From contig CAIPFE010000025.1 in NCBI GenBank assembly GCA_903864275.1, positions 1 through 64,000 of the forward strand: a stretch of DNA of 64,000 nucleotides, in the 5' to 3' direction. Origin of the DNA: an uncultured Mucilaginibacter sp. GTDB lineage: Bacteria > Bacteroidota > Bacteroidia > Sphingobacteriales > Sphingobacteriaceae. The notes under the pieces were generated by a model. That model had not been told where the DNA came from and did no database searches. It worked only from the letters and a program-made list of their open reading frames with translations. The translations under genes and the position numbers were made by a program. Shown here piece by piece: positions 1 to 64,000 of this stretch (position 1 is its first letter; every line of letters begins with the position of its first letter).

Positions 1-110
1 TAAAGAAGTCAGTTATCAATAACCACTTTTAATAACTAACTTTGAAAACGCTTTTACAGCTCTCGCTGCTATCGTTCGCCAGCTAATTGCCTGGTCACTT
101 TGCCACGGAA

Positions 111-338
111 TCAGGTGGTCAACATCCCCGGAATATCAACAATGAGCACCGCCGAGCCGTTCACCCATTTTTGCTGCACCCAGGCGTTCATCCCCGAATC
201 GAGCCGGGCCAGCCGGGCAGCGGAAAATCCGCCGGCAGCGGGCGGGGCTTCCATTAATACTTTTGATTGTGCATGTGCAGGCGTCGCGAAAGCAATAAAC
301 GCGAAGAGGATGATGAGGGGGATGAGATAGCGATTCAT
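111..338 (-). pseudogene. Beta-lactamase-family (serine hydrolase) N-terminal remnant
   Basis: The reading frame opens with a clear signal peptide (MNRYLIPLIILFAFIAFATPAHAQ) followed by the start of a class C/beta-lactamase-like serine hydrolase (FSAARLARLDSGMNAWVQ, then NGSAVLIV). Homology then stops: after about 58 residues the frame runs into unrelated residues and a stop, and no SxxK or YxN motif follows. Family members are usually 350-450 residues, so this is a 5' fragment. Another frame of the downstream DNA (about 1-105, minus strand) is open and ends at a stop, perhaps the tail of another broken gene. Full-length serine hydrolase homologues exist elsewhere in the window (31.2 kb). A deletion junction near position 140 is inferred. 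Confidence 0.5.
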
Positions 339-390
339 GGTTTTTTAATTGGATGATCAAAAATAGTAAATTATTTAAGTTAGGAAAGTT

Positions 391-485
391 GCCTCACCTA
401 AATCCTCTCCAAAGGAGAGGACTTTGAACGGCAAGTAATTTAACGTTTTTAACTCCCTCTCCTTTGGAGAGGGTTGGGGTGAGGC
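391..485. repeat. Nested-palindrome element, copy 1
   Basis: About 95 bp bounded by GCCTCACC and its complement GGTGAGGC. Each arm carries the small palindrome CCTCTCC-AAA-GGAGAGG (the second arm has CCTCTCCTTTGGAGAGG). The arms can pair with each other or fold separately. Two further copies lie at 18318 and 38658. It sits just 3' of the MFS gene on its strand, where it could act as a terminator or mRNA 3' stabiliser (inference). Confidence 0.5.
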
Positions 486-490
486 GAATA

Positions 491-1768
491 TTAACCCACC
501 TCCTTTACAAATTTCTTCGCCGTACTAAAAAGCATCGCCACTGAGGCAAATCCCACCACTAAGGTGATCGACATGGCCCATCGCAGGGATTCGGGCCCCA
601 AAGCGGGCTTAAGCAAATCGCTCACCATGCCGACAACCAACGGCCCGAAACCTAAACCGATAAGGTTGATGACCATGAAAAAAACAGCGGAGGTGAGCGC
701 CCGCATGGAAGCCGGTACGAGGCTGTGGCTTACGGCAAGCGCTGGGCCAAGATAAGTGCCTTGCAGCAGGGCAACCAGGCCTAAACAAGCCACGCAGAGA
801 TAAGTATCCGGCAGGAATATGGCGCCTGCCGCGCAGGGTATGGAGAGCATGATGGCATAACCGGGCACTTTGAGGTACCAGCTTTTATCCTTTTTGCCGA
901 AATGATCGGTAAGCCAGCCGCCCATAAATGAGCCGACCCCGCCGCCAATGCCTAATATGGGGCCAAGCAAAGCGCCTGTTTGTCCGGGGGTTAAACCATG
1001 CAGCCTTTGCAGGAGGGACGGCGCCCAATTCAACAGGCCATAAAGACAAAACACGTTCAACGCCGAGCCAAATGCCAGCGAAACAAAGGTTTTGCTGGAA
1101 TACAGCACTTTTAACACTTCGCCCATGGAATATGGTGCGGTGGCAACTGTGGCGGCATCGGTGGCGCCCCTTCGCGGCTCTTTAACCGTGGCGTAAAACA
1201 GCAGCGAGAAAATGATGCCGGGTATGCCCAAAACAAAAAACGCCATGCGCCAGCCCAGGTGCTGGTTTAAATACCCGCCCATTAAAAACCCTATCATTAC
1301 CCCTATATAAATGCCCGTTGAATAGATCGAAAGCGCCGTCGACCGCTTTTCGGGCGGGAAGTAATCGGAGATCATGGCGTGTGCGGGGGGGCTTCCGCCT
1401 GCTTCGCCAACCCCTACGCCAATGCGGGCCAGCAGCAGCTGGAAAAAATTGCGCGCCAGGCCCGAGCAGGCAGTCATAATACTCCACAGGCCCAGGGAAA
1501 CGGCAACGGTATTGCGGCGGCTGCCTTTGTCGGCAAAGCGGGCAATAGGGATGCCGAGCGTGACATAAAATACAGCAAACGTAAACCCTGTGAGCAGGCC
1601 AAGCTGGGTATCGGAAAGGTGTAATTCTTTCTTTATAGATTCCTGCAGGATAACAAGCAGCTGCCGGTCGATAAAGTTGAAGACGTACACCAGCGTAAGC
1701 ATGCCCAGCACATAATTGCGGTACAGTGTGCTGGCTTCGCCGTTATTAACGGTTCCCTTGTTTTCCAT
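491..1768 (-). CDS. MFS transporter, spinster-like family
   Basis: A 425-residue major facilitator with about 12 hydrophobic segments. The N-terminal half has the spinster-type features: FIDRQLLVILQESIKKEL near residues 33-50, the loop 2-3 signature region (PIARFADKGSRR, the RXGRR-like motif), and RIGVGVGEAGGSPPAHAMISDYFPPEKR in helices 4-5. It should act in the inner membrane as a proton- or ion-coupled carrier of small organic molecules; the substrate cannot be read from sequence. The length is normal for the family. The start is the only ATG before the hydrophobic core. It is apparently monocistronic, with a palindromic repeat just past the stop. Confidence 0.5.
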   Translation of the reverse strand: MENKGTVNNGEASTLYRNYVLGMLTLVYVFNFIDRQLLVILQESIKKELHLSDTQLGLLTGFTFAVFYVTLGIPIARFADKGSRRNTVAVSLGLWSIMTACSGLARNFFQLLLARIGVGVGEAGGSPPAHAMISDYFPPEKRSTALSIYSTGIYIGVMIGFLMGGYLNQHLGWRMAFFVLGIPGIIFSLLFYATVKEPRRGATDAATVATAPYSMGEVLKVLYSSKTFVSLAFGSALNVFCLYGLLNWAPSLLQRLHGLTPGQTGALLGPILGIGGGVGSFMGGWLTDHFGKKDKSWYLKVPGYAIMLSIPCAAGAIFLPDTYLCVACLGLVALLQGTYLGPALAVSHSLVPASMRALTSAVFFMVINLIGLGFGPLVVGMVSDLLKPALGPESLRWAMSITLVVGFASVAMLFSTAKKFVKEVG

Positions 1769-2016
1769 CAGGTTATTTAACTGGGCTTTTGGTGCGATTT
1801 AAAATTGGTATAAAAATGAAGGGAGGTTGGCATTCAGCGCAATCCTACGGGCAATTTCCATTTATTTTTGGAGATTATCAAATCTGTTTTTTTGAGAGCG
1901 TTATTTCGACAGTAGTCCAAACTGGCACAAAAGCCACCTTAAAATGGCATTGGTTGCCCCCGTTAAATCCAATACCAATCGATAGCTTTATTGCAGCGTA
2001 GCACATACAATTAAGT

Positions 2017-2829
2017 ATGGCCATCACACCCCTGAATATGAATGCTTCGATCAGCACGGCGAAAATTTGCCGGAAAGGTTTATTAGTCCTTATCATCCTG
2101 TTTACAGCCATCCAAAGTTTTGCCCAGAAGCAGGGGGATTGGCATCTTGAAAAAATGCCGGTTAGCCTGGAGACCGACTTCGCGTTAAGCGCCCTTCCCC
2201 CGCAGCTGCGCCCTAATGCTACTGTTTATTTGTTAGATCCTGCAAAAGGTTATTATATAGCCCATAAGGGATCCAATGGGTTTATCTGTTTCGTTACCCG
2301 CACCGAATGGGAATGGGGCGAGTTCAGGCAGGACGATGCTGCTGCCATAGCCTACGATGCTGAAGGCGCACGGACAATTTTTCCCGTTTCGATGGATGTT
2401 GCGGCAATGCGGGCTACCGGGAAATTCACGCCCCTGCAAATAAAAAATATAGTAATTGACCGGATCAGGAAAGGGGTTTACAAAGCCCCGGCCAGGACTG
2501 GCATTTCGTACATGCTGGCCCCGGTAATGCGCGGATACCCCGGAAAGCCTGACCATCACGATGTTTTGAGCATGAATATGCCGCATTATATGTTTTACGC
2601 CCCATATATAACCAATACGGATATCGGCAATATCCCCGACGGGCAGGCTGACGGGCCGGTTGTAATTAATCCAGGCGCGATGTGGCTTGGCGCGAGAAAA
2701 AGCCCATACGGGTTTATAATTTTACCTGCGGCAGCAACCCTGAAAGCGAAAATAATGAGCGACAATAAGGCCCTGCTGAAAAGGCTGATCGATTACAAAC
2801 CTTATTTTAAAGCACAGGCCGGCATGTAG
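2017..2829 (+). CDS. Secreted hypothetical protein
   Basis: A 270-residue protein with an N-terminal signal peptide (KGLLVLIILFTAIQSFAQ, cleavage after about residue 36). An in-frame ATG at 2038 would give a more ordinary signal peptide and is an equally good start. The mature part has no motif I recognise: it is rich in aromatic residues and contains PVMRGYPGKPDHHDVLSMN, a HisHis-containing loop that might bind metal (speculative). The body begins with QKQGDWHLEKMPVSLETDFALSALPP. Related secreted proteins of unknown function are common in soil Bacteroidota. Its location is probably periplasmic. No operon partner is visible: the next gene is on the other strand. Confidence 0.5.
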   Translation: MAITPLNMNASISTAKICRKGLLVLIILFTAIQSFAQKQGDWHLEKMPVSLETDFALSALPPQLRPNATVYLLDPAKGYYIAHKGSNGFICFVTRTEWEWGEFRQDDAAAIAYDAEGARTIFPVSMDVAAMRATGKFTPLQIKNIVIDRIRKGVYKAPARTGISYMLAPVMRGYPGKPDHHDVLSMNMPHYMFYAPYITNTDIGNIPDGQADGPVVINPGAMWLGARKSPYGFIILPAAATLKAKIMSDNKALLKRLIDYKPYFKAQAGM

Positions 2830-2849
2830 CGCTGATGGTTTGATGTTGC

Positions 2850-3086
2850 TCAAAACAACCTGAGCTTATTTTTGTCCTTATCACGATAACCCCATTCCTC
2901 ATCATCGGTTAATTCACGGTAATGGTACCCTTTTTCGGTCAGCACAACTAAAACCATAATAACAGTTGCAACGGGCGAAAACAAATACATAAATGAACAT
3001 GCAACTGTTAAAGTGTTTGTTGCGCATAAAACTGTAAAGGTAAGCAGATAAGCTGTCGCTAAGCTGATGGCAATTTTTGTTTTCAT
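2850..3086 (-). CDS. Small membrane protein, hypothetical
   Basis: Seventy-eight residues starting at MKTKIAISLATAYLL, with two hydrophobic segments (residues 4-22 and 27-48) and a charged C-terminal tail ending in RELTDDEEWGYRDKDKNKLRLF. A longer reading frame to 3146 exists, but its extra 20 residues look non-native and the ATG at 3086 directly begins a membrane helix. The protein is probably in the inner membrane with the acidic/basic tail in the cytoplasm. Function unknown. It is convergent with the preceding secreted protein, with only 20 bases between the stops. Confidence 0.5.
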   Translation of the reverse strand: MKTKIAISLATAYLLTFTVLCATNTLTVACSFMYLFSPVATVIMVLVVLTEKGYHYRELTDDEEWGYRDKDKNKLRLF

Positions 3087-3283
3087 GATCAACGGATTAT
3101 AATCGAAGATAACAAAAAAATTGCCGCCGGTTTTAAAAACCGGCACAGATATATTTCTCCCTGCATATCATTGTGACATAACAAATTATAATCTTTTATC
3201 GTATAAGTTAAACAAATCCGAAATACGGCATATTCTATGTATCAGGGTTCCAATTTTATACCAACTTTATTTTTAGCTTTAGT

Positions 3284-4846
3284 ATGAATGAACTCAATAC
3301 ATCTGTCTTAGTGATAGACGATGAAGAAATGGTGCGTGATAACATTGAAGATATCCTCGTTCCGCGGGGCATATCGCAGGAGCAAAACGATATCAGCAAT
3401 GCCGTTAACATTTTGTTTGATGAACCTGCCACATTGCTCGCTCCGCGCGTCCGCAATACCCCTGTTTTTACAGTAGACAAAGCTTCCAATGGCATGGAGG
3501 GCATTCAAAAAGTGCGCAAAGCGGTTGAAGAAGGCCGCCCTTACGCCGTGATCTTTTTAGATATGCGCATGCCGGGGATCAATGGACTGGAAACAGCCAT
3601 CGAGATAAGGAAATACGATATAAAAGCGGAGATCGTTTTCATCACCGCCTACAGCGATTGCTCGATAGAAGAAATTGTTGAGCAGGCCGGCCAAAACGTA
3701 GGTTACCACTGTAAACCTTATGCCTCCGAAGAGATCATTCAAATAGCAACCAAGGCTGTGGCTGATTATAACAAGCTGCGCAACCTGGAAAAATTGATCG
3801 AATCAATTTCTTCCATCGGCTTAAATAACAACCAGCTTACCTCGTTATTAAAAAACATACTCGACCAACTGGCCAGTTCGCTGGAAACCGATATGGCCCT
3901 GTTAGGGAAACTGCACGATAGCTTAGTTTACGAAAAAGTACTTTCTATTGGCGCATTCGAAGAAAAAGTAAATCTCGACGAATTAATATCCCGGGTAAAA
4001 AATATTAAAATTGAAAAGAATGAGGTAATACAAATAGATGAGCTTGTGTTGGCCCGCATGGATAATTATTCTGTTTTCGCCATACTGAAAAAGCATGAAA
4101 GGCTGAAAACTGAAAAAATGTACCTGCTGAAACTATTTGTACAAAATGCGGCGCAGGCTATCCGTAATGCCGAATTGAATGAAAAGCTTATCCAAAAGGA
4201 AAAACTTTCGGCAGTCGGCCAGGTATTGGCAATGGTTATGCACGACCTGCGTTCCCCCATAAAAAACATTAAACTGATCACCAGCTTGATGCGCGAGGAT
4301 GGCGAAACAAGCGATATGATAGATCTGATTGATGAATCGGCAGAACAGGCGTCAAAGATATTTGATGATTTCCTTGATTTTATTAAGGAGACCAAGATCA
4401 CCAAAGTATCAGTGAACGTGGATAAAATTGTTACTGAAGCGATTAAACAGGCTGAAACAAGGAGCGGTATTGAACATATTACTATAGTCAAAAACATTCC
4501 CGACACGCTGGTTGTACCCGGTGATGAAAGCAAATTGAGGGGAACGGTTATCAACCTGGTAAACAATGCCATTGATGTTCTTCATGATATGAATACCCCC
4601 AATGGTATAATTACTATCTCGGCCCGTGTAGAGGGTAAAGAAGTAATGCTCCATATTACCGACAATGGCCCCGGTATTCCCCCCGAGATCAGCGAGACAC
4701 TTTTCGAGCCTTTTGTTACCAGCCACAAAAAGAACGGCACCGGCCTGGGCTTGTCAATAGTAAAACAATTTATAGTGGGCCACGGCGGAAGAATTGCCGT
4801 TTATAATAATAATGGCGCCACGTTTACCATAACCCTTCCTTTATAA
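3284..4846 (+). CDS. Hybrid: receiver domain followed by histidine kinase
   Basis: A 520-residue cytoplasmic protein with no membrane segment. Residues 1-160 are a CheY-like receiver: acidic pair in VIDDEE (12-14), phospho-acceptor D93 in FLDMRMPG, T in FITAYSD, and K144 in CKPY. The acidic pair and D93 are about 80 residues apart instead of about 45, because extra sequence sits after helix 1. A roughly 140-residue linker (GAF-like in length, not in clear motif) leads to a HisKA domain with H320 in MVMHDLRSP and a HATPase_c domain with N-box NLVNNAID, G1 DNGPGIP and G2 GTGLGLSI. An input receiver on a kinase suggests it relays a signal from another kinase. The next gene, 30 bases downstream, is a second kinase, so the two probably form one transcript. 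Confidence 0.5.
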   Translation: MNELNTSVLVIDDEEMVRDNIEDILVPRGISQEQNDISNAVNILFDEPATLLAPRVRNTPVFTVDKASNGMEGIQKVRKAVEEGRPYAVIFLDMRMPGINGLETAIEIRKYDIKAEIVFITAYSDCSIEEIVEQAGQNVGYHCKPYASEEIIQIATKAVADYNKLRNLEKLIESISSIGLNNNQLTSLLKNILDQLASSLETDMALLGKLHDSLVYEKVLSIGAFEEKVNLDELISRVKNIKIEKNEVIQIDELVLARMDNYSVFAILKKHERLKTEKMYLLKLFVQNAAQAIRNAELNEKLIQKEKLSAVGQVLAMVMHDLRSPIKNIKLITSLMREDGETSDMIDLIDESAEQASKIFDDFLDFIKETKITKVSVNVDKIVTEAIKQAETRSGIEHITIVKNIPDTLVVPGDESKLRGTVINLVNNAIDVLHDMNTPNGIITISARVEGKEVMLHITDNGPGIPPEISETLFEPFVTSHKKNGTGLGLSIVKQFIVGHGGRIAVYNNNGATFTITLPL

Positions 4847-4876
4847 ATATTGCATAGTTTAATTCGATCAAATTAA

Positions 4877-6694
4877 ATGTACCAGGAAAAAAAACGCCCT
4901 TCAAACACACATCAGATCACAATGGAAACTATTGATATGCAACTTACAGAACCCGGAACTTTTGCATCCTCTGGCATGCAGCTTAAAAAATTGGAGCAGT
5001 ATAAAGCATTTATCAGTGCTTCGGACATAGGCGCATGGGAATATTTTTCGAAAACGGGGTTTCTTTGGTGTAATGACATCTATTTTTCCCTGTTAGGCAG
5101 GGACATAGCCGATTTTGACCTGTCTGGCGATGCCAATTTAAAAGACATTTGGACAGACCTGCTGCATCCGGATGACCGGGAAAATGCAGTGGAGCGGTTT
5201 GTTGCCTATCTAAAAAAACCTGAGGGTACCTATGAAAGCTATTTCCGGATGAAACATCTTAATGGCAGCTGGGTATGGATTTGGTCGCGCGGGAGGCTCT
5301 TCCAGGAAGGGCACGACAGTTTGCACCCGGTCATTATCGGCACCCATGTAGATATAACCAGGCATAAAAAGGCCGAAGAGGCCATACAACGCGAACGCAT
5401 CTTGCTGAGGACGCTGATCGATAATTTACCGGATACTATTTACGTGAAGGATATTAAAGGGCGAAAAATTATTGCGAACAAGGCTGATGTTGAGTGCATA
5501 GGCTGTTCATCTGAAGATGAAGTATTGGGCAAAACCGACCTGGACCTGTTCAATAATGATATCGGCTTACGTGGTTACGAAGATGATATGCGGATAATGA
5601 AATCGGGTGACGCAATTATAAATAAGGAAGAATATTTTTTAGATGCGTCCGGAAAAATGCGCTGGCTGCTTACCACCAAGATACCTGTAAGGGATGAACG
5701 TGGGCGGATCATCCGCTTATTGGGCATCGGCCATGATATAACTGTTAGAAAACAGAACGATGAGGTGCTAAAAAAATTAAACCAGGATCTGTCCCTGCAA
5801 TCAAAGGAATTGAGCAAACAGGCCGAAGACCTGAAAGCGCTCAATAAACAACTGGAAAAACAGAAGGAACAGGAACTGGAAAAAGCAATAGCACAGGGGA
5901 AATTTGAAATTGCTTCAGAGTTTTTACATGATATAGGTAATGCGATGGTTGGGCTTGGCTCGCATCTAAACCGCATAAACCGGGTTGTTGATCAAAACAA
6001 TCTCAATAATATAAAAAGCTTAACTGTCTTTTTGAAAACACACCAAACTGCAATAGCCAGTGTGATTGGCGCTCAAAAAGCGGGGGCCCTGGTTTCCATC
6101 ACCGAAGGTATTGAATCAACACAATCAGGTAATGCCGACGAAATACACAAATCAATAACCGAATTGTTAAATATTATAACTCATATCCAGGAGATATTGA
6201 ATATTCAAAGGCAATTGGTAAAGGGCCATCGGGGCGTTCATGAAAGGAAGCCCGTTAACCTTGAGAATATTATACATGACTGCCGGTCGATGCTTTTTGC
6301 TTCGATCGATAAAAAAGGCATACAATTTACTGTAAATATAAAACCGGGCACCTACACTATAAAAGGTGATCATACAAAACTGATGCAGGTAATTTTAAAT
6401 ATCCTTAAAAATAGTATCGAGGCAATTAATTTTGATAACCCTGAGAAAACTATTACGATTGATATGTTCAATGCCGGCGAAGTTATTGAATTAATCATTA
6501 CCGATAACGGACATGGATTTGATGCCAATACCGCAAACTTGTTTTTTGTGAGGGGTTTTACAACGAAGAAAAATGGAACAGGACTTGGATTATATAATTG
6601 CCGCACGATCATTGAAAGTCATTCCGGCTCATTTGAAATAAAAAGTGAGGGCCCCGGTCTAGGCGCGGTTTCTGTCATCAGGTTTGCGTTGTAG
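4877..6694 (+). CDS. PAS-PAS sensor histidine kinase with variant H-box
   Basis: A 605-residue soluble kinase. The first PAS/PAC spans about residues 38-170 (WEYFSKTGFLWCND, DDRENAVERF, VDITRHKKAEE), the second about 175-290 (LIDNLPDTIYVKDIKG, GIGHDITVRK). A long coiled coil follows (295-340, KELSKQAEDLKALNKQLEKQKEQELEKA). The phospho-acceptor box reads EFLHDIGNAM with H351, resembling the HN[VI]GN type more than canonical HExRTP. The HATPase_c has NILKNSIEAI, DNGHGFD and GTGLGLYNC. No output domain is present, so its partner is elsewhere; the receiver-kinase just upstream is a candidate. An ATG at 4922 is an alternative start that keeps all domains. A strong terminator follows. Confidence 0.5.
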   Translation: MYQEKKRPSNTHQITMETIDMQLTEPGTFASSGMQLKKLEQYKAFISASDIGAWEYFSKTGFLWCNDIYFSLLGRDIADFDLSGDANLKDIWTDLLHPDDRENAVERFVAYLKKPEGTYESYFRMKHLNGSWVWIWSRGRLFQEGHDSLHPVIIGTHVDITRHKKAEEAIQRERILLRTLIDNLPDTIYVKDIKGRKIIANKADVECIGCSSEDEVLGKTDLDLFNNDIGLRGYEDDMRIMKSGDAIINKEEYFLDASGKMRWLLTTKIPVRDERGRIIRLLGIGHDITVRKQNDEVLKKLNQDLSLQSKELSKQAEDLKALNKQLEKQKEQELEKAIAQGKFEIASEFLHDIGNAMVGLGSHLNRINRVVDQNNLNNIKSLTVFLKTHQTAIASVIGAQKAGALVSITEGIESTQSGNADEIHKSITELLNIITHIQEILNIQRQLVKGHRGVHERKPVNLENIIHDCRSMLFASIDKKGIQFTVNIKPGTYTIKGDHTKLMQVILNILKNSIEAINFDNPEKTITIDMFNAGEVIELIITDNGHGFDANTANLFFVRGFTTKKNGTGLGLYNCRTIIESHSGSFEIKSEGPGLGAVSVIRFAL

Positions 6695-6723
6695 ATGCCG
6701 TTGTTCGTTACAAAAGTTTAAAC

Positions 6724-6756
6724 AAAAGCCCTCAGCGAAAAGTTGAGGGCTTTTTG
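6724..6756 (+). terminator. Rho-independent terminator after the kinase pair
   Basis: The stem AAGCCCTCA (6726-6734) pairs with TGAGGGCTT (6744-6752), with a 9-base loop and a run of T. Flanking A/T pairs extend the stem. It lies 30 bases past the stop of the second kinase, as expected for an operon end. Confidence 0.5.
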
Positions 6757-6845
6757 GTGTTCCTTATTTTGTCGATGCTATGGATCATGATTAAAAATTC
6801 ACGGGGCAGTGTAGCAGTTTTCTATTTAAATTCGTTATATAGTTA

Positions 6846-6853
6846 TAAGTTTG
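6846..6853 (+). promoter_or_regulatory. TAnnTTTG -7 promoter box for DUF4397 gene
   Basis: TAAGTTTG matches the Bacteroidota sigma -7 consensus TAnnTTTG exactly and lies 16 bases before the ATG at 6870, which implies a very short leader. The -33 TTTG is not well conserved. Confidence 0.5.
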
Positions 6854-6869
6854 TCAAATATCCCGTAAT

Positions 6870-7592
6870 ATGAAAATCTATACAACACAGTCAGCAAGCA
6901 TTTTGACTTGCATTTGCGCGGTGGGTTTGTTAATGCTATTAAGTTCATCCTGTTCAAAACCAGCAATGTCTTCGAATATAAGCACACCCCAGGCGGCATT
7001 GAGTTTCATACAGGCTTGCCCTGATGAAGCGCCATTAGACTTGTTTATCAACAACGTCAAAATTAGTCAAATGCCCATTTCTTACGGAGAAAGCAGTGGC
7101 TACTTTGCTATCAAGGCAGGGAGAACTGCACTGACTTTTTTTAACGACGCTACCGTTAAACAGATCCTTTCCGATACTGTTTCTTTCAACGAAAATACAA
7201 TCCACACCATGTTCCTTACCAACACGGTAAGCCTGCCACAAGTCGTTTTGCTGACCGATACAGTCGTTGCCCCACCTGGCGGCGATGCTTCAGTGCGCTT
7301 TGTTGACGTAAGTGCTGATGCACCTGCTGTTGACTTCGTCGTTAAAGGCGGTGCAACGCTGGTTTCCAACAGGTCCTTTAAAGGATATTCGACTTTTGTA
7401 CCAATCCCCGGCAATGTTTTTTATAACTTCGAAATCCACAAGGCCGGGACATCAACTGTGCTGGCCACCCTTAGCAACGTAAAGGTAAATGCAGGTTTTG
7501 TTTACACCATATGGTTTCATGGCCTTGCCAACGGTACCACCGCAAATGGAGATGAATTAAGCGCCGATTTTATGATCAACGCGTCTTTCTAA
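6870..7592 (+). CDS. DUF4397-domain lipoprotein
   Basis: A 240-residue predicted lipoprotein: hydrophobic leader ending in LLSSSC with the lipobox cysteine at C28. The mature protein contains two beta-rich repeats of the DUF4397 type: SFIQACPDEAPLDLFINN...MPISYGESSGYFAIKAG, and VRFVDVSADAPAVDFVVKGG...FKGYSTFVPIPGN. DUF4397 proteins are cell-surface or periplasmic beta-sandwich proteins, common in Bacteroidota, with no known enzymatic role. The gene has its own promoter box and is followed by a strong hairpin, so it is probably a single-gene transcript. Confidence 0.5.
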   Translation: MKIYTTQSASILTCICAVGLLMLLSSSCSKPAMSSNISTPQAALSFIQACPDEAPLDLFINNVKISQMPISYGESSGYFAIKAGRTALTFFNDATVKQILSDTVSFNENTIHTMFLTNTVSLPQVVLLTDTVVAPPGGDASVRFVDVSADAPAVDFVVKGGATLVSNRSFKGYSTFVPIPGNVFYNFEIHKAGTSTVLATLSNVKVNAGFVYTIWFHGLANGTTANGDELSADFMINASF

Positions 7593-7614
7593 GGGATTGG
7601 ATACAGGCGCAGCT

Positions 7615-7722
7615 AATCAGCCACAACTGTATATTTTTGTATAGTTGTGGCTGATTATAATTTATCCAGTTAGCCGCGACTATATGTTTACATGGTTATG
7701 GCCGATTATAATTCATGGTATT
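7615..7722. repeat. Tandem hairpins downstream of DUF4397 gene
   Basis: A perfect 14-bp stem, AATCAGCCACAACT (7615-7628) with AGTTGTGGCTGATT (7643-7656), is followed by a degenerate second copy (about 7671-7718) that keeps TATGGCCGATTATAATT where the first has TGTGGCTGATTATAATT. The first hairpin can serve as a terminator; the second looks like a decayed duplicate. Confidence 0.5.
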
Positions 7723-7761
7723 TGACGATCTCAATTGCGTTAAATAATTATTAATTATTTC

Positions 7762-7769
7762 TATTTTTG
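7762..7769 (+). promoter_or_regulatory. TAnnTTTG -7 box of the 2-oxoacid oxidoreductase operon
   Basis: TATTTTTG lies 48 bases before the TTG start at 7817. It fits the Bacteroidota -7 consensus and is the only good match in this gap. It predicts a leader of about 40 bases. Confidence 0.5.
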
Positions 7770-7816
7770 TTGTAAATGATTTCTTTCATTTGTAATACCC
7801 TAATTATAAACTATAG

Positions 7817-9586
7817 TTGAAACCTACAGACGACAAAAACCCGGAATACTTCCACAAGGTAGTAGATTGTCAGTATGCTTGTCCCGCACACACACCCGTA
7901 CCTGAATACATCAGGCTGATAGCAGCAGGAAAATATACCGAAGCTTATATGGTAAACTGGGAATCGAATGTCTTTCCCGGTATACTTGGTCGAACCTGCG
8001 ACCGCCCTTGCGAGCCAGCCTGCCGGCGCGGAAGGATAGAAGAAGAACCCGTAGCTATATGCCGCCTCAAGCGTGTAGCTGCCGACCATAAAGACGACGT
8101 AAAGTCGCTTATGCCAAACGCTCCTTTTGAATCAAACGGTAAACGCATCGCATTGATCGGCGGAGGGCCGGCATCGCTAACTGTTGCCCGCGACCTTGCC
8201 CCGCTTGGTTATGAGATCCACCTGTACGACGAACAATTCGCCGGTGGCGGCATGATGCGCACCCAAATCCCTTCCTTCAGGCTGCCAATTGAAGTGCTGG
8301 ACGAAGAGGTTAACTACATACTGGATATGGGCATTCATGTTCATTTCAATCAATATGTATCAAGCCTGGAAGAAATTCTTGATAAAGAATATGACGCGGT
8401 TTTTATAGGAACAGGATCCCCGAAAGGGCGCGACCTGATCATCCCCGGTCGCCAGGAAGCCGCTAAAAATATACATATAGGCGTGGATTGGCTGGCCAGC
8501 GTAGCCTTTGAGCATACGCATAAAATAGGCAAAAAAGTTATCGTGCTCGGGGGCGGCAATACCGCCATGGATTGCTGCCGTACTTCTCGCCGCCTTGGCG
8601 GTGAAGATGTTAAAGTTGTGGTGCGCAGCCCTTTTAAAGAAATGAAGGCCTCCCCGTGGGAAAAAGAAGACGCTATCCACGAGGATATCCTCATCCTCGA
8701 CAACCACGTGCCAAAACAATTTATAGTTGAAAACGGCAAACTGATAGGGATGACCTTTGAAAAAGTGCATGCCGTAATTAATGAAAAAGGCAAACGTGCG
8801 CTTGTGCCAACCGGTGAGCCCAAAGTATTTATTGAAGCAGATGATGTATTGGTGGCAATAGGCCTTGAAAATACTTTTACCTGGATAGAAAACGAAACAG
8901 GCGTAAGGTTTGACGAATGGGGAATGCCTGTTGTTGACGCCACTACTTTTCAGTCGACTAACCCACATGTTTTCTTTGGCGGTGATGCCGCTTTTGGGGC
9001 TAAAAATGTGATCACGGCTGTGGCACATGGCCACCAGGCGGCTATCTCCATTGACCTTTTCTGTAAGGAAAAAGACCTTAGCCAAAGGCCCTCGCCGTTT
9101 ACCAACCTGGTGAGCCAGAAAATGGGGATCCATGAGTGGAGCTATGACAGCGATATCGTAAACGATCATCGTTTTATTGTGCCCCATGCGCCAAAAAAAA
9201 CCACTTTAGCCGACCGTAAAATAGAAGTGGAACTGGGATTTGATATCCAGACCGCTGTAAAAGAAGCGCACCGTTGCCTGAACTGCGATGTGCAAACCGT
9301 ATTTGAAAAAGACCGTTGCATTGAATGTGATGCCTGCGTGGATATATGCCCTACCGCCTGTATCACTTTTACGATGAACGGTGAAGAAGACGATTTAAGG
9401 GCCCGTCTGAAAGCCCCCGCTTTAAATTTAACCCAGGACCTTTACGTATCCGACACCCTGCCAACAAAAAGGGTTATGGTAAAAGATGAGGATGTATGCC
9501 TGCATTGCGGGCTGTGTGCTGAACGCTGCCCCACCTCCGCATGGGATATGCAGCAATTTTTGTATAAAGTTACCAAAGCATGTTAA
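7817..9586 (+). CDS. GltD-like NAD(P)/FAD oxidoreductase with C-terminal 2[4Fe-4S] ferredoxin domain
   Basis: A 589-residue cytoplasmic flavoprotein. The N-terminal GltD/PreT-type Fe-S helical domain has cysteines C18, C22, C61, C65 and C69 (CQYAC; CDRPCEPAC). The FAD-binding GGGPAS motif lies at about 118-123 and the NAD(P)-binding VIVLGGGNTAMDCC at about 241-254; GDAAFGAKNVITAVAHG is the FAD-distal motif. The C-terminus adds two [4Fe-4S] motifs (CIECDACVDICP, CLHCGLCAERCP). It starts with TTG: an in-frame stop lies immediately before it and the next ATG would remove the Fe-S cysteines. It overlaps the next gene by 7 bases. It probably transfers electrons between NAD(P)H and ferredoxin or directly to the 2-oxoacid oxidoreductase subunits encoded downstream. 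Confidence 0.5.
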   Translation: MKPTDDKNPEYFHKVVDCQYACPAHTPVPEYIRLIAAGKYTEAYMVNWESNVFPGILGRTCDRPCEPACRRGRIEEEPVAICRLKRVAADHKDDVKSLMPNAPFESNGKRIALIGGGPASLTVARDLAPLGYEIHLYDEQFAGGGMMRTQIPSFRLPIEVLDEEVNYILDMGIHVHFNQYVSSLEEILDKEYDAVFIGTGSPKGRDLIIPGRQEAAKNIHIGVDWLASVAFEHTHKIGKKVIVLGGGNTAMDCCRTSRRLGGEDVKVVVRSPFKEMKASPWEKEDAIHEDILILDNHVPKQFIVENGKLIGMTFEKVHAVINEKGKRALVPTGEPKVFIEADDVLVAIGLENTFTWIENETGVRFDEWGMPVVDATTFQSTNPHVFFGGDAAFGAKNVITAVAHGHQAAISIDLFCKEKDLSQRPSPFTNLVSQKMGIHEWSYDSDIVNDHRFIVPHAPKKTTLADRKIEVELGFDIQTAVKEAHRCLNCDVQTVFEKDRCIECDACVDICPTACITFTMNGEEDDLRARLKAPALNLTQDLYVSDTLPTKRVMVKDEDVCLHCGLCAERCPTSAWDMQQFLYKVTKAC

Positions 9587-11403
9587 GTAAAGTAAACAAT
9601 TTTGTAGTACGCTTTGCAAATGTGAACGGAACCGGTTCTGCAAGCGCCAATTATCTTTTTGCCAAGGCAATTTTCAGGATGGGGATACCTGTTACCCCTA
9701 AAAATATTTTCCCGTCGAACATACAGGGTTTACCTACCTGGTACGAAGTGAGGGTGAGTGAAAAAGGCTACCTCGGCCGGCGCGAAGGTGTTGACCTGAT
9801 GGTATGCGTAAACCCGCAAAGCATGCCTAATGATGTGCTGTCAGTAAAAAGCGGTGGGTATTTCTTGTACGACAGCACTAAGCAACTACCCCCGCAATTG
9901 ATACGCGATGATGTAAATTATATTGGCGTGCCTTTAATGGAAATTTGCCAGCAGGAATTTAGCGATCCGCGCCAGCGGCAATTGTTTAAAAATATTGTTT
10001 ACGTAGGCGCCTTGTCGGCACTGCTCGGTATCGAATTTGAAGTATTGGAGCAATTGCTTTCTGAGCAGTTCAAAGGCAAAGAAAAACTCATTACGCCGAA
10101 TGTACGGTCGCTTAAACTTGGCATCCAATATATTCACAGCAATTATGTGTTTCCTTTGGATATCCGGCTGGAAAGGCGCGACCTTATCGGCGACAAGATC
10201 ATGGTAGACGGCAACGCTGCCTGCGGACTCGGCGCTGTTTATGGCGGGGCTGCGGTAGTTGCCTGGTATCCTATTACCCCGTCCACTTCGGTAGTTGAAG
10301 CCTTTGAAATGTACGCCGAAAAAATGCGCATAGACAAAGAAACCGGGAAGAAAAACTATGCTATTGTGCAGGCGGAAGATGAGCTGGCTGCCATCGGTAT
10401 CGTAATTGGCGCAAACTGGAACGGGGCGCGCTCATTCACGGCCACCAGCGGGCCGGGGCTGTCATTAATGAATGAATTTTTAGGTTTGGCCTATTTTGCC
10501 GAAATACCGGCGGTTTTGATAGATGTACAGCGTACCGGGCCGTCAACCGGTATGCCTACGCGTACGCAGCAGTCGGATATCATGCTGGCGGCTTATGCTT
10601 CGCACGGGGATACCAAGCAGGTTTTGCTATTTCCATCGACACCAAAAGAATGTTTTGAAATGACTGCCAGTGCTTTTGACCTGGCCGAACAGCTGCAAAC
10701 ACCCATCATCATGATGACCGATCTCGACCTGGGCATGAACGACCACCTGTCGGAGCCTTTTGAATGGGATGATAGCCGGAAATATAACCGCGGAAAAGTG
10801 CTCAGCGCGCAGGAACTGGAAGAACTACCCTATTTCGGCCGGTATCTTGATGTGGATGGCGATGGCATTACTTACCGTACAATCCCGGCCACGCACCCAA
10901 CCAAGGGCTCGTTTTTTACCCGCGGTACATCGCGCGATGAATACGCAGCCTATACCGAAGACGGCGCAGTTTACGCCCGCAATATGGACAGGCTGCTGAA
11001 GAAATGGAACACCGCAAAAAAAACTGTACCTGCCCCATTTCTTTACCAAAAGAAAAATAAAAGCCCTTATGGCATGGTATTTTTTGGCACCTCCACTTAT
11101 TCGGCGGAAGAGGCAATGGATATTATGGCCCAGGAAAATATCACCTTCGACGCCATGCGCTTAAAGGCCTTCCCTTTTAACAAAACTGTGGAAGATTTTG
11201 TAAATTCCCACGAAAAAGTATTTGTAATAGAACAAAACCGCGACGGGCAAATGCGCAGTCTGCTCATCAATGAACTTAACCTAAACCCGGAAAAATTGAT
11301 ATCTGTGCTGAATTACGACGGTATGCCCATTACGGCCTATACCATTATGATGCAGATCAGTAAAAATTTATCGCCGGCAAAAACCCTTATCTACTACCAG
11401 TAA
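9580..11403 (+). CDS. korA: 2-oxoacid:ferredoxin oxidoreductase, fused gamma-alpha subunit
   Basis: A 607-residue protein in which the gamma domain (residues 1-190, FVVRFANVNGTGSASANYLFAKA) is fused to the alpha subunit. Alpha signatures are YPITPSTSVVEAFE, QAEDELAAIGIVIGA, TATSGPGLSLMNEF, and a C-terminal transketolase-like domain (FFGTSTYSAEEAMDI, VFVIEQNRDGQ). With the beta subunit it would catalyse CoA-dependent oxidative decarboxylation of a 2-oxoacid (2-oxoglutarate or pyruvate) with reduction of ferredoxin. Fused 600-residue subunits of this kind occur in aerobic Bacteroidota and Actinobacteria. The ATG overlaps the preceding stop, which argues for translational coupling. The substrate is not certain; the name korA follows the commonest use. 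Confidence 0.5.
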   Translation: MLSKVNNFVVRFANVNGTGSASANYLFAKAIFRMGIPVTPKNIFPSNIQGLPTWYEVRVSEKGYLGRREGVDLMVCVNPQSMPNDVLSVKSGGYFLYDSTKQLPPQLIRDDVNYIGVPLMEICQQEFSDPRQRQLFKNIVYVGALSALLGIEFEVLEQLLSEQFKGKEKLITPNVRSLKLGIQYIHSNYVFPLDIRLERRDLIGDKIMVDGNAACGLGAVYGGAAVVAWYPITPSTSVVEAFEMYAEKMRIDKETGKKNYAIVQAEDELAAIGIVIGANWNGARSFTATSGPGLSLMNEFLGLAYFAEIPAVLIDVQRTGPSTGMPTRTQQSDIMLAAYASHGDTKQVLLFPSTPKECFEMTASAFDLAEQLQTPIIMMTDLDLGMNDHLSEPFEWDDSRKYNRGKVLSAQELEELPYFGRYLDVDGDGITYRTIPATHPTKGSFFTRGTSRDEYAAYTEDGAVYARNMDRLLKKWNTAKKTVPAPFLYQKKNKSPYGMVFFGTSTYSAEEAMDIMAQENITFDAMRLKAFPFNKTVEDFVNSHEKVFVIEQNRDGQMRSLLINELNLNPEKLISVLNYDGMPITAYTIMMQISKNLSPAKTLIYYQ

Positions 11404-11412
11404 AATAATGTC

Positions 11413-12465
11413 ATGACCTATATACGTTCTACGTTCCGCCACCCCGGCCTGCCTAAAAATGAATTGGGCTATACCACCAAAGAATATGAAGGCGCTATAT
11501 CAACCCTGTGCGCTGGCTGCGGGCACGACTCTATCAGCGGCTGCATCATACAGGCTTGTTACGAATTGTCCATCGCGCCGCACCGCATAGCAAAATTATC
11601 CGGGATCGGATGCTCGTCCAAAACACCTACCTATTTCCTTGGGAATTCGCATGGCTTTAACTCCGTGCACGGCAGGATGCCATCGGTAGCTACCGGCGCC
11701 AACATGGCCAACCGCGATTTGGTTTATATGGGCGTATCCGGCGATGGGGATACCGCATCTATCGGGATGGGCCAGTTTGTACACGTTATCCGCCGTAACC
11801 TCAACATGGTTTATATCGTGATGAATAACGGCTGTTACGGCCTCACCAAAGGGCAGGATTCCGCTACCGCCGATGAAGGCTCAAAAAGCAAGAAAGGATC
11901 GGCAAATCCATTCCAGCCCGTTGACCTTGCGGGACTTGCTCTTGAATTAGGCGCTACTTTTGTGGCCCAAAGCTTTTCTGGCGATAAAGAGCAGCTGATC
12001 CCATTAGTAAAAGCCGCCATTGAACACCCAGGGTTTGCGTTTATAAATGTTATTTCGCCTTGCGTTACTTTTAATAATAACCCCGGCTCAACAAAATCTT
12101 ACGATTACGTACGTCAGCATATAGAAGCCACGGCCACAACAGATTTCGTACCCGAAGAAAAAGAAATTACAACAAGCTACAAAAACGGTACAGGTACCGA
12201 TATCCGCATGCACGACGGCTCCTATATCCGCCTCGAAAAACTTGCCGCCAACCGCGACCCTTACGACAGGATGGCCGCCATCATCGCCCTGCACAATTCA
12301 AGGAACAGGAATGAAATACTAACCGGCCTGCTTTATATACAACCGCAATCCACTGATCTGCACCATACCATACAAACATCAAACAGGCCGCTGAACAGTT
12401 TGGGGCAGGATGAATTGTGCCCGGGAAGCAGTGTGCTGGAAGGGGTTAATGGGGAGTTGAGGTGA
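11413..12465 (+). CDS. korB: 2-oxoacid:ferredoxin oxidoreductase beta subunit
   Basis: A 350-residue thiamine-diphosphate-binding subunit. It has the CAGCGHDSI segment (residues 33-41), GIGCSSKTPTY (65-73), HGRMPSVATGANMAN, and the ThDP motif GDGDTASIG (110-118) ending in NN (138-139). It begins 9 bases after the alpha subunit and is last in the operon. Together the three genes encode a complete 2-oxoacid oxidoreductase with its own electron-transfer flavoprotein. The C-terminal 30 residues (QTSNRPLNSLGQDELCPG) are the variable tail usual in this family. No terminator hairpin is obvious before the next gene. Confidence 0.5.
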   Translation: MTYIRSTFRHPGLPKNELGYTTKEYEGAISTLCAGCGHDSISGCIIQACYELSIAPHRIAKLSGIGCSSKTPTYFLGNSHGFNSVHGRMPSVATGANMANRDLVYMGVSGDGDTASIGMGQFVHVIRRNLNMVYIVMNNGCYGLTKGQDSATADEGSKSKKGSANPFQPVDLAGLALELGATFVAQSFSGDKEQLIPLVKAAIEHPGFAFINVISPCVTFNNNPGSTKSYDYVRQHIEATATTDFVPEEKEITTSYKNGTGTDIRMHDGSYIRLEKLAANRDPYDRMAAIIALHNSRNRNEILTGLLYIQPQSTDLHHTIQTSNRPLNSLGQDELCPGSSVLEGVNGELR

Positions 12466-12508
12466 GGGGGATATAACTTTAGTAAAATTGTAACTTATAA
12501 CATATAGT

Positions 12509-13105
12509 ATGGCGATCAAAGATAGGCAAAAGCTATTTACAGAATTAGTCAGTAGAGCGCTAAATGAACCAGCCCAAATCGACGCTAAGTTTTCCTGGTT
12601 TATTAATCAACATCAAAAAGAACATTTTAAGGATGCATATTCTATAATAGAATCTATTTTTGTTTCACTCAACGGGTTTGACCAACAAAAAGGTAAAAGG
12701 TTCCTACAGTGCGATGCCTATTTTGGCGGCAAATATAATTTCATGTTTGAATTTGACGAGTTTCAGCATTTTAGTACGGCCCGTTTAAATACATTTAAGC
12801 ATTACCCAACGGCTCTGAAATTGAACTTTTCAATTAGCCAATGGAAAGAATATTGTATAAAACATTTATCAAAAGCTGATCGTTACCGTTTGAACAAAGA
12901 AGCGGCAGATTTTAAATTTAAGGGAGGCAGGACTTGTCAGAGAGCTTATTTAGATGTTTTTCGCGATTTGCTTCCACAATATCACAAACTTAATCCAACT
13001 TTGAGAATAGCTGATTTTGAGGTAAACCATATAATCGATATAACTCCGCATAGTATAAAGTTCGTCAAAGATCTTATCGATAATAAAATTCAACAATCAC
13101 AGTAA
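12509..13105 (+). CDS. Hypothetical protein, possible nuclease-fold (DUF7255-like)
   Basis: A 198-residue soluble protein, all alpha/beta, with no signal peptide. Its most striking segment is FEFDEFQHF at residues 80-88 (E81, D83, E84, Q86, H87) followed by ARLNTFKHYP. An acidic strand followed by a conserved QHF turn recalls restriction-endonuclease-like families, and I recall a Bacteroidota family DUF7255 with the same pattern, but this is memory, not a search. The later part contains basic residues (KADRYRLNKEAADFKFKGGR). The stop abuts the next ATG with no gap, so the two genes are certainly co-translated and may form a complex. Composition is visibly AT-richer than the operon before it. 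A host-defence or DNA-processing role is inference only. Confidence 0.5.
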   Translation: MAIKDRQKLFTELVSRALNEPAQIDAKFSWFINQHQKEHFKDAYSIIESIFVSLNGFDQQKGKRFLQCDAYFGGKYNFMFEFDEFQHFSTARLNTFKHYPTALKLNFSISQWKEYCIKHLSKADRYRLNKEAADFKFKGGRTCQRAYLDVFRDLLPQYHKLNPTLRIADFEVNHIIDITPHSIKFVKDLIDNKIQQSQ

Positions 13106-14209
13106 ATGGTACCAGTTCGATACTTAGTTCGTATTAATTTTCAAAAGTCTAAAAATCATATCACAGCAACTGAAGAAGTCGAATTCTTAGAAAAGGAGTT
13201 TGTTGATCATAATCCTGTTCAGGCGAGGATTGCAGCCTTATCTTTTTTCGATAATTACATTGATTCATTGATTGAATCAATGGGAGAATCTTACAATAGT
13301 TTTAATGATATAAAACAGTTACTATATCCTTTATACCATCCTGATACTAAATCTTATGGTTTTCCTGATTGGGTGCATAAAATATTGGGCGTGTTCGTGG
13401 TATTTAGTCAGCCCATAAATGAAGATGAGGTTGGTGAAGAACGTATGATTTATGGCTTTGGGGGCAACGACGAACCATTAGATATTTTAATGGCCTTGCA
13501 AAAAGAGTTGGAATATTACGATCATTTTAATTTCGATAAGGGGCATTTAGAGACATCGGTTAACTTTTATGATGTTGAAGATGACGACACACAAAACTAC
13601 GCAATTTTAAAAACATCATTTGATTGGGACGGTTTAGACGTTCCACCGGATAATTTATCAAAGGAAGATCAGCAATCGGATATAATCGAAAAGCTTATTT
13701 ATATTGGGGAAAATATAAAAGTCGAGTTTAAATCAAGCCTGTTGTACGATTTTATCGATAACAAGTTTTCTTTCAATGTTATTGAAAAAAATGCAAAAAC
13801 AATTTGTGCCTTTTTGAACTCTAAATCCGGCGGTTTTTTATTTATTGGCGTTCGCGACGATAGAAAGATCCAAGGGCTAGCTCATGATTTTAGGTTATCC
13901 AATAAACCAGGAAACGATTTGGACTATTTTAGGTTACAATTTTCCGCGCTTCTAACTAGACATTTTGAGCATAGGATTCGAAATCTGTTGGAATGTGGTT
14001 TTGTTGAAATAGATGAGAAATTAATCTACGTGGTAAAGGTTTCCCCTTCAAACACTCCATCATTCTTGAAACAATATAAGCGGGATGATGTAACTGGCAA
14101 GTATGATAAAGTTGAATATGCCTTTTACTACAGATCTGAAGCTAATTCAATAGAAATACAGGATAAAAAAGATTTAGTTAATTATTGTTTGGAAAGATTT
14201 TCAAAATAA
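13106..14209 (+). CDS. AlbA_2 (Schlafen-type) putative DNA/RNA-binding protein
   Basis: A 367-residue protein. Residues 195-345 form an AlbA_2/Schlafen core: ENIKVEFKSSL with E207, NAKTICAFLNSKSGGFLFIGVRDDRKIQGL, and near the end EYAFYYRSEANSIEI. In this family the core binds nucleic acid, and in some members it cleaves RNA; the E207-x-K and GG-LFIGV segments are the conserved ones. The N-terminal 190 residues (starting MVPVRYLVRINFQKSK) match nothing I know and carry acidic runs (EDDDTQ). Its ATG directly follows the stop of the previous gene. AlbA_2 proteins are often found in defence islands and as regulators, so this two-gene unit deserves attention. Confidence 0.5.
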   Translation: MVPVRYLVRINFQKSKNHITATEEVEFLEKEFVDHNPVQARIAALSFFDNYIDSLIESMGESYNSFNDIKQLLYPLYHPDTKSYGFPDWVHKILGVFVVFSQPINEDEVGEERMIYGFGGNDEPLDILMALQKELEYYDHFNFDKGHLETSVNFYDVEDDDTQNYAILKTSFDWDGLDVPPDNLSKEDQQSDIIEKLIYIGENIKVEFKSSLLYDFIDNKFSFNVIEKNAKTICAFLNSKSGGFLFIGVRDDRKIQGLAHDFRLSNKPGNDLDYFRLQFSALLTRHFEHRIRNLLECGFVEIDEKLIYVVKVSPSNTPSFLKQYKRDDVTGKYDKVEYAFYYRSEANSIEIQDKKDLVNYCLERFSK

Positions 14210-14272
14210 ATTTTTCAATTCACAAATGTTCCTGTGATTTAATAGTTTAATCACCTTCAAAAGCAACATTAA

Positions 14273-14509
14273 TTAACCAGACGTTTGATACGCGATATTC
14301 AAGGTACAAATTACACTTGCATTTCCGGCACCGTAAGCAGGGGGAGGCAGTGAGGCGATTTCTGCATTAAGTATCCTATATTCTTTTATAGAATTTTCCT
14401 TTAAAAACTTAAGTAGCTTATTATTGAGTATTTCATTTAATTCATTATCATTCCCTATGCTGTCCTGACCGGGCATGAACGTATAGGAAAATCTTGCAAA
14501 TAATTCCAT
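14273..14509 (-). CDS. Small hypothetical protein
   Basis: A 78-residue soluble protein (starts MELFARFSYTFMPGQDSIG, ends NIAYQTSG) with no recognised domain. It is supported by a consensus TATTTTTG promoter box 14 bases upstream of its ATG on the minus strand, and by plausible amphipathic helices (ELNEILNNKLLKFLKEN). It is convergent with the AlbA_2 gene, 63 bases apart. It could still be spurious; no partner suggests a function. Confidence 0.5.
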   Translation of the reverse strand: MELFARFSYTFMPGQDSIGNDNELNEILNNKLLKFLKENSIKEYRILNAEIASLPPPAYGAGNASVICTLNIAYQTSG

Positions 14510-14522
14510 TTGGTTTTTTTAT

Positions 14523-14530
14523 CAAAAATA
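14523..14530 (-). promoter_or_regulatory. TAnnTTTG -7 box for the small hypothetical gene
   Basis: On the minus strand this reads TATTTTTG, with a TTTA about 17 bases upstream that may stand for the -33 box. It implies a leader of under 10 bases for the gene starting at 14509. Confidence 0.5.
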
Positions 14531-14573
14531 GCACATTCTCCGCCAGTTAAACGGTAGGCACTTAAAAAATACC

Positions 14574-14652
14574 ATGCCTGTTCAAGCGTGGCGTTTTACC
14601 GATACACCGCGAAGCGCTCCGAATTATAGAAACTTATTCATACATTTAAGCC
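14574..14652 (+). repeat. Direct repeat flanking the glycosylase gene, left copy
   Basis: It shares with 15592-15681, in the same order, ATGCCTG, AGCGTG, ACCG, CACCGCGAAGC and a 23-base stretch AAACTTATTC.TA.ATTTAA.CC (about 19-20 matches). The copies lie 1,018 bases apart, at corresponding distances before the ATGs at 14696 and 15719. It probably also contains the promoter of the downstream gene (TACATTTA resembles a -7 box). Confidence 0.5.
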
Positions 14653-14695
14653 AAGGGCGTAATAGGCTTGCAAAGCATATCTTATCTTCTAAAAC

Positions 14696-15589
14696 ATGTC
14701 AAAATCAGTAAATCTTTCGGAATATATCCATCCTAAAATGGATATTCTTTTTCTTGCACTAAATGCTCCAGAGGTATCTAATTCGAATGCTCACTGGTTT
14801 AGCCGCAATTTAAGCTTTTGGAACTTGTTGTATGATGCGGGCATTATTAATTCAAGAATTTACAATCCGTTGGAAGGAGATATAAAAGTGTTTGGCACGA
14901 ATACTTTCAATTGGAATAACATGACGATTGGCGTTACGGACTTAAACAGAGAACAAGTTGAAACTCAAAGTAACAAAGTAAATACCACAAAAGTACAGGT
15001 TGATAAAGTGCTGGGAATTTTAGATGACACAGACACTCAAAAACTTTGTATTATGCATTCAAAGGCGGCAAAAGAGTTTGCAAAACATGGCATAATAAAA
15101 TCAAATAATTCTTATGGGAAGATTGGACAATATAAGGGAACTGAAATTTTCAATGTGCCTTTTCACAATGCAAGCGTTCCCAACAAAGCAAGCTACTATA
15201 AAATGCTTCTTACAAATACTGTTATTACTCAAGGACAAAAGGCTGTTAAAGAAATCCCCGAGATACAAATAATAAAAAAAGCGCAACCATTAAATTCGAG
15301 TAATGTATTTTATCTTCCAGATGGAATGAATTCTATTACAGAAAGTGATATCAAAGCAGGTACAATCAGAATTACGATTGCCGCAAAAGAGTATTTCAAG
15401 AGGGAAGCAGTAAAATTACATATTGAAATCAACGGCCAAATTTTCTGCGCCCGCTATATTATCAGAGAAGGACGGTCGGATTTATTGAGAATAGGTAAAC
15501 AGGCATTGAATTTACTTGGCGTAAAGCCAGGAGGCAGGTTAAAATTTACAAAATTTGATGCTTTGCGGTTTAAAATTGAGAAGTCTTAA
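14696..15589 (+). CDS. Uracil-DNA-glycosylase-superfamily protein with extra C-terminal domain
   Basis: A 297-residue soluble protein. Residues 14-170 look like the UDG/MUG fold: MDILFLALNAPE (15-26) corresponds to motif 1 after the first strand, AHWFSRNLSFWNLLYDAGII (32-51) is the helix typical of TDG/MUG, GVTDLNREQVET (79-90) follows, and FNVPFHNASVPNKASYY (152-168) has H157 where motif 2 is expected. The usual acidic or Asn catalytic residue of GxNP is replaced within LALNAPE (N23 is present). Residues 215-297 form a separate beta-rich domain (TIRITIAAKEYF, RSDLLRIGKQALNLLGVKPGG) that resembles a DNA-binding pseudobarrel, which I cannot name. A base-excision repair or anti-phage role is inference. 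The gene is AT-rich and bracketed by direct repeats, which suggests acquisition. Confidence 0.5.
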   Translation: MSKSVNLSEYIHPKMDILFLALNAPEVSNSNAHWFSRNLSFWNLLYDAGIINSRIYNPLEGDIKVFGTNTFNWNNMTIGVTDLNREQVETQSNKVNTTKVQVDKVLGILDDTDTQKLCIMHSKAAKEFAKHGIIKSNNSYGKIGQYKGTEIFNVPFHNASVPNKASYYKMLLTNTVITQGQKAVKEIPEIQIIKKAQPLNSSNVFYLPDGMNSITESDIKAGTIRITIAAKEYFKREAVKLHIEINGQIFCARYIIREGRSDLLRIGKQALNLLGVKPGGRLKFTKFDALRFKIEKS

Positions 15590-15591
15590 AG

Positions 15592-15681
15592 ATGCCTGCA
15601 ACTTCCCGCTATCCAGCGTGTCGATTGAACCGGCACCGCGAAGCACCAAAAACTTCCCAAACTTATTCCTAAATTTAACCC
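15592..15681 (+). repeat. Direct repeat flanking the glycosylase gene, right copy
   Basis: The partner of 14574-14652, with the same ordered blocks (ATGCCTG, AGCGTG, ACCG, CACCGCGAAGC, AAACTTATTC). It begins immediately after the glycosylase stop codon and leads into the next gene. The last block contains TAAATTTA, a possible -7 box. Confidence 0.5.
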
Positions 15682-15718
15682 GTCCAACAAGCGTTTTATC
15701 AACCCAACCATCATAGCA

Positions 15719-16198
15719 ATGAAACCCAGCCCATTCCGGCAAATTTTATCCACATTACTTTTCACGGCTGCATTCGCCCTTGTTTTGTTTTGTAATTATA
15801 TGCTGATTCATTGGGGGTTCAGGCATGTTATTTTGCCTTTTATCCATTTGTTTCACGGAAAGAAACTTGCTGTTAAACTGCTGCTTATCGTAGGCGGGGC
15901 TACCATCGCTTTCCTGGCGGTATTCCTGATTTTTGTGTGGATAGCCGGAAAGATCAATAAAATCCTCGACTATATTTTTATTTACAACAAGGTAAGCTAC
16001 TATATATCCATTTTATTGGTGCTTGCAAGCATTGCATTTTCGGCACTTGATATACTAACTCTTTTGACACGGGATTTGTGGGCAATAATTGTTTGGCTGC
16101 TGACTTTTTATTTTGTGTGGCAAATGAACTGGGTATTTGTTTTCAGGGACAGGTACGAACCTGAAGATAAAGCCGGCACTTACCCCAATATGAATTAA
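15719..16198 (+). CDS. Membrane protein, hypothetical, four helices
   Basis: A 159-residue integral membrane protein with four hydrophobic segments at about residues 12-34, 53-76, 94-115 and 117-136, and a charged C-terminal tail (RDRYEPEDKAGTYPNMN). There is no recognised domain. The tail and the short first loop (RHVILPFIHLFHGKK) are the only polar parts. It lies alone between the glycosylase gene and the TetR gene and has the repeat-derived promoter region upstream. Confidence 0.5.
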   Translation: MKPSPFRQILSTLLFTAAFALVLFCNYMLIHWGFRHVILPFIHLFHGKKLAVKLLLIVGGATIAFLAVFLIFVWIAGKINKILDYIFIYNKVSYYISILLVLASIAFSALDILTLLTRDLWAIIVWLLTFYFVWQMNWVFVFRDRYEPEDKAGTYPNMN

Positions 16199-16269
16199 AT
16201 ACTTCACACCCTCTTCCAAAATTTGACAATCAGATGAACACACTTTGTCATTTAACCCTGTACATTTGC

Positions 16270-16297
16270 TTAACGGTGTTAAATTATTTAATATCGT
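16270..16297. promoter_or_regulatory. TetR-type operator, site a
   Basis: TTAAC-GGT-GTTAA-ATTAT-TTAAT-ATCGT. The inner 13 bases are a perfect inverted repeat with a 3-base centre. The site ends 7 bases before the regulator ATG at 16305 and matches sites at 16924 and 17022, which fits autorepression by the TetR protein. Confidence 0.5.
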
Positions 16298-16304
16298 AAA
16301 TGTA

Positions 16305-16904
16305 ATGGCAAGCAAAGACAGGATACTACGTTTAAAAGAAGAAACCAGGATAAACATCCTGGATGCTTCGCTGCAAATTGTTAAAGAAGACGGGTGGCAG
16401 GCTTTGAGCATGCGCAAAATTGCCGATGTAATTGAGTACACCGCCCCTATCATCTACGAATATTTTTCGAACAAGGAAGCGATACTGCTGGAGCTGACAA
16501 GGAAAGGCTTTTTGATACTGGCCAGGGACATGAAATCCGCTAAAGAAAAACACAGGCTGCCGGCCAAACAACTGGAAGCCATGTGGCTGGCTTATTGGCA
16601 TTTTGCTTTCGCCGAAAAGGAATTATACCAGGTAATGTTTGGCGTCGATGTTAACTGTTGCGAGTTGTGCGAGATCATGCCCGAGGCAGAAGTTCCATAT
16701 ACGCTTATAAGTGAAGTTATTGAGGAACTGATGTCGCCCAAAAAACCAACTGAAGATGAAGTCAGCGTTAAATATTATACATTCTGGTCGGTAATACACG
16801 GACTCATCTCTATCAACATGGTCCGCCGCCCTACATCGGATGAGATTACCCAGGAAGTTTTAAAAACTGCCATCAGCGGCATTATCCGGTCGATAAACGA
16901 TTAA
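16305..16904 (+). CDS. TetR/AcrR-family transcriptional regulator of RND efflux
   Basis: A 199-residue repressor starting at MASKDRILRLKEETR; the longer reading frame from 16245 would begin inside the operator and is less likely. Residues 10-58 form the TetR helix-turn-helix: INILDASLQIVKEDGWQALSMRKIADVIEYTAPIIYEYFSNKEAIL. The C-terminal ligand domain resembles the WHG/TetR_C_33 type (WLAYWHFAFAEKELYQVMFG). Two cysteines in VDVNCCELCEIMPEAE (C-C-x-x-C) are unusual and could sense metal or thiol stress (inference). Operators before and after the gene, shared with the efflux genes at 17.2-23.2 kb, indicate that it represses itself and the pump operon. Confidence 0.5.
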   Translation: MASKDRILRLKEETRINILDASLQIVKEDGWQALSMRKIADVIEYTAPIIYEYFSNKEAILLELTRKGFLILARDMKSAKEKHRLPAKQLEAMWLAYWHFAFAEKELYQVMFGVDVNCCELCEIMPEAEVPYTLISEVIEELMSPKKPTEDEVSVKYYTFWSVIHGLISINMVRRPTSDEITQEVLKTAISGIIRSIND

Positions 16905-16923
16905 TTTTTTTAACAATAAAATA

Positions 16924-16951
16924 ACAATGTTAAATTACTTAACACTGTTAA
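16924..16951. promoter_or_regulatory. TetR-type operator, site b (inverted orientation)
   Basis: Read on the minus strand: TTAAC-AGT-GTTAA-GTAAT-TTAAC-ATTGT, the same block order as site a. It is 20 bases past the regulator stop. Confidence 0.5.
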
Positions 16952-16988
16952 ATAAAAAATCAAATTTTATTTACTAAATATCAAAACC

Positions 16989-17057
16989 ATGAAAACACAA
17001 CGTCAACCTTTAGTCAGTTATTTAACGCTGTTAGAAATTTTAATAGTGTCAAAATGA
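16989..17057 (+). other. 22-codon reading frame overlapping operator c
   Basis: ATG at 16989 followed by 21 further codons and TGA (MKTQRQPLVSYLTLLEILIV, then SK). It starts between operator sites b and c and reads through site c. It may be a leader peptide of the efflux operon, or chance. No promoter or codon signal decides it. Confidence 0.5.
17022..17049. promoter_or_regulatory. TetR-type operator, site c
   Basis: TTAAC-GCT-GTTAG-AAATT-TTAAT-AGTGT, the same spacing as site a with one arm substitution. It lies 130 bases before the efflux adaptor start and probably overlaps its promoter. Confidence 0.5.
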
Positions 17058-17143
17058 TCAATCGCCCCAAATATCATTCCTGTTGTATGTAGCGATTTTA
17101 TACGGCAAACAAATCCACAAATAATCCACAATCAGTAATTCAC

Positions 17144-17159
17144 TCCCGCATGTGCGGGA
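17144..17159. repeat. Small hairpin in the leader of the efflux operon
   Basis: TCCCGCA-TG-TGCGGGA, a perfect 7-bp stem with a 2-base centre, 20 bases before the adaptor ATG. It is flanked by two copies of TCAGTAATT. It could shape mRNA access to the start codon. Confidence 0.5.
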
Positions 17160-17179
17160 CACTAATTCAGTAATTAATC

Positions 17180-18307
17180 ATGAAAAATCTATTTCTTGCG
17201 ATCATCGCACTTTCCATATACAGTTGTACATCAAAACCACAAACTGCCGCCGCACCGCCGGCGCCGTCACTGCCGGTAGCAACTATCGTAACAGGCACCG
17301 ACACCACTTACCAGGAATACCCCGCCTCCATAGAAGGCACGGTAAACGTTGAAGTACGCCCGCAGGTAAGCGGCGCATTAGACAAAGTATTTGTTGACGA
17401 AGGCGCTTACGTAAACGCCGGTCAGCCTTTATTTAAAATAAATGAGCAGCCGTACCGCGCAGCCTTGAATAATGCAATAGCAAGTGAGCATGCTGCCGAA
17501 GGCGCAGCGGCTAACGCAGAGCTTGAAATTGATAAGCTAACCCCGCTTGTGCAAAACAAAGTGGTTTCCGAATACCAGCTAAAAACTGCAAATGCGGCTT
17601 ATGCTATCGCCATAGCAAATATCGAACAGGCAAAAGCAAATGTTTCCACAGCTAATATTAACCTGGGCTACACCTTAATTAAAGCCCCTGTAAATGGATA
17701 CATTGGCCGGCTGCTTAAAAAGCGGGGAAGCCTGGTAGCCCCCGCCGATGCCGATGCGCTTACCCAATTATCTGATGTGCATAACGTACACGTTTATTTT
17801 TCACTCAGCGAAAATGACTTCGTAAACTTTAAAGAACAATATCCCGGCGAAACCCTGAAAGATAAACTAAAACGGCTGCCGTCGGTGGCGCTGCTGCTGC
17901 CTGATAACACTGTTTATACAAAACAGGGAAAAATTGATATGATAGACGGGCAGTTTGATAAAACTACCGGCGCTATCACCTTAAGGGCCAGTTTTGATAA
18001 TCCGCAGGGTTTATTGCGATCGGGTAACACAGGTAAGATACGCCTTGGACTCCAACATAAAGATGCTTTAATAGTTCCGCAATCTGCGACTGTTGAAATG
18101 CAGGACAAGGTATTTGTATTCGCCGTTGCCGATAGTAACAAAGTGAAAAAGCAACCCATTACCATCATCGGCAAAAGCGGCTCAAACTATTTGGTTAAAG
18201 AAGGCATAAAAGCCGGCGACGAAGTTGTTTTAAGCGGCATCGACCACTTGCAGGAAGGAACCGTTATACATCCTGAAAAAGCAGCTGATAAACTTGCGAA
18301 AAACTAA
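17180..18307 (+). CDS. RND efflux periplasmic adaptor (membrane fusion protein), lipoprotein
   Basis: A 375-residue AcrA/MexA-type adaptor. The leader MKNLFLAIIALSIYSC ends in a lipobox with C16, so the protein is anchored in the inner membrane and reaches across the periplasm. Domain order: barrel-sandwich/lipoyl strand (EVRPQVSGALDKVFVDEGAYVNAGQPLF), helical hairpin (NAELEIDKLTPLVQNKVVSEYQLKTANAAYA), second lipoyl half (LGYTLIKAPVNGYIGRL), beta barrel (VHNVHVYFSLSENDF) and membrane-proximal domain. It bridges the pump at 18439 and the outer-membrane factor at 21768. It has a proline/alanine-rich linker after the cysteine. Transcription is probably controlled by the TetR sites upstream. Confidence 0.5.
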   Translation: MKNLFLAIIALSIYSCTSKPQTAAAPPAPSLPVATIVTGTDTTYQEYPASIEGTVNVEVRPQVSGALDKVFVDEGAYVNAGQPLFKINEQPYRAALNNAIASEHAAEGAAANAELEIDKLTPLVQNKVVSEYQLKTANAAYAIAIANIEQAKANVSTANINLGYTLIKAPVNGYIGRLLKKRGSLVAPADADALTQLSDVHNVHVYFSLSENDFVNFKEQYPGETLKDKLKRLPSVALLLPDNTVYTKQGKIDMIDGQFDKTTGAITLRASFDNPQGLLRSGNTGKIRLGLQHKDALIVPQSATVEMQDKVFVFAVADSNKVKKQPITIIGKSGSNYLVKEGIKAGDEVVLSGIDHLQEGTVIHPEKAADKLAKN

Positions 18308-18317
18308 AGACGCGTAC

Positions 18318-18403
18318 GCCTCACCCTGCCCTCTCCAAAGGAGAGGGTTCTGAAATTTACAAAATCAAAGCCCCTCTCCCTTGGAGAGGGGTTGGGGTGA
18401 GGC
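18318..18403. repeat. Nested-palindrome element, copy 2
   Basis: GCCTCACC ... GGTGAGGC ends with CCTCTCC-AAA-GGAGAGG in the left arm and the complementary CCTCTCCCTTGGAGAGG in the right. It sits inside the efflux operon between the adaptor and pump genes, where it may tune relative expression. Confidence 0.5.
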
Positions 18404-18438
18404 ACGCGCACACTAAACTTACATTAATCTTAAAAGTC

Positions 18439-21400
18439 ATGTTTCAAAAATTCATAGAAAGACCGGTATTAGCTACCGTCATCTCCATACTGCTGGTGAT
18501 ACTGGGGGTCATCAGTTTAACCCGGCTGCCTTTACAGCAGTTCCCTGATATAGCGCCGCCGGCGGTGCTGGTATCGGCTGTTTACCCCGGCGCTAATGCC
18601 GAGACTGTGCTGCGTTCGGTAGCGCCATCGCTGGAAGAATCTATCAACGGTGTTGAGAATATGAGCTATATGAGCTCAACCGCCAGTAACGACGGTACGC
18701 TGGCCATAACTGTTTACTTTAAACAAGGCACCAACCCCGACCAGGCTGCGGTGAACGTGCAAAACCGTGTGGCCCAGGCTACCAGCCAGCTGCCTGCCGA
18801 GGTTGTACAACAGGGGATAACTACCACCAAACAGCAAAATAGTTTAATCGGCGCCGTTGGTATGTACACCGAAGACGCCAAAAAGTACGACCAGGCATTT
18901 GTCGCCAACTATGCGCAGATCAATATCATCCCCGATCTGAAACGTATCCCCGGCGTGGGTTCGGCTACCATATTTGGCGGTATCAAAGATTACTCGATGC
19001 GTGTTTGGCTTAACCCAAACCAAATGGCTGCTTACAAAATAACACCTGCCGAAGTGATGACAGCCATTCAGGATAAAAATCTGGAAGCGGCACCCGGTAA
19101 ATTTGGTGAAAGAAGCAAGGAGACCTTTGAATACGTAATTAAATACAAAGGCAAGCTCACCAAACCCGAGGAATACGAAAACATCGCTATCCGTGCCAAT
19201 GCAGATGGCTCTGTCTTGCATCTAAAAGATGTGGCCCGTGTTGAGCTGGGCGCTTATTCGTACACCAGCGTAACCCACTTAAATGGTCATGATGGTATCG
19301 CTATCGGGATCATACAATTAGCCGGCTCAAACGCTAACGAGATACAAATAGCAGTTGATAAGTTGATGGAAAAAGCTTCAAAGGATTTCCCGGCAGGCAT
19401 TAAGTTCAATAACTTTTACAGGACAAAAACTGCCCTTGATGAATCCATCACCCAGGTTGAGCATACATTAGTTGAAGCCTTTATACTGGTATTCATCGTG
19501 GTGTTTATTTTCCTGCAGGATTTCAGGTCGACGCTGATCCCGGCTATAGCTGTCCCGGTGGCTATTATAGGTACCTTCTTTTTTATGAACCTGTTTGGGT
19601 TCTCCATCAACCTGTTAACTCTGTTCGCACTTGTGTTGGCGATAGGTATCGTGGTGGATGACGCCATTGTAGTGGTTGAAGCCGTGCATGCCAAAATGGA
19701 GCACAAACACCTGGCGCCAAAAGCCGCCACAACAGAGGCTATGCACGAAATTACCGGCGCAATTATATCGATCACCCTCGTAATGGCCGCAGTGTTTTTA
19801 CCGGTTGGCTTTATGACGGGTTCCGCAGGGATATTTTACCGGCAGTTCGCGTTCACCATGGCCATTGCCATTATGATATCGGCAGTTAACGCCTTAACGC
19901 TGAGCCCGGCGCTCGCGGCTTTATTCTTAAAAAGCAAGCCGACTGAAAATGGCGGCATCACGGTTAAGAAAAGTTTTGCAGAAAAGTTTTATGCCGGTTT
20001 TAACAGCAGCTTTAATGCTGTTACCAACAGGTACATTGGCGGCCTTAAATTCCTGGTCCATAATAAATGGATCAGCATGGGCGGGCTTGCATTAATGACT
20101 CTCGCTACTGTTTACCTCGTACGCACCACAAAGTCGGGCTTTATCCCTACGGAAGACCAGGGTTTCGTAGCCATCTCGGTTTCAACACCCTCCGGCACAT
20201 CATTGGATGGTACCACAAAGGTGTTGAACCAGGCCGAGGCCGTGCTAAGCGCTTTGCCATCGGCAAGGTTTGTTACAGCTATATCAGGCTTTAACTTGTT
20301 AACCTCCTCGAATAGCCCATCGGCAGCCGTAGTTTTCGTATTATTAAAACCTAACAAAGACAGGGGTGCAGTAAAAGACATTAATGCCATACAGGATATT
20401 ATCCGGGGGAAATTAGGCGCTTTAACCGGCGGCAGCTTTTTTGTGTTCAGCTTTCCAACTGTCCCCGGCTTCAGTAATGTCGAGGCGCTGGATGTGGTAT
20501 TGCAGGATAAAACCGGCGGAAAGCTTGATAAGTTTAGCGGCGTGGCCAACACCTTTATTGGCGAGCTGATGAAAAAACCGGCCATCGCTTACGCGTTCAC
20601 ATCGTTCAAAGCAGATTACCCGCAATTACAATTGGAAGTTGACGATGATAAAGCGAACCAGCTTGGCGTAAGTGTTAAAGATATATTGGCTACCATGCAG
20701 GCCTATTTCGGCAGCGCCCAGGCCTCGGACTTTAACCGTTTTGGCAAATATTACCGGGTAGTTGTGCAGGCCGATATTGCTGACAGGACCGATCCCTCGT
20801 CTATCGACCGTGTTTTCGTTAAAAACAAAACCGGTGAGATGGTGCCGATCAATACACTGGTAAAGTTGACCCGTGTTTATGGTTCTGAAACCGCTTCACG
20901 CTATAACCTGTTCAATTCCATCGAGATCAACGCCATCCCAAAACCGGGCTATAGCTCAGGTGATGCGATAAAGGCGATTGAAGACGTAGCCAAAGAGCAA
21001 TTGCCATCAGGTTTTGCCTATGAGTTCTCCGGGCAAACCCGTGAGGAAATTGCATCAGGCGGGCAGTCAACTGTCGTGTTCATCCTGTGTTTGATATTTG
21101 TTTACTTCCTGTTATCGGCGCAATACGAAAGTTATATCCTGCCGCTGGCGGTTATACTTTCCATTCCTACCGGCATATTGGGTGTATTTATAGTGCTGGG
21201 TTTAACCGGCATCGAAAACAATATTTATGTGCAGGTAGCACTGATCATGCTGATAGGGCTTTTGGCAAAGAATGCCATCCTGATCGTGGAGTTTGCAGTG
21301 CAGCGCCGAAAAGCGGGAAAACCACTGGTAGCTGCTGCAATTGAAGCCGCAAGGCTAAGGCTGCGACCCATCCTGATGACCTCGCTGGCATTTGTGTTCG

Positions 21401-21651
21401 GGTTGTTCCCAATGAGTATTGCTACCGGGCCATCGGCACAAGGTAACCATTCCATAAGTATCGGCGCTGCCGGGGGGATGGTTTCGGGGGTTGTTCTGGG
21501 GCTATTTATTATACCTGTGTTGTTCGTGATATTCCAGTCGCTGCAGGAACGGGTAACCGGGATACCCCTGGCCGTACTAAATAACGGCGAGGCCGACAAA
21601 AGGATAAATGATGTAAATGTGTTGGAATTGCAGGAGGAATATTCGGAATAA
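18439..21651 (+). CDS. RND multidrug efflux pump, HAE1 (AcrB) type
   Basis: A 1,070-residue inner-membrane proton-driven pump. The start MFQKFIERPVLATVISILLVILG at 18439 is chosen over an upstream ATG at 18397 because it begins helix 1 exactly as in AcrB. Twelve membrane helices are visible; helix 4 carries the proton-relay aspartates in LALVLAIGIVVDDAIVVVEAV. Two large periplasmic porter/docking domains follow helices 1 and 7. FQKFIERP is the family N-terminus and GLLAKNAILIVEFA is the C-terminal repeat equivalent. The C-terminal tail (NVLELQEEYSE) is cytoplasmic. Length matches HAE1 pumps (about 1,040-1,070). It works with the adaptor and TolC-like factor in the same operon; substrates are unknown. 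Confidence 0.5.
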   Translation: MFQKFIERPVLATVISILLVILGVISLTRLPLQQFPDIAPPAVLVSAVYPGANAETVLRSVAPSLEESINGVENMSYMSSTASNDGTLAITVYFKQGTNPDQAAVNVQNRVAQATSQLPAEVVQQGITTTKQQNSLIGAVGMYTEDAKKYDQAFVANYAQINIIPDLKRIPGVGSATIFGGIKDYSMRVWLNPNQMAAYKITPAEVMTAIQDKNLEAAPGKFGERSKETFEYVIKYKGKLTKPEEYENIAIRANADGSVLHLKDVARVELGAYSYTSVTHLNGHDGIAIGIIQLAGSNANEIQIAVDKLMEKASKDFPAGIKFNNFYRTKTALDESITQVEHTLVEAFILVFIVVFIFLQDFRSTLIPAIAVPVAIIGTFFFMNLFGFSINLLTLFALVLAIGIVVDDAIVVVEAVHAKMEHKHLAPKAATTEAMHEITGAIISITLVMAAVFLPVGFMTGSAGIFYRQFAFTMAIAIMISAVNALTLSPALAALFLKSKPTENGGITVKKSFAEKFYAGFNSSFNAVTNRYIGGLKFLVHNKWISMGGLALMTLATVYLVRTTKSGFIPTEDQGFVAISVSTPSGTSLDGTTKVLNQAEAVLSALPSARFVTAISGFNLLTSSNSPSAAVVFVLLKPNKDRGAVKDINAIQDIIRGKLGALTGGSFFVFSFPTVPGFSNVEALDVVLQDKTGGKLDKFSGVANTFIGELMKKPAIAYAFTSFKADYPQLQLEVDDDKANQLGVSVKDILATMQAYFGSAQASDFNRFGKYYRVVVQADIADRTDPSSIDRVFVKNKTGEMVPINTLVKLTRVYGSETASRYNLFNSIEINAIPKPGYSSGDAIKAIEDVAKEQLPSGFAYEFSGQTREEIASGGQSTVVFILCLIFVYFLLSAQYESYILPLAVILSIPTGILGVFIVLGLTGIENNIYVQVALIMLIGLLAKNAILIVEFAVQRRKAGKPLVAAAIEAARLRLRPILMTSLAFVFGLFPMSIATGPSAQGNHSISIGAAGGMVSGVVLGLFIIPVLFVIFQSLQERVTGIPLAVLNNGEADKRINDVNVLELQEEYSE

Positions 21652-21667
21652 AACATAGAACAAGATA

Positions 21668-21740
21668 ATTCCCTCCCTTGGGAGTGTAGGGAGGGGTTTA
21701 TACGCCTTGTATAACAAATCGCAAGGCGTACAAACCAACC
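21668..21740. repeat. Inverted repeat between pump and outer-membrane factor genes
   Basis: TACGCCTTG (21701-21709) pairs with CAAGGCGTA (21722-21730) around a 12-base loop, nested inside CCCTCCCTTGGGAG...GGAGGGG and ...CCAACCCC. There is no T-run, so it is more likely an mRNA processing or stability element than a terminator. Confidence 0.5.
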
Positions 21741-21767
21741 CCATAAATAAAATTTAAAAATTACAAA

Positions 21768-23180
21768 ATGAAAATATATAAAATCAGTCTCGCTTTTTTA
21801 CTCTTCGTAATAAGCGCCTGTAACGTATCGAAAGATATACAAACACCAAAGCCCGCGCTGCCAGCTAATTTCAGGGACGCAGCAACCGCAAGCGATACTT
21901 CCAGTATAGCAGACATAGCATGGAAGACCTTTTTTACCGACCCGGTACTGCAAAAACTGATCGACAGCGCCATCGAAAAAAATTATGATATGCAGATCGC
22001 GGTTAAAAACATCGAGGCATCGCAGTTATTATTAAAACAGGTGAAATGGAACAATGTCCCCACCGCCGATCTTAATATTACGGCCAGCTCCGAACGCCCG
22101 TCGAATAATAGTTTGGATGGGTTAAGCATAAGCCAATATAATCTCGGTTCAAACCACATTGAAGATTACTCTGCCAACGTTTCTGTTTCATGGGAAGCAG
22201 ATATATGGGGCAAAATACGCAACCAGAGCAAAAGCGCTTTGGCTGCTTACCTGCAAACTATCGAAGCAAAAAAGGCCATACAAACCGGTTTGGTTGCCAC
22301 CGTATCGCAGGGTTATTATAATCTGCTGATGCTGGATGCGCAACTGGACATAGCCCAAAGCAATGTAAAGCTCAATGATAGCACACTGCGCATTATCCGT
22401 TTGCAATATGATGCCGGGCAGGTTACTTTACTGGCCGTGCAGCAGGCCCAGGCCCAGCAACAATCGGCGGCTGAATTGATACCACAGTTTGAGCAGAACA
22501 TCGCCATACAGGAAAACGCCCTCCGTATACTAACCGGCGAGCTGCCCGATAAAATTGCCCGCAACGCTATTTTGGATCAACTCCCTGTACCCGAAAATTT
22601 AGCTACAGGAGTACCGGCGGCATTAGTGAGCCACAGGCCTGACGTAAAAGGTTATGAAGAGGCTTTGGTTATGGCCAACGCCAATGTGGGGATAAACAAA
22701 GCAGCCATGTACCCCGCCCTGCGCATTACGGCAAGCGGCGGCGTAAACTCATTTAAGGCAAGCAACTGGTTCAATATACCTTCATCCCTGTTTGGTATAG
22801 TCGCCGGCAGCGTGGTACAGCCTCTATTGGATCATAAAGAACTAAGCACACAATACAAGGTGACAGAGGTTGAACGGGAAAAAACGGTGCTGCAATTCAG
22901 GCAGTCGGTGCTAAATGCGGTGGGCGAGGTATCGGACGCGCTGGTGAAAATTGAAAAACTAAAACAGCAGCAAACCATTGCAGCAGGTCGTGTCAGTACC
23001 TTACAGCGCGCCACGTCCAATGCCAGTCTGCTGTTTAAAAACGGTATGGCTAACTACCTTGAAGTGATCACAGCCCAAAGCAACGTGCTGCAGGGCGAAC
23101 TGGAACTTGCATCCATAAAAAGGGATGAACTAAGCGCGGTTTCGGAGCTTTATAGATCTTTAGGGGGTGGGTGGAAGTAA
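21768..23180 (+). CDS. TolC/NodT-family outer-membrane efflux lipoprotein
   Basis: A 470-residue outer-membrane factor. The leader MKIYKISLAFLLFVISAC places the lipid-modified cysteine at C18. Two outer-membrane-efflux repeats are present, each a long alpha-helical hairpin: EKNYDMQIAVKNIEASQLLLKQ with ALAAYLQTIEAKKAIQTG, and the second after VPAALVSHRPDVKGYEEALVMANA, the highly conserved NodT signature. It would trimerise into a channel that docks on the adaptor/pump. It is the third gene of the efflux operon and is followed by a terminator. Confidence 0.5.
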   Translation: MKIYKISLAFLLFVISACNVSKDIQTPKPALPANFRDAATASDTSSIADIAWKTFFTDPVLQKLIDSAIEKNYDMQIAVKNIEASQLLLKQVKWNNVPTADLNITASSERPSNNSLDGLSISQYNLGSNHIEDYSANVSVSWEADIWGKIRNQSKSALAAYLQTIEAKKAIQTGLVATVSQGYYNLLMLDAQLDIAQSNVKLNDSTLRIIRLQYDAGQVTLLAVQQAQAQQQSAAELIPQFEQNIAIQENALRILTGELPDKIARNAILDQLPVPENLATGVPAALVSHRPDVKGYEEALVMANANVGINKAAMYPALRITASGGVNSFKASNWFNIPSSLFGIVAGSVVQPLLDHKELSTQYKVTEVEREKTVLQFRQSVLNAVGEVSDALVKIEKLKQQQTIAAGRVSTLQRATSNASLLFKNGMANYLEVITAQSNVLQGELELASIKRDELSAVSELYRSLGGGWK

Positions 23181-23207
23181 TTTGATAACGCTTGGGTTTC
23201 CATTTTT

Positions 23208-23242
23208 AAATCCCCTGGCTGGTTTGGTTAGGGGATTTTTTG
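23208..23242 (+). terminator. Rho-independent terminator of the efflux operon
   Basis: AAATCCCCT (23208-23216) pairs with AGGGGATTT (23230-23238), a 13-base loop, then a T-run. It lies 28 bases past the NodT stop codon. Confidence 0.5.
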
Positions 23243-23331
23243 TTTTAAGGAAGGTGATTTACAGGCGCAGTTGGTATCTATAAGAGTTTATCGCATTTTT
23301 CTTACCTTTATTAACCTTAAATCAATTATAG

Positions 23332-24675
23332 ATGAGGAAACTGCTTATCCCAATTTTTTTCTTCTGCATCGCTTTTTTTAATTTATCCTGTAACCATACC
23401 GGGCAGGCAGCCGGCGATGTGTCAGCAATAGATCCTGAACTTGCAGATTCTATCAGCAGGATCAGGATCGTAGATAACCACGCCCACCCAAACACGATTG
23501 ATCCCGCCGACAGCGGCGCTGATGCTTTGCCAATGGACGGGCTGGGCGCTATCGCACTTCCCGCAAGGGTGAGGCCCGAAAGCGCAACCTGGGTTTCGGC
23601 ATATAAAGCGCTGTATGGTTTTACCGGCCCCGAACTGGATGAGAAAGCAATGAAGGAATTGTCGGGTACGGTAGCGCGGGTTAAAAAAGAGAAGGGTGAG
23701 CAATTCCCCTCATGGGTGCTCGACCAATGCGGTATTGAGGTAATGTTCGCCAACCGGATGGCGATGGGCCCCGGCCTTAGCAATGCAAGGTTCAGGTGGG
23801 TGATGTATGATGACGCACTTTTGTTTCCGCTTTCCACGCAGGCAGAAGCAGCTGCAACACCCGACCGCAAAATATTTTACCCGATGGAGGCGCAGCACTT
23901 GAAGGATTACTTTACGGCGCTAAAACTGGCAAAGATTCCGGCAACGCTTGATGCTTATTTAAAGCAGGTGGTGAGCCCCACGCTTGAAGCGCAAAAGAAA
24001 GCAGGATGCGTTGCCATAAAATTTGAGGTGGCTTACCTTCGCTCCCTTGATTTTGAAAAAACCGCTTACGACCAGGCTGCAAAAGTATATGCCCGTTACG
24101 CGGACGGCGGAACCCCATCACATACAGACTATAAATTATTAGAGGACTATCTTTTCTATTACATAGCACTGGAGGCAGGCAGGCTTAACCTGGCGGTCCA
24201 CATTCATGATTTCCCCGGCGTGGGCAACTACTACGTAGCGGCAGGCAGCGACCCGCTGCTGCTGGAGCCGGTTTTTAATGACCCGGAATTGCGCAACACA
24301 AAATTTGTGCTGCTGCATGGCGGTGGCCCGTTTTCGGAACAAATAAAAGCCATGCTCTGGAAGCCCAATGTGTACGTGGACATCTCCCTGCTAACACAGC
24401 TTTGGACGCCCGATCAGCTTGCCGCAGTATTACGCCAATATCTTTCGCAGTTTCCTGAGAAAGTACTTTTCGGTACGGATGCTGTAGCATTCGGGCCGGG
24501 GCTTGGCTGGGACGTAAGCGCATGGATAGCCAGCACTACCGGCAGGAAGGCGCTTACTATTGCACTTTCGCAAATGGTAGGCAGTAACGACCTAAGCCGC
24601 AAGCGTGCTCTTGAAATTGCCAGGATGGTAATGCGCGGCAATGCCAACAATTTATATCATTTGGGGCTTAAATGA
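23332..24675 (+). CDS. Amidohydrolase-family lipoprotein (amidohydrolase 2)
   Basis: A 447-residue metal-dependent hydrolase of the amidohydrolase-2 type with a lipoprotein leader ending in NLSC (C20). The metal-binding strand reads IVDNHAHP (residues 46-53); later motifs are VHIHDFPG, KFVLLHGGGPF and the catalytic-Asp strand VLFGTDAVAFGPG, all in the usual order. The substrate is unknown; relatives act on amides, lactones or aromatic acids by hydrolysis or decarboxylation. Export to the envelope is unusual for the family but frequent in Bacteroidota. The gene stands alone between terminators. Confidence 0.5.
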   Translation: MRKLLIPIFFFCIAFFNLSCNHTGQAAGDVSAIDPELADSISRIRIVDNHAHPNTIDPADSGADALPMDGLGAIALPARVRPESATWVSAYKALYGFTGPELDEKAMKELSGTVARVKKEKGEQFPSWVLDQCGIEVMFANRMAMGPGLSNARFRWVMYDDALLFPLSTQAEAAATPDRKIFYPMEAQHLKDYFTALKLAKIPATLDAYLKQVVSPTLEAQKKAGCVAIKFEVAYLRSLDFEKTAYDQAAKVYARYADGGTPSHTDYKLLEDYLFYYIALEAGRLNLAVHIHDFPGVGNYYVAAGSDPLLLEPVFNDPELRNTKFVLLHGGGPFSEQIKAMLWKPNVYVDISLLTQLWTPDQLAAVLRQYLSQFPEKVLFGTDAVAFGPGLGWDVSAWIASTTGRKALTIALSQMVGSNDLSRKRALEIARMVMRGNANNLYHLGLK

Positions 24676-24728
24676 TCCACTGGTTGACGGAATGACCCCG
24701 CCGCACAAAAAATGCAACAATTGCTAAA

Positions 24729-24998
24729 CTAAATTTCTGTTAAAACATGGATCTCGGGCTGGCTGATCACACCGCCTCTTTCCATTCTTTCCTTTAGCTC
24801 GGGACGCGCCATAAATTCGTTCATTGCCTCCACGCTCGGGATCTCAAAAACTAAAGTTATTTTGTTAGGATTATCCACAGCATGATATAAACCGATTTGT
24901 TTACAACCTACCGCTAACCGGTCGGCTTCGTCGCTGTCGTATACAGGCTTCCAATCTGCATAATTTTTTACTTCGTGGTGCATAATTAATGTGAGCAT
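24729..24998 (-). CDS. Small dimeric alpha/beta-barrel protein (ABM/cyclase-like)
   Basis: An 89-residue soluble protein with the ferredoxin-like dimeric alpha/beta-barrel pattern: strand MLTLIMHHEV, helix WKPVYDSDEADRLAVG, strand QIGLYHAVDNP, strand KITLVFEI and helix VEAMNEFMARPELKERMER. This matches antibiotic-biosynthesis-monooxygenase-like and cyclase-like small proteins. It carries His/Tyr residues (HH at 7-8, Y53 region) but no diagnostic catalytic motif, so the activity is unknown. It is convergent with the amidohydrolase gene. Confidence 0.5.
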   Translation of the reverse strand: MLTLIMHHEVKNYADWKPVYDSDEADRLAVGCKQIGLYHAVDNPNKITLVFEIPSVEAMNEFMARPELKERMERGGVISQPEIHVLTEI

Positions 24999-25196
24999 AA
25001 TTTTTAGGTTTATTTTCTGATCTTATGGCTTTTCAGAATACGCCCCGTTTTTTAAGAGGGTTCTGGGCTCCCCTTTATTAAAGCAAAAACTTTTATGCAA
25101 AAAAATAAATAGCAAAGGGCAGCCGGCCTTTCGGCACAATATCAAATCTTTCCTGTAATAGTTACCTTACCCTCTCATTATAAATGGCATACAATA

Positions 25197-25249
25197 ATAA
25201 ATATTATATATTAATTTCAAATAGAATATTTATTACTTATATATTAATT
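25197..25249. repeat. AT-rich repeat cluster in a 297-base gap
   Basis: TTATATATTAATT occurs twice (25204-25216 and 25237-25249, 33 bases apart), and AATAAATATT faces AATATTTATT around the first copy. The rest of the gap (24999-25295) holds no reading frame I would support. It may be a regulatory or stability region between the minus-strand genes. Confidence 0.5.
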
Positions 25250-25295
25250 GGGAGGTGATGTGGAGTCCGACATGCAAGCCCTTTTAGTGGCAGTT

Positions 25296-26342
25296 TTATT
25301 TTGCAGCAAACTTTGCGGCCATTTCGTTCAACTCCGCGGTGCTGATGGTTTTATCGCCATTATTAATAACAATGCGGTACCTGAATGTTACCGATTCCCC
25401 TTTTTTAAGCTTTAGGTTTATCGACGATTTTCCATTGGTAAAAACCTTTTCGCCAAGCGGGTTGGCCGCAAATAAGCCATAACCACGGGCATGCCAGAAT
25501 GTGGGGTAATTCGGATTTTTAGGGTGGTCTATGATGGCAATACTCACCGAGTCAGCGCCCATTTTGCCAAAAACTTTGCACCATACGCCGCGGGTACTCC
25601 AGGCATCGTTGCCGGTTTTACCGGCGCTGGTCAGGTAATTGCCATTGGGAATATGGTCGGTGCCACCTTTTACAACCGTTACGTTGCCTTTGTTATCGGT
25701 AAATTCCTGGTCTGCTGTTGTTGGTATTTGCAATTCGTGCGCTAAACGCAGACCGAGCATCCCGTCTTTGGCATCGTTAAAAGCAATATCGGTATCGGCC
25801 TTTAGCGTAGTAAAACGATCCATTATCCGTTGGTGTTCGTCCCCGCTAAATTCGAAGCGGGTAGTTTCTTCCAGTAACACCTGTTTTTGCTGGTTGGTCC
25901 AGTTAGCGTGATAGGCGAGTTTGCCGGTAGTACCATTTTTTGTTTCAAGTATTTTATCGGTGCGTATCCACCCGTAAAGGTGCTTTTTTTCTTTAGGGAT
26001 AGCGTAGGAATTGTTCCAGAAATCAAGCCCGCTCACATTTTCAAAATTAAACCAAAGGCCCATATGATGCGGATGATCGGTTGGCTCACCAGCTCTTGGC
26101 TCAAGCGGGAAGCCGCGGGTTACAATGGTGCCATTAGCTGCATGGATGGGAAATAACACCGGCTTTTCCAAACTATCCGGGTAAAGGAAACTGGTAAATA
26201 GCTTGCCATCAATAAAAACATCAACTTTGTTTTCAGTTGGCGATTTTACTACGGAAACCCGTTGTTGTTTTTGCGCCAAAGCCATGGAAGCTGAGATAAC
26301 CATAGCTAAAATAAAACCCGACAATCTGAACCTTTTCATCAT
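25296..26342 (-). CDS. PmoA-family (DUF6807-type) secreted protein
   Basis: A 348-residue protein with signal peptide MMKRFRLSGFILAMVISASMALAQ. The body matches the methane-oxygenase PmoA-like family named by homology to a spurious subunit, not to real methane oxidation: FIDGKLFTSFLYPDSLEKPVLFP, DHPHHMGLWF with HxxHH-type residues, GYGLFAANPLGEKVF, and LKLKKGESVTFRYRIVIN. Such proteins are secreted beta-rich proteins found in polysaccharide and glycoside loci of Bacteroidota and Planctomycetes. The upstream partner on the same strand is a Gfo/Idh/MocA dehydrogenase, so a sugar-modification role is plausible. Confidence 0.5.
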   Translation of the reverse strand: MMKRFRLSGFILAMVISASMALAQKQQRVSVVKSPTENKVDVFIDGKLFTSFLYPDSLEKPVLFPIHAANGTIVTRGFPLEPRAGEPTDHPHHMGLWFNFENVSGLDFWNNSYAIPKEKKHLYGWIRTDKILETKNGTTGKLAYHANWTNQQKQVLLEETTRFEFSGDEHQRIMDRFTTLKADTDIAFNDAKDGMLGLRLAHELQIPTTADQEFTDNKGNVTVVKGGTDHIPNGNYLTSAGKTGNDAWSTRGVWCKVFGKMGADSVSIAIIDHPKNPNYPTFWHARGYGLFAANPLGEKVFTNGKSSINLKLKKGESVTFRYRIVINNGDKTISTAELNEMAAKFAAK

Positions 26343-26376
26343 AATTCCAATATTAATATTTTTCTGGAAATATCTT

Positions 26377-26550
26377 CCTCACCCTCTTTGTCGCCTGGGG
26401 CAGAGAGGGTCGACGAGCGAAGTCCCAACCGAAGGTCGGGAGGGTGAGTCAACTGTGCGCCCTGCATCTGCGCTAAGTTCGCTCCGATATCTACTCACCC
26501 GGTCTTTGCTTCGCTCGACCACCCTCTCTACGGCAAGCCGTAAAGAGGGT
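26377..26550. repeat. Long imperfect hairpin between PmoA-like and Gfo/Idh genes
   Basis: The left arm contains ACCCTCTTTGTCGCC...AGAGAGGGTCGACGAGCGAAG and the right arm CTTCGCTCGACCACCCTCTCT...AAGAGGGT. The motifs GAGCGAAG and CTTCGCTC, and GGGTGAGT and ACTCACCC, pair across a central loop. Located between two same-strand genes, it may attenuate the downstream one. Confidence 0.5.
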
Positions 26551-26566
26551 AAAACCTGGTTAATCA

Positions 26567-27925
26567 TTAAGTATATTTAAACACTTTCCCATTCGCAATT
26601 ACTTCTTGTGTTGCCTCATCGAAAGTTGCCTTATAGCCGGTATGCACTGCGGCGTTGGTCATGATATTGGCAATGGCATGGCTGTAGCCTGCTTCAACGG
26701 GCGCATTGGGCTGCTTGCGGCTCCGCACACATTCCATCCAGTTGCGTACGTGGTTTGATGTGAGTATATCGCCGCCTGTATTGGCTGAGGCAACAACTTT
26801 TTCGGTATTTTCAAGGCTCATCTCCGGCAGCAGGTTAGCCTGCATCCCCATGGCAGCCGCGAATTTCTGCGTAAGTCCGCCGGTTGGTGATACTTTGTTG
26901 GTGATCAGGTTTAACTCGCCGCCGTTTGAATAATATATTTCGGCTGGGTTTTCATCGCCATTATGCATACGCGAAGCAAAGGTAACCTGGAAACCGGTCG
27001 AAGGATCGTCCAGCGGGCCATAATCAAATGCGGCGGTTATAGTATCCCAGTTTTTGCGGCCGTCCTTCCACATATAAATGCCGCCATTGGCGACCACGCT
27101 GCGCGGATGCTTCAAGCCGCTGAACCAGTGCACAGTATCTATCTGGTGGCTCATCCACTGACCGGGCAGGCCTGATGAATAAGGCCAGAACAAGCGAAAC
27201 TCCAGGTATTTGCGTGGATCGAATGCCTCGTATGGACGGTTCATTATCCAGCGTTTCCAGTCGGTATCTTCTTCTTTTAAAACACCTAACAATTCCGGCC
27301 TGCGCCAGCGGCCCGGCTGGTTAACATTCCACGTCAATTCAACCATGGTGATCGGCCCAAACTTGCCCGAGCGAATAAAATCATTAGCGGCATGATAATT
27401 AGCCCCGCTGCGGCGCTGCGAGCCTATCTGCACAATTTTACCCGATTCCTTTATTGCTTTGAGGGCGGCACGGTTATCTTCCATGGTTTCAGCAAAAGGC
27501 TTTTCCACGTAAGCATCACACCCTGCTTTTACAGCTTCAATAGCATGCCGTGCGTGTTGAAAGTCGGCTGTGCTGATAAACACTGCATCAACGGCCTTGC
27601 TATCATATAATTCTTCGTTATTACGGAACGCCTTAACCTCATTTTGCATTTTCGCCTTCCAGGTTGCTGCACCTTCTTCCCTGCGCTTGTTCCAGATATC
27701 CGAAACAGCTACCACTTCGAAATTAAGCTCCTTATAGTGGTTCATAAAGCTTGGGATATGCGAGCTTTTGTGCCTGTCGGAAAAACCTACAACGCCAACA
27801 CGCACACGGTCGTTAGCGCCGATGATGCGTTTATAGCTTTTGGCGCTCCAGGCGGTCCTGGCCAGCAATACCCCGGCGCCGGCCAGGGTGGCCTGCTTTA
27901 TGAATTTTCGGCGTGATCTTTCCAT
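26567..27925 (-). CDS. Gfo/Idh/MocA-family oxidoreductase, Tat-exported
   Basis: A 452-residue NAD(P)-dependent dehydrogenase. The N-terminus RRKFIKQATLAGAGVLLA is a twin-arginine signal, so the folded enzyme with cofactor is exported. The Rossmann fold starts at VRVGVVGFSDRH, followed by DAVFISTADFQHARHAIEAVKAG and the catalytic loop CDAYVEKPFAETMEDN, where EKP is the family hallmark. The C-terminal alpha/beta domain contains GQWMSHQIDTVHWFSG and GGELNLI. Relatives oxidise or de-glycosylate sugars (for example via 3-keto intermediates). Its downstream neighbour is the PmoA-like protein. The substrate is unknown. Confidence 0.5.
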   Translation of the reverse strand: MERSRRKFIKQATLAGAGVLLARTAWSAKSYKRIIGANDRVRVGVVGFSDRHKSSHIPSFMNHYKELNFEVVAVSDIWNKRREEGAATWKAKMQNEVKAFRNNEELYDSKAVDAVFISTADFQHARHAIEAVKAGCDAYVEKPFAETMEDNRAALKAIKESGKIVQIGSQRRSGANYHAANDFIRSGKFGPITMVELTWNVNQPGRWRRPELLGVLKEEDTDWKRWIMNRPYEAFDPRKYLEFRLFWPYSSGLPGQWMSHQIDTVHWFSGLKHPRSVVANGGIYMWKDGRKNWDTITAAFDYGPLDDPSTGFQVTFASRMHNGDENPAEIYYSNGGELNLITNKVSPTGGLTQKFAAAMGMQANLLPEMSLENTEKVVASANTGGDILTSNHVRNWMECVRSRKQPNAPVEAGYSHAIANIMTNAAVHTGYKATFDEATQEVIANGKVFKYT

Positions 27926-28111
27926 GATTTTTTATGATTTACTCGGTGTTATTGGGTTTATATTTTGGCATTACGGATGACGCCATTCAAATATCGATGA
28001 AATTACACAAAAATTATTGCCGTTTTTACAGATGATGATAACAATAATGCTACTGAAACCCACATGATTTTAGCCCGTCGGAAACTATTTATCATTAATT
28101 CGTAAATGTTA

Positions 28112-28142
28112 TTTGGAATCAATCTAAATAAGTCTATTTTTG
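28112..28142 (+). promoter_or_regulatory. Bacteroidota-type promoter of the TonB receptor
   Basis: TTTG at 28112-28115 and TATTTTTG at 28135-28142 are separated by 19 bases, an excellent match to the TTTG-N19-TAnnTTTG arrangement. The ATG is at 28165. Confidence 0.5.
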
Positions 28143-28162
28143 TTTTTAATTAGTCTAAATAA
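28123..28162. promoter_or_regulatory. Possible iron-responsive sites (Fur/DtxR-like), direct repeat
   Basis: TCTAAATAA occurs twice (28123-28131 and 28154-28162), 31 bases apart, about three helical turns. The first copy lies in the promoter spacer and the second just before the ATG; the second is part of TTTTTAATTAGTCTAAATAA, which on the minus strand reads like the TTATTTAGACTAAT iron box of Bacteroidota. Identity of the regulator is inferred. Confidence 0.5.
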
Positions 28163-28164
28163 AA

Positions 28165-30612
28165 ATGAACGAAAACATATACATCATCTATCAACCGCTA
28201 AAATCTATTTTCTGCACCCTTTGTATTGCAATTTTAACGGTTTATGCCGCCATCGCGCAGGTCCAGACTGGCATAAAAGGTAAAATAACCGATACCTATG
28301 GAGATGGCCTGCCAGGCGTCGTAATCTCCATAAAAGACTCCCCGCTTTCAGTATTAACAAATAAAAAAGGGGAATATCTCCTGAAAAACGATCCCGGAAT
28401 CTTTACGCTTACTATCGCACTTACGGGATATGAACCGGAACAAAGGCCGGTGACAATAAAACAAGGGGAAATAACTGTGGCCAACATCACCCTGGAACAA
28501 AACGCAAACGAGTTAAACGAGGTAATTATAAAAGGCTACAGATCCCTTAAGGGGATGGGCTATCTAAACGATACACACGATAACGTGATCTATTCGGCAC
28601 AAAAGAATGAAGTAGTCGTTCTCGACAGCATTGATGCCAATACTGCGCAGGATAATCCACGGCAAACGCTCGGACGGGTGCCGGGTTCCAACTATTCAGA
28701 AACCGAGGGGAGCGGATTCCCGTCAAACGGCATTGGTTTCCGGGGGTTAAATCCAACCCAGAGTATTGAAACAAACACGCGCCAGAACGGCTACAATATA
28801 GCCGGAGATATTTATGGCTACCCCGAATCGTATTATTTGCCTCCACTCGAAGCTATTGACAGGGTTGAAGTGATCCGCGGCGCCTCAGCCTTGCAGTTCG
28901 GCCCGCAATTTGGCGGGGTTGTGGATTATATCGTAAAAAATGGCGCGGAAGACAAACCATTTGAATTTACAACCGATTTTACGGCAGGCAGCTTTGGACT
29001 GATCAATATGTTCAATTCAGTAAGCGGAACCATTAATAAATGGCATTATTATGCATTTGTTGATGGCGAATACGCACAAGGCTGGCGGAAGAACTCGCAA
29101 CTGGAGCAGGGTACCGGTTTTGCAAGGCTCGAATACCGGCCAAATGACCGTTTTAAAATAGGGATAGAGTATTCAATGCTCCGCAACCTCCTGCATTTGC
29201 CGGGCGGCCTCGATGATGCTGAATTTAACCGCAACCCAAACTCATCATACCGCGCGCGGAACTGGCTGGTTACCCCCTGGAATATTCTCGCCCTTACATC
29301 TACCTGGAAAATATCTGATAAAACTACGCTGTCGGTAAAATCCGCATTAAATATCAGCGCGCGCAGCATTGTATGGCGGAATGAGGATGGCGGCCCGGAA
29401 ACGCTCGATAGCATCAGCACAATTACCAATGCTTATGTACCACGCGAAGTGGAGCATGAATATTTCAGAAATTCAACTACTGAAATACGCCTGCTGAGCA
29501 ATTATAAAATTGGCGGCAGGGAGCAAACGCTCGGCGCAGGCTTACGCTTTTATGATGGCTGGATGGAAAGGCAGGAAGGCGGCGTTGGCTCTACTGACAT
29601 AGATCCTGATTTCACCAATTATGGCGGCACTTATGAAAACGACCTTAAATTTACAACGCTTAACGTGGCCCCTTTTTTTGAAAATATTTTCCATGTGGGC
29701 CAGCGGCTCTCAATCGTGCCCGGCGTGAGGTTTGAATACATCAGGTCGACAGCCACGGGCGATGTGCTGGATAGTACCGGAACTTATAACATAAACGTAA
29801 ATGAAAGCAAGTCGCGCTTTATTCCGCTGGCGGGGTTAGGATTGCAGTATAAGACATCAAGAACGACCAATATATATGCAAACCTGTCGCAGGCTTACCG
29901 GCCAATTGAATATTCGTTCCTCTACCCGATGGGTTTGGATGTAGATGCTAAAATCGATCCCAACTTAAAAGATATTACCGGCTATAACCTGGACCTTGGC
30001 TGGAGAGGTAACATAAAAGACTTTTTAACTTTCGATGTCAGCGGTTTCTTTATGGCCTTTAATCATACCATAGCCATCGAAACCATGATCTCCGGCGCAA
30101 ACACAACCTACTTTGAAACCAATGTTGGGGATGCTACGCATATAGGACTCGAATCGTACGTTGAGCTGAATATAACTAAATTATTTACCGCTAATCCAAG
30201 GGCGGGCGCACTTTCTTTCTTTAACTCTTTTGCCTATGATAACGCTAAATACGTCAGCGGCTTATACAAAGGCCATTATACTGAGTTTGCCCCACCGACC
30301 ATCGAGCGCTTTGGGGTTACGTATGCTGTGGGGAAAATTTCCAGCACTTTTCTTTTCAGTAATACTGCCAAATCCTATACCGATGCAAATAACACAGGTT
30401 TCAGCCCGGATGCCGAAGTGGGCGTAATGCCCGCTTACACAGTGATGGATTGGTCTAATACCCTAAGGATAAAGAACTATCATATCAAATTCGGCGTAAA
30501 TAACCTGGCAAATGAAAAGTATTTTACACTGCGTACGGTTGAGTACCCGGGCCCGGGGATCATTCCTTCTATTGGCAGGAGTTTTTATATTGGATTTGGC
30601 GGGACCTTTTAA
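28165..30612 (+). CDS. TonB-dependent receptor, FecA-like
   Basis: An 815-residue outer-membrane receptor. The N-terminus has a signal segment (about 14-32), then a carboxypeptidase-regulatory-like beta domain (35-115, GKITDTYGDGLPGVVISIKD). The plug spans about 150-255 and contains QTLGRVPGSNY, YGYPESYYLPPLEAIDRVEV and IRGASALQFGPQFGGVVDY, which resembles the ferric-dicitrate receptor type. The 22-strand barrel ends in the aromatic-terminated FYIGFGGTF. It imports a TonB-dependent ligand, probably a ferric chelate; the promoter-proximal iron-box-like repeats support this. No ECF/anti-sigma pair sits beside it. A response-regulator gene is convergent downstream. Confidence 0.5.
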   Translation: MNENIYIIYQPLKSIFCTLCIAILTVYAAIAQVQTGIKGKITDTYGDGLPGVVISIKDSPLSVLTNKKGEYLLKNDPGIFTLTIALTGYEPEQRPVTIKQGEITVANITLEQNANELNEVIIKGYRSLKGMGYLNDTHDNVIYSAQKNEVVVLDSIDANTAQDNPRQTLGRVPGSNYSETEGSGFPSNGIGFRGLNPTQSIETNTRQNGYNIAGDIYGYPESYYLPPLEAIDRVEVIRGASALQFGPQFGGVVDYIVKNGAEDKPFEFTTDFTAGSFGLINMFNSVSGTINKWHYYAFVDGEYAQGWRKNSQLEQGTGFARLEYRPNDRFKIGIEYSMLRNLLHLPGGLDDAEFNRNPNSSYRARNWLVTPWNILALTSTWKISDKTTLSVKSALNISARSIVWRNEDGGPETLDSISTITNAYVPREVEHEYFRNSTTEIRLLSNYKIGGREQTLGAGLRFYDGWMERQEGGVGSTDIDPDFTNYGGTYENDLKFTTLNVAPFFENIFHVGQRLSIVPGVRFEYIRSTATGDVLDSTGTYNINVNESKSRFIPLAGLGLQYKTSRTTNIYANLSQAYRPIEYSFLYPMGLDVDAKIDPNLKDITGYNLDLGWRGNIKDFLTFDVSGFFMAFNHTIAIETMISGANTTYFETNVGDATHIGLESYVELNITKLFTANPRAGALSFFNSFAYDNAKYVSGLYKGHYTEFAPPTIERFGVTYAVGKISSTFLFSNTAKSYTDANNTGFSPDAEVGVMPAYTVMDWSNTLRIKNYHIKFGVNNLANEKYFTLRTVEYPGPGIIPSIGRSFYIGFGGTF

Positions 30613-30654
30613 ATGGCAGCAGCTTCGGAACAAAAAGAAAAAATCATTACCCTG

Positions 30655-31026
30655 TTATGCCAGCCAGCGGCTCATTTTTTCAAAAAGTATCTTTAGGTCT
30701 ATCGGTTTTGAAATATAGTCCCAGGCGCCGGCTTCAAGACATTTTTCCCTGTCTGCTTTCGTGGCGTTGGCGGTTACTACAATAACAGGAATATGTTTTA
30801 ATTCATCGGTATGTTTAATGAATCCCAGCATTTGATAACCATCCATTATTGGCATCATTATATCAAGGAGAATAATGTCTGGTTTCAGTTCATCCCGTAA
30901 CATTAAGATGGCTTGCGCGCCATTGTAAGCGGTGATGGTTTCAATTTCCATCGTTTTGAAATAGCTGCTGAGTGCAAATAGGTTTCTTTCATCATCATCA
31001 ACGATCATTACAATCTTATTCTTCAT
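30655..31026 (-). CDS. Single-domain response regulator
   Basis: A 123-residue CheY-like receiver with no output domain: acidic pair VDDDERN (10-12), phospho-acceptor D55 in LLDIMMPIMDGY, T in VIVVTANATK and K in ISKPID. It should relay or titrate phosphoryl groups; the partner kinase is unknown. The two kinases at 3.3-6.7 kb lack output domains but are too far away to assign. It is convergent with the TonB receptor gene, 42 bases apart. Confidence 0.5.
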   Translation of the reverse strand: MKNKIVMIVDDDERNLFALSSYFKTMEIETITAYNGAQAILMLRDELKPDIILLDIMMPIMDGYQMLGFIKHTDELKHIPVIVVTANATKADREKCLEAGAWDYISKPIDLKILFEKMSRWLA

Positions 31027-31245
31027 TTTTTTCTAAAGGGGATTTTTTTTACGTGCGCTATAACCATACCCGCATCAATAATAAAAGCCGTCCGATATGC
31101 CACCGAAAGTACTAACAATTATCGGGAGCTCAGCGAACAGATAACTAAATAATCAAGTTATTGTTTCATAAGATGCCGGGAACGGCAAATTGATCATCGG
31201 ATTATTTTCTTATTTTATTAAGTTTACGGGAGTATATTATTTATT

Positions 31246-32322
31246 ATGATCAAATTTTCTAAACTGACAATAGTTATCCTGCTTTTATTATGCTGCGGAA
31301 AGGCTGGCGCGCAATACAATCCCGCAAAAACTGATGCCTGGCTGGATGACCACGCCGCTGAAATGGGCGGCCGCGTTATTTTGATGGTCTGGCAAAACGG
31401 GCAGGTAGTTTATTCGCATGCTGTAAATGCTATGAACAACAAGCAAAAAATGGCCCGTAAATTTATGGCCCGGAGGCAGGGAAAGACTGCCGACCTGGAT
31501 GATTTTACGCCGTCGACCCGCCAGCCAATTGCCAGTTGCAGCAAATGGCTAAGTGCCGCGCTGGTGATGACTTTTGTTGATGAAGGCAAACTGCAACTTA
31601 CCGATACCGTTGGCAAATATCTCCCTGTCCTGATGCAACATGGTAAAGGGAACATCACCATAAGCGAATGCCTTTCGCATTTAACCGGGATAAAAGCGCC
31701 CGAATTACGCGAAAGTATTGAAGATGTAAGGGATGCCGCCAGTATGGACGAATCAATTGAGAAAATAGCAAATATGCCAATGGAAGGCGAGCCGGGAAAA
31801 ACATTTCATTACAGCAATGTTGGGCTGCAGATAGCAGGCGCTATCCTGGAAAAAATAACCGGCAAAAGTTTCGAAACCCTGTTTGCCGAAAGGATTGCCG
31901 GGCCGCTTAATATGAAAAACACCGACTTTGGCAAGGGAAAAGTCGCGCTCCCGGCAGGCGGGGCCATAAGTACAGCCGAAGATTACCTGAACTTTTTGGT
32001 AATGATCCTGAACAAGGGGGTATATAATAATAAAAGGATATTAAGCGAAAACAGCATAGCCCAGATGCAGGTGAACAGATGCACGCCCGACGTAAAAATT
32101 GCATACAAACCAGAGGAAGCCGGAGACTTTGGTTATGGCTACGGCGAATGGATAATGGATGGCCCGGTTGTTACCAGTCCCGGTTTATTTGGCAGTTTTC
32201 CATGGGTAAATAACGACAAAAAATATGCTGCTTTTATGATGACCTATTATATAAAAAGCGCCGGGCGGCATGAACGGTATGTGGAACTGAAGGGTTTGGT
32301 TGATGATATGGTCACCCGATAG
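31246..32322 (+). CDS. Serine hydrolase, beta-lactamase family, secreted
   Basis: A 358-residue class C-like serine hydrolase with signal peptide MIKFSKLTIVILLLLCCGKAGAQ. The nucleophile motif is S97-C-S-K100; the following segment GKLQLTDTVGKYLP and the YSN motif (HYSNVGLQ) are in place. Relatives are esterases, D-amino-acid peptidases or lactamases; the activity cannot be settled. The ILENITGKSF-like region (ILEKITGKSFETLFAERIAGPLNM) is typical. A fragment of a related gene lies at 111-338. Confidence 0.5.
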   Translation: MIKFSKLTIVILLLLCCGKAGAQYNPAKTDAWLDDHAAEMGGRVILMVWQNGQVVYSHAVNAMNNKQKMARKFMARRQGKTADLDDFTPSTRQPIASCSKWLSAALVMTFVDEGKLQLTDTVGKYLPVLMQHGKGNITISECLSHLTGIKAPELRESIEDVRDAASMDESIEKIANMPMEGEPGKTFHYSNVGLQIAGAILEKITGKSFETLFAERIAGPLNMKNTDFGKGKVALPAGGAISTAEDYLNFLVMILNKGVYNNKRILSENSIAQMQVNRCTPDVKIAYKPEEAGDFGYGYGEWIMDGPVVTSPGLFGSFPWVNNDKKYAAFMMTYYIKSAGRHERYVELKGLVDDMVTR

Positions 32323-32366
32323 CTTTTTCTTAACCTACATCAACTATCCAAACCTCAATTCCGTCA

Positions 32367-32374
32367 TACCTTTG
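32367..32374 (+). promoter_or_regulatory. TAnnTTTG box for pirin gene
   Basis: TACCTTTG, 19 bases before the ATG at 32394, fits the -7 consensus. Confidence 0.5.
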
Positions 32375-32393
32375 TATGAAAGGATAAATCAAA

Positions 32394-33263
32394 ATGAAGA
32401 AGCAAATAGAAAAAATATATAGCCGCCCTGCGCGCCCGGGTATGGTGGGTGATGGGTTCAGGGTTTTTAATTATTTTCCAAACGGCCAGATCACCCAGCA
32501 AAGGGTAAGCCCTTTTTTGCTGATGGATTTTAATGCCGAATATGACTTTGGCCCGTCAGATCATCTTCGTGGCGTTGATGTACACCCGCATAAGGGTTTT
32601 GAAACTGTTACCATCGCCTATAAGGGCAGTGTTGCCCATCATGACAGCACCGGCAACAGCGGCGTAATTAATCCCGGCGATGTGCAATGGATGACAGCCG
32701 GCGCACGCATATTGCACAAAGAATACCATGAAAAGGAGTTTTCGAAAAAAGGCGGCCCGTTTGAAATGATACAGCTTTGGGTAAACCTGCCTGCAAAAAA
32801 CAAGCTGGCCGATCCCCAATACCAGGCTATAACCGCCGGTCAGATGGGGAAAGTAATACTTGCTGATAACAGCGGCTCGGTAAACGTTATTGCAGGCTCG
32901 TTTAACGAACATAAAGGCCCCGCCACAACTTTTACACCGGTAAATATGTTCGATATCCGTTTAAACAATGGCGGTAATTTAGTTACAACGGTCCCTGTTA
33001 CACACAATACAGTTTTGTTGGTGGTAGAGGGAGAAGTTACCGTTAACGGCGGGCAAGCTGGCCAGCATGATTTAGTTTTGTTTAAGAATGAAGGAGAAGA
33101 AATAAGCGTCAGCGCGGATAAGGATAGCGTTTTGTTGTTATTAAGCGGCGAACCTATTAATGAGCCAATAGCCCAATACGGCCCGTTTGTAATGAATACG
33201 CAGCGTGAGCTGCAGGAGGCTTTCCAGGAATTTCAGTCCGGCAAATTCGGGGTGCTGGAATAA
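32394..33263 (+). CDS. Pirin-family protein
   Basis: A 289-residue bicupin. The N-terminal cupin shows the pirin signature: RVSPFLLMDFNAEYDFGPSDHLRGVDVHPHKGFETVTIAYKG with the metal-binding HPHKG (HxH) and a further H in VAHHDSTG and E in the QWMTAGARILHKEYHEKE segment. The second cupin (about 170-285) is degenerate. Pirins bind Fe(II) or Ni(II), and some have quercetinase activity; the physiological role here is unknown. The gene has its own promoter box. It is followed at once by a word-repeat hairpin. Confidence 0.5.
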   Translation: MKKQIEKIYSRPARPGMVGDGFRVFNYFPNGQITQQRVSPFLLMDFNAEYDFGPSDHLRGVDVHPHKGFETVTIAYKGSVAHHDSTGNSGVINPGDVQWMTAGARILHKEYHEKEFSKKGGPFEMIQLWVNLPAKNKLADPQYQAITAGQMGKVILADNSGSVNVIAGSFNEHKGPATTFTPVNMFDIRLNNGGNLVTTVPVTHNTVLLVVEGEVTVNGGQAGQHDLVLFKNEGEEISVSADKDSVLLLLSGEPINEPIAQYGPFVMNTQRELQEAFQEFQSGKFGVLE

Positions 33264-33265
33264 GT

Positions 33266-33352
33266 AAGTCTTAAGGCAAAAGTCGAAAGTCTTAAGTAAA
33301 AAGAACCGTGAGCGGCTTTCGACTTAAGACTTTCGACTTAAGACTTAGAACT
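33266..33352. repeat. Word-repeat hairpin (AGTCTTAAG / GTCGAAAGTC)
   Basis: The 5' arm repeats AAGTCTTAAG and AGTCGAAAGTCTTAAG; the 3' arm reads CTTTCGACTTAAGACTTTCGACTTAAGACTT in two pieces. The arms complement each other around GAACCGTGAGCGG. It directly follows the pirin stop. Confidence 0.5.
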
Positions 33353-33397
33353 TATTCAATAAAATTACTTATCTTCAAAATTTTAAACGATTAACTG

Positions 33398-33862
33398 ATG
33401 AAATTCGATTACATTTTCTGGATCGCCCTGGCGGCCTACGCGTTACATATTCTGGAAGAATATACCTATGACTGGAAAACCTGGGCGCAGAAAATCCAGA
33501 AACTCGAAACGGACTGGACGAGTTTCCATGTAACAAATGCAGCTATGCTGGTTTTCGGTTTGGCCTGTGCAGAAGTTGGATGGTCGCACCCAACATTCAG
33601 CCTTATCTTCCCGGCATTACTGGTTGTAAACGCTTTAGTTTTTCACATACTACCCTATATCCGTTCAAAAAGAAAATTCTCGCCGGGCCTTTTCACGGCC
33701 ATATTTCTGTTCTTGCCAATTGGTTTAGGAAGTTTTAATATTGCCGTAAACCTCGAGGTAACTACCAAAGCGCTGATACTCGCAGCTTTGTGCGGGGCAT
33801 TTTTGGCGGCCTATCCCATCTTTCTGCTCAAAACAAAAAACCTCGATTTTTTTAAGCCATAA
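33398..33862 (+). CDS. HXXEE-motif membrane protein
   Basis: A 154-residue membrane protein of the HXXEE family: HILEE at residues 18-22 in helix 1 followed by FHVTNAAMLVFG in helix 2 (HVTN), PYIRSKRKFSPG in the second loop. About five hydrophobic segments. The family is defined by these motifs; conserved His, Glu and Asn residues suggest a membrane metal site, but activity is not established. It lies between two repeats, apparently alone. Confidence 0.5.
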   Translation: MKFDYIFWIALAAYALHILEEYTYDWKTWAQKIQKLETDWTSFHVTNAAMLVFGLACAEVGWSHPTFSLIFPALLVVNALVFHILPYIRSKRKFSPGLFTAIFLFLPIGLGSFNIAVNLEVTTKALILAALCGAFLAAYPIFLLKTKNLDFFKP

Positions 33863-34255
33863 CTTAAACGTGAGTTCGAGATAAGAATTGGATAGCATTG
33901 CATTATGCCCCATGGGGCATAGGTTTGTCTTACATCGCAATCAGGTTAAATTGGCATTAGAATCAACAATTCAAGTTCCAGCAATCAAGATAAAGATTTG
34001 AAAACCATTATGCCAAAAACTACGGCGTGGTAAATTCTTGACGCGGCTTTTCTCCTTATTAGCTGTGCGTGTTCGTCGACAGCCTCACTGCCGCAGTATT
34101 TTAGCGTAGGTTCATAAATTCCTTTCATGTAACATAATAGTATCGTTAGCGTATAAACGGGGGATTGTTTAAAAGCATTTGCCAATATTTTACATTTAAT
34201 AAAAGATAACGATGGCAAAGGCATTTATTAACCTGGTATATTAAAAACCTTTCCA
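33863..34255. other. 393-base gap, no supported gene
   Basis: The gap contains a perfect 16-base palindrome ATGCCCCATGGGGCAT at 33905-33920. One minus-strand frame (33985-34224, 79 codons) is open and has slightly protein-like content (KYCGSEAVDEHAQLIRR), but lacks a promoter box and domain; I do not annotate it. Confidence 0.5.
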
Positions 34256-35442
34256 ATGTTTAAAAATTTAGCTTTAATATGCTTTTTATTGCTCGCTAAT
34301 AGCTTTAAAAGCAGTGCAATTATTTCCACTTATAAGGATCCGAAAGTTGATACCTCAAAAGTCGCATCGATAAAAATAAGTCCCGAAAAACCGCTTATTG
34401 AAAAGGATATTCACGGATATTATTTAAATTTTGATATCGTTATTAAAAACCAAACCACGCAGGTACTTGAGCTGAATTCAATAGAAATGGCAGTAATGGA
34501 CGGCACCGGTAAACTGATACAGCGAAAATTTGTAGACCATAGCGGCAGTCGCCAGGCATCGACGTTTTAGGCAACACGGTAATAAAGCCGGGCGAATCGA
34601 TCAGTATTTTCAACCCCTTTCATACGTTTACGCCCGATGTAACCGTAGGCAGTTTAAAATATGGGTTTTACTTTAATTATGCTGACAGCCCGCAACAGAT
34701 AGAGAAAAACAAGCACCGGCTGCCTATGGATTTTGACGCATCGGTTGTAAAATCGATCGTACCGCAGGTTTACATCGCAAAAAACGAATATCATCTCCCT
34801 TTAAAAGGTAAAATAATTGTTTGGGAAGGGCACGATTTTTACTCCGACCACCGCAGATCGCCGAATGATATTGCAGACGGAAAAACAGGGGGCACATCAT
34901 CCAAAAATTCAAACCGCTATGCTTACGACCTGATGAGTATCGACGAAAACGGGAGCATGTATAACGGTTCGCCATTTAAAAAAGAAAACTGGTATGTTTT
35001 CGGGAAACCGGTTTATGTCCCTTCGGACGGCAGGATCATAGAAATGCAAAATAATATACCGGATAACGAATTTAACGGCAAAGTTATTCAGTCGCCAAAA
35101 TTGGCCGCAGACGCCGATCCAAAGGGGATGGGTAATTACGTGATCATTGACCACGGCAACGGCGAATACAGCGTAATGCAGCACATGGAGCAGGGAACGA
35201 TAACCGTTGGTGTCGGCCAAATGGTAAGGGGCGGCCAGCAGATCGGCAACGTAGGTTTTTCGGGCGCTGCTATATACCCGCGTCTTCACTATACTGTTAT
35301 CAGCAGCCCTAAAGAATTGGCTGCAGAAGGCATTCCCTCCTACTTCAACGACTATAAATTATACCGCGGCACAGTAGTTTTACCCGTAAAAAGAAGCCGG
35401 ATCGATAGCGGTGATATTGTGGAATCGGATAGTAAGCAGTGA
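34256..35442 (+). pseudogene. M23-family peptidase homologue, broken by a frameshift
   Basis: Codons 1-100 (from MFKNLALICFLLLANSFKSSA, a signal peptide) run in one frame until RQASTF-stop at 34570; the adjoining frame, entering near 34549 (SPGIDVLGNT), continues without break to 35442. A single missing base around 34545-34552 restores one product of about 395 residues. The C-terminal half is M23/LysM-type: GNYVIIDHGNGEYSVMQHM, GQMVRGGQQIGNVGFSG, YPRLHYTV. Expected metal ligands are partly changed: the HxxxD position reads NRYAYD and the HxH motif reads RLH. It is either a true pseudogene or an assembly error; even intact it may lack peptidase activity. Confidence 0.5.
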
Positions 35443-35452
35443 TTAGAGGCTG

Positions 35453-35629
35453 GACGAAAGTCCGAAAGTCAGTAAAGTCCGAAAGAAGCTGCAACTCATA
35501 GCTCGTGAAAATTAACTTCAGTGATACTGAAGAACAGTCCGAAAGTCCGATCGCGTACCTCCGTAGCTCTTTAGCTTCTTTCAGACTTCCGGACTTTCGG
35601 ACTTATCTCATATCTTACATCTCATATTT
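35453..35629. repeat. Word-repeat hairpin (GTCCGAAA) with ATCTCATAT tail
   Basis: The 5' arm GACGAAAGTCCGAAAGTCAG...AAGTCCGAAAGAAGCT faces the 3' arm AGCTTCTTTCAGACTTCC...GGACTTTCGGACTT. Inside is a second stem CTTCAGT-GAT-ACTGAAG (35516-35532). Copies of ATCTCATAT follow and recur at 55970. Confidence 0.5.
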
Positions 35630-35720
35630 AAGCAGGTTCCATATTAATATCTTCTTAATGATGTAATTTTAGATAAATTCATCAAAAAAGCTTTTAGCTT
35701 TGGTCTTTAAGCTTTCAGCT

Positions 35721-36581
35721 ATGACCAACATTCTCTGTTTCGGCGAAATACTATGGGATACCTTTGGCGATGAAAAAGTTGCCGGCGGCGCGCCTATGAA
35801 CGTGGCCCGGCACCTTGTGCAGCAAGGCTGCGATGTGCAGTTTGCCAGCCGCGTTGGCACCGATGCATCCGGCGATGGTTTGGTTGAATTTTTAAAGGCA
35901 AACGGCTTATACAGCGACCTTATACAACTGAACAGCAAACTCCCTACCTGCGAGGTTACCGTCCAACTGGATAAGGATGGGCAGGCCACTTATATTATCC
36001 CGCAGCCTGTATCGTGGGACAATATCCACTCCCAAAAAGCACTCACCCGCGCGGCCGAAAATGCCTCAGCCATTGTTTACGGCAGCCTGGCCTGCCGGGA
36101 CGTGACCACCCGCGATACATTGTTAAATTTATTGAATGAAACCACCGCGCTTAAGATATTTGATGTGAATTTGCGGCCACCGCATTATACATTATCAACT
36201 ATTGAAACCCTTGTTGCAGGCGCCGATGTGATAAAGATGAATGAAGATGAGGCTGCGCTGCTGATCAGCAGTAATACCGAAAATTTGAAAGAAAACATCA
36301 TTGAATTTCAAAAGAAATACCATTCAAAAACCATTTGCGTTACCCGCGGCGAACATGGGGCCATCGTATGGCACGACTATGAATTTTACGAACACCCCGG
36401 TTTTAAAGTAAAAGTGGTAGATACCGTTGGCGCCGGCGACTCCTTTTTGGCCGCCTTTGTTTCCGGCTTGTTAAAAGGCCAGCCCATGCCGCAGATCATT
36501 GAAAAAGCCTGTAAAATAGGGGCGTTTGTGGCTGGGAAGCGCGGGGCTAATCCGGTTTATGAGGAAAGCGTCAAGTTTTGA
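35721..36581 (+). CDS. PfkB-family carbohydrate kinase (fructokinase-like)
   Basis: A 286-residue cytoplasmic sugar kinase starting at MTNILCFGEILWDTFGDEK (an upstream ATG adds only seven residues). It has the N-terminal PfkB signature GGAPMNVARHLVQQG (22-36) and the C-terminal DTVGAGDSFLAAFVSGLL, in which the Asp of GAGDS is the catalytic base and GAG forms the anion hole. FGEILWDTF and TCEVTVQLDKDGQATYII match fructokinases best. It would phosphorylate fructose or another ketose with ATP. The gene begins after a repeat block and has no operon partner. Confidence 0.5.
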   Translation: MTNILCFGEILWDTFGDEKVAGGAPMNVARHLVQQGCDVQFASRVGTDASGDGLVEFLKANGLYSDLIQLNSKLPTCEVTVQLDKDGQATYIIPQPVSWDNIHSQKALTRAAENASAIVYGSLACRDVTTRDTLLNLLNETTALKIFDVNLRPPHYTLSTIETLVAGADVIKMNEDEAALLISSNTENLKENIIEFQKKYHSKTICVTRGEHGAIVWHDYEFYEHPGFKVKVVDTVGAGDSFLAAFVSGLLKGQPMPQIIEKACKIGAFVAGKRGANPVYEESVKF

Positions 36582-36603
36582 TTAGATAAAAATGCTCACC
36601 TAA

Positions 36604-37365
36604 ATGTTAAATCGAGTCTTAATCATTTTAATAATCTTCATTAGCTATTCCTGTCATTCGGAAATAGATAAAAGTTTAATAGATAACTGGAAAAGTTACT
36701 CTATCCCTACTAATAAGGATACACTTAGCAATTATAACAATTCGCCGCTCGAATGGACTTTGCTTCTTAAGAATAATAAAGTTCACGTAGTTAAGAGTCG
36801 ACCTTATCATGATACATCAATAGTACCCTTTAAGATTAATTCTGATGAAAAAGAGAAACTTTCTGCGTTGCCGGTTACTGATGGCTACCTTGTTGGATTT
36901 TTTAGAGGAGAATGGGGCGGTCACTTAGACTGGTTTTCAAAAGATGGGAAAGATCATTATCCAATATCTGATGATGAAATAGTTCAATTTATTAAGACCG
37001 ATGGAGGAAATTATGCAATTCAAGGATTAAACCATATGGGTGAGTCACGAGGCAGCGTTGTAGCTATTGAAAAGAAAGCGACGAAATGGGTTAGTAAAGA
37101 ATATTTAAAATTACCTTTAGCTCCTTATGCGATAGCGTCGGACAGTAAAAAAAATTTCTTTATTATAACTTCTAACAGTCTATTAAAAATAGACAGCAAT
37201 AAAAAAATAACAACGTTGATAAAAAAAGGTGTCTGGAACAGCGGCTTTTATTCAAATTCGATTTCAATAGTAGTTAGAGATAACATTGTTTATGCAGGTA
37301 TGCGGGCCGGTGTTTATAAATATAGTTTACTGACAAGGCGCGAGGAATGGTTGCTGCCATATTAG
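36604..37365 (+). CDS. Hypothetical lipoprotein, AT-rich
   Basis: A 253-residue protein with a lipoprotein leader MLNRVLIILIIFISYSC (C17). The mature part is beta-rich and seems to contain beta-propeller-like repeats (GYLVGFFRGEWGGHLDWFSKDG, FFIITSNSLLKIDSNKKITTL, NIVYAGMRAGVYKYSLLTRRE), but no family can be named. Composition is distinctly AT-richer than its neighbours. The gene starts 23 bases after the kinase stop, on the same strand, yet differs enough in composition to look inserted. Its style resembles the hypothetical gene at the right window edge. Confidence 0.5.
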   Translation: MLNRVLIILIIFISYSCHSEIDKSLIDNWKSYSIPTNKDTLSNYNNSPLEWTLLLKNNKVHVVKSRPYHDTSIVPFKINSDEKEKLSALPVTDGYLVGFFRGEWGGHLDWFSKDGKDHYPISDDEIVQFIKTDGGNYAIQGLNHMGESRGSVVAIEKKATKWVSKEYLKLPLAPYAIASDSKKNFFIITSNSLLKIDSNKKITTLIKKGVWNSGFYSNSISIVVRDNIVYAGMRAGVYKYSLLTRREEWLLPY

Positions 37366-37426
37366 ATTTTATTTTAATCTAAAGACGGTAGATAAAAGCG
37401 CAAAATTCCAATTATAAAACAAAAGT

Positions 37427-37453
37427 TCCCCCTTCAGGGGGTTAGGGGGTTTG
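37427..37453. terminator. Possible terminator hairpin before VWA gene
   Basis: CCCCCT-TC-AGGGGG stem (37428-37441) followed by TTAGGGGGTTTGTC. The T-run is interrupted, so confidence is modest; it may also be a REP-like element. Confidence 0.5.
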
Positions 37454-37542
37454 TCATTTTTTCATAACAATTCAACCTAAAATCAGCTTTCGCAAACTTT
37501 TGAAAAAAATTATCCGTTTCTTTATATCAGAAAGGGTATCGT

Positions 37543-38640
37543 ATGCGTGGTTTCGAATTTTCGAAGTTTAAACCCAGTCAAATTCCAAAAGGCGGGTTTG
37601 AGGATCTGTTAAAATTATTCCTGGAATTGCTTAATTATACATCGGGCGATGCAGGCGAAGCTTTGGCCTGGATGAACGAGCTCGACAAGCAATATAATAT
37701 TACCAATAACGAGTACGGGATGGGTAATTTTATCGACGAGCTGAAAGAAAAAGGCTTTTTGACCGAAGACAATGAAAAAGGCGAGTTCAGGATCACGGCT
37801 AAAACGGAACAAAGTATCCGGCAGTCGGCGCTGGAGGAGATATTTGGCAAGCTGAAAAAATCAGGGAAGGGTAACCATCGTTCGCCGCAATCAGGCCAGG
37901 GCGATGAAAAAAATGCGGAACGGCGCGAATTTGAGTTTGGCGACAGCGCCGACCAGATCAACATGACGCAATCAATCCACAACGCCCAGGTTAACCACGG
38001 CATCGGCGATTTTATGATGACCGAGCGCGACCTGGAAGTGGAGGAAATGGATTATAAGACGCTGACCTCTACCGTGCTGATGATCGATATTTCGCACTCG
38101 ATGATCCTTTACGGCGAGGACAGGATAACACCCGCCAAAAAAGTAGCCATGGCGCTGGCTGAACTTATCCGTACCAAGTATCCAAAGGATACCTTAGACA
38201 TTGTGGTTTTTGGCAATGATGCCTGGCCGATTACTTTGCGGGACCTGCCTTATCTGCAGGTTGGCCCCTATCATACCAATACCTACGCCGGTTTGGAACT
38301 GGCAACAGACCTTTTGCGCAGGCGCAAAACCCACAACAAGCAGATATTCATGATCACCGATGGCAAGCCTACCTGCTTAAAAGAGGGGACAAAATATTAT
38401 AAAAACAGCATCGGGCTTGATCGTAAAGTGGTTAATAAAACGCTGAATATGGCCGCCCAGTGCAAGCGGCTTAAAATACCGATCACAACTTTTATGATCG
38501 CCAAAGATCCCTACCTGCAGCAATTTGTTCGTAAATTTACCGAAACAAACGGCGGCAAAGCATTTTACAGCTCACTGAATGGTTTGGGCGAATATATTTT
38601 TGAGGATTATATCCGCAACAGGAGGAAAACTGTAAGATGA
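37543..38640 (+). CDS. VWA-domain protein partner of MoxR-like ATPase
   Basis: A 365-residue cytoplasmic protein. Residues 1-100 are helical (LLKLFLELLNYTSGDAGEAL), 105-150 are polar and low-complexity, and 172-360 form a von Willebrand A domain with the metal-ion-dependent adhesion site D182-I-S-H-S186 (DxSxS), T in HTNTYAGLELA and D in ITDGKPT. VWA proteins of this type pair with a MoxR/Mg-chelatase-like AAA+ ATPase to remodel partner proteins; the ATPase is encoded at 39251, separated by a VOC gene and two repeats. No signal peptide is present. The target complex is unknown. Confidence 0.5.
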   Translation: MRGFEFSKFKPSQIPKGGFEDLLKLFLELLNYTSGDAGEALAWMNELDKQYNITNNEYGMGNFIDELKEKGFLTEDNEKGEFRITAKTEQSIRQSALEEIFGKLKKSGKGNHRSPQSGQGDEKNAERREFEFGDSADQINMTQSIHNAQVNHGIGDFMMTERDLEVEEMDYKTLTSTVLMIDISHSMILYGEDRITPAKKVAMALAELIRTKYPKDTLDIVVFGNDAWPITLRDLPYLQVGPYHTNTYAGLELATDLLRRRKTHNKQIFMITDGKPTCLKEGTKYYKNSIGLDRKVVNKTLNMAAQCKRLKIPITTFMIAKDPYLQQFVRKFTETNGGKAFYSSLNGLGEYIFEDYIRNRRKTVR

Positions 38641-38657
38641 TGTGCGGATGTGCGGTC

Positions 38658-38743
38658 GCCTCACCCTGCCCTCTCCAAAGGAGAGGGTTTTGAAAAATAT
38701 GAACGTTAAAAGTCCTCTCCTTTGGAGAGGATTTAGGTGAGGC
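38658..38743. repeat. Nested-palindrome element, copy 3
   Basis: The same element as at 391 and 18318 but in the opposite orientation: its right end ATTTAGGTGAGGC matches the left end of copy 1 (GCCTCACCTAAAT). It lies between the VWA and VOC genes. Confidence 0.5.
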
Positions 38744-38785
38744 CAAAACGCCAGGTGAAAATCTTAAGTAAATGACTAATAACCA

Positions 38786-39157
38786 ATGACTATAGAACGC
38801 GTTAACCACCTGGTGTTAAAAGTAAAGGACGTTGACGAAACCTGCGATTTCTACCGGGGTATATTGGGCATGGAGGTTGAGCTAATTTCGGCGAGAAAGA
38901 GGGTTTTAAAGTTTGGCAGCCAAAAAATGACCATTCATCAAAAAGGCAGGGGATTTGATTTAGAAGCCCCGGCGCCCGGTCCGATTGATATATGCTTTGT
39001 GGTAACCGAAACTGCAGAGCAGATAAAAGCTGAGCTTGAAAATAAAAACATACAAATAGAGGGAATGATCCAGCGCCCCAGTGCAACCGGCAAAGTGACG
39101 TCGGTTTATTTCCGTGATCCTGATCAAAACCTGATCGAGGTGAGTAATAACACATAA
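38786..39157 (+). CDS. VOC-family (glyoxalase-like) protein
   Basis: A 123-residue vicinal-oxygen-chelate protein with the two beta-alpha-beta-beta-beta modules: MTIERVNHLVLKVKDVDETCDFYRGILGMEVELIS and GPIDICFVVTETAEQIKAELENKNI, ending in VYFRDPDQNLIEVSNN. Metal ligands would be H8 (RVNHLVL), an internal H (MTIHQKG) and E118 (NLIEV). It may be a lyase, dioxygenase or resistance protein; the reaction is not determinable. It sits inside the VWA/MoxR region, on the same strand, with repeats on both sides. Confidence 0.5.
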   Translation: MTIERVNHLVLKVKDVDETCDFYRGILGMEVELISARKRVLKFGSQKMTIHQKGRGFDLEAPAPGPIDICFVVTETAEQIKAELENKNIQIEGMIQRPSATGKVTSVYFRDPDQNLIEVSNNT

Positions 39158-39162
39158 AAAAG

Positions 39163-39244
39163 AATTTGAAGATGTGTTAATTTGAAAATTTGAAGATGTC
39201 CTGCTCTTCAGTTTCAAATTTTCAAATTTTCAAATCATCAAATT
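39163..39244. repeat. Word-repeat hairpin (TTTGAAGATG / TTTGAAAA)
   Basis: The 5' arm AATTTGAAGATGTG...ATTTGAAAATTTGAAGATG pairs with the 3' arm CAAATTTTCAAATTTTCAAA-TCATCAAATT. It ends 7 bases before the MoxR-like ATG, so it covers the translation start region. Confidence 0.5.
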
Positions 39245-39250
39245 AAAAAA

Positions 39251-40747
39251 ATGACTAAAACAGATATAAAAACTCTTGGACAATTAAAAAAGACGGATTA
39301 TAAAAGCCGGTCGGTTAAGGATGAATTGAGGGCTAACCTGATAACGCAGCTGCAAAAAGGCGAAGGCGGTTTTGAAGGGATCATCGGTTTTGAAGATACG
39401 GTTATCCCCGATCTGCAAACTGCTATCCTTTCACGTCACAATATTTTGCTGCTGGGTTTACGCGGGCAGGCTAAAACACGCATAGCCCGCATACTGGTAA
39501 ATTTACTGGATGAATATATTCCTTATATTGAAGGCTCCGAATTATACGATGATCCTTTAAACCCAATATCCTGGTTCGGGCATCATGAAATAAGTACCAA
39601 AGGCGATGAAACCCCGATTGCCTGGGTTCACCGCTCTGAGCGCTATACCGAAAAGCTGGCTACCCCTGATGTTACTGTTGCCGATCTGATCGGTGATGTT
39701 GACCCTATTAAGGCAGCCACCATGAAACTCACTTACTCGGACGAGCGGGTGATCCATTTTGGGTTGATCCCACGCGCACACCGGGGGATATTCGTGATCA
39801 ACGAGCTGCCCGATCTGCAGGCCCGTATACAGGTATCCTTGTTTAATATCCTGCAGGAAAGGGATATACAGATTCGCGGTTTTAAGCTGCGCCTGCCGCT
39901 TGATATCCAGTTTGTGTTTACCGCCAACCCTGAAGATTATACCAACCGTGGCTCGATTGTTACGCCGTTAAAGGACAGGATAGAAAGCCAGATACTAACG
40001 CATTACCCGCGTTCGGTAGAGATCTCCCGTAAAATAACACAGCAGGAAGCCTCGCTAACACCCGAACAACGTGCGAATATTGAAACCGATGCTCTGGTAA
40101 AAGATCTGATCGAACAAATTGCTTTTGAGGCGCGCAATTCGGAATATATCGATAAAAAATCGGGGGTATCGGCCCGTTTAACCATATCGGCTTTTGAAAA
40201 CCTGGTAAGTAATGCCGAACGGCGCATGCTTTTAAACAATGAGAAAACCACGTTTGTGCGTATTTCCGATTTCCTGGGCGTTATCCCCGCTATTACCGGC
40301 AAAATTGAGCTTGTTTATGAAGGTGAGCTGGAAGGCCCCGGCAAAGTGGCAAATATCCTGATCGGCAAGGCCATCAAAACCCTGTTGCTACAGTTTTTCC
40401 CGGATCCTGAAAAGACAAAAAAGGCGAAGGCGCCGAACCCTTATGCCGAAATTATAAACTGGTTTGGTGATGGCCATAACCTGTCGGTTATTGATGAATT
40501 ACCGCTTTTTGAGTATAAAAAGGCTTTGAATTCAGTTACCGGGTTAAAAGCGTTGGTTAAAAAGTTTCATCCCCGCTTAACGGAAAACCAGGAACTATTA
40601 TTGATGGAGTTTGTTTTGCACGGCCTGTCAGAATTTTCACAATTGAACAAGGGTTTCCTTGATAACGGGTTCGCTTTTTCGGATATGTTTAACAGCCTGT
40701 TCAACCTGCAGCCGGACGAAGATGACCTGGATGACGACCGTTATTAA
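39251..40747 (+). CDS. MoxR/magnesium-chelatase-like AAA+ ATPase
   Basis: A 498-residue AAA+ ATPase. Walker A is GLRGQAKT (69-76); Walker B is FVINELPDL, in which the usual Asp is Asn (NE), as in some Mg-chelatase-like subgroups. The ChlI-type insert follows (TLPRGVDVD not present; instead SERYTEKLATPDVTVADLIGDVDP), then sensor 1 IQFVFTANPEDY with arginine-finger candidate PLKDRIESQI. It works with the VWA protein at 37543 as a protein-remodelling pair. The start codon lies immediately after a hairpin that may regulate translation. The target is unknown. Confidence 0.5.
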   Translation: MTKTDIKTLGQLKKTDYKSRSVKDELRANLITQLQKGEGGFEGIIGFEDTVIPDLQTAILSRHNILLLGLRGQAKTRIARILVNLLDEYIPYIEGSELYDDPLNPISWFGHHEISTKGDETPIAWVHRSERYTEKLATPDVTVADLIGDVDPIKAATMKLTYSDERVIHFGLIPRAHRGIFVINELPDLQARIQVSLFNILQERDIQIRGFKLRLPLDIQFVFTANPEDYTNRGSIVTPLKDRIESQILTHYPRSVEISRKITQQEASLTPEQRANIETDALVKDLIEQIAFEARNSEYIDKKSGVSARLTISAFENLVSNAERRMLLNNEKTTFVRISDFLGVIPAITGKIELVYEGELEGPGKVANILIGKAIKTLLLQFFPDPEKTKKAKAPNPYAEIINWFGDGHNLSVIDELPLFEYKKALNSVTGLKALVKKFHPRLTENQELLLMEFVLHGLSEFSQLNKGFLDNGFAFSDMFNSLFNLQPDEDDLDDDRY

Positions 40748-40768
40748 CTGCTTAAATTTGAAAACGTA

Positions 40769-42040
40769 ATGAAGGGGCAAGCCCTTAACATGATACTATT
40801 TGTAACCGCACTTTTATTAATTGACCTTTACGTTTTAAACGGTTTGCGCGGGCTATCTAAAAAATGGCCGTTCCTTCGATATAAATGGTTTACTGTTAGC
40901 TACCTGTTATTTTCTGTTTTGCTGATGGCAGGATTGGCTACAATGACTTATGTAAAAGTCGGGCTTCATGTCCGGCTCACCTATATCGTATTTTTTTTTC
41001 TGTACCTGATATTTAAGGTTTCGTTTGCGCTGTTTATCCTGGTGGATGATGTACGCAGGATGGTCATATATATGCTGAAACGGTTCAAAAAGGTGTCCGC
41101 GGTCCAGCAGGCTGAGCCTTCTGCCCCCGCTGCTATTCCCCGTTCCGAATTTTTGCTGAAGGCCGGGTTACTTGCGGGCGTCATCCCTCTCGCTACGCTA
41201 AAGCTAACAATGAAAAGCGATCTTTACGATTACCATGTAAAACGCCACAAGCTGTACTTGCCAAACTTGCCGAAAGCATTTGATGGTATTAAACTCGGGC
41301 AAATTTCGGACATTCATTCAGGCGGTTTTAATAATAAGAAAGCGGTGCTGGGCGGGGTTGAAATGCTGATGCATGAAAAAGCCGACCTGATATTTTTTAC
41401 CGGCGACCTGGTAAATGAAGTGAGCGCGGAAATGTATAATTACCTGGATGTTTTCAGTAAGGTAAAGGCCCCGCTTGGCGTATACTCTTGCCTTGGCAAT
41501 CATGATTATAGTGATTATTCAAACTGGTCGACACCGGGAGATAAGATAAAAGATCATAATACATTAATCGACTATCATAAGATGATGGGCTGGGACCTGC
41601 TCCGGAACGAAAACCGGCGGCTAAAGGTTAACGGTGAGGAAATAGGCATACTTGGCGTTGAAAACTGGGGCGAACTAAGCCGTTTCCCCAAATATGGCCG
41701 GATGGACCTTACCGTAAAAAGTACAGACGACCTGCCCGTTAAATTGCTTTTATCGCACGATCCATCACACTGGCGCGCACAAATATTGCCTCAATACCCG
41801 CAAATTGACGTGATGTTTTCGGGCCATACCCATGGCATGCAGTTGGGTGTGCAAACAAAGAATTTTCAATGGAGCCCCATAGAATATGTTTATAACGAAT
41901 GGGCTGGTTTTTATAATGAAGGCCCGCAGCAATTATATGTAAATGTTGGTTTTGGATTCTTATTTCCCGGAAGGGTTGGAATATTGCCGGAGATTACGAT
42001 ATTTGAATTAAAAGCCGCGACTGCCCCTCCCCTGGTTTAA
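40769..42040 (+). CDS. Membrane-anchored metallophosphoesterase
   Basis: A 423-residue protein with four hydrophobic helices (about 7-26, 40-60, 68-90, 130-150) followed by a calcineurin-like phosphoesterase domain: ISDIHSGG, FFTGDLVNE, CLGNHDYSDY, LLSHDPSHW and FSGHTHGMQ provide the full set of metal ligands (DxH, GD, GNHD, H, GHxH). The catalytic domain probably faces the periplasm. Relatives of this YaeI/YkuE-type cleave lipid-linked phosphate esters, for example UDP-diacylglucosamine; the substrate here is not assigned. It begins 21 bases after the ATPase stop, so it may be co-transcribed with it. Confidence 0.5.
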   Translation: MKGQALNMILFVTALLLIDLYVLNGLRGLSKKWPFLRYKWFTVSYLLFSVLLMAGLATMTYVKVGLHVRLTYIVFFFLYLIFKVSFALFILVDDVRRMVIYMLKRFKKVSAVQQAEPSAPAAIPRSEFLLKAGLLAGVIPLATLKLTMKSDLYDYHVKRHKLYLPNLPKAFDGIKLGQISDIHSGGFNNKKAVLGGVEMLMHEKADLIFFTGDLVNEVSAEMYNYLDVFSKVKAPLGVYSCLGNHDYSDYSNWSTPGDKIKDHNTLIDYHKMMGWDLLRNENRRLKVNGEEIGILGVENWGELSRFPKYGRMDLTVKSTDDLPVKLLLSHDPSHWRAQILPQYPQIDVMFSGHTHGMQLGVQTKNFQWSPIEYVYNEWAGFYNEGPQQLYVNVGFGFLFPGRVGILPEITIFELKAATAPPLV

Positions 42041-42049
42041 ATACAAAAG

Positions 42050-42967
42050 ATGGGCCAGGCTGGAACGTCATTATTAAAGATGAAAAGAATATTTCAGCCG
42101 GTTTTTGATTTCTTGCTTTTCAGTAATGTCTTTATGGCACTTTGCGCCGTGGCACAGGGCCTTGTTACTTTTTATTTAATAGGGGCTAAACCCGTTTTTG
42201 CCGTAAACTGGCTGCTTTTTACCTCAACGCTGGGTATTTATAATTTCAGCATATTACTTACAAAACCAAAAGAGCCCGAAAAATCAGAGTACAAACGTGT
42301 ACAATGGTTTTTTTCACACTACCGGCTGATGGTAACCTTTACCATTGTATCACTGCTTTCGTTGATTCCATTGTTCTTTTTAATATCAATAGAATCAAGG
42401 ATACTGATGGTTTTTTTGAGCATCATATCCTTTTGTTATAGCATACCCATATTCAGTTTGGGAGGGCAAAAATTCGGGTTGCGCAACATCCCCGGCTTAA
42501 AACAATTCCTGATAACCCTGGTTTGGACGATGAGCACCGTTTTATTGCCTATAATGGAAGCACAGCATTTCCATATCACGACGGTGTCCATGCGTGATTT
42601 AACCATCCTGATCGCCAAACGATTTTTGTTCATTGCCGCGCTTACCGTACCATTTGACATTCGCGACCTTTTTGAAGACCGGCAATCGGGTTTAAAAACA
42701 GTACCGGTGATATGGGGCGAGAAAAATGCCTATTTGTTTTGCCAGGTATTGCTTGCCGGGTACGTCGTTCTATTGTTCCTTTTCAGGAACGGGGGATTTA
42801 GCCCCGATTTTTTCGCATTAACCATCACCGCCGTTTTAGCCGGCTGGCTTATTTTTAAATCCAAATGGGAAAAGAATGAATATTACTATTTTTTCTTCAT
42901 CGACGGGGTGCTGATATTGCAGTATTTAATACTGTTACTTTTTAATTATTTAAGTTCTGTCCTTTAA
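42050..42967 (+). CDS. UbiA-like polyprenyltransferase-fold membrane protein
   Basis: A 305-residue membrane protein with about nine helices. The second aspartate motif is clear: PFDIRDLFEDRQSGLKTVPV (DxxD). The first (NDxxD) is not recognisable; TSTLGIYNFSILLTKPKEPE occupies its position, so it is a divergent UbiA homologue and may not use the usual prenyl diphosphate. Start at MGQAGTSLLKMKRIF (42050) or at MKRIFQPVF (42080). It follows the phosphoesterase by 9 bases, suggesting co-transcription and a lipid-related pathway. Confidence 0.5.
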   Translation: MGQAGTSLLKMKRIFQPVFDFLLFSNVFMALCAVAQGLVTFYLIGAKPVFAVNWLLFTSTLGIYNFSILLTKPKEPEKSEYKRVQWFFSHYRLMVTFTIVSLLSLIPLFFLISIESRILMVFLSIISFCYSIPIFSLGGQKFGLRNIPGLKQFLITLVWTMSTVLLPIMEAQHFHITTVSMRDLTILIAKRFLFIAALTVPFDIRDLFEDRQSGLKTVPVIWGEKNAYLFCQVLLAGYVVLLFLFRNGGFSPDFFALTITAVLAGWLIFKSKWEKNEYYYFFFIDGVLILQYLILLLFNYLSSVL

Positions 42968-43020
42968 AGTAAAGGGGGTTAGATTTGACAACTTTTGAAA
43001 AGTTGCAGCTAATTCCTGTT

Positions 43021-43407
43021 TTATGTCGCGTAAACAGAAGCTTTTTGCATCTGGCCTGCTAAATTATGAAGCGTTTCTTCAATCTTTTTTGCCTGGTTTA
43101 AAGAAGGATGTTTAACACCCGATGCATATTGCCGTAACAAGCCAGGGTGGATACCTGCATACTTTGCAACCTTACTGATATTGAGAAAGTCAAATCGATC
43201 AAAAAGCGAATAAACGTCATAGCTAACATCAAATACTATACTTTCAAGGTCGACATCTTCGAAGTCCTTCAGTAAGATTTTTAATTTAGCTTCCAGTTCA
43301 TCAAGTGCATCTGCTTGTTCGATGATCAAATTATCATTGTAATTTACCCTTCCCCAAAGTCCTTCTTCACCTTTTTCGATGATAAGTTCTATATGCTGTA
43401 CGTTCAT
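43021..43407 (-). CDS. hicB: HicB-family antitoxin with HTH domain
   Basis: A 128-residue antitoxin. Residues 1-60 form the partial RNase-H-like HicB fold (IELIIEKGEEGLWGRV...QADALDELEAKLKILL); residues 70-128 contain a helix-turn-helix (ISKVAKYAGIHPGLLRQYASGVKHPS). It should bind and neutralise HicA and repress the operon. It starts 12 bases after the hicA stop on the same strand, so the toxin is first in the transcript, as is usual for hicAB. Confidence 0.5.
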   Translation of the reverse strand: MNVQHIELIIEKGEEGLWGRVNYNDNLIIEQADALDELEAKLKILLKDFEDVDLESIVFDVSYDVYSLFDRFDFLNISKVAKYAGIHPGLLRQYASGVKHPSLNQAKKIEETLHNLAGQMQKASVYAT

Positions 43408-43419
43408 AAAAATAATCGT

Positions 43420-43602
43420 CTATTTTAATCCGGCTTGTTTTAAAATTGCATGTAATGTTCCGATGGGAATGTCCCCCTTATGAACCGGTACAGTCACCTT
43501 ACCTGGTTTGTCAGGATGTATCATTTGCAAATGACTGCCTTTCTGGCCTTTTTCCACCCATCCTTCCTGGTTGAGCAACTTTAGCAATTCCTTAACTTTC
43601 AT
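43420..43602 (-). CDS. hicA: HicA-family mRNA interferase toxin
   Basis: A 60-residue dsRBD-fold toxin from the ATG at 43602: MKVKELLKLLNQEGW, then GSHLQMIHPDKPGKVTVPVH with the catalytic H24 in the family motif GSH, and GDIPIGTLHAILKQAGLK. A longer frame starting with TTG at 43635 would begin inside the promoter box and is rejected. It cleaves mRNA when free and is neutralised by HicB. The operator for autoregulation lies upstream (43610-43640). Confidence 0.5.
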   Translation of the reverse strand: MKVKELLKLLNQEGWVEKGQKGSHLQMIHPDKPGKVTVPVHKGDIPIGTLHAILKQAGLK

Positions 43603-43609
43603 ATCAAAA

Positions 43610-43640
43610 GTAGCATATTTGCTACCAATTTCCAAATTTA
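43610..43640 (-). promoter_or_regulatory. hicAB promoter and palindromic operator
   Basis: On the minus strand TAAATTTG (43640-43633) is a consensus -7 box; downstream, GTAGCA-N4-TGCTAC (43625-43610) is a perfect 6-bp inverted repeat placed between the predicted transcription start and the ATG at 43602. HicB with its HTH is the expected ligand. Confidence 0.5.
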
Positions 43641-43683
43641 TTTAACTTAATATCCTGAATCCGCTTACTCTACTAAAATCCGC

Positions 43684-45528
43684 CTATTCCACCACCGGCA
43701 ACTCAATACAGCTCGCAAAATTCACCGAATGAAATACCTTCTGTGTAGCTGCCTGGTAATCGCTTGCTTTTGCTTCAAAAATATTGGGCACATACTTTTG
43801 CGGATTGCGGTCGATGATCGGGAACCAGGTGCTTTGTACCTGTACCATTATTTTATGCCCCTTTTTAAACACATGATCGGCGCCATGCAGATCGATAGTA
43901 TATGCTTCAACTTTGCCAGGTGTGATGGGTTCCGGGCTTGAAAAGCTTTTCCTGAACCTGCCCCTGAATACATCATCGGCGATCATCAATTCATAACCTG
44001 CCATTTTTGGCTCTTTTTTATATTCCTGCGGGTAAACATCTATCAGCTTTACTACCCAGTCCGCATCGCTGCCTGATGTTGCCGCATAAAGTTTTGCGGC
44101 CACATTCCCCGTAATGGTAACATCTTTGGTAAGGGTATCAGTTTGCCATGTTAAAACATCGGGGCGGTTATCCACAAAGCGCTGGTCTTCGGTGAGCCAG
44201 AAATACCAGCGTGACCCCGGACCATAGGTTTCTTCGATCGGCCTTGCCCGGTATGGAACAGGTTTTGCAGGGTCGGATACATAGCTGTCAAACGGTTTAG
44301 CTTCTGCAGCAGCAGGTTTTTCAAATGAAAGTTTACCATTAGCATGAAAATAAATATTTTTCGCGACGGCCTCTTTAGGCGGCCAGGCGGTATAATTCTT
44401 CCATTGATTTGATCCTGTCTGGAACGATATTGCTTCTGCAAATTTACCATCTCCCTCACCTTTTAAATACCAGGCGAACCATTTGGCCTGTATCTCCTTT
44501 CTGAAATAAGCAGCCGTAGCCTGGTCATCAAATTTAATATTACCCAGGCTTTTGCCATCGCCGCCTGCCCAGCCGCCGTGCCGCCACGGGCCAAGTACAA
44601 TAAAGTTTCTGTGGCTGGCATCATGTTTTTCCAAAGCCCGGTAAGCATCCTGCGGGCCAACCATATCTTCCTGGTCCCACCAGCCACTCACATGCTGGAT
44701 AGCGAGGCGCGGTGAATCAAGCCTCGAATCAAGCGATTGCTTCTTCCAGTAAGCATCATAATTCGGGTGTGTTGTAAAATCATTCCAGCTCGGCAGCTTG
44801 CTGTGTACATATTTTTTATTCATGTTTGATAGCGGCCCCAATTTCAAGTACCAATCATAAGTGTCATAATTGCCGAATTGATAAAGCGAATCGGTTTTTG
44901 ATATTTCTTCCATAAAAGCATATTCAAAAGCATAGCTTAAACGGAATGCGCCATTATGGTGCAGATCATCATTCATAAACATATCCGAGGGAGTAGCCTG
45001 TTCCGAAACTGCAACCAGGGCAGGATGCGGGTCACTGGCCGCAATTATGGTTGTCCATCCGTCATACGAGATACCGTACATGCCCACTTTACCATTATTG
45101 TTTGGAATGTTTTTCAGCAGCCAATCGATGGTATCATAAGTATCACTGCTTTCATCAATAGCTTTAGGGTTACTTTTGTCGCGACTAAAACGCATCATGG
45201 CATATTTACCGCCAGACAAATACCGGCCGCGGATGTCCTGGAAAACAAAGATGTAGCCCTCATCGGCCATATCTTTTATATACCCATCTTTTTCGGGGCT
45301 TGGATACTCGTTTACCCCGTAGGGTGTCCTTAGCATTAAAAACGGCAGCTTTTCTGTTTGATTCTTAGACGTGAAGATCACCGTATGCAGTTTAACACCA
45401 TCCCGCATAGGTATCATAACTTCCTGCCGATTATATTTATCATCTGGCGAAGTTTTCTGCGCAAATAGAATAGTAGTATTTAGCAATAAGATGCCGGCAA
45501 ATGTGATCTTTGTGAATAGTGTTTTCAT
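43684..45528 (-). CDS. CocE/NonD-family alpha-amino-acid-ester/X-Pro hydrolase
   Basis: A 614-residue secreted serine hydrolase with signal peptide (TKITFAGILLLNTTILFAQ). The S15/CocE alpha/beta-hydrolase core includes PFLMLRTPYGVNEYPSPEK, DIRGRYLSGGKY and the nucleophile S154 in GISYDG; the C-terminal beta-jelly-roll has AKLYAATSGSDADWVVKLIDVYP (the SGSDADWV element) and HxxxGHKIMVQVQS. It hydrolyses acyl or amino-acid esters or amides of the cephalexin-esterase/cocaine-esterase type. The neighbouring hicAB genes are on the same strand but transcriptionally separate. Length is typical. Confidence 0.5.
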   Translation of the reverse strand: MKTLFTKITFAGILLLNTTILFAQKTSPDDKYNRQEVMIPMRDGVKLHTVIFTSKNQTEKLPFLMLRTPYGVNEYPSPEKDGYIKDMADEGYIFVFQDIRGRYLSGGKYAMMRFSRDKSNPKAIDESSDTYDTIDWLLKNIPNNNGKVGMYGISYDGWTTIIAASDPHPALVAVSEQATPSDMFMNDDLHHNGAFRLSYAFEYAFMEEISKTDSLYQFGNYDTYDWYLKLGPLSNMNKKYVHSKLPSWNDFTTHPNYDAYWKKQSLDSRLDSPRLAIQHVSGWWDQEDMVGPQDAYRALEKHDASHRNFIVLGPWRHGGWAGGDGKSLGNIKFDDQATAAYFRKEIQAKWFAWYLKGEGDGKFAEAISFQTGSNQWKNYTAWPPKEAVAKNIYFHANGKLSFEKPAAAEAKPFDSYVSDPAKPVPYRARPIEETYGPGSRWYFWLTEDQRFVDNRPDVLTWQTDTLTKDVTITGNVAAKLYAATSGSDADWVVKLIDVYPQEYKKEPKMAGYELMIADDVFRGRFRKSFSSPEPITPGKVEAYTIDLHGADHVFKKGHKIMVQVQSTWFPIIDRNPQKYVPNIFEAKASDYQAATQKVFHSVNFASCIELPVVE

Positions 45529-45574
45529 AACAGTTAATTGAGGATAATAATTAAATATATGAATAATTAGTTAT

Positions 45575-45713
45575 GGTTGTAATAAGTTGCAGAGGTTGTA
45601 AAAGTTGTAATGGTTGAAAAAGTTGTAGCCCGTCACTGATTCAAGTTCTCTGCAACTTGTATAACTCAATACAACCCTTTCAACTTATTACAACATTTTT
45701 AACTCTACAAACC
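45575..45713. repeat. Word-repeat hairpin (GTTGTAA / AGTTG)
   Basis: The 5' arm repeats GGTTGTAATAAGTTGCAGAG, GTTGTAAAAGTTGTAA and GGTTGAAAAAGTTGTAG. The 3' arm CTCTGCAACTTG...ACAACCCTTTCAACTTATTACAAC...CTACAAACC complements them. It ends at the ATG of the methyltransferase gene. Confidence 0.5.
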
Positions 45714-46340
45714 ATGCCCGCCAATTTTAACAATGCAGCACTATTTTACGACAGGCTTTCGCGCCTGGTTTACGGCAGGGCTGTAATTGACGCGCAGATT
45801 TATTTATTACAATTTATCCCTGCCACCGCAAAAATATTAATAGTTGGAGGTGGAACCGGCTGGATACTGGACGAGATCACAAAAATACATCCTTCGGGTT
45901 TAAACATCTCCTACGTGGAAGTTTCTGCGAACATGATGGCCCTGTCTAAAAAAAGAAATGCAGGTGCCAACAAGGTGGTTTTTATTCATGATGCGATAGA
46001 AAATATTTCCCTTTCCGATGATTTTGGTGTTGTAGTTACCCCTTTTTTGTTTGATAATTTTACTGACCAAACCACACAGCAAATATTTGATCACATTCAC
46101 CCACTGCTTAAACCTAATGGCCTTTGGCTCAATTGCGATTTTCAGCTGACCGGTAAATGGTGGCAAGGGATTTTATTAAGATCAATGATCTTATTTTTCA
46201 GGGTTGTTTGCAACATTGAAGCATCGCGGCTGCCTAATATCGAAAAGCATTTTGAACAGCATGATTACATAACCATTGCCGGGCAAACTTTTTTTGGTGA
46301 TTTTATAATTTCAAAGGCATGGCGGAGAATTGGGCACTAA
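45714..46340 (+). CDS. Class I SAM-dependent methyltransferase
   Basis: A 208-residue protein from MPANFNNAALFYDRLSRLVYG; the longer frame starting at 45657 covers the repeat arm and is rejected. The SAM motif is ILIVGGGTGWILDEI (residues 40-54), followed by the acidic strand ISYVEVSANMM and VFIHDAIENISLSDDFGVVVTPFLFDNF. A single hydrophobic stretch near 150 (WQGILLRSMILFFRVV) suggests membrane contact. The substrate is unknown. The ATG lies in the base of a long hairpin, which could limit translation. Confidence 0.5.
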   Translation: MPANFNNAALFYDRLSRLVYGRAVIDAQIYLLQFIPATAKILIVGGGTGWILDEITKIHPSGLNISYVEVSANMMALSKKRNAGANKVVFIHDAIENISLSDDFGVVVTPFLFDNFTDQTTQQIFDHIHPLLKPNGLWLNCDFQLTGKWWQGILLRSMILFFRVVCNIEASRLPNIEKHFEQHDYITIAGQTFFGDFIISKAWRRIGH

Positions 46341-46453
46341 TCAAATTGATTGATTTAATAAATGCTTTTGATAACTAGTAATTTGCTTTATATGGTGCGG
46401 TTGAAAGCCTATTTCGATAAGCCGGTAAAAAAAATTAATTTTACCAACCCGTA

Positions 46454-47023
46454 ATGAGCTTTTTTTATAAACCAATTAAACCCGATAATGCAGACGATGA
46501 CAAACTGCTTGCCAGCTACCGCGAAAGCGGGGACCTGGTTTTTTTAGGGCGTCTTTATGAAAAATACATGTCTTTGGTTTATGGTGTTTGCCTGAAATAT
46601 TTGAAAGACGAAGAACAGGCCAAAGATGCAGTGATGGGCATATTTGAGGCGTTGACAACCAAAACAAATCAGTTTGATATCAAACAGTTCCGTGGCTGGC
46701 TTTATGTATTAAGCAGGAATTATTGTTTGATGCAGCTGAGGTCGGGTAAAAAGATGGAAATGGTTAGTTTGGACGATGTTATGGAATCTTCGACTTTTTT
46801 GCATCCTGATGATAATAACCGCGAAGCGGCGATGATGGCCCTGGAGCGTTGTTTGGATAAACTTAATCCTGCACAGAAACAAAGCGTCAACCTGTTTTAT
46901 TTAAATGAAAAGTGTTATAAGGAAATAGTGGAGCTTACGGGTTTTAGTTTAAATGAAGTAAAAAGTTATATCCAGAACGGTAAGCGGAACCTTAAAATTT
47001 GCCTGGAGGGAGTTAGTGAGTAA
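46454..47023 (+). CDS. ECF-type RNA polymerase sigma factor
   Basis: A 189-residue sigma-70 family regulator. Region 2: FLGRLYEKYMSLVYGVCLKYL to GWLYVLSRNYCLMQLRS; region 4: KLNPAQKQSVNLFYLNEKCYKEIVELTGFSLNEVKSYIQNGKRNLK. The linker is about 40 residues. Its stop codon overlaps the GTG start of the following anti-sigma-like gene by 8 bases, so the two are translationally coupled. It may control surface or carbohydrate functions; no target promoter is visible in the window. Confidence 0.5.
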   Translation: MSFFYKPIKPDNADDDKLLASYRESGDLVFLGRLYEKYMSLVYGVCLKYLKDEEQAKDAVMGIFEALTTKTNQFDIKQFRGWLYVLSRNYCLMQLRSGKKMEMVSLDDVMESSTFLHPDDNNREAAMMALERCLDKLNPAQKQSVNLFYLNEKCYKEIVELTGFSLNEVKSYIQNGKRNLKICLEGVSE

Positions 47024-48386
47024 CCGAGAGACGGACATATCGCAAATAAGGAAGTACCTTGACGGGAAGCTTGATGGCCCTGCTATGCATCAACTTGAAC
47101 GGCGGGCACAGGATGACCCGTTTTTAATGGACGCGCTCGAAGGGTATGAAAGCGCGGAGAGCGATCAGAAGATACAACTGAATGAACTGGCCGGTCGTTT
47201 AAACGAGCGTACCACCAAAAAAGAGAGGCGGATTATTCCATGGAGGGTAATAACCATTGCTGCATCCGTATTAGTTATATTTTCTATAGGTGTATGGTGG
47301 TTGACCAATGATCATCAGGCCAATACACCTAAAATTGCGGAGCTTATTAAACCAGCTGTTAAAACTACACCAGCCAGACCCGTAGATACAATACTGGCCA
47401 ATAAACAAGCCGTGGTAGTTTTAAAGAAAACATCGCACCCAACAGCCCTGGTACAAAAAAATGCAGCAACGGTAGCTGAATATGCGCCTGTGGTTGCTGC
47501 AGATGCTGTAGCCAATGTCAATATTAAAGACTCGGTTCCAAATGACACAACAGCGTTGAATGAATCAATAGTGGTGGGTTATACCAGCAAGCGTAAGAAA
47601 GACTCAGCAGGTTCAACTTCAGTTGCGGGTTTAGCAAATGCAAAGAAGGCCAGGGTTACAAACCCGGAACAGCTATTAAAGGGACAGGCAGCCGGCGCCG
47701 CGGATAATAACACCCCTGCCGCAAATCCTGCAAAGGATATGGTCATCCAGGGTAAGACGATAGTCCCAAAATCATTACCGGAAATTTCATTAGCCGATAA
47801 GAACTATGCTTCTTCAAAAAAAGTAATAAACGGCAGGGTGATTTCAAAAGATGACGGCCTGCCCATACCGGGGGCAACCGTTCGGCTTAAGGGGACAAGT
47901 ACAGGCGTAGTTACGGATGTCGACGGCCGGTTTACATTACCGGCGGACAATAATGGATCGAGCCTGGTTGTAGGCTATATTGGTTACCAGACACAGGAAG
48001 TTAACGCGGGTACCCGCGACTCTATGAAAACCATTTCACTTCAACCCAACAACAGTTCGTTAGCCGAAGTGGTGGTCACCAACTATAACCCCAAAAGCAA
48101 TGCTGAAGAGCCTGTTGCGGTAAATGCCCATCCAAAAGCCGGTTGGAGCAGTTTTAGAAAATATTTAAAAGAAAACGCCCATTCGCCTGATGGAAAAACT
48201 GGCGTTGTGAAATTATCATTTATAGTAGACAACAATGGGGCTATTTCGGATATTAAAGTAACAAAAGGACTAAGCCAGGCAGCCGACCAGGCGGCAATTG
48301 ACCTGGTTAACAACGGCCCGGGTTGGGATGGCAATACCAACAGAAAACCGGAGAAAGTAACCCTGAAGATTAAATTTGTAAAATAG
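47016..48386 (+). CDS. Anti-sigma-like membrane protein with SusC-like, carboxypeptidase-regulatory and TonB_C segments
   Basis: A 456-residue protein starting with GTG (overlap with the sigma gene). Residues 1-75 are cytoplasmic and zinc-free (YLDGKLDGPAMHQLERRAQDDPFLMDALEGYE), a TM lies at 76-95, and the rest is periplasmic. It contains VVGYTSKRKKDSAGSTSV (186-203) and NPEQLLKGQAAGA (216-228), words typical of SusC-family TonB receptors; a carboxypeptidase-regulatory-like beta domain (268-345, RVISKDDGLPIPGATVRLKG); a second receptor-like phrase SLAEVVVTNYNPKSN; and a C-terminal TonB domain (about 370-456). It is an anti-sigma and TonB-like energy transducer in one, so it may couple receptor state to sigma release (inference). 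Confidence 0.5.
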   Translation: MSNRETDISQIRKYLDGKLDGPAMHQLERRAQDDPFLMDALEGYESAESDQKIQLNELAGRLNERTTKKERRIIPWRVITIAASVLVIFSIGVWWLTNDHQANTPKIAELIKPAVKTTPARPVDTILANKQAVVVLKKTSHPTALVQKNAATVAEYAPVVAADAVANVNIKDSVPNDTTALNESIVVGYTSKRKKDSAGSTSVAGLANAKKARVTNPEQLLKGQAAGAADNNTPAANPAKDMVIQGKTIVPKSLPEISLADKNYASSKKVINGRVISKDDGLPIPGATVRLKGTSTGVVTDVDGRFTLPADNNGSSLVVGYIGYQTQEVNAGTRDSMKTISLQPNNSSLAEVVVTNYNPKSNAEEPVAVNAHPKAGWSSFRKYLKENAHSPDGKTGVVKLSFIVDNNGAISDIKVTKGLSQAADQAAIDLVNNGPGWDGNTNRKPEKVTLKIKFVK

Positions 48387-48404
48387 TCCGAAGCAAAATA
48401 AGTA

Positions 48405-49127
48405 TTAATGCTGCTGGCTATCCGCAAAAGCAAATACTTTTTGCAATAATGGCGAAGTGCGCGCGCTAATATTTTTACGAATATTCAATTCCTCGATCGC
48501 GATCTCAAAAAACAGGCCGTCAATAGCTTTCTGGGTTACATAATCGCTGATATCCGGGTTCATTTTGCGTACAAACGGAACCTTATTATATTCGTTGGCG
48601 GCATCGCCATAATATTTGGTGGCCCCTACTTTATTTAAACTGGCCTGGATAACCGGCTTAAACGCTAAAACCAGTTGAGGCGAAGTTGTACGTTTAAAAT
48701 ACTGGGTAGCGGCATCCTTTGGCCCAAGCAAAATATTGGTTACATCCTGCAGGGTCATGTGCATTATGGCGTCAATAAAAATAGGTTTGGCTTGTTTGGC
48801 GGCATCCTCTGCAGCGCGGTTCAGTGAAAGGATGACATCATCGCATAATTTATTGAAGCCAAGGTCGCGCAAGGTTTTTTCGGCTTTCTGGGCCTGCGGC
48901 GGAAAAAGTATTTTTATTGCGGCATTCCCAAAGAAACCATTAACTGCCGAAAGCTGGTCAGAACTTTTTGAAGTGCCCTTTTGCAAAGCCTCTTTTAAAC
49001 CGTTGCCGATCTCGAGCGATGAAGGGATACCGGGCTGTATCGGTTTTGATAGGGGATCAACAGCACTAAAGCTGGATAGTGTAATAAATATAGCCAGGGA
49101 TGGGATCAGCAACAGGGAAGTTTTCAT
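48405..49127 (-). CDS. DUF4197-domain secreted protein
   Basis: A 240-residue protein with a signal peptide (MKTSLLLIPSLAIFITLSSFSA). The body shows the DUF4197 pattern: GLKEALQKGTSKSSDQLS, AAIKILFPPQAQKAEKTLRDLG, ITDAIMHMTLQDVTNILLGP-like segment (FIDAIMHMTLQDVTNILLGPKDAATQYF), and the C-terminal KAIDGLFFEIAIEELNIRKN. It is helical and periplasmic or lipid-associated; function is unknown. It is convergent with the anti-sigma-like gene. Confidence 0.5.
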   Translation of the reverse strand: MKTSLLLIPSLAIFITLSSFSAVDPLSKPIQPGIPSSLEIGNGLKEALQKGTSKSSDQLSAVNGFFGNAAIKILFPPQAQKAEKTLRDLGFNKLCDDVILSLNRAAEDAAKQAKPIFIDAIMHMTLQDVTNILLGPKDAATQYFKRTTSPQLVLAFKPVIQASLNKVGATKYYGDAANEYNKVPFVRKMNPDISDYVTQKAIDGLFFEIAIEELNIRKNISARTSPLLQKVFAFADSQQH

Positions 49128-49288
49128 TTAAATGGGGTTTATTTAACTATAATTCAGCCGCGTATTATTCTGCCAAAATAAAGAAATTTATTGGCACAAA
49201 GAAGGATGTGAATAAATCGTATCATCTATTGGGAACAAAACGTTCCCAGCCCTGAAAGGGCAAAATACATCAGCACAGGATGAAGTGC

Positions 49289-50299
49289 TTAAACGATCGC
49301 CCTTAATAAAACAAATATTAGGCCTGCAATTATCGCAGAAACGGGAATAGTAATCACCCAGGCCCAAAAAATATTAATGGTTAAACCCCAGCGAACCGCC
49401 GATAACCTTTTGGTTAATCCAACACCGATAATGGCACCGGTAGTGGTATGCGTGGTTGAAACGGGGATGCCAAATTTTTGGGTGAAAAATAATGTTATGG
49501 CAGCAGCTGTCTCCGCACAAAACCCTTCAACCGGTGTTATTTTGGTTATCCTGGAACCCATTGTTTTCACTATTTTCCAACCTCCAGACATGGTGCCCAG
49601 CGCGATTGCCGAATAACAGGCCAAAGGGATCCAATTCGGCATGGCGGCACCTATTTTAATAATATGTGCTGTAAAAAGGGATACGTAAAGTATACCCATT
49701 ACTTTTTGGGCATCGTTACCGCCATGTGCAAAGCTTAAGGCCGCCGACGATATTAGCTGGAGCCTCCGGAACCATCTGTCGGCTATTGAGGGTCGTGAAT
49801 TTTTACCAATATACAATACGAGGATGGTTACCATGTATGATATTAATAAGCCTATTAACGGCGCTAACACGATGTAAGCTAAAATGGGTAATATGTAATG
49901 CATATTTACGGCTTTTAACCCGTTTGAGCCCATATACATGGCATTGGTAATACCTGCCCCGGCAAACCCGCCAATAAGTGTGTGCGACGAGCTTGAAGGT
50001 ATGCCAAACCACCAGGTGATCAGGTTCCACGAAATAGCCGCAACCAGGCCGGCAAGTATTACATGAAGCGTAACATAATGCGCCAGTACAATTTTAGATA
50101 CCGTATCGGCAACCTTATATTCTTTTGTAAAAAAGTAAACCAGGAAATTAAAAAATGCGGCCCACATTACGGCCTGGAAAGGCGTTAATACCTTAGTTGA
50201 TACGATGGTTGCTATCGAATTTGCAGCATCGTGAAAGCCGTTGGTATAATCAAACACCAGGGCAAGGCAAATAACAATAATAAGCAGGGGTGTAAACAT
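49289..50299 (-). CDS. Low-affinity inorganic phosphate transporter, Pit family
   Basis: A 336-residue inner-membrane transporter with about ten helices. The two inverted PHO-4 signatures are present: GFHDAANSIATIVSTKVL near residue 21 and SFAHGGNDAQKVMGI in the C-terminal half; GIPVSTTHTTTGAIIG is a family motif. It couples metal-phosphate uptake to the proton gradient. It is 7 bases downstream of the DUF47 gene, forming the classical DUF47-Pit pair, with a PhoR-like kinase upstream. Length is short but complete for Bacteroidota Pit. Confidence 0.5.
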   Translation of the reverse strand: MFTPLLIIVICLALVFDYTNGFHDAANSIATIVSTKVLTPFQAVMWAAFFNFLVYFFTKEYKVADTVSKIVLAHYVTLHVILAGLVAAISWNLITWWFGIPSSSSHTLIGGFAGAGITNAMYMGSNGLKAVNMHYILPILAYIVLAPLIGLLISYMVTILVLYIGKNSRPSIADRWFRRLQLISSAALSFAHGGNDAQKVMGILYVSLFTAHIIKIGAAMPNWIPLACYSAIALGTMSGGWKIVKTMGSRITKITPVEGFCAETAAAITLFFTQKFGIPVSTTHTTTGAIIGVGLTKRLSAVRWGLTINIFWAWVITIPVSAIIAGLIFVLLRAIV

Positions 50300-50306
50300 T
50301 AAGTAT

Positions 50307-50957
50307 TCAGGCGTTTTTGACTAAAATGGATTCCATAACATTTGCCGCATCTTCGCACATATCTGTCGCTGTCTCCAGCGAGGATAATATCTCTTTGTAT
50401 TTGATCAGGCGGATAGCGTCTTTTTCATATAAAAAAAGATCGGCTACTGCCCGGTCAAACACATTATCGGCCTGGTTTTCAATGCTGTTAATACGAATGC
50501 AGGAGTCAGCAATGCTCCTCACATTCTTCAAATCCTTTAATTCCCTTACTGCCTTTTCCAACTCGGCGCTCGCCTGCAGGATCAATTCAGAAAGTTTTTT
50601 TATGTGGTCGTTAAAATCGTCGATGCGGTAAAGGCTCATCCTGTTTGCCGCACCCTGGATATTATCAGCTACGTCATCAATGGCTGAGGCTAATTGATGA
50701 ATATCCTCGCGGTCAAAAGGGGTAATAAAGTTTTTCCCCAGCTCCAGGTATATCTGGTGGGTTATTTCATCGCCTTTGTTTTCTAATTTGTCAATCTGCC
50801 TGATCAGGTCTTCACGGGTAGCCGGATTTTCTGAATTAACCGTTTCAACCAGTATGGTTGCCATGGTAACAACATTCTTTGCTGCCTGTTCAAATAATGG
50901 AAAAAATATCTTTTTATCTTTTGGTACAAAGTATTGGAATATACTGTTAAGTGACAT
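50307..50957 (-). CDS. DUF47-family phosphate-transport regulator
   Basis: A 216-residue helical, PhoU-like protein (start MSLNSIFQYFVPKDKKIFFPLFEQAAKN at 50957; an upstream ATG adds seven residues). Metal-site helices carry REDIHQLASAIDDVADNIQG and IRQIDKLENKGDEITHQIY, with ExxxD patterns. It works with the Pit transporter directly downstream to control phosphate flux. The intergenic distance to the kinase upstream is about 48 bases, so all three may share a transcript. Confidence 0.5.
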   Translation of the reverse strand: MSLNSIFQYFVPKDKKIFFPLFEQAAKNVVTMATILVETVNSENPATREDLIRQIDKLENKGDEITHQIYLELGKNFITPFDREDIHQLASAIDDVADNIQGAANRMSLYRIDDFNDHIKKLSELILQASAELEKAVRELKDLKNVRSIADSCIRINSIENQADNVFDRAVADLFLYEKDAIRLIKYKEILSSLETATDMCEDAANVMESILVKNA

Positions 50958-51005
50958 TTTACGGGGTTGTTTGCGCAAAGGTAACTTTGCAATGTTAAGT
51001 TAATG

Positions 51006-52070
51006 TTAATTTTTTAGCGCAGGTATGTTAGGGAAAGGTAAAGTCTGCTTGGATTTCTGCAACGTGAAACCGAATGTGGAGCCTAAGCCTTCGGTACTGC
51101 GGACATTTATAGTTTGTTCATGCGCCTCAACGATATGCTTCACTATAGCAAGCCCCAAACCAGATCCGCCGATTTGCCTTGAGCGGCTGGAATCGGTCCT
51201 GAAAAAGCGCTCAAACAGGCGTGGGAGGTATTTTTCTTCAATTCCGATGCCATCGTCAGTAACTTCAACCAGCACCTGGTCGTGCAATTCGAACAGGCTT
51301 ACAGAGGTGCTGCCCTCCTCTTTTCCGTATTTAAATGAGTTGTCGATCAGGTTGACCAGCACCTGCCTTATCTTCTCGCGGTCGGCGTTTACCAGTATTG
51401 GATCATCGTATTTTTGTTTGAATATTAATTTAATGTTATGTTGCTTTGCTTTGATCTCCATGGACTCAAAAACTTCCTTTATCAGGTCGTTTATCTTAAA
51501 CCGGGTAAGGTTAATAGGTATCTCGCCCGATTCAAGTTTTGATATTTCGTCAAGATCTTTTACAAGGTAACTTAGCCTGTCAACGTTATTAGCGGCCTTT
51601 GTTAAAAAGTCCCTTGCCAGCTCTTTGTCTTCAAAATCATCATCCTGAACGGCCTCTATGTAACCTTGTATGGCAAATAGCGGAGTTTTAAACTCGTGTG
51701 AAATATTGGACAAAAAATCGCGGCGGAATTTTTCTTGTTTGCGGAGCTCATCAATTTCGCTTTTCTTTTCCCTTGCCCATTCCTTTACCTCATGTTCAAC
51801 ATCGTTGATGGGGTCGGCGCTGATATGTTCACCAAGGGCATCGCGCAGGTCGCGGCCAAGTTTTAAATTATGGATAAGCTTGTAAATGAGCTTTATTTTC
51901 GAATAAACGTATTTCTCTATCAGGTAATAGAAAACCAAAAAACTCGTAATTATAGTAACCGAAAAAGTTATAGCTACATAATACCAGCTGTGCTGAAAAT
52001 AATAATTTACAGCCGAAAGGGTTACCGCTACAGCGGCAGCATTAATTAATACAAGTATCCGTAATTTCAT
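51006..52070 (-). CDS. PhoR-like sensor histidine kinase
   Basis: A 354-residue kinase with two N-terminal membrane helices (4-24, 30-52), a HAMP-like charged linker, HisKA with H125 (SNISHEFKTPLFAIQGYIEA), and a HATPase_c domain with NLIDNSFKYG, DDGIGI and GSGLGLAIV. It lies before DUF47 and Pit genes on the same strand, which suggests control of phosphate uptake. No response regulator is encoded nearby, so its partner is elsewhere. The short sensory part (only 5-7 periplasmic residues between helices) implies sensing through a membrane partner. Confidence 0.5.
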   Translation of the reverse strand: MKLRILVLINAAAVAVTLSAVNYYFQHSWYYVAITFSVTIITSFLVFYYLIEKYVYSKIKLIYKLIHNLKLGRDLRDALGEHISADPINDVEHEVKEWAREKKSEIDELRKQEKFRRDFLSNISHEFKTPLFAIQGYIEAVQDDDFEDKELARDFLTKAANNVDRLSYLVKDLDEISKLESGEIPINLTRFKINDLIKEVFESMEIKAKQHNIKLIFKQKYDDPILVNADREKIRQVLVNLIDNSFKYGKEEGSTSVSLFELHDQVLVEVTDDGIGIEEKYLPRLFERFFRTDSSRSRQIGGSGLGLAIVKHIVEAHEQTINVRSTEGLGSTFGFTLQKSKQTLPFPNIPALKN

Positions 52071-52089
52071 ACTTGTAAAGGTACGCGGT

Positions 52090-52190
52090 TTAGTTGTTAG
52101 TTGATTAAGTTGGATTATGTTGATTAAGTTATATTTACTTTAACCTTAATCAACCGCTCACTTAATCAACCCGATCAACTACTGGCAACT
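52090..52190. repeat. Word-repeat hairpin (GTTGATTAAG)
   Basis: The 5' arm TTAGTTGTTAGTTGATTAAG...ATGTTGATTAAGTT pairs with AACCTTAATCAACC...CTTAATCAACCCGATCAACT-ACT. The 3' arm enters the last seven codons of the YceI gene (stop at 52175). Confidence 0.5.
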
Positions 52191-52711
52191 TCCGCATCAA
52201 TAATAACAGTAACGTTATCCGAAAGGACCAGGCTGCTGTCGCCTATGCCAAATTCAAGACGGTTTAGCTTAAAGGTGCCCTTAAAAGCCAGGCTATTGCC
52301 TTTTTGAATAAATGTGAAAGGTATTTCCATCGATTTTGTTTTGCCTTTGATAGTGAGGTTGAATGTCCCCGTATAATTATTGCCGCTCCTGTGTTTAAAC
52401 GAAACCGATTTTAGGGTAATCTTTGGATAGTGCGCCGCGTTAAAAAAGTCTTCCCCTCTTAAATGCTCGTCGCGGCTTGAATTATCTGTATTGATGGTAT
52501 TCGCGTCAACTGATGCCTCAATTGAACTTGAAGCTAAATTGGCAGGGTTAAACTGCACATTGGCCTGTAAACCGCCTATTGTGCCTTCAACACCAATGCC
52601 CATATTTTTTGTCTGGAAAGTTATGGCCGAGCGCGTGACCGTATTTTTCACCTGTGCAAAAGCAGCGCAAACTATGGTGATTATAAATAAAGAGAAAATA
52701 TACTTTTTCAT
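52175..52711 (-). CDS. YceI-family periplasmic lipid-binding protein
   Basis: A 178-residue secreted lipocalin-like protein with signal peptide (KKYIFSLFIITIVCAAFAQ). The family pattern includes SAITFQTKNMGIGVEGTIGGLQANVQFNPANLASSSIEASVDANTINTDNSSRDEHLRGEDFFNAAHYPKITLKS, with conserved DxHL and FDxxxYP-like segments. YceI proteins bind isoprenoid or other amphiphiles in the periplasm. The last codons lie inside a word-repeat hairpin, so the C-terminus may have been replaced by repeat sequence. Confidence 0.5.
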   Translation of the reverse strand: MKKYIFSLFIITIVCAAFAQVKNTVTRSAITFQTKNMGIGVEGTIGGLQANVQFNPANLASSSIEASVDANTINTDNSSRDEHLRGEDFFNAAHYPKITLKSVSFKHRSGNNYTGTFNLTIKGKTKSMEIPFTFIQKGNSLAFKGTFKLNRLEFGIGDSSLVLSDNVTVIIDAEVASS

Positions 52712-52896
52712 TGTGGTAAATGGCGTTATCCTAACAAATAACGTTATCGTTGTAAATAACGTTGTCTGCCTGTATAAATAATTTATTTCATGTTAATTTT
52801 ATGTTAGACAAAGAAAACACGAAAATGTTAATTTGATTTTATATTTTAATTTCCCGTGTTCTGTTTTCGGCGTTAGCCGGGAGTGGGCTTAATTTC

Positions 52897-54207
52897 CTAA
52901 AACTCAACGTGTGCCCTTATTCCAAACACATTCACGGGACCACGGTCTTTATTATAAGCTGGGTTTATTATAAACTGGTAATCGGGCGAAAGGAAAAATT
53001 TCTTTTTGTAAACGTCTGCTTTATAATAGATCTCTGCGATCATCTCCGTTCCATAATTTAATTCGCCATCTCCAATTATGAACCCATAGCCGCCATCGGC
53101 AAGGTATTCGCGGTGCGATGGCGATATGCCGTCAGCGATAAACGCTAACCCAATTTCATCATCAGGTCGGCTCCAGTTCGCGCCTTTTAATTCGCCGCCA
53201 AAGGTAATTGAACGGTCAATCTCTGTAAAGAACCAGGTTTCGTTATACCCGTCGTTCCAGCTGGCCCTGGCAAATACGCCGAAATTCTTTGTAAGATACT
53301 GGTCCATATTAATGCCGAAGCCATATTTATGGCGGCCATAGGCTTGTGTCGAATCTACATTTGGGGCTTTGGGGCTCTGCGCTATGGCAAGATCATAGTT
53401 ACCAAATTTCCCATTATTTAAAAACCCTAATAACCGCAAGGTTCCTTTTTGTCCGCCTATTTCATATCGTTTCTCATATTCTACCGTTTGGGTATTGGCT
53501 TTTCCTATTTTAGCATCCCAAACCGATTGATTAGCCTGGGTTGTAACCATGGTAAAAGCGAAACGAACAGACCAGTTTGGCTGCCCTAATTCGGCGGTTA
53601 GGCCCAATACGTATCCGCGTGTATTTGCCGGGTAGTCCCAGGCGCCATTGCCCATCAAAGCCCAGTTCATGAATTGGCTTCGCGGATCGTGGCTGAAATT
53701 GTTATTATCAAAAAAATCAGCCATGCCGAATTTCCCAACCGCGACAGAAAAATAGCGTTTGCTTTTTAAGCCGGCCAATTGATTAACGTCATCTTCTATA
53801 GTATCTTTCTCAGTCCCCCATTCAAAATTTTGCTTAAAATACATGCGGGCTATATAGATTTTGTTCTGGACGCCGCCAACCCTGAAGGTCTCCCCGTTCG
53901 GAAAACCGGCTACACCCAATGTTGAGCTTAAACCTGCTCCCCCGGAAAGTTCAGGATTAAAATATACTTCAGCGCCTTTCCATAAGCGTGCCGCGGCAAA
54001 AAAAGTAGTGGTAAGCGAAGTTTCTGTTTGTGTTGTTGGTAATAAACTATTTTTACCGGTATAAGGCGCATTAAAAGGCAGGTTATTTTGCGTAATAATG
54101 GTTTCCTGGAAATGAAACGTAGTTCGTTCCTGTTTAACCGTATCCTGAGCGAAGGCGATTTTGATACCAGCAAATGATAATATAAAGAGGAGTAAGTTTT
54201 TTTTCAT
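52897..54207 (-). CDS. Outer-membrane porin, carbohydrate-selective OprB-like
   Basis: A 436-residue outer-membrane barrel with signal peptide (MKKNLLLFILSFAGIKIAFAQ). It shows the OprB-like pattern: FNPELSGGAGLSSTLGVAGFPNGE, NQLAGLKSKRYFSVAVGKFGMADFFD, FGVFARASWNDGYNETWFFTEIDRS and a C-terminal strand with terminal phenylalanine (VNVFGIRAHVEF). It probably forms a sugar- or solute-selective pore. The promoter region has an inverted-repeat operator overlapping the -33 region (54294-54325). Confidence 0.5.
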   Translation of the reverse strand: MKKNLLLFILSFAGIKIAFAQDTVKQERTTFHFQETIITQNNLPFNAPYTGKNSLLPTTQTETSLTTTFFAAARLWKGAEVYFNPELSGGAGLSSTLGVAGFPNGETFRVGGVQNKIYIARMYFKQNFEWGTEKDTIEDDVNQLAGLKSKRYFSVAVGKFGMADFFDNNNFSHDPRSQFMNWALMGNGAWDYPANTRGYVLGLTAELGQPNWSVRFAFTMVTTQANQSVWDAKIGKANTQTVEYEKRYEIGGQKGTLRLLGFLNNGKFGNYDLAIAQSPKAPNVDSTQAYGRHKYGFGINMDQYLTKNFGVFARASWNDGYNETWFFTEIDRSITFGGELKGANWSRPDDEIGLAFIADGISPSHREYLADGGYGFIIGDGELNYGTEMIAEIYYKADVYKKKFFLSPDYQFIINPAYNKDRGPVNVFGIRAHVEF

Positions 54208-54293
54208 ATAAAAATTCGGCGCGAAATTAGTTTTTCAATTTAAACCCGGCATTTATTTAATGTAAATTCCATAAGCCATTTTTTAAATTTATA

Positions 54294-54325
54294 CAAATCT
54301 AATAAATATTTTAGACTTGTCTAAA
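54294..54325 (-). promoter_or_regulatory. Porin promoter with TTTAGAC inverted repeat
   Basis: Minus-strand TAGATTTG (54301-54294) is a consensus -7 box 87 bases before the ATG; TTTAGAC-N2-GTCTAAA (54310-54325) lies in the -33/spacer region. The half-site GTCTAAAT recurs at the TonB receptor promoter, so one metal-responsive regulator (Fur/DtxR-like) may control both (inference). Confidence 0.5.
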
Positions 54326-54382
54326 TTTATTTAAAAATCATAATGTTCCCTTAGCCTGCCCAGCTTAACAAAATAATTGCCA

Positions 54383-54994
54383 TCAATGTTCTACTATCTC
54401 GACTTCAGCAACCGGGCTGAATAAATAAATACGTTTTGAGTGAACCTCAGTGCATTTATAACGTTTACGCAATTTTTCTTCCTTTCTGAACACCCTGCCA
54501 TCTTTTAGTTTAAACAACGCTTTAATCGGCAGTTTTTCAACAGTTGTTACCGATTCCTTGGGCGCATCGTATTTACGTAATGAGCGGTAAAGCGTAAGGT
54601 CGGAACAACTTGATGCAGCTGGGTTATTAAGATAGCTTACAATGGCATGCTTAACATCCGGCGGAAAAATATCTTTTTCGAAAAATGGCTGCATCATTTT
54701 TTTAAAGTTGCCCTTCCATTCGGCGCCATGTGGTTTGGCCTTATGCTTATGTTCGTTCCAGGTATGTAAATGGGCAAATTCGTGAACCGCTGTCACCAGG
54801 AAAGCGTATTGGTTCAGGTCATAATTAACAGAGATGCGGTGCCCTTTGCCCGAATGCGGGGGCCTGTAATCCCCAAATTTGCTGTTGCGGTTTCGCGAAA
54901 TTTTGAATTCACATTTAAAGTAGTCAATCCACCGGCCTATGAGCGGAGCTGCATCAGGCGGAAGATAGGTTTCAAGAATTTTTACTTTATCCAA
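54383..54994 (-). CDS. SprT-like zinc metallopeptidase-domain protein
   Basis: A 203-residue cytoplasmic protein with the SprT motif HEFAHLHTW: H71, E72 and H75, with H for the third ligand in KPHGAEW. Length and the C-terminal basic region (LKDGRVFRKEEKLRKRYKCTEVHSKR) resemble bacterial SprT-like proteins; the eukaryotic relatives act on DNA-protein crosslinks, but activity here is not established. It is separated from the downstream sensory operon by a word-repeat hairpin. Confidence 0.5.
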   Translation of the reverse strand: MDKVKILETYLPPDAAPLIGRWIDYFKCEFKISRNRNSKFGDYRPPHSGKGHRISVNYDLNQYAFLVTAVHEFAHLHTWNEHKHKAKPHGAEWKGNFKKMMQPFFEKDIFPPDVKHAIVSYLNNPAASSCSDLTLYRSLRKYDAPKESVTTVEKLPIKALFKLKDGRVFRKEEKLRKRYKCTEVHSKRIYLFSPVAEVEIVEH

Positions 54995-55034
54995 TTTTTA
55001 CCTCGGGACAAAGATAGGGATTTAGGGGGAAATT

Positions 55035-55143
55035 GGTGAGTAGTGAGTGGTGAATTGTGTGTAGTGAGTAGTCAATGGTGAGAAGTCAATAGCGTGGGTG
55101 GGTAATACTGCCCACTCACTACTCACCACTCACTCTCCTCACA
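55035..55143. repeat. Word-repeat hairpin (GTAGTGAGT)
   Basis: The 5' arm GGTGAGTAGTGAGTGGTGAA...GTAGTGAGTAGTCAATGGTG faces CCCACTCACTACTCACCACTC-ACTCTCCTCACA. The 3' arm covers the stop codon of the response regulator gene (55139). Confidence 0.5.
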
Positions 55144-55792
55144 CGCTGATGATCCCCGTTTTAACCGCGAAGATCACAAGCCCAACCAGGTTTTTTGAAC
55201 GGGTTTTTTCAAATAAGCGGGCGCGGTAACCTTCTACCGTACGCACGCTTAAGCAAATTTTATCGGCGATCTCCTGGTTTGAGAATTCCTGGCAAACCAA
55301 TTTTAGTACTTCTATCTCGCGTTCATTAAAATCGGCCAGGGACTGGGCGGTGTTCCCCGATTGCGTATTGCCCGCCAATTGTTTGATAAGCGTAATAGAA
55401 AGATGTTCGTTAAAATAGTAATCCTTATAAAAAACGGTCGATATGGCTTCGATGATCTCTTCAGGTTCAGCGTTCTTCAGCAAATAGCCCGAGGCACCCG
55501 CTTTCATCATATCAACAATGTACTTGTCCTCGTTAAACATTGAGAGCGCCAATACTTTAATTTGATTATAATGCTGTTTAACGTAGGCTGTAGTTTGTAT
55601 GCCGTCTAGTTCAGGCATTTTAATGTCCATCAATATAACGTCGGGCGTTATAGAAGTTAACATAGCGATAAGCTGCTTACCGTTCGATGCCTCCAAAACC
55701 AAATCGAAATCTTCACAATCCTCCAGGGTGGCCTTTAGCCCGTTTCTGAATATCTTATGATCGTCTACAATGGCTAACCTGATTTTTTTCAT
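55139..55792 (-). CDS. NarL/LuxR-family response regulator
   Basis: A 217-residue regulator. Receiver residues 1-120: acidic pair DDHK (10-11), phospho-acceptor D56 in LMDIKMPELDG, T/S and K in LLKNAEPEE. The HTH (150-215) is LuxR type: FNEREIEVLKLVCQEFSNQEIADKICLSVRTVEGYRARLFEK. It is the last gene of the sensory operon and partner of the adjacent HisKA_3 kinase. The gap between the kinase stop and its ATG is about 206 bases and carries a long repeat, an unusual spacer within an operon. A candidate binding site ACGTA-N4-TACGT lies upstream of the operon. Confidence 0.5.
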   Translation of the reverse strand: MKKIRLAIVDDHKIFRNGLKATLEDCEDFDLVLEASNGKQLIAMLTSITPDVILMDIKMPELDGIQTTAYVKQHYNQIKVLALSMFNEDKYIVDMMKAGASGYLLKNAEPEEIIEAISTVFYKDYYFNEHLSITLIKQLAGNTQSGNTAQSLADFNEREIEVLKLVCQEFSNQEIADKICLSVRTVEGYRARLFEKTRSKNLVGLVIFAVKTGIISV

Positions 55793-55836
55793 ATCCTAAG
55801 CAGAATTAAGTAAATGTAGCAAAATTATCCTTTAAA

Positions 55837-56000
55837 GATATGAGAATTGAGATGTGAGATATGACAGGTGTCCATGGACCATGGTCGATAGTCCATAGCT
55901 GTTTCATCATCTTTCCGCCAGCTTCTATGGCCATGGTCCATGGACTATCGACTATGGACTTTAAAATTATCTCATATCTCCCATCTCATACCTCATATCT
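55837..56000. repeat. Composite word-repeat hairpin (ATGAGAT and CCATGGTC words)
   Basis: The outer arms repeat GATATGAGA/GAGATGTGAGATATGA and ATCTCATATCTCCCATCTCATACCTCATATCT; the inner arms carry GTCCATGGACCATGGTCGATAGTCCATAG and its complement. It therefore nests two word families. It lies between the kinase and response regulator genes and overlaps the kinase stop (55999). Confidence 0.5.
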
Positions 56001-56781
56001 AAAGCGTCTTTACTCTTATAATAGTGATGGTCCCATTTTTGGGTTTGGTATAAATATTAATTTCCCCATTGATAAGCCTTACCCGGCTTTCGAGGTTTTT
56101 CAGCCCAAACCCGTGTTTAATCTGGCTCATATTAAATCCATGGCCATTATCTTTAAACTCCATTACCAGCCAGCCCTGTTCGTTGGTGATGGTTAAATGA
56201 ATAACCGTGGCTCCAGAATGCTTTATAGCATTGCTAAACAATTCCTGGGCAATACGGTAAAAAGCCAGTTCAATTTCGGGCCTGGACCTTCCGCCATCCA
56301 AATTTTTTTTAAGTTCTACTTTAACATCGGTTGTTTGCTCAATTTTGATACACAGCCCCTCCAGCGCCTCCAGCAACCCGTAGTCAGTAAGCACAGGCGG
56401 CAGCACATTGTGAATGATATTCCGGATCTCGCTGATGCATTCGTCCGCCAGCTTACGGGTATCCGCCAGTAAGGGCTGTGAGCTTTCGCTAACGCTGCTT
56501 TTGTCGAGCCTGTGAAGATTGAGTTTTATGGCTGATAACACCTGGCCCACGCTATCATGCAGGTCCTCAGCCAGCCGCTTGCGTTCATTTTCCTGTGTCT
56601 CGAAAACTGCATTCAGCAAACCAGCCTGTTTTTCGTCGTGCAGTTTGCGTAATTCTACCTGGTTCTTTATCATCTTCCGCTGATAAATGATCACGAAAAA
56701 GAACAAAAATACGATCAATATAACAATCACAAGCGTACCGGTAATTAATACCGGTATCAGGTTGTTTTCTGGGGTTTGCAA
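55999..56781 (-). CDS. NarX-type (HisKA_3) sensor histidine kinase
   Basis: A 260-residue kinase with one N-terminal membrane helix (9-33), a coiled coil, the HisKA_3 box with H75 in AEDLHDSVGQVLSAIKL, and a HATPase_c domain with LFSNAIKHSGAT, FKDNGHGFN and GFGLKNLESRVRLI. It has no sensory domain, so the signal likely comes from the preceding 7-helix protein, whose gene overlaps its start by 25 bases. Its cognate regulator is the LuxR-type response regulator at 55139. Confidence 0.5.
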   Translation of the reverse strand: MQTPENNLIPVLITGTLVIVILIVFLFFFVIIYQRKMIKNQVELRKLHDEKQAGLLNAVFETQENERKRLAEDLHDSVGQVLSAIKLNLHRLDKSSVSESSQPLLADTRKLADECISEIRNIIHNVLPPVLTDYGLLEALEGLCIKIEQTTDVKVELKKNLDGGRSRPEIELAFYRIAQELFSNAIKHSGATVIHLTITNEQGWLVMEFKDNGHGFNMSQIKHGFGLKNLESRVRLINGEINIYTKPKNGTITIIRVKTL

Positions 56782-57395
56782 AGCAGTCCGACTGTGAATA
56801 AAATGTTAGCGATAATATTAGTTATAATGTGTATCATAAAATAATCCTCGAGGTGCGCGGCAATTATCTTTCTCAGCAGCATGAACAGAAATAAATTGAT
56901 AGAATAGTAAAACAACACGCCTGCATTTATCCAAAAAAGGCCTTGCTTTTCAATATGAATAAACTCCTGCCTGTTTAATAGCTGGTAAAAATATGCCAAT
57001 GAAAAAAATATAACGAGCACGCCTAAAACCGTGTTCGACATGGAAGGGTACTCCCATATTCCCTCAATAAAAATAACGTTAAATATTACTATAAGCAAAG
57101 CAATTGCGGCGAGTACAATAGTTGCTTTTTTGAGCACCTGATTAAAAAAAGCATTATAGTAAATAGCCGCAAAAAACACGATGCTGATTACTATAAACAG
57201 GTGTATCACCGGTAAGTTGTTAGTGGTCACGGTCTTTGCAAACTCAAGCACCCAGTCGCACAGTGACGATACCAGGAAAAAGAGCGCTGCTATTTTTAAT
57301 ATCTTATCCAGGTATTTGTAGTTATACAAAGCCGCAAGCACCGGGAAAAGGCCGGATACCGTGGAAGAAATATTTAAAGCATATGCTACAGACAT
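56757..57395 (-). CDS. Seven-helix membrane protein, probable signal-sensing partner of the kinase
   Basis: A 212-residue integral membrane protein with about seven hydrophobic segments (residues 12-28, 34-54, 60-82, 89-110, 117-136, 152-172, 182-204) and short loops. No named family is visible from motifs; the pattern FLVSSLCDWVLEF and LFWINAGVLFYYSINLFLFMLL resembles the histidine-kinase-associated membrane modules seen in Bacteroidota operons. It overlaps the kinase gene by 25 bases. It is proposed to sense the signal for that kinase (inference). Confidence 0.5.
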   Translation of the reverse strand: MSVAYALNISSTVSGLFPVLAALYNYKYLDKILKIAALFFLVSSLCDWVLEFAKTVTTNNLPVIHLFIVISIVFFAAIYYNAFFNQVLKKATIVLAAIALLIVIFNVIFIEGIWEYPSMSNTVLGVLVIFFSLAYFYQLLNRQEFIHIEKQGLFWINAGVLFYYSINLFLFMLLRKIIAAHLEDYFMIHIITNIIANILFTVGLLCKPQKTT

Positions 57396-57412
57396 AGCGT
57401 CATCAATCTATT

Positions 57413-57829
57413 TTACCCCTTTTTGCCGCTTAACACATTTGACGGGCATCCCGGTGAGCCAGGACACGGGGAAGACTGCTCGCCAATTATATAAAGTTTC
57501 GGTGCCGGCCCGCCCATTAAAGGTTTAGCGCCGGGGGCAGCAACAGCTTCAGGTGCTTCCTCATGTATCTGGTCGTTGCCATCCCGCATTACACCGGCAA
57601 TGATCAGGTGCGGCTTGCCGCCTTTAGGCTTATCATAAGCGTAATAAAACCTAATGCCCAGGCAATCCCTTTGTGCAAGTATTTTTTCTAATATCTCTTT
57701 CCCGAAAAATTGAGAAATAGTTTGGCCGGGATGGTTATCCCTGTAATGTTTTGTCCAGCTGGCGGCAAGTTCAAGTTCAATCGGGCTGCCTTCTCTCCCG
57801 GTAACCGGTGATTCTTTTTGATTTTCCAT
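57413..57829 (-). CDS. Hypothetical protein heading the sensory operon
   Basis: A 138-residue soluble protein without signal peptide. Residues 1-95 form an alpha/beta domain (IELELAASWTKHYRDNHPGQTISQFFGKEILEKILAQRDCLGIRFYYAYDKPKGGKPHLIIAGVMRDG); the tail is Pro/Ala-rich and ends in a Cys-containing segment (SSPCPGSPGCP). I recognise no family; the Cys-Pro-Gly tail might bind a metal or be a processing site. The stop is 17 bases before the next gene. It is the first gene of the four-gene unit and thus may be the signal or its receptor. An ACGTA inverted repeat lies upstream of it. Confidence 0.5.
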   Translation of the reverse strand: MENQKESPVTGREGSPIELELAASWTKHYRDNHPGQTISQFFGKEILEKILAQRDCLGIRFYYAYDKPKGGKPHLIIAGVMRDGNDQIHEEAPEAVAAPGAKPLMGGPAPKLYIIGEQSSPCPGSPGCPSNVLSGKKG

Positions 57830-57999
57830 TGTTTAAAGTTGTTTTGGTTGAAAAAATAGTTTTCATAAAACTAATATTAATTAGCGGTTATTTCAAAAGG
57901 CGCGGTAATACAATCAAATTGGTGTTCCCTTTAATTTTTCGTAGTTTGCTTATTTTCAGCGGGTAACATATTTTTAAATAGCATGTACTGCAAAAAATC

Positions 58000-58036
58000 A
58001 CGTAGTTTTACGTATCAAAAACCGTGTTAGTACGGT
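58000..58036. promoter_or_regulatory. ACGTA inverted repeat, candidate LuxR-regulator site
   Basis: ACGTA-GTTT-TACGT (58000-58013) is a perfect 5-bp inverted repeat; ACCGT-N6-ACGGT (58021-58036) follows. It is about 170 bases upstream of the sensory operon ATG (57829), within the gap after the isomerase gene. Regulator identity is inferred. Confidence 0.5.
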
Positions 58037-58091
58037 TAAACGAAATTGTTTATTTGGAAATAAAGTGGCTTCCGATCATTAGGATTTTGGG

Positions 58092-58967
58092 TCAGGTAAG
58101 TCTGATGTGCTGCAAATAGTCCGCATTAAATTTTGCGCTTTGCAGGGGCGTTTCATGAAAAAAACGCGACTGCTCCACAAAAAAATATTCCATGCCATTT
58201 GCCAAACCGGTTGAAAGCAGGTGAGGATAATTAATAATGCCGTGCCCCAAATCGCAGGCCGATTCTTCGTCGCTGCCAACGGGCAAACGTTCTTTCAGCA
58301 CATCGCGCATATGACAAAGCCGGAAACGGGGGTGATATTTTTTAATGTAGGCTTCCGGGTCCTGACCTTCGGTAACGGTGTAATAAAAATCCATCTGGAA
58401 ATCAACTAATTCTTTGTCCGTATTGGCCAGCAAAACATCAATTGGGAGTTGCCCGTCGACAGGTTTGTAGGGATAATCATGCGGGTGGTAGGCAAAGCGT
58501 AAACCGTTCTTTTTGCAAATGGCGCCGTAGCCGTTAAATTCATCAGCTATCCTTTTGAAAGCATCGATTGTTTTTTGCGGCCCTTTCCAGGGATAGATCA
58601 AATATTTCATGCCGATTTCAGCCGCCTCTGCGGCTGTTTTTTCAAAGCCTTCGGCATCACCTGCATAGTGGCTGGAGATCATTTTTAGCCCGTTATGTTG
58701 GGCAAGGCTGTTAAAATCTTTATTACTCGTCCCCCAAAATATCCCTTTATTGCCGCCAAAGCTTTCAATTTGGGTATAGCCCATTTTGCCGATTTGGGCT
58801 AAGGTTCCGGCCGCGTCTTTTTCCATATCCTCCTTTACCATGTACAACTGTATGCCGATGGCTGGTAGTTTTTTCCGGTTTGATCCGGCAAATAAATTGC
58901 TTTTAAGCAATGGCAGCGATAAAGCCAAAAGGCTGGTTTGTTTGATGAATGATCTTCGGTTTGTCAT
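58092..58967 (-). CDS. Sugar phosphate isomerase/epimerase (AP-endonuclease-2-fold), exported
   Basis: A 291-residue TIM-barrel protein. Start at 58967: TNRRSFIKQTSLLALSLPLL is a twin-arginine-type signal; a longer frame to 59078 only extends through the tandem repeat and is rejected. Core motifs: AIGIQLYMVKEDMEKD, YTQIESFGG, MISSHYAGDAEGF, HPHDYPYKPVDGQ and QMDFYYTVTEGQ, with the usual Glu/Asp/His metal ligands of the family. It probably isomerises or dehydrates a sugar intermediate. It is next to a GMC oxidoreductase, so the two may form a glycoside-oxidation pathway. Confidence 0.5.
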   Translation of the reverse strand: MTNRRSFIKQTSLLALSLPLLKSNLFAGSNRKKLPAIGIQLYMVKEDMEKDAAGTLAQIGKMGYTQIESFGGNKGIFWGTSNKDFNSLAQHNGLKMISSHYAGDAEGFEKTAAEAAEIGMKYLIYPWKGPQKTIDAFKRIADEFNGYGAICKKNGLRFAYHPHDYPYKPVDGQLPIDVLLANTDKELVDFQMDFYYTVTEGQDPEAYIKKYHPRFRLCHMRDVLKERLPVGSDEESACDLGHGIINYPHLLSTGLANGMEYFFVEQSRFFHETPLQSAKFNADYLQHIRLT

Positions 58968-59009
58968 GGTAATTTTTATTAAAAGGGTTCGGGTTTTATC
59001 CTCCGGTTT

Positions 59010-59396
59010 CATACCCCCTCTGTCTCCTTCGTCGACATCTCCCCCTAAGCTTAGGGGGAGAAAGATATGGGGCAACACAAATTTGTATGCGAACCCTCTC
59101 CTCCCCTATTTTTAGGGGAGGCCGGGAGGGGTAAGAAACGCCATACCCCCTCTGTCTCCTTCGTCGACATCTCTCCCTAAGCTTAGGGGGAGAAGCATCT
59201 CGTACGACCCCAATTTTTGTGAATCTTCTCCTCCCCTATTTTTAGGGGAGGCCGGGAGGGGTAAAAACATCCGCCATACCCCCTCTGTCTCCTTCGTCGA
59301 CATCTCCCCCTAAGCTTAGGGGGAGAAGCATCTCGTACAACCTAAACATCGGTGAACCCTCTCCTCCCCTATTTTTAGGGGAGGCCGGGAGGGGTA
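59010..59396. repeat. Three tandem 122-133 bp double-hairpin units
   Basis: Units start at 59010, 59142 and 59275 with CATACCCCCTCTGTCTCC. Each holds a 22-base palindrome centred on AAGCTT (CTCCCCC...GGGGGAG, one mismatch in unit 2) and a second hairpin CTCCCCTATTTTTAGGGGAG. It fills the gap between the GMC oxidoreductase gene and the isomerase gene on the minus strand, in front of the isomerase ATG. Confidence 0.5.
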
Positions 59397-59404
59397 AAAA
59401 CCAA

Positions 59405-61096
59405 TCAAATATTCCCCTTTTTCATTTCTTCCGCCGCATGGTGCGCCGCCCTCGCCGCAAAGGCCATATATAAAATAGAGGGGCTTTGGTTGCCGGTGCT
59501 CGTCATGCAGGCGCCATCGGTAACAAACACATTGTTGCAAAGATGCATCTGGTTCCATTTATTGAGCAGGGAGGTTTTAGGGTCGTTGCCCATACGGCAG
59601 CCGCCCATTTCGTGTATATCAAGACCGGGCGCCTGGTGGGTATCGCGTTTGCTGATATTCTTTACCCCGGCGATCTCCAGCATGGCTGCGCTCTGGGTCA
59701 AAAAATCGGCCACCATTTTATCATCATTATCATCATAGCCGATGGAAGTGATCAGCTGCGGTATGCCCCATGGATCAACCTGGTCTTTGCTTAGCCGTAC
59801 GTGATTTATTTCTTTCGGGATCGTTTCGCCCTGCATAAACATACCGGCATACCAGGGGCCAGGTTCGGTTATCGCATCCTTATAATTGCCGCCGATGCCA
59901 TCGTCCAGGCTTTCCTTATAAGCCGGCCCGCGACCCGAAAATACGAAGGTTAAATAGCCGCCTAAAAAGTCGGTGTCCTGTTTATGCAAATTACGGTAAT
60001 TGGCGATAATGGGGTTGGTGGGGTTACGGCCGAAATAATATTTGTCTTCAAAACCTTCATAAGTACCGCCAACACTTGCCCGGTAATTCTGGAAAGCCAT
60101 AAACTTGCCAAGCAGGCCATTATCATTCCCCAGCCCGTTTGGAAAACGGTGCGATTTGGAATTAAGCAGGATCAAATTGGTATTTAAACAGGCCGCGTTT
60201 AAAAATATCACCTTAGCATAATAGGTTATTTCCTGTTTGGTTAATGCATCGATAATTTTAACGCCGGTTACCTTTCCCTTTTGCTCATCATGAATAACCG
60301 AATGCACCACTGAATGCGGCCTTACAGTCAGGTTGCCAGTGCGCTTAGCCCAGGGAAGCGTAGAGGAAACGGAGCTAAAATATCCCCCAAAAGGGCAGCC
60401 GCGATAGCAAAGATCGCGCGCCTGGCATTCGGTGCGGCCCTGTTCTTTATGAATGGCTTCGGCTTTGGTTAGCTGCGCCCAGCGGGTGCGCACCATAAAC
60501 CGATCTTTATAATTCGCGCTTATTTTGCGCTGTATTTCTTCTTCCACGCAGGTCATTTCAAATGGCGGCAGGTATTCGCCATCGGGCAAAGCTTCCAGGC
60601 CATCCCTGTCCCCGCAAATGCCCGCAAACTTTTCGACATGCGAATACCATGGGGCTATATCTTCATAACGGATGGGCCAATCGATCGCGTAACCATATCG
60701 CAGCGGCGCCGAAAACTCAAAATTGCTCCAGCGCTGGCAGGCGCGCCCCCAGGTGATGGATTTGCCGCCAACCTGGTACCCGCGTATCCAGTCGAACGGT
60801 TTTTCCTGTATGTAAGGATGTTCCTTGTCCTTCACAAAAAAATGCTGCGTATCCTCGCCAAAAGCGTAGCATTTGCTCACCACCGGGTTTTCTTCCTTTA
60901 CGGCTAAAGGCTCCCTCATCCGGTGCGCAAAATCCCAGGGGTCTTTGGTGGCGGTTGGATAATCCTTAATGTGTTCAATATTACGCCCGCGTTCAAGCAC
61001 CAGGGTTTTTACGCCCAGGTCGCATAATTCTTTGGCAGCCCATCCGCCGCTGATGCCCGAGCCAATTACAATGGCGTCGTAAGTGTTTGTTTCCAT
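59405..61096 (-). CDS. GMC-family FAD oxidoreductase
   Basis: A 563-residue flavoprotein without signal peptide, starting at METNTYDAIVIGSGISGGWAAKELCDLG (61096), where VIGSGISGG is the FAD ADP-binding motif. GMC signatures follow: GGKSITWGRACQRWS, the Cys-rich segment CYRGCPFGG, and near the C-terminus GGCRMGNDPKTSLLNKWN and the VTDGACMTSTGNQSPSILYM FAD loop. It resembles the large subunit of gluconate/sugar dehydrogenases, oxidising a sugar at C2 or C3 to a keto-sugar; the small subunit is not encoded here. Its operon neighbours are an isomerase and a cytochrome-c protein that may accept electrons. Confidence 0.5.
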   Translation of the reverse strand: METNTYDAIVIGSGISGGWAAKELCDLGVKTLVLERGRNIEHIKDYPTATKDPWDFAHRMREPLAVKEENPVVSKCYAFGEDTQHFFVKDKEHPYIQEKPFDWIRGYQVGGKSITWGRACQRWSNFEFSAPLRYGYAIDWPIRYEDIAPWYSHVEKFAGICGDRDGLEALPDGEYLPPFEMTCVEEEIQRKISANYKDRFMVRTRWAQLTKAEAIHKEQGRTECQARDLCYRGCPFGGYFSSVSSTLPWAKRTGNLTVRPHSVVHSVIHDEQKGKVTGVKIIDALTKQEITYYAKVIFLNAACLNTNLILLNSKSHRFPNGLGNDNGLLGKFMAFQNYRASVGGTYEGFEDKYYFGRNPTNPIIANYRNLHKQDTDFLGGYLTFVFSGRGPAYKESLDDGIGGNYKDAITEPGPWYAGMFMQGETIPKEINHVRLSKDQVDPWGIPQLITSIGYDDNDDKMVADFLTQSAAMLEIAGVKNISKRDTHQAPGLDIHEMGGCRMGNDPKTSLLNKWNQMHLCNNVFVTDGACMTSTGNQSPSILYMAFAARAAHHAAEEMKKGNI

Positions 61097-61122
61097 ATGC
61101 CCCCTCAATTATTAACAAATTA

Positions 61123-61223
61123 TGTCATTGCGAGGAGGAAAGACGAAGCAATCTCTTAGCATGCATCAGCGCCTGGCACAGCTACGAGATTGCCACTCCA
61201 CCTATCGGCGGATCGCAATGACA
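61123..61223. repeat. Imperfect palindrome with TGTCATTGCGAGG ends
   Basis: TGTCATTGCGAGGAGGAA...CAATCTC on the left, GAGATTG...CGCAATGACA on the right. It is the common bacterial REP-type element with the word CATTGCGAGG. It lies between the GMC and cytochrome genes. Confidence 0.5.
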
Positions 61224-61246
61224 AATTTGATATTGGAATTATAAGT

Positions 61247-63406
61247 CTAATTTAAAAATATCTCATCCACAAACACCCATCCCGGCTGCTTTTTTACTTT
61301 GTCCCAGTCCGGGAGCCTTTGCAAGGGTTTGGCTATTATTTTTAAGCAAGATAAAGGACGGTTAGTCGCCAGCCTACAGTCCATGCCTTTCACCATAAAC
61401 GGATCGTCCTTTTTTGGCGCTGCTGTTTTTATACTGCTTAGTAATTTCAAATGGGCAGCATCCGTACCGCCCCAAATCTCTATCCAGACAGGTAAAAATA
61501 GTTGGCTGCCTATATTACGCATGCAATTTAAAGTGACAGTATGCAGGTCGACTGGTTTTGCGAATTGCATATAAACCACCAGGTCCTTTTGGGAGCCGAT
61601 CCATTTACCATTGCCGAAATTTGTTCCGCCCAGGTCTTTATCTATCAAGGTTTTGGCGCCGTCGCCGCTGTATTTTACATCAGGGCCAGCAATAAAACTG
61701 ATGCTATCGGGCGTGTAAGTGGTTTTATAAAAATTTGCTTGTATTACATCGCTGCCAAACCAACCGGGTTTGTAGGCTTTTGCTTTAATCGCAGTATTCT
61801 GACTGATCATTATCCCGGGCTTATAAAGCATTGATTTTATGCTATCGGGATCGGTGCCGTCGGTTGTATAACGGATATCGGTACCTTTTATTGGGTGAAC
61901 AAGCTCCAACTCTATGGGTTTGGTAAAAACGAAGCTGGTATTTTTAACCTGCGGGTCGTTGAGCTTAATGGGTTTGCCGTCATCTTTAAAGCCTTTTATA
62001 AAATCAATTTTCTTATTGCTTTTTTGAAGATCAGCGATTTCAGCATCGGGTAAACCGGTATCCCATAAGGCTACTTTTGTAAGACTTTTTATTGCGCTGA
62101 TCTGTTTTATAGCCTGCGCATCTAACCTCGTACCGGCCAGCGAAAGGGTCCTTAAATATTTAAGCGAAGCCAGTTGCTTTAAGCCGCTCCCGGTTATGTC
62201 CGTAAAGTTGAGGTTTAAAACGCGCAGGTTTTCAAATTGGGCGATGGTTTTTAATTCGGCATCTTTTACCGGCATTTTGCTGACGTCGAGTGAAACGACC
62301 TGTTTTTTTATGCCGCTTAACTCCTCCAATACCTTTGGCTGGTATGTTTTTTTATTATAGATATTTACGCCTAATGCAGGTGACTCCTTGGCTAAAGAAT
62401 AAACTACCCGATAGTTATTGTTTAATTTTTTAATGAGCTTATCATCCGCGGCAGCGAAATCGTAATGTTCTTCGGTTTCTTCGGCAGGTTTTAAATAGTT
62501 AGCGGCAATTACGCGCAGTGAATCAGTTGGCGGCAGGTCGATTACTTTTTTCTTAAAATCTGCGTTCTCTTTAACCCACAGGTACAGCAAATTAAGTTCA
62601 TCGGTAGTTAATTGGGGTTTACCCGATGGGGGCATGTGCTTTTTTTCGCCTTCGGGCATGTGGATACGCTGCAGCAGCAGGCTGATCTGCGGCTGGCCAG
62701 GGACAATGATCTTACCATCTTTTCCTCCCTTAAGTACCGACTTTTCATCTATCAGCATCAATCCGCCTTTTGTTTTATCGGGGTTATGACAACTGGTGCA
62801 TTTGTTTTCAAAAACCGGTTCGATCACATCCCGAAAGACCAGGGCTTTATTAATAGGCACTAATTCCTTTTCAGGATGCCAAACCGGGGCCAGGATAAAA
62901 TTCTCGCCATGTGTAATATCGGCGCCGTAATGCCCGGCGACGATAAGGCAAAGCACGGTGGCTACTGCGCCCGACCTCGCAATTCTTTGGCTGTACCATG
63001 TAGCATTGCGGCACCAGTAAATAATTGATGAAATAAACACAACGCTTACGCCAAGCCATTTATGCCATTGCAGGGTATCGCCATCGTAACCCGGCTCCTT
63101 CGACAGGAACAGGCCCATAATTGCGGTAAGCGCGGCGAACAGTGCACCTGTAAGCCAAAGGTAGGTGGTAAAATCGTGGTATAGCTTTTCGGTACTGAAC
63201 CTTTCTTTAAACCTGAAAAACTCCAGTACCATGGCCATAATGAGCACCACAATAGGGAAATGGATAATGAGCGGGTGCAGCCTGCCCACCGGCTGCAGCC
63301 ACTGCGGTATGGCGATGTAGCTGCCAAATAACAGGAAAAAGATGATAAAGATATTGAGGGCAAACAGCAGGTTTTCTGCAAAGCCTTTGTGAGTGTCTTT
63401 TATCAT
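61247..63406 (-). CDS. Multidomain membrane protein: DUF2231 helices, planctomycete-type cytochrome c, LRR, chitobiase-C, F5/8-like domain
   Basis: A 719-residue protein. Residues 15-170 contain several membrane helices with the DUF2231 pattern (GRLHPLIIHFPIVVL). The cytochrome-c domain has the haem motif C203-T-S-C206-H207 and the PSCyt1-type segment GGLMLIDEKSVLKGGKDG...HMPPSGKPQLT. About 370-480 are leucine-rich repeats; about 495-560 are chitobiase/beta-hexosaminidase C-terminal-like (ELVHPIKGTDIRYTTDGTDPDS); about 580-719 are discoidin/F5/8-like. It probably receives electrons from the GMC dehydrogenase at the outer leaflet of the inner membrane. Such fusions are typical of Bacteroidota/Planctomycetes secreted-oxidation systems; the LRR and beta domains may bind carbohydrate or a partner. 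Confidence 0.5.
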   Translation of the reverse strand: MIKDTHKGFAENLLFALNIFIIFFLLFGSYIAIPQWLQPVGRLHPLIIHFPIVVLIMAMVLEFFRFKERFSTEKLYHDFTTYLWLTGALFAALTAIMGLFLSKEPGYDGDTLQWHKWLGVSVVFISSIIYWCRNATWYSQRIARSGAVATVLCLIVAGHYGADITHGENFILAPVWHPEKELVPINKALVFRDVIEPVFENKCTSCHNPDKTKGGLMLIDEKSVLKGGKDGKIIVPGQPQISLLLQRIHMPEGEKKHMPPSGKPQLTTDELNLLYLWVKENADFKKKVIDLPPTDSLRVIAANYLKPAEETEEHYDFAAADDKLIKKLNNNYRVVYSLAKESPALGVNIYNKKTYQPKVLEELSGIKKQVVSLDVSKMPVKDAELKTIAQFENLRVLNLNFTDITGSGLKQLASLKYLRTLSLAGTRLDAQAIKQISAIKSLTKVALWDTGLPDAEIADLQKSNKKIDFIKGFKDDGKPIKLNDPQVKNTSFVFTKPIELELVHPIKGTDIRYTTDGTDPDSIKSMLYKPGIMISQNTAIKAKAYKPGWFGSDVIQANFYKTTYTPDSISFIAGPDVKYSGDGAKTLIDKDLGGTNFGNGKWIGSQKDLVVYMQFAKPVDLHTVTLNCMRNIGSQLFLPVWIEIWGGTDAAHLKLLSSIKTAAPKKDDPFMVKGMDCRLATNRPLSCLKIIAKPLQRLPDWDKVKKQPGWVFVDEIFLN

Positions 63407-63437
63407 CTATATATTATAAATTACAAATAGTCAAAAC

Positions 63438-64000
63438 TTAATATTTTATTATTGCGCCATTATTTAATTCGAACCATTGCCCTCCTATAAAAACATATTT
63501 ATTATCCTCTAAAATCACTTCGGGGAAATTACCTTGAATTTCACGTCTGTAGGTTGTGTCGTGATAAGCAACCTTTAGTGTATCGTATAGATCCTTTTTG
63601 ATACTATAAAATACTTTGAGTTTCTTATCAAAATGCAACTTGCTAGTATTTGTATAATCATAATTCGTTTCAGGATTGTTTGTTGAAAATGACTTATCTC
63701 TAAGGCTTGCTGTGAGCATGTATCCTTTTTTACGAGTTACAAGTGCAAACTTTACGTTGTAGGTATTGACCACTTCAGCTTCCGAATCCACATATCGTAA
63801 CACGTGTAATGTTTCATACAATTTATTATTACTTACACATATTATCAACGAGTTTCCAAGCCCGAGATTTGAGCCCCCTCTAACTTCGTAGTTTATTTTA
63901 AGAAATTGTTTACTTAAGTGAGATGTTTGAGGAAACACGTCCCAATAATCAAATACCTTAAGTGTATCAGTTAAATATATTACGCACAAAATATTATGTA
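63438..64000 (-). CDS. Hypothetical protein, truncated by window edge
   Basis: At least 183 codons, with the frame open through position 64000 and no stop before the edge. The visible part begins with CVIYLTDTLKVFDYWDVFP, which looks like the segment just after a lipobox cysteine, so it is probably a lipoprotein whose leader lies outside the window. The rest is beta-rich and repetitive (FALVTRKKGYMLTAS, KLKVFYSIKKDLYDTLKV, FVFIGGQWFELNNG-like end). Composition is AT-rich, as in the hypothetical gene at 36604. No family is recognised. Confidence 0.5.
   Translation of the reverse strand, partial: HNILCVIYLTDTLKVFDYWDVFPQTSHLSKQFLKINYEVRGGSNLGLGNSLIICVSNNKLYETLHVLRYVDSEAEVVNTYNVKFALVTRKKGYMLTASLRDKSFSTNNPETNYDYTNTSKLHFDKKLKVFYSIKKDLYDTLKVAYHDTTYRREIQGNFPEVILEDNKYVFIGGQWFELNNGAIIKY

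Follow-up and report, generated by a model that had tools for sequence, protein, structure and literature searches.

A probable phage-defence glycosylase of the TDG/MUG branch with a predicted B3-type tail in an uncultured Mucilaginibacter

A gene in a 64,000-nucleotide stretch of DNA from an uncultured Mucilaginibacter sp. (the whole stretch that was analysed, hereafter the window) probably encodes an unstudied kind of phage defence, as relatives of the predicted glycosylase often lie near anti-virus genes. The gene occupies 14696..15589 of the forward strand, begins with ATG, has exact open reading frame bounds, and encodes a protein of 297 aa in which a glycosylase domain is predicted to be fused to a B3-type domain. 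We favour, as a fairly likely explanation, that a glycosylase of the TDG/MUG branch was acquired by horizontal transfer, is associated with defence, and would attack a non-canonical base of phage DNA, with targeting by the B3 domain in a subgroup of two members. The family comprises ten members including the window protein: eight of Bacteroidota kind, one from Hathewaya (L036), and one from an archaeal MAG contig (L039). Weak matches (L003-L020, L025, and L029, the last of which has stops inside) are left out of these counts.

Fold and active site of the N-terminal domain

Library scans of the window protein with Pfam, NCBIfam, PADLOC, and PHROGs gave no UDG assignment. NCBIfam returned no family, the sole Pfam match was Pullulanase_N2 (E 0.21) and the cut-off of the UDG profile was not reached, PHROGs returned a single family of unknown function (E 0.19), and PADLOC gave a single weak match to mREase_II (E 9.8e-4, residues 102-153). 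The UDG profile of Pfam was passed at its cut-off by three of the six relatives scanned (L036, L037, and L039), with L040 remaining below the cut-off and L032 and L033 giving no match.

An earlier note on this DNA had proposed a UDG/MUG-like fold for the N-terminal part and had suggested structure prediction and fold comparison as a check. Both were carried out, and the UDG fold was present in the model, with the closest resemblance to the TDG/MUG branch. The AlphaFold2 model of the window protein, generated from the ten-member alignment, had a mean pLDDT of 80-95 in ten-residue blocks across residues 1-170, and a pLDDT below 50 at residues 176-261 and 278-297. When the N-terminal model was compared to the PDB using Foldseek, the best match was human TDG (4xeg, E 4.3e-9), and E. 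coli MUG was found at E 7.5e-9. VIA-align superimposed the model on human TDG (3ufj) with Z 20.2 and an rmsd of 2.3 over 169 aligned positions, and on MUG (1mug) with Z 19.9 and an rmsd of 2.1 over 157 aligned positions, whereas the family-4 UDG was well below these values (Z 13.2). The ten-member profile also retrieved MUG at E 3e-4 and TDG at a best E of 7.5e-4 from the PDB sequences. Judged by these matches and models, the UDG assignment of the window protein is well above chance, and we assign residues 1-170 with high confidence to a predicted UDG-superfamily fold of the TDG/MUG branch. The corresponding TDG/MUG-type glycosylase domain covers about residues 1-179 (14696..15232, forward strand).

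The positions of the active-site motifs agree with this assignment. The motif LALNAPE at residues 20-26 contains Asn23 (14762..14764, forward strand), which aligns with N140 of TDG and with the motif-A Asn of MUG that hold the catalytic water, and which is present in all ten family members. In TDG, N140 is reported to position the nucleophilic water, the N140A exchange costs more than 10^4-fold in activity, and N191 is described as also important for catalysis (PMC9800633). As the UDG fold is combined with an invariant Asn, base excision is the likely chemistry of the family. The strand with the GxTx motif and the insertion loop can be aligned as well, and HNAS (residues 157-160; 15164..15175, forward strand) lies roughly at the position of the NPSG insertion loop of MUG. 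The earlier note had pointed to non-standard residues within these motifs, and this was borne out at three places. The NPG that begins with the catalytic Asn in MUG and TDG, as aligned here, is absent and replaced by NAP in the window protein; in the family (NAP, NPP, or NPA), the position after the Asn is P in six and A in four members, and the following position is P in seven and A in three members, but never G. Asp82 (14939..14941, forward strand) aligns with N191 of TDG, and His121 (15056..15058, forward strand) is specific to the family, being present in 10/10 members at a position that is occupied by Gly, Tyr, or Thr in the seven MUG-like proteins compared. Ser28, His33, Phe35, and Ser92 are also kept in all ten members, and Glu89 in nine.

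Asp82 is part of a GVTD sequence where TDG has GFTN; the Asn of this GFTN lies 51 residues past the motif-A Asn of TDG and, counted from N140, is N191. An Asp is found here in nine of the ten members, and L038 has an Asn. As three of the seven MUG-like proteins (L024, L027, and L031) have the equivalent Asp, this residue alone does not set the family apart. Deinococcus MUG also has an Asp (GLTD) at this position. We considered and rejected an equivalence of Asp82 with the catalytic Asp93 of that enzyme, as the PDB chains of the wild type and the D93A variant differ further along than the GLTD Asp. N204 of UNG presumably corresponds to N191 of TDG. The N204D variant of human UNG1 is reported to excise C (PMC11162499), and by analogy it is a speculation that Asp82 could confer specificity for cytosine.

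An ordinary MUG-type glycosylase for mismatch or uracil repair, horizontally spread and equipped with a non-specific DNA-binding tail, would have the same fold and the same catalytic Asn as MUG and TDG. A MUG-like enzyme (L042) is indeed encoded in a genome of the same taxonomic family, and the Asp in three of seven MUG-like proteins would also fit with such a repair function. We nevertheless consider this explanation unlikely. In a tree of the ten family members and the seven MUG-like proteins, which was unrooted and did not include the solved MUG and TDG, the family was entirely on one side of a branch with a support of 96/96, the long sequence L024 attaching nearest to the family, although weakly. 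His121 is present in all ten family members and in none of the seven MUG-like proteins. The family further differs from TDG and MUG proteins by a segment before GVTD that is longer than in L042, and by the B3-type tail of two members.

The predicted B3-type tail

The earlier note had described the C-terminal 80 residues as a pseudobarrel DNA-binding domain, and our analyses point in the same direction. The tail was modelled as residues 199-297 (15290..15586, forward strand) and is a putative DNA-binding domain of the B3 pseudobarrel type. It is kept in L032, with 48% identity across the trimmed domain, and is absent from the other eight family members. With these two sequences as input, the best AlphaFold2 model of the tail reached a pLDDT of 75.7, and the other four models were at 44-63. 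The first 12 residues of the tail model had a pLDDT below 50, and the better-modelled part, roughly residues 211-297, fits the size that had been proposed.

Foldseek matched the tail model first to the B3 domain of VAL1 (E 1.5e-3) and then to LlaJI.R1 (E 2.5e-3), with no E-value under 0.001. With VIA-align, VAL1 B3 was aligned with Z 10.4 and an rmsd of 2.4 over 95 positions, and Z-scores of 10.4, 9.7, 8.3, 7.4, and 6.6 were obtained with NGA1, LlaJI.R1, BfiI, EcoRII-N, and NgoAVII, respectively. Ranks 1-26 of this comparison were all B3 or B3-like domains, not all of which say B3 in their titles, and the next, unrelated entries had Z-scores of 4.4 or less. Taken as a model-based assignment, the tail is a B3-type pseudobarrel with moderate confidence. 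It thus resembles in fold the B3 domains of plant transcription factors (VAL1 and NGA1) and shares the pseudobarrel with the B3-like domains of EcoRII, BfiI, NgoAVII, and LlaJI (best Z per enzyme 6.6-9.7). In these restriction enzymes, however, the B3 domain is attached to a nuclease domain, whereas here it is attached to a domain of the base-excision type.

A search with the tail profile gave matches at E <= 0.1 in 14 of 198 genomes including its own, and the other 13 were at E 0.0039 or worse. Two of these 13 weak loci were read, and they encode an ABC transporter (L045) and a large restriction-type enzyme (L047); in the latter, it is the C-terminal region that weakly matches the B3-tail profile (E 0.011). 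No copy of the tail was found on plasmids, phages, or viral contigs.

The resemblance to restriction enzymes raises the idea of a true restriction glycosylase, in which B3 would read a site and a normal base would be removed unless it had been methylated by the host, as in PabI but with other domains. The fold matches to the B3-like domains of BfiI, EcoRII, NgoAVII, and LlaJI speak for this idea, as do the reported binding of the recognition sequences of NgoAVII and CglI by their B3 domain (PMC4267653) and the presence of relatives without B3 in type I and type III-like loci (see below). We regard it as quite improbable, as no methyltransferase was found among the annotated neighbours in the window and at L032 (only part of the window genes being annotated), and unmodified host DNA would thus be at risk. 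If the window protein is active, it would have in common with PabI the use of base excision for restriction (PMC10273834). PabI has a HALF PIPE fold and an adjacent methyltransferase, whereas here the best matches are UDG folds and the annotated neighbours just mentioned include no such enzyme.

Distribution and genomic surroundings

The gene is rare, and its distribution is sporadic. When the window protein was searched in 100 genomes (its own and 99 relatives), only its own genome had a match at E <= 0.001 (0/99 others). In the phylum (395 genomes), matches at E <= 1 were obtained in 52 genomes, but the only strong ones were its own and G132 (E 8.6e-19), with the next-best match at E 0.006. 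A two-row profile searched against 395 genomes of the class gave five genomes at E <= 0.01, of which its own, G683, and G569 were strong and G089 and G769 were weak. Within the taxonomic family of G132, the only match in 79 genomes was G132 itself, and in the order of G569, only G569 was found in 46 genomes. Seven of 294 genomes around G132 had matches, namely G132, L029, and five MUG-like proteins (L026, L027, L028, L030, and L031). A broader scan of genome contigs yielded 61 candidate stretches, nine of which were confirmed; three of these nine were loci already found (L033 = G683, L037 = G569, and L040 = G132), as seen from identical ORF listings. The ten-row profile identified two of 300 genomes of the order at E <= 1e-6, its own and that with the MUG-like protein L042. 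No copy of the window protein was found on plasmids, phages, or viral contigs, and the alignments A1 and A2 gave no copy on viral contigs. With L037, 11 distant matches were obtained in plasmid records (best E 9e-4; seven annotated as mug, four unannotated) and none in phage records. This sporadic distribution is a further point against an ordinary repair enzyme.

In the window, the glycosylase gene is the last of a three-gene insert of foreign composition. The GC content is 0.41-0.53 upstream and drops to 0.32-0.39 in the region of about 12500-15600, and the GC3 values of the three genes are 0.307, 0.304, and 0.309, as compared to 0.436-0.547 in seven flanking genes. The first gene (12509..13105, forward strand) encodes a DUF7255 protein (PF23913, E 1.4e-6) and the directly adjacent second gene (13106..14209, forward strand) a Schlafen/AlbA_2 protein (PF04326, E 1.2e-16), with a long N-terminal stretch that AlbA_2 does not cover. 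These two genes may form a small, separate defence module. As the Schlafen and glycosylase genes are 486 nt apart with a short reverse ORF between them (14273-14509, reverse strand, 78 aa; perhaps a small gene or the remains of one), they do not form an evident operon. In a promoter and terminator scan, six promoter sites were found as compared to 5.6 in shuffles, and no terminator-like site was detected. Rfam gave no family at the gathering threshold in 12400-16300.

The glycosylase gene is flanked by an imperfect direct repeat of 48 nt (14605..14652 and 15634..15681, both forward strand; 73% identity, spacing 1029). By gapped alignment, the repeat extends over about 72 columns with a score of 57, the highest values being 46 among 500 shuffles and 44 in the rest of the window. 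A strict pattern derived from the first 35 nt of both copies, which would miss more diverged copies, had no occurrence in the 6.03 Mb genome other than these two. As the left copy ends 43 nt and the right copy 37 nt before a start codon, the repeat could represent a duplication of the upstream region, or a scar left when a single gene was inserted.

The gene before the insert (11413-12465) is of the TPP-enzyme type and resembles the beta subunit of pyruvate/2-oxoacid ferredoxin oxidoreductases. Only two of the 41 genomes searched in the genus had a match to it at E <= 1e-50, and the flank may therefore itself be accessory. In the single one of 40 congeners that has this gene, the contig ends 57 nt past it, and synteny at the insertion site was thus uninformative. 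Two further loci of the UDG family in this genome exceed the cut-off of Pfam, and basic uracil repair is therefore probably independent of the window gene, which again argues against a repair function.

The neighbourhoods of the relatives support a defence role indirectly. Defence genes recognised by PADLOC were present within about 5 kb at five of the ten loci (L033, L034, L035, L036, and L040), which likewise speaks against ordinary repair. These are type I restriction-modification genes at two loci, and genes of a type III-like system, of the CBASS type, and of DRT3 at one locus each. At L033, the genes for HsdM, HsdS, and the glycosylase follow each other, the last two overlapping. The order at L034 is HsdM, a PDC-S26 gene with a PD-(D/E)XK domain, HsdS, glycosylase, a 220-aa gene, and HsdR. 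The 220-aa gene (10532-11194 of L034) had no Pfam or PADLOC match and contains a D...ExK-like stretch; its product may be a nuclease. L035 has Drt3b (cut by the contig end), DUF2779-Cas4, and the glycosylase. At L036, the glycosylase is followed by an HKD+Snf2 helicase, DUF4391, and MTase_III, with the helicase (10779-14049 of L036) apparently split into two overlapping frames, due to a frameshift or a sequencing error. L040 encodes DUF559, the glycosylase, a patatin-type CBASS effector (phospholipase), and a cyclase.

At three further loci, only a Schlafen/AlbA_2 or DUF2779-Cas4 neighbour was seen: the window (DUF7255, Schlafen/AlbA_2, glycosylase), L037 (glycosylase, with Schlafen/AlbA_2 starting 1 nt later), and L039 (glycosylase, DUF2779-Cas4). 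The Schlafen proteins of the window and L037 are 32% identical over 258 aligned columns, and neither of them nor DUF7255 had a PADLOC match. DUF7255 showed no similarity to the DUF559 gene product beside L040. The DUF2779 proteins of L035 and L039 are 38% identical over nearly the full length and matched only Cas4 models in PADLOC (best E 2e-8), and their occurrence beside the glycosylase in a Bacteroidota MAG as well as in an archaeal MAG contig suggests a mobile gene pair. Neither kind of neighbour was found at L032 and L038, where the scans covered 4 + 1 neighbours with Pfam and 1 + 0 with PADLOC, the contig of L038 starting just upstream of its glycosylase gene. As a control, ten neighbour genes were chosen from six of the seven MUG-like loci. 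Eight of them gave no match in PADLOC, and the weak matches of the other two (a coiled-coil protein with best E 4.6e-6, the other with 0.0023) were read as chance. This comparison favours the family, because the control loci comprised about 3 kb and the family loci up to 20 kb.

As the partners vary by locus and several are nuclease- or helicase-like, one could also think of a sensor that does not excise bases, in which the fold would flip or recognise a base and recruit a nuclease or helicase (Schlafen, DUF2779-Cas4, or restriction subunits). That the partners are not constant can equally be held against such a sensor, and binding alone would not need the catalytic Asn, which is invariant. 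We therefore regard a pure sensor function as very improbable.

Candidate mechanism and relation to known defence glycosylases

In the favoured explanation of a defence-associated glycosylase, the N-terminal domain would flip a base out of the DNA, and the N-glycosidic bond would be hydrolysed by water held on Asn23. The target would most likely be a non-canonical base in the DNA of an invading phage, in analogy to Brig1, Brig2, and Brig3, and the resulting abasic sites would block replication or be cut by nucleases. In the window protein and L032, the B3 tail could tether the enzyme to DNA or limit it to a short sequence. The base-excision activity, the modified-base substrate, the anti-phage outcome, and the role of the tail are thus what we infer. 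Since the annotated neighbours of the two B3 carriers include no methyltransferase and an attack on normal bases would endanger the host, a non-canonical incoming base is the likelier target. The lack of an evident defence neighbour at L032, the sole other B3 carrier, where few neighbours were scanned, stands against the defence reading. A more specific variant, which we consider rather unlikely, is a sequence-guided excision defence, in which B3 would direct the TDG-type glycosylase to short phage sites and the Asp82 pocket might select cytosine-type bases. If this were true, restriction by base excision would have been invented separately from PabI, and the protein would be a natural scaffold for targeted base excision.

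Phage defence by base excision is already known. Brig1 is reported to remove alpha-glucosyl-hmC (PMC11078745), Brig3 to remove 5hmC, and Brig2 to counter phages whose thymine is modified (PMC13160076). Brig1 and Brig3 are described as members of the UDG superfamily, and the Brig3 island includes CBASS (PMC11078745, PMC13160076). Uracil glycosylases are also said to restrict uracil-containing phages (PMC10273834). Like the family described here, the three Brig proteins are glycosylases near other defence genes, whereas the window itself offers only Schlafen/AlbA_2 and DUF7255 without a PADLOC match. The best structural match reported for Brig1 is a family-4 UDG (Dali Z 9.2; PMC11078745), in contrast to the present family, for which family 4 is well below TDG/MUG. 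Brig3 is described as a single-domain protein (PMC13160076), unlike the window protein; the Brig proteins were compared by their published description. The DefensePredictor study has a UDG domain among its predicted, unvalidated systems (PMC13092281), which may or may not be the clade described here.

Our literature search, which covered titles and the openings of abstracts, revealed no description of a glycosylase-B3 fusion or of this TDG/MUG-derived clade. Within the literature searched, two things seem to be new: the link of a clade derived from TDG/MUG with several defence contexts, and the joining of its glycosylase domain to one of the B3 type. The defence glycosylases named in the cited papers are the three Brig-type enzymes and the PabI restriction glycosylases. 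The clade would add to these a TDG/MUG-derived branch, some of whose members lie within restriction-modification loci or close to CBASS-type or DRT3 genes. The architecture of the window protein would couple base excision to DNA reading by a domain such as restriction enzymes use. Two points could thereby be tested, namely the identity of the phage bases that excision attacks and the ability of a B3 domain to confer sequence specificity on a glycosylase.
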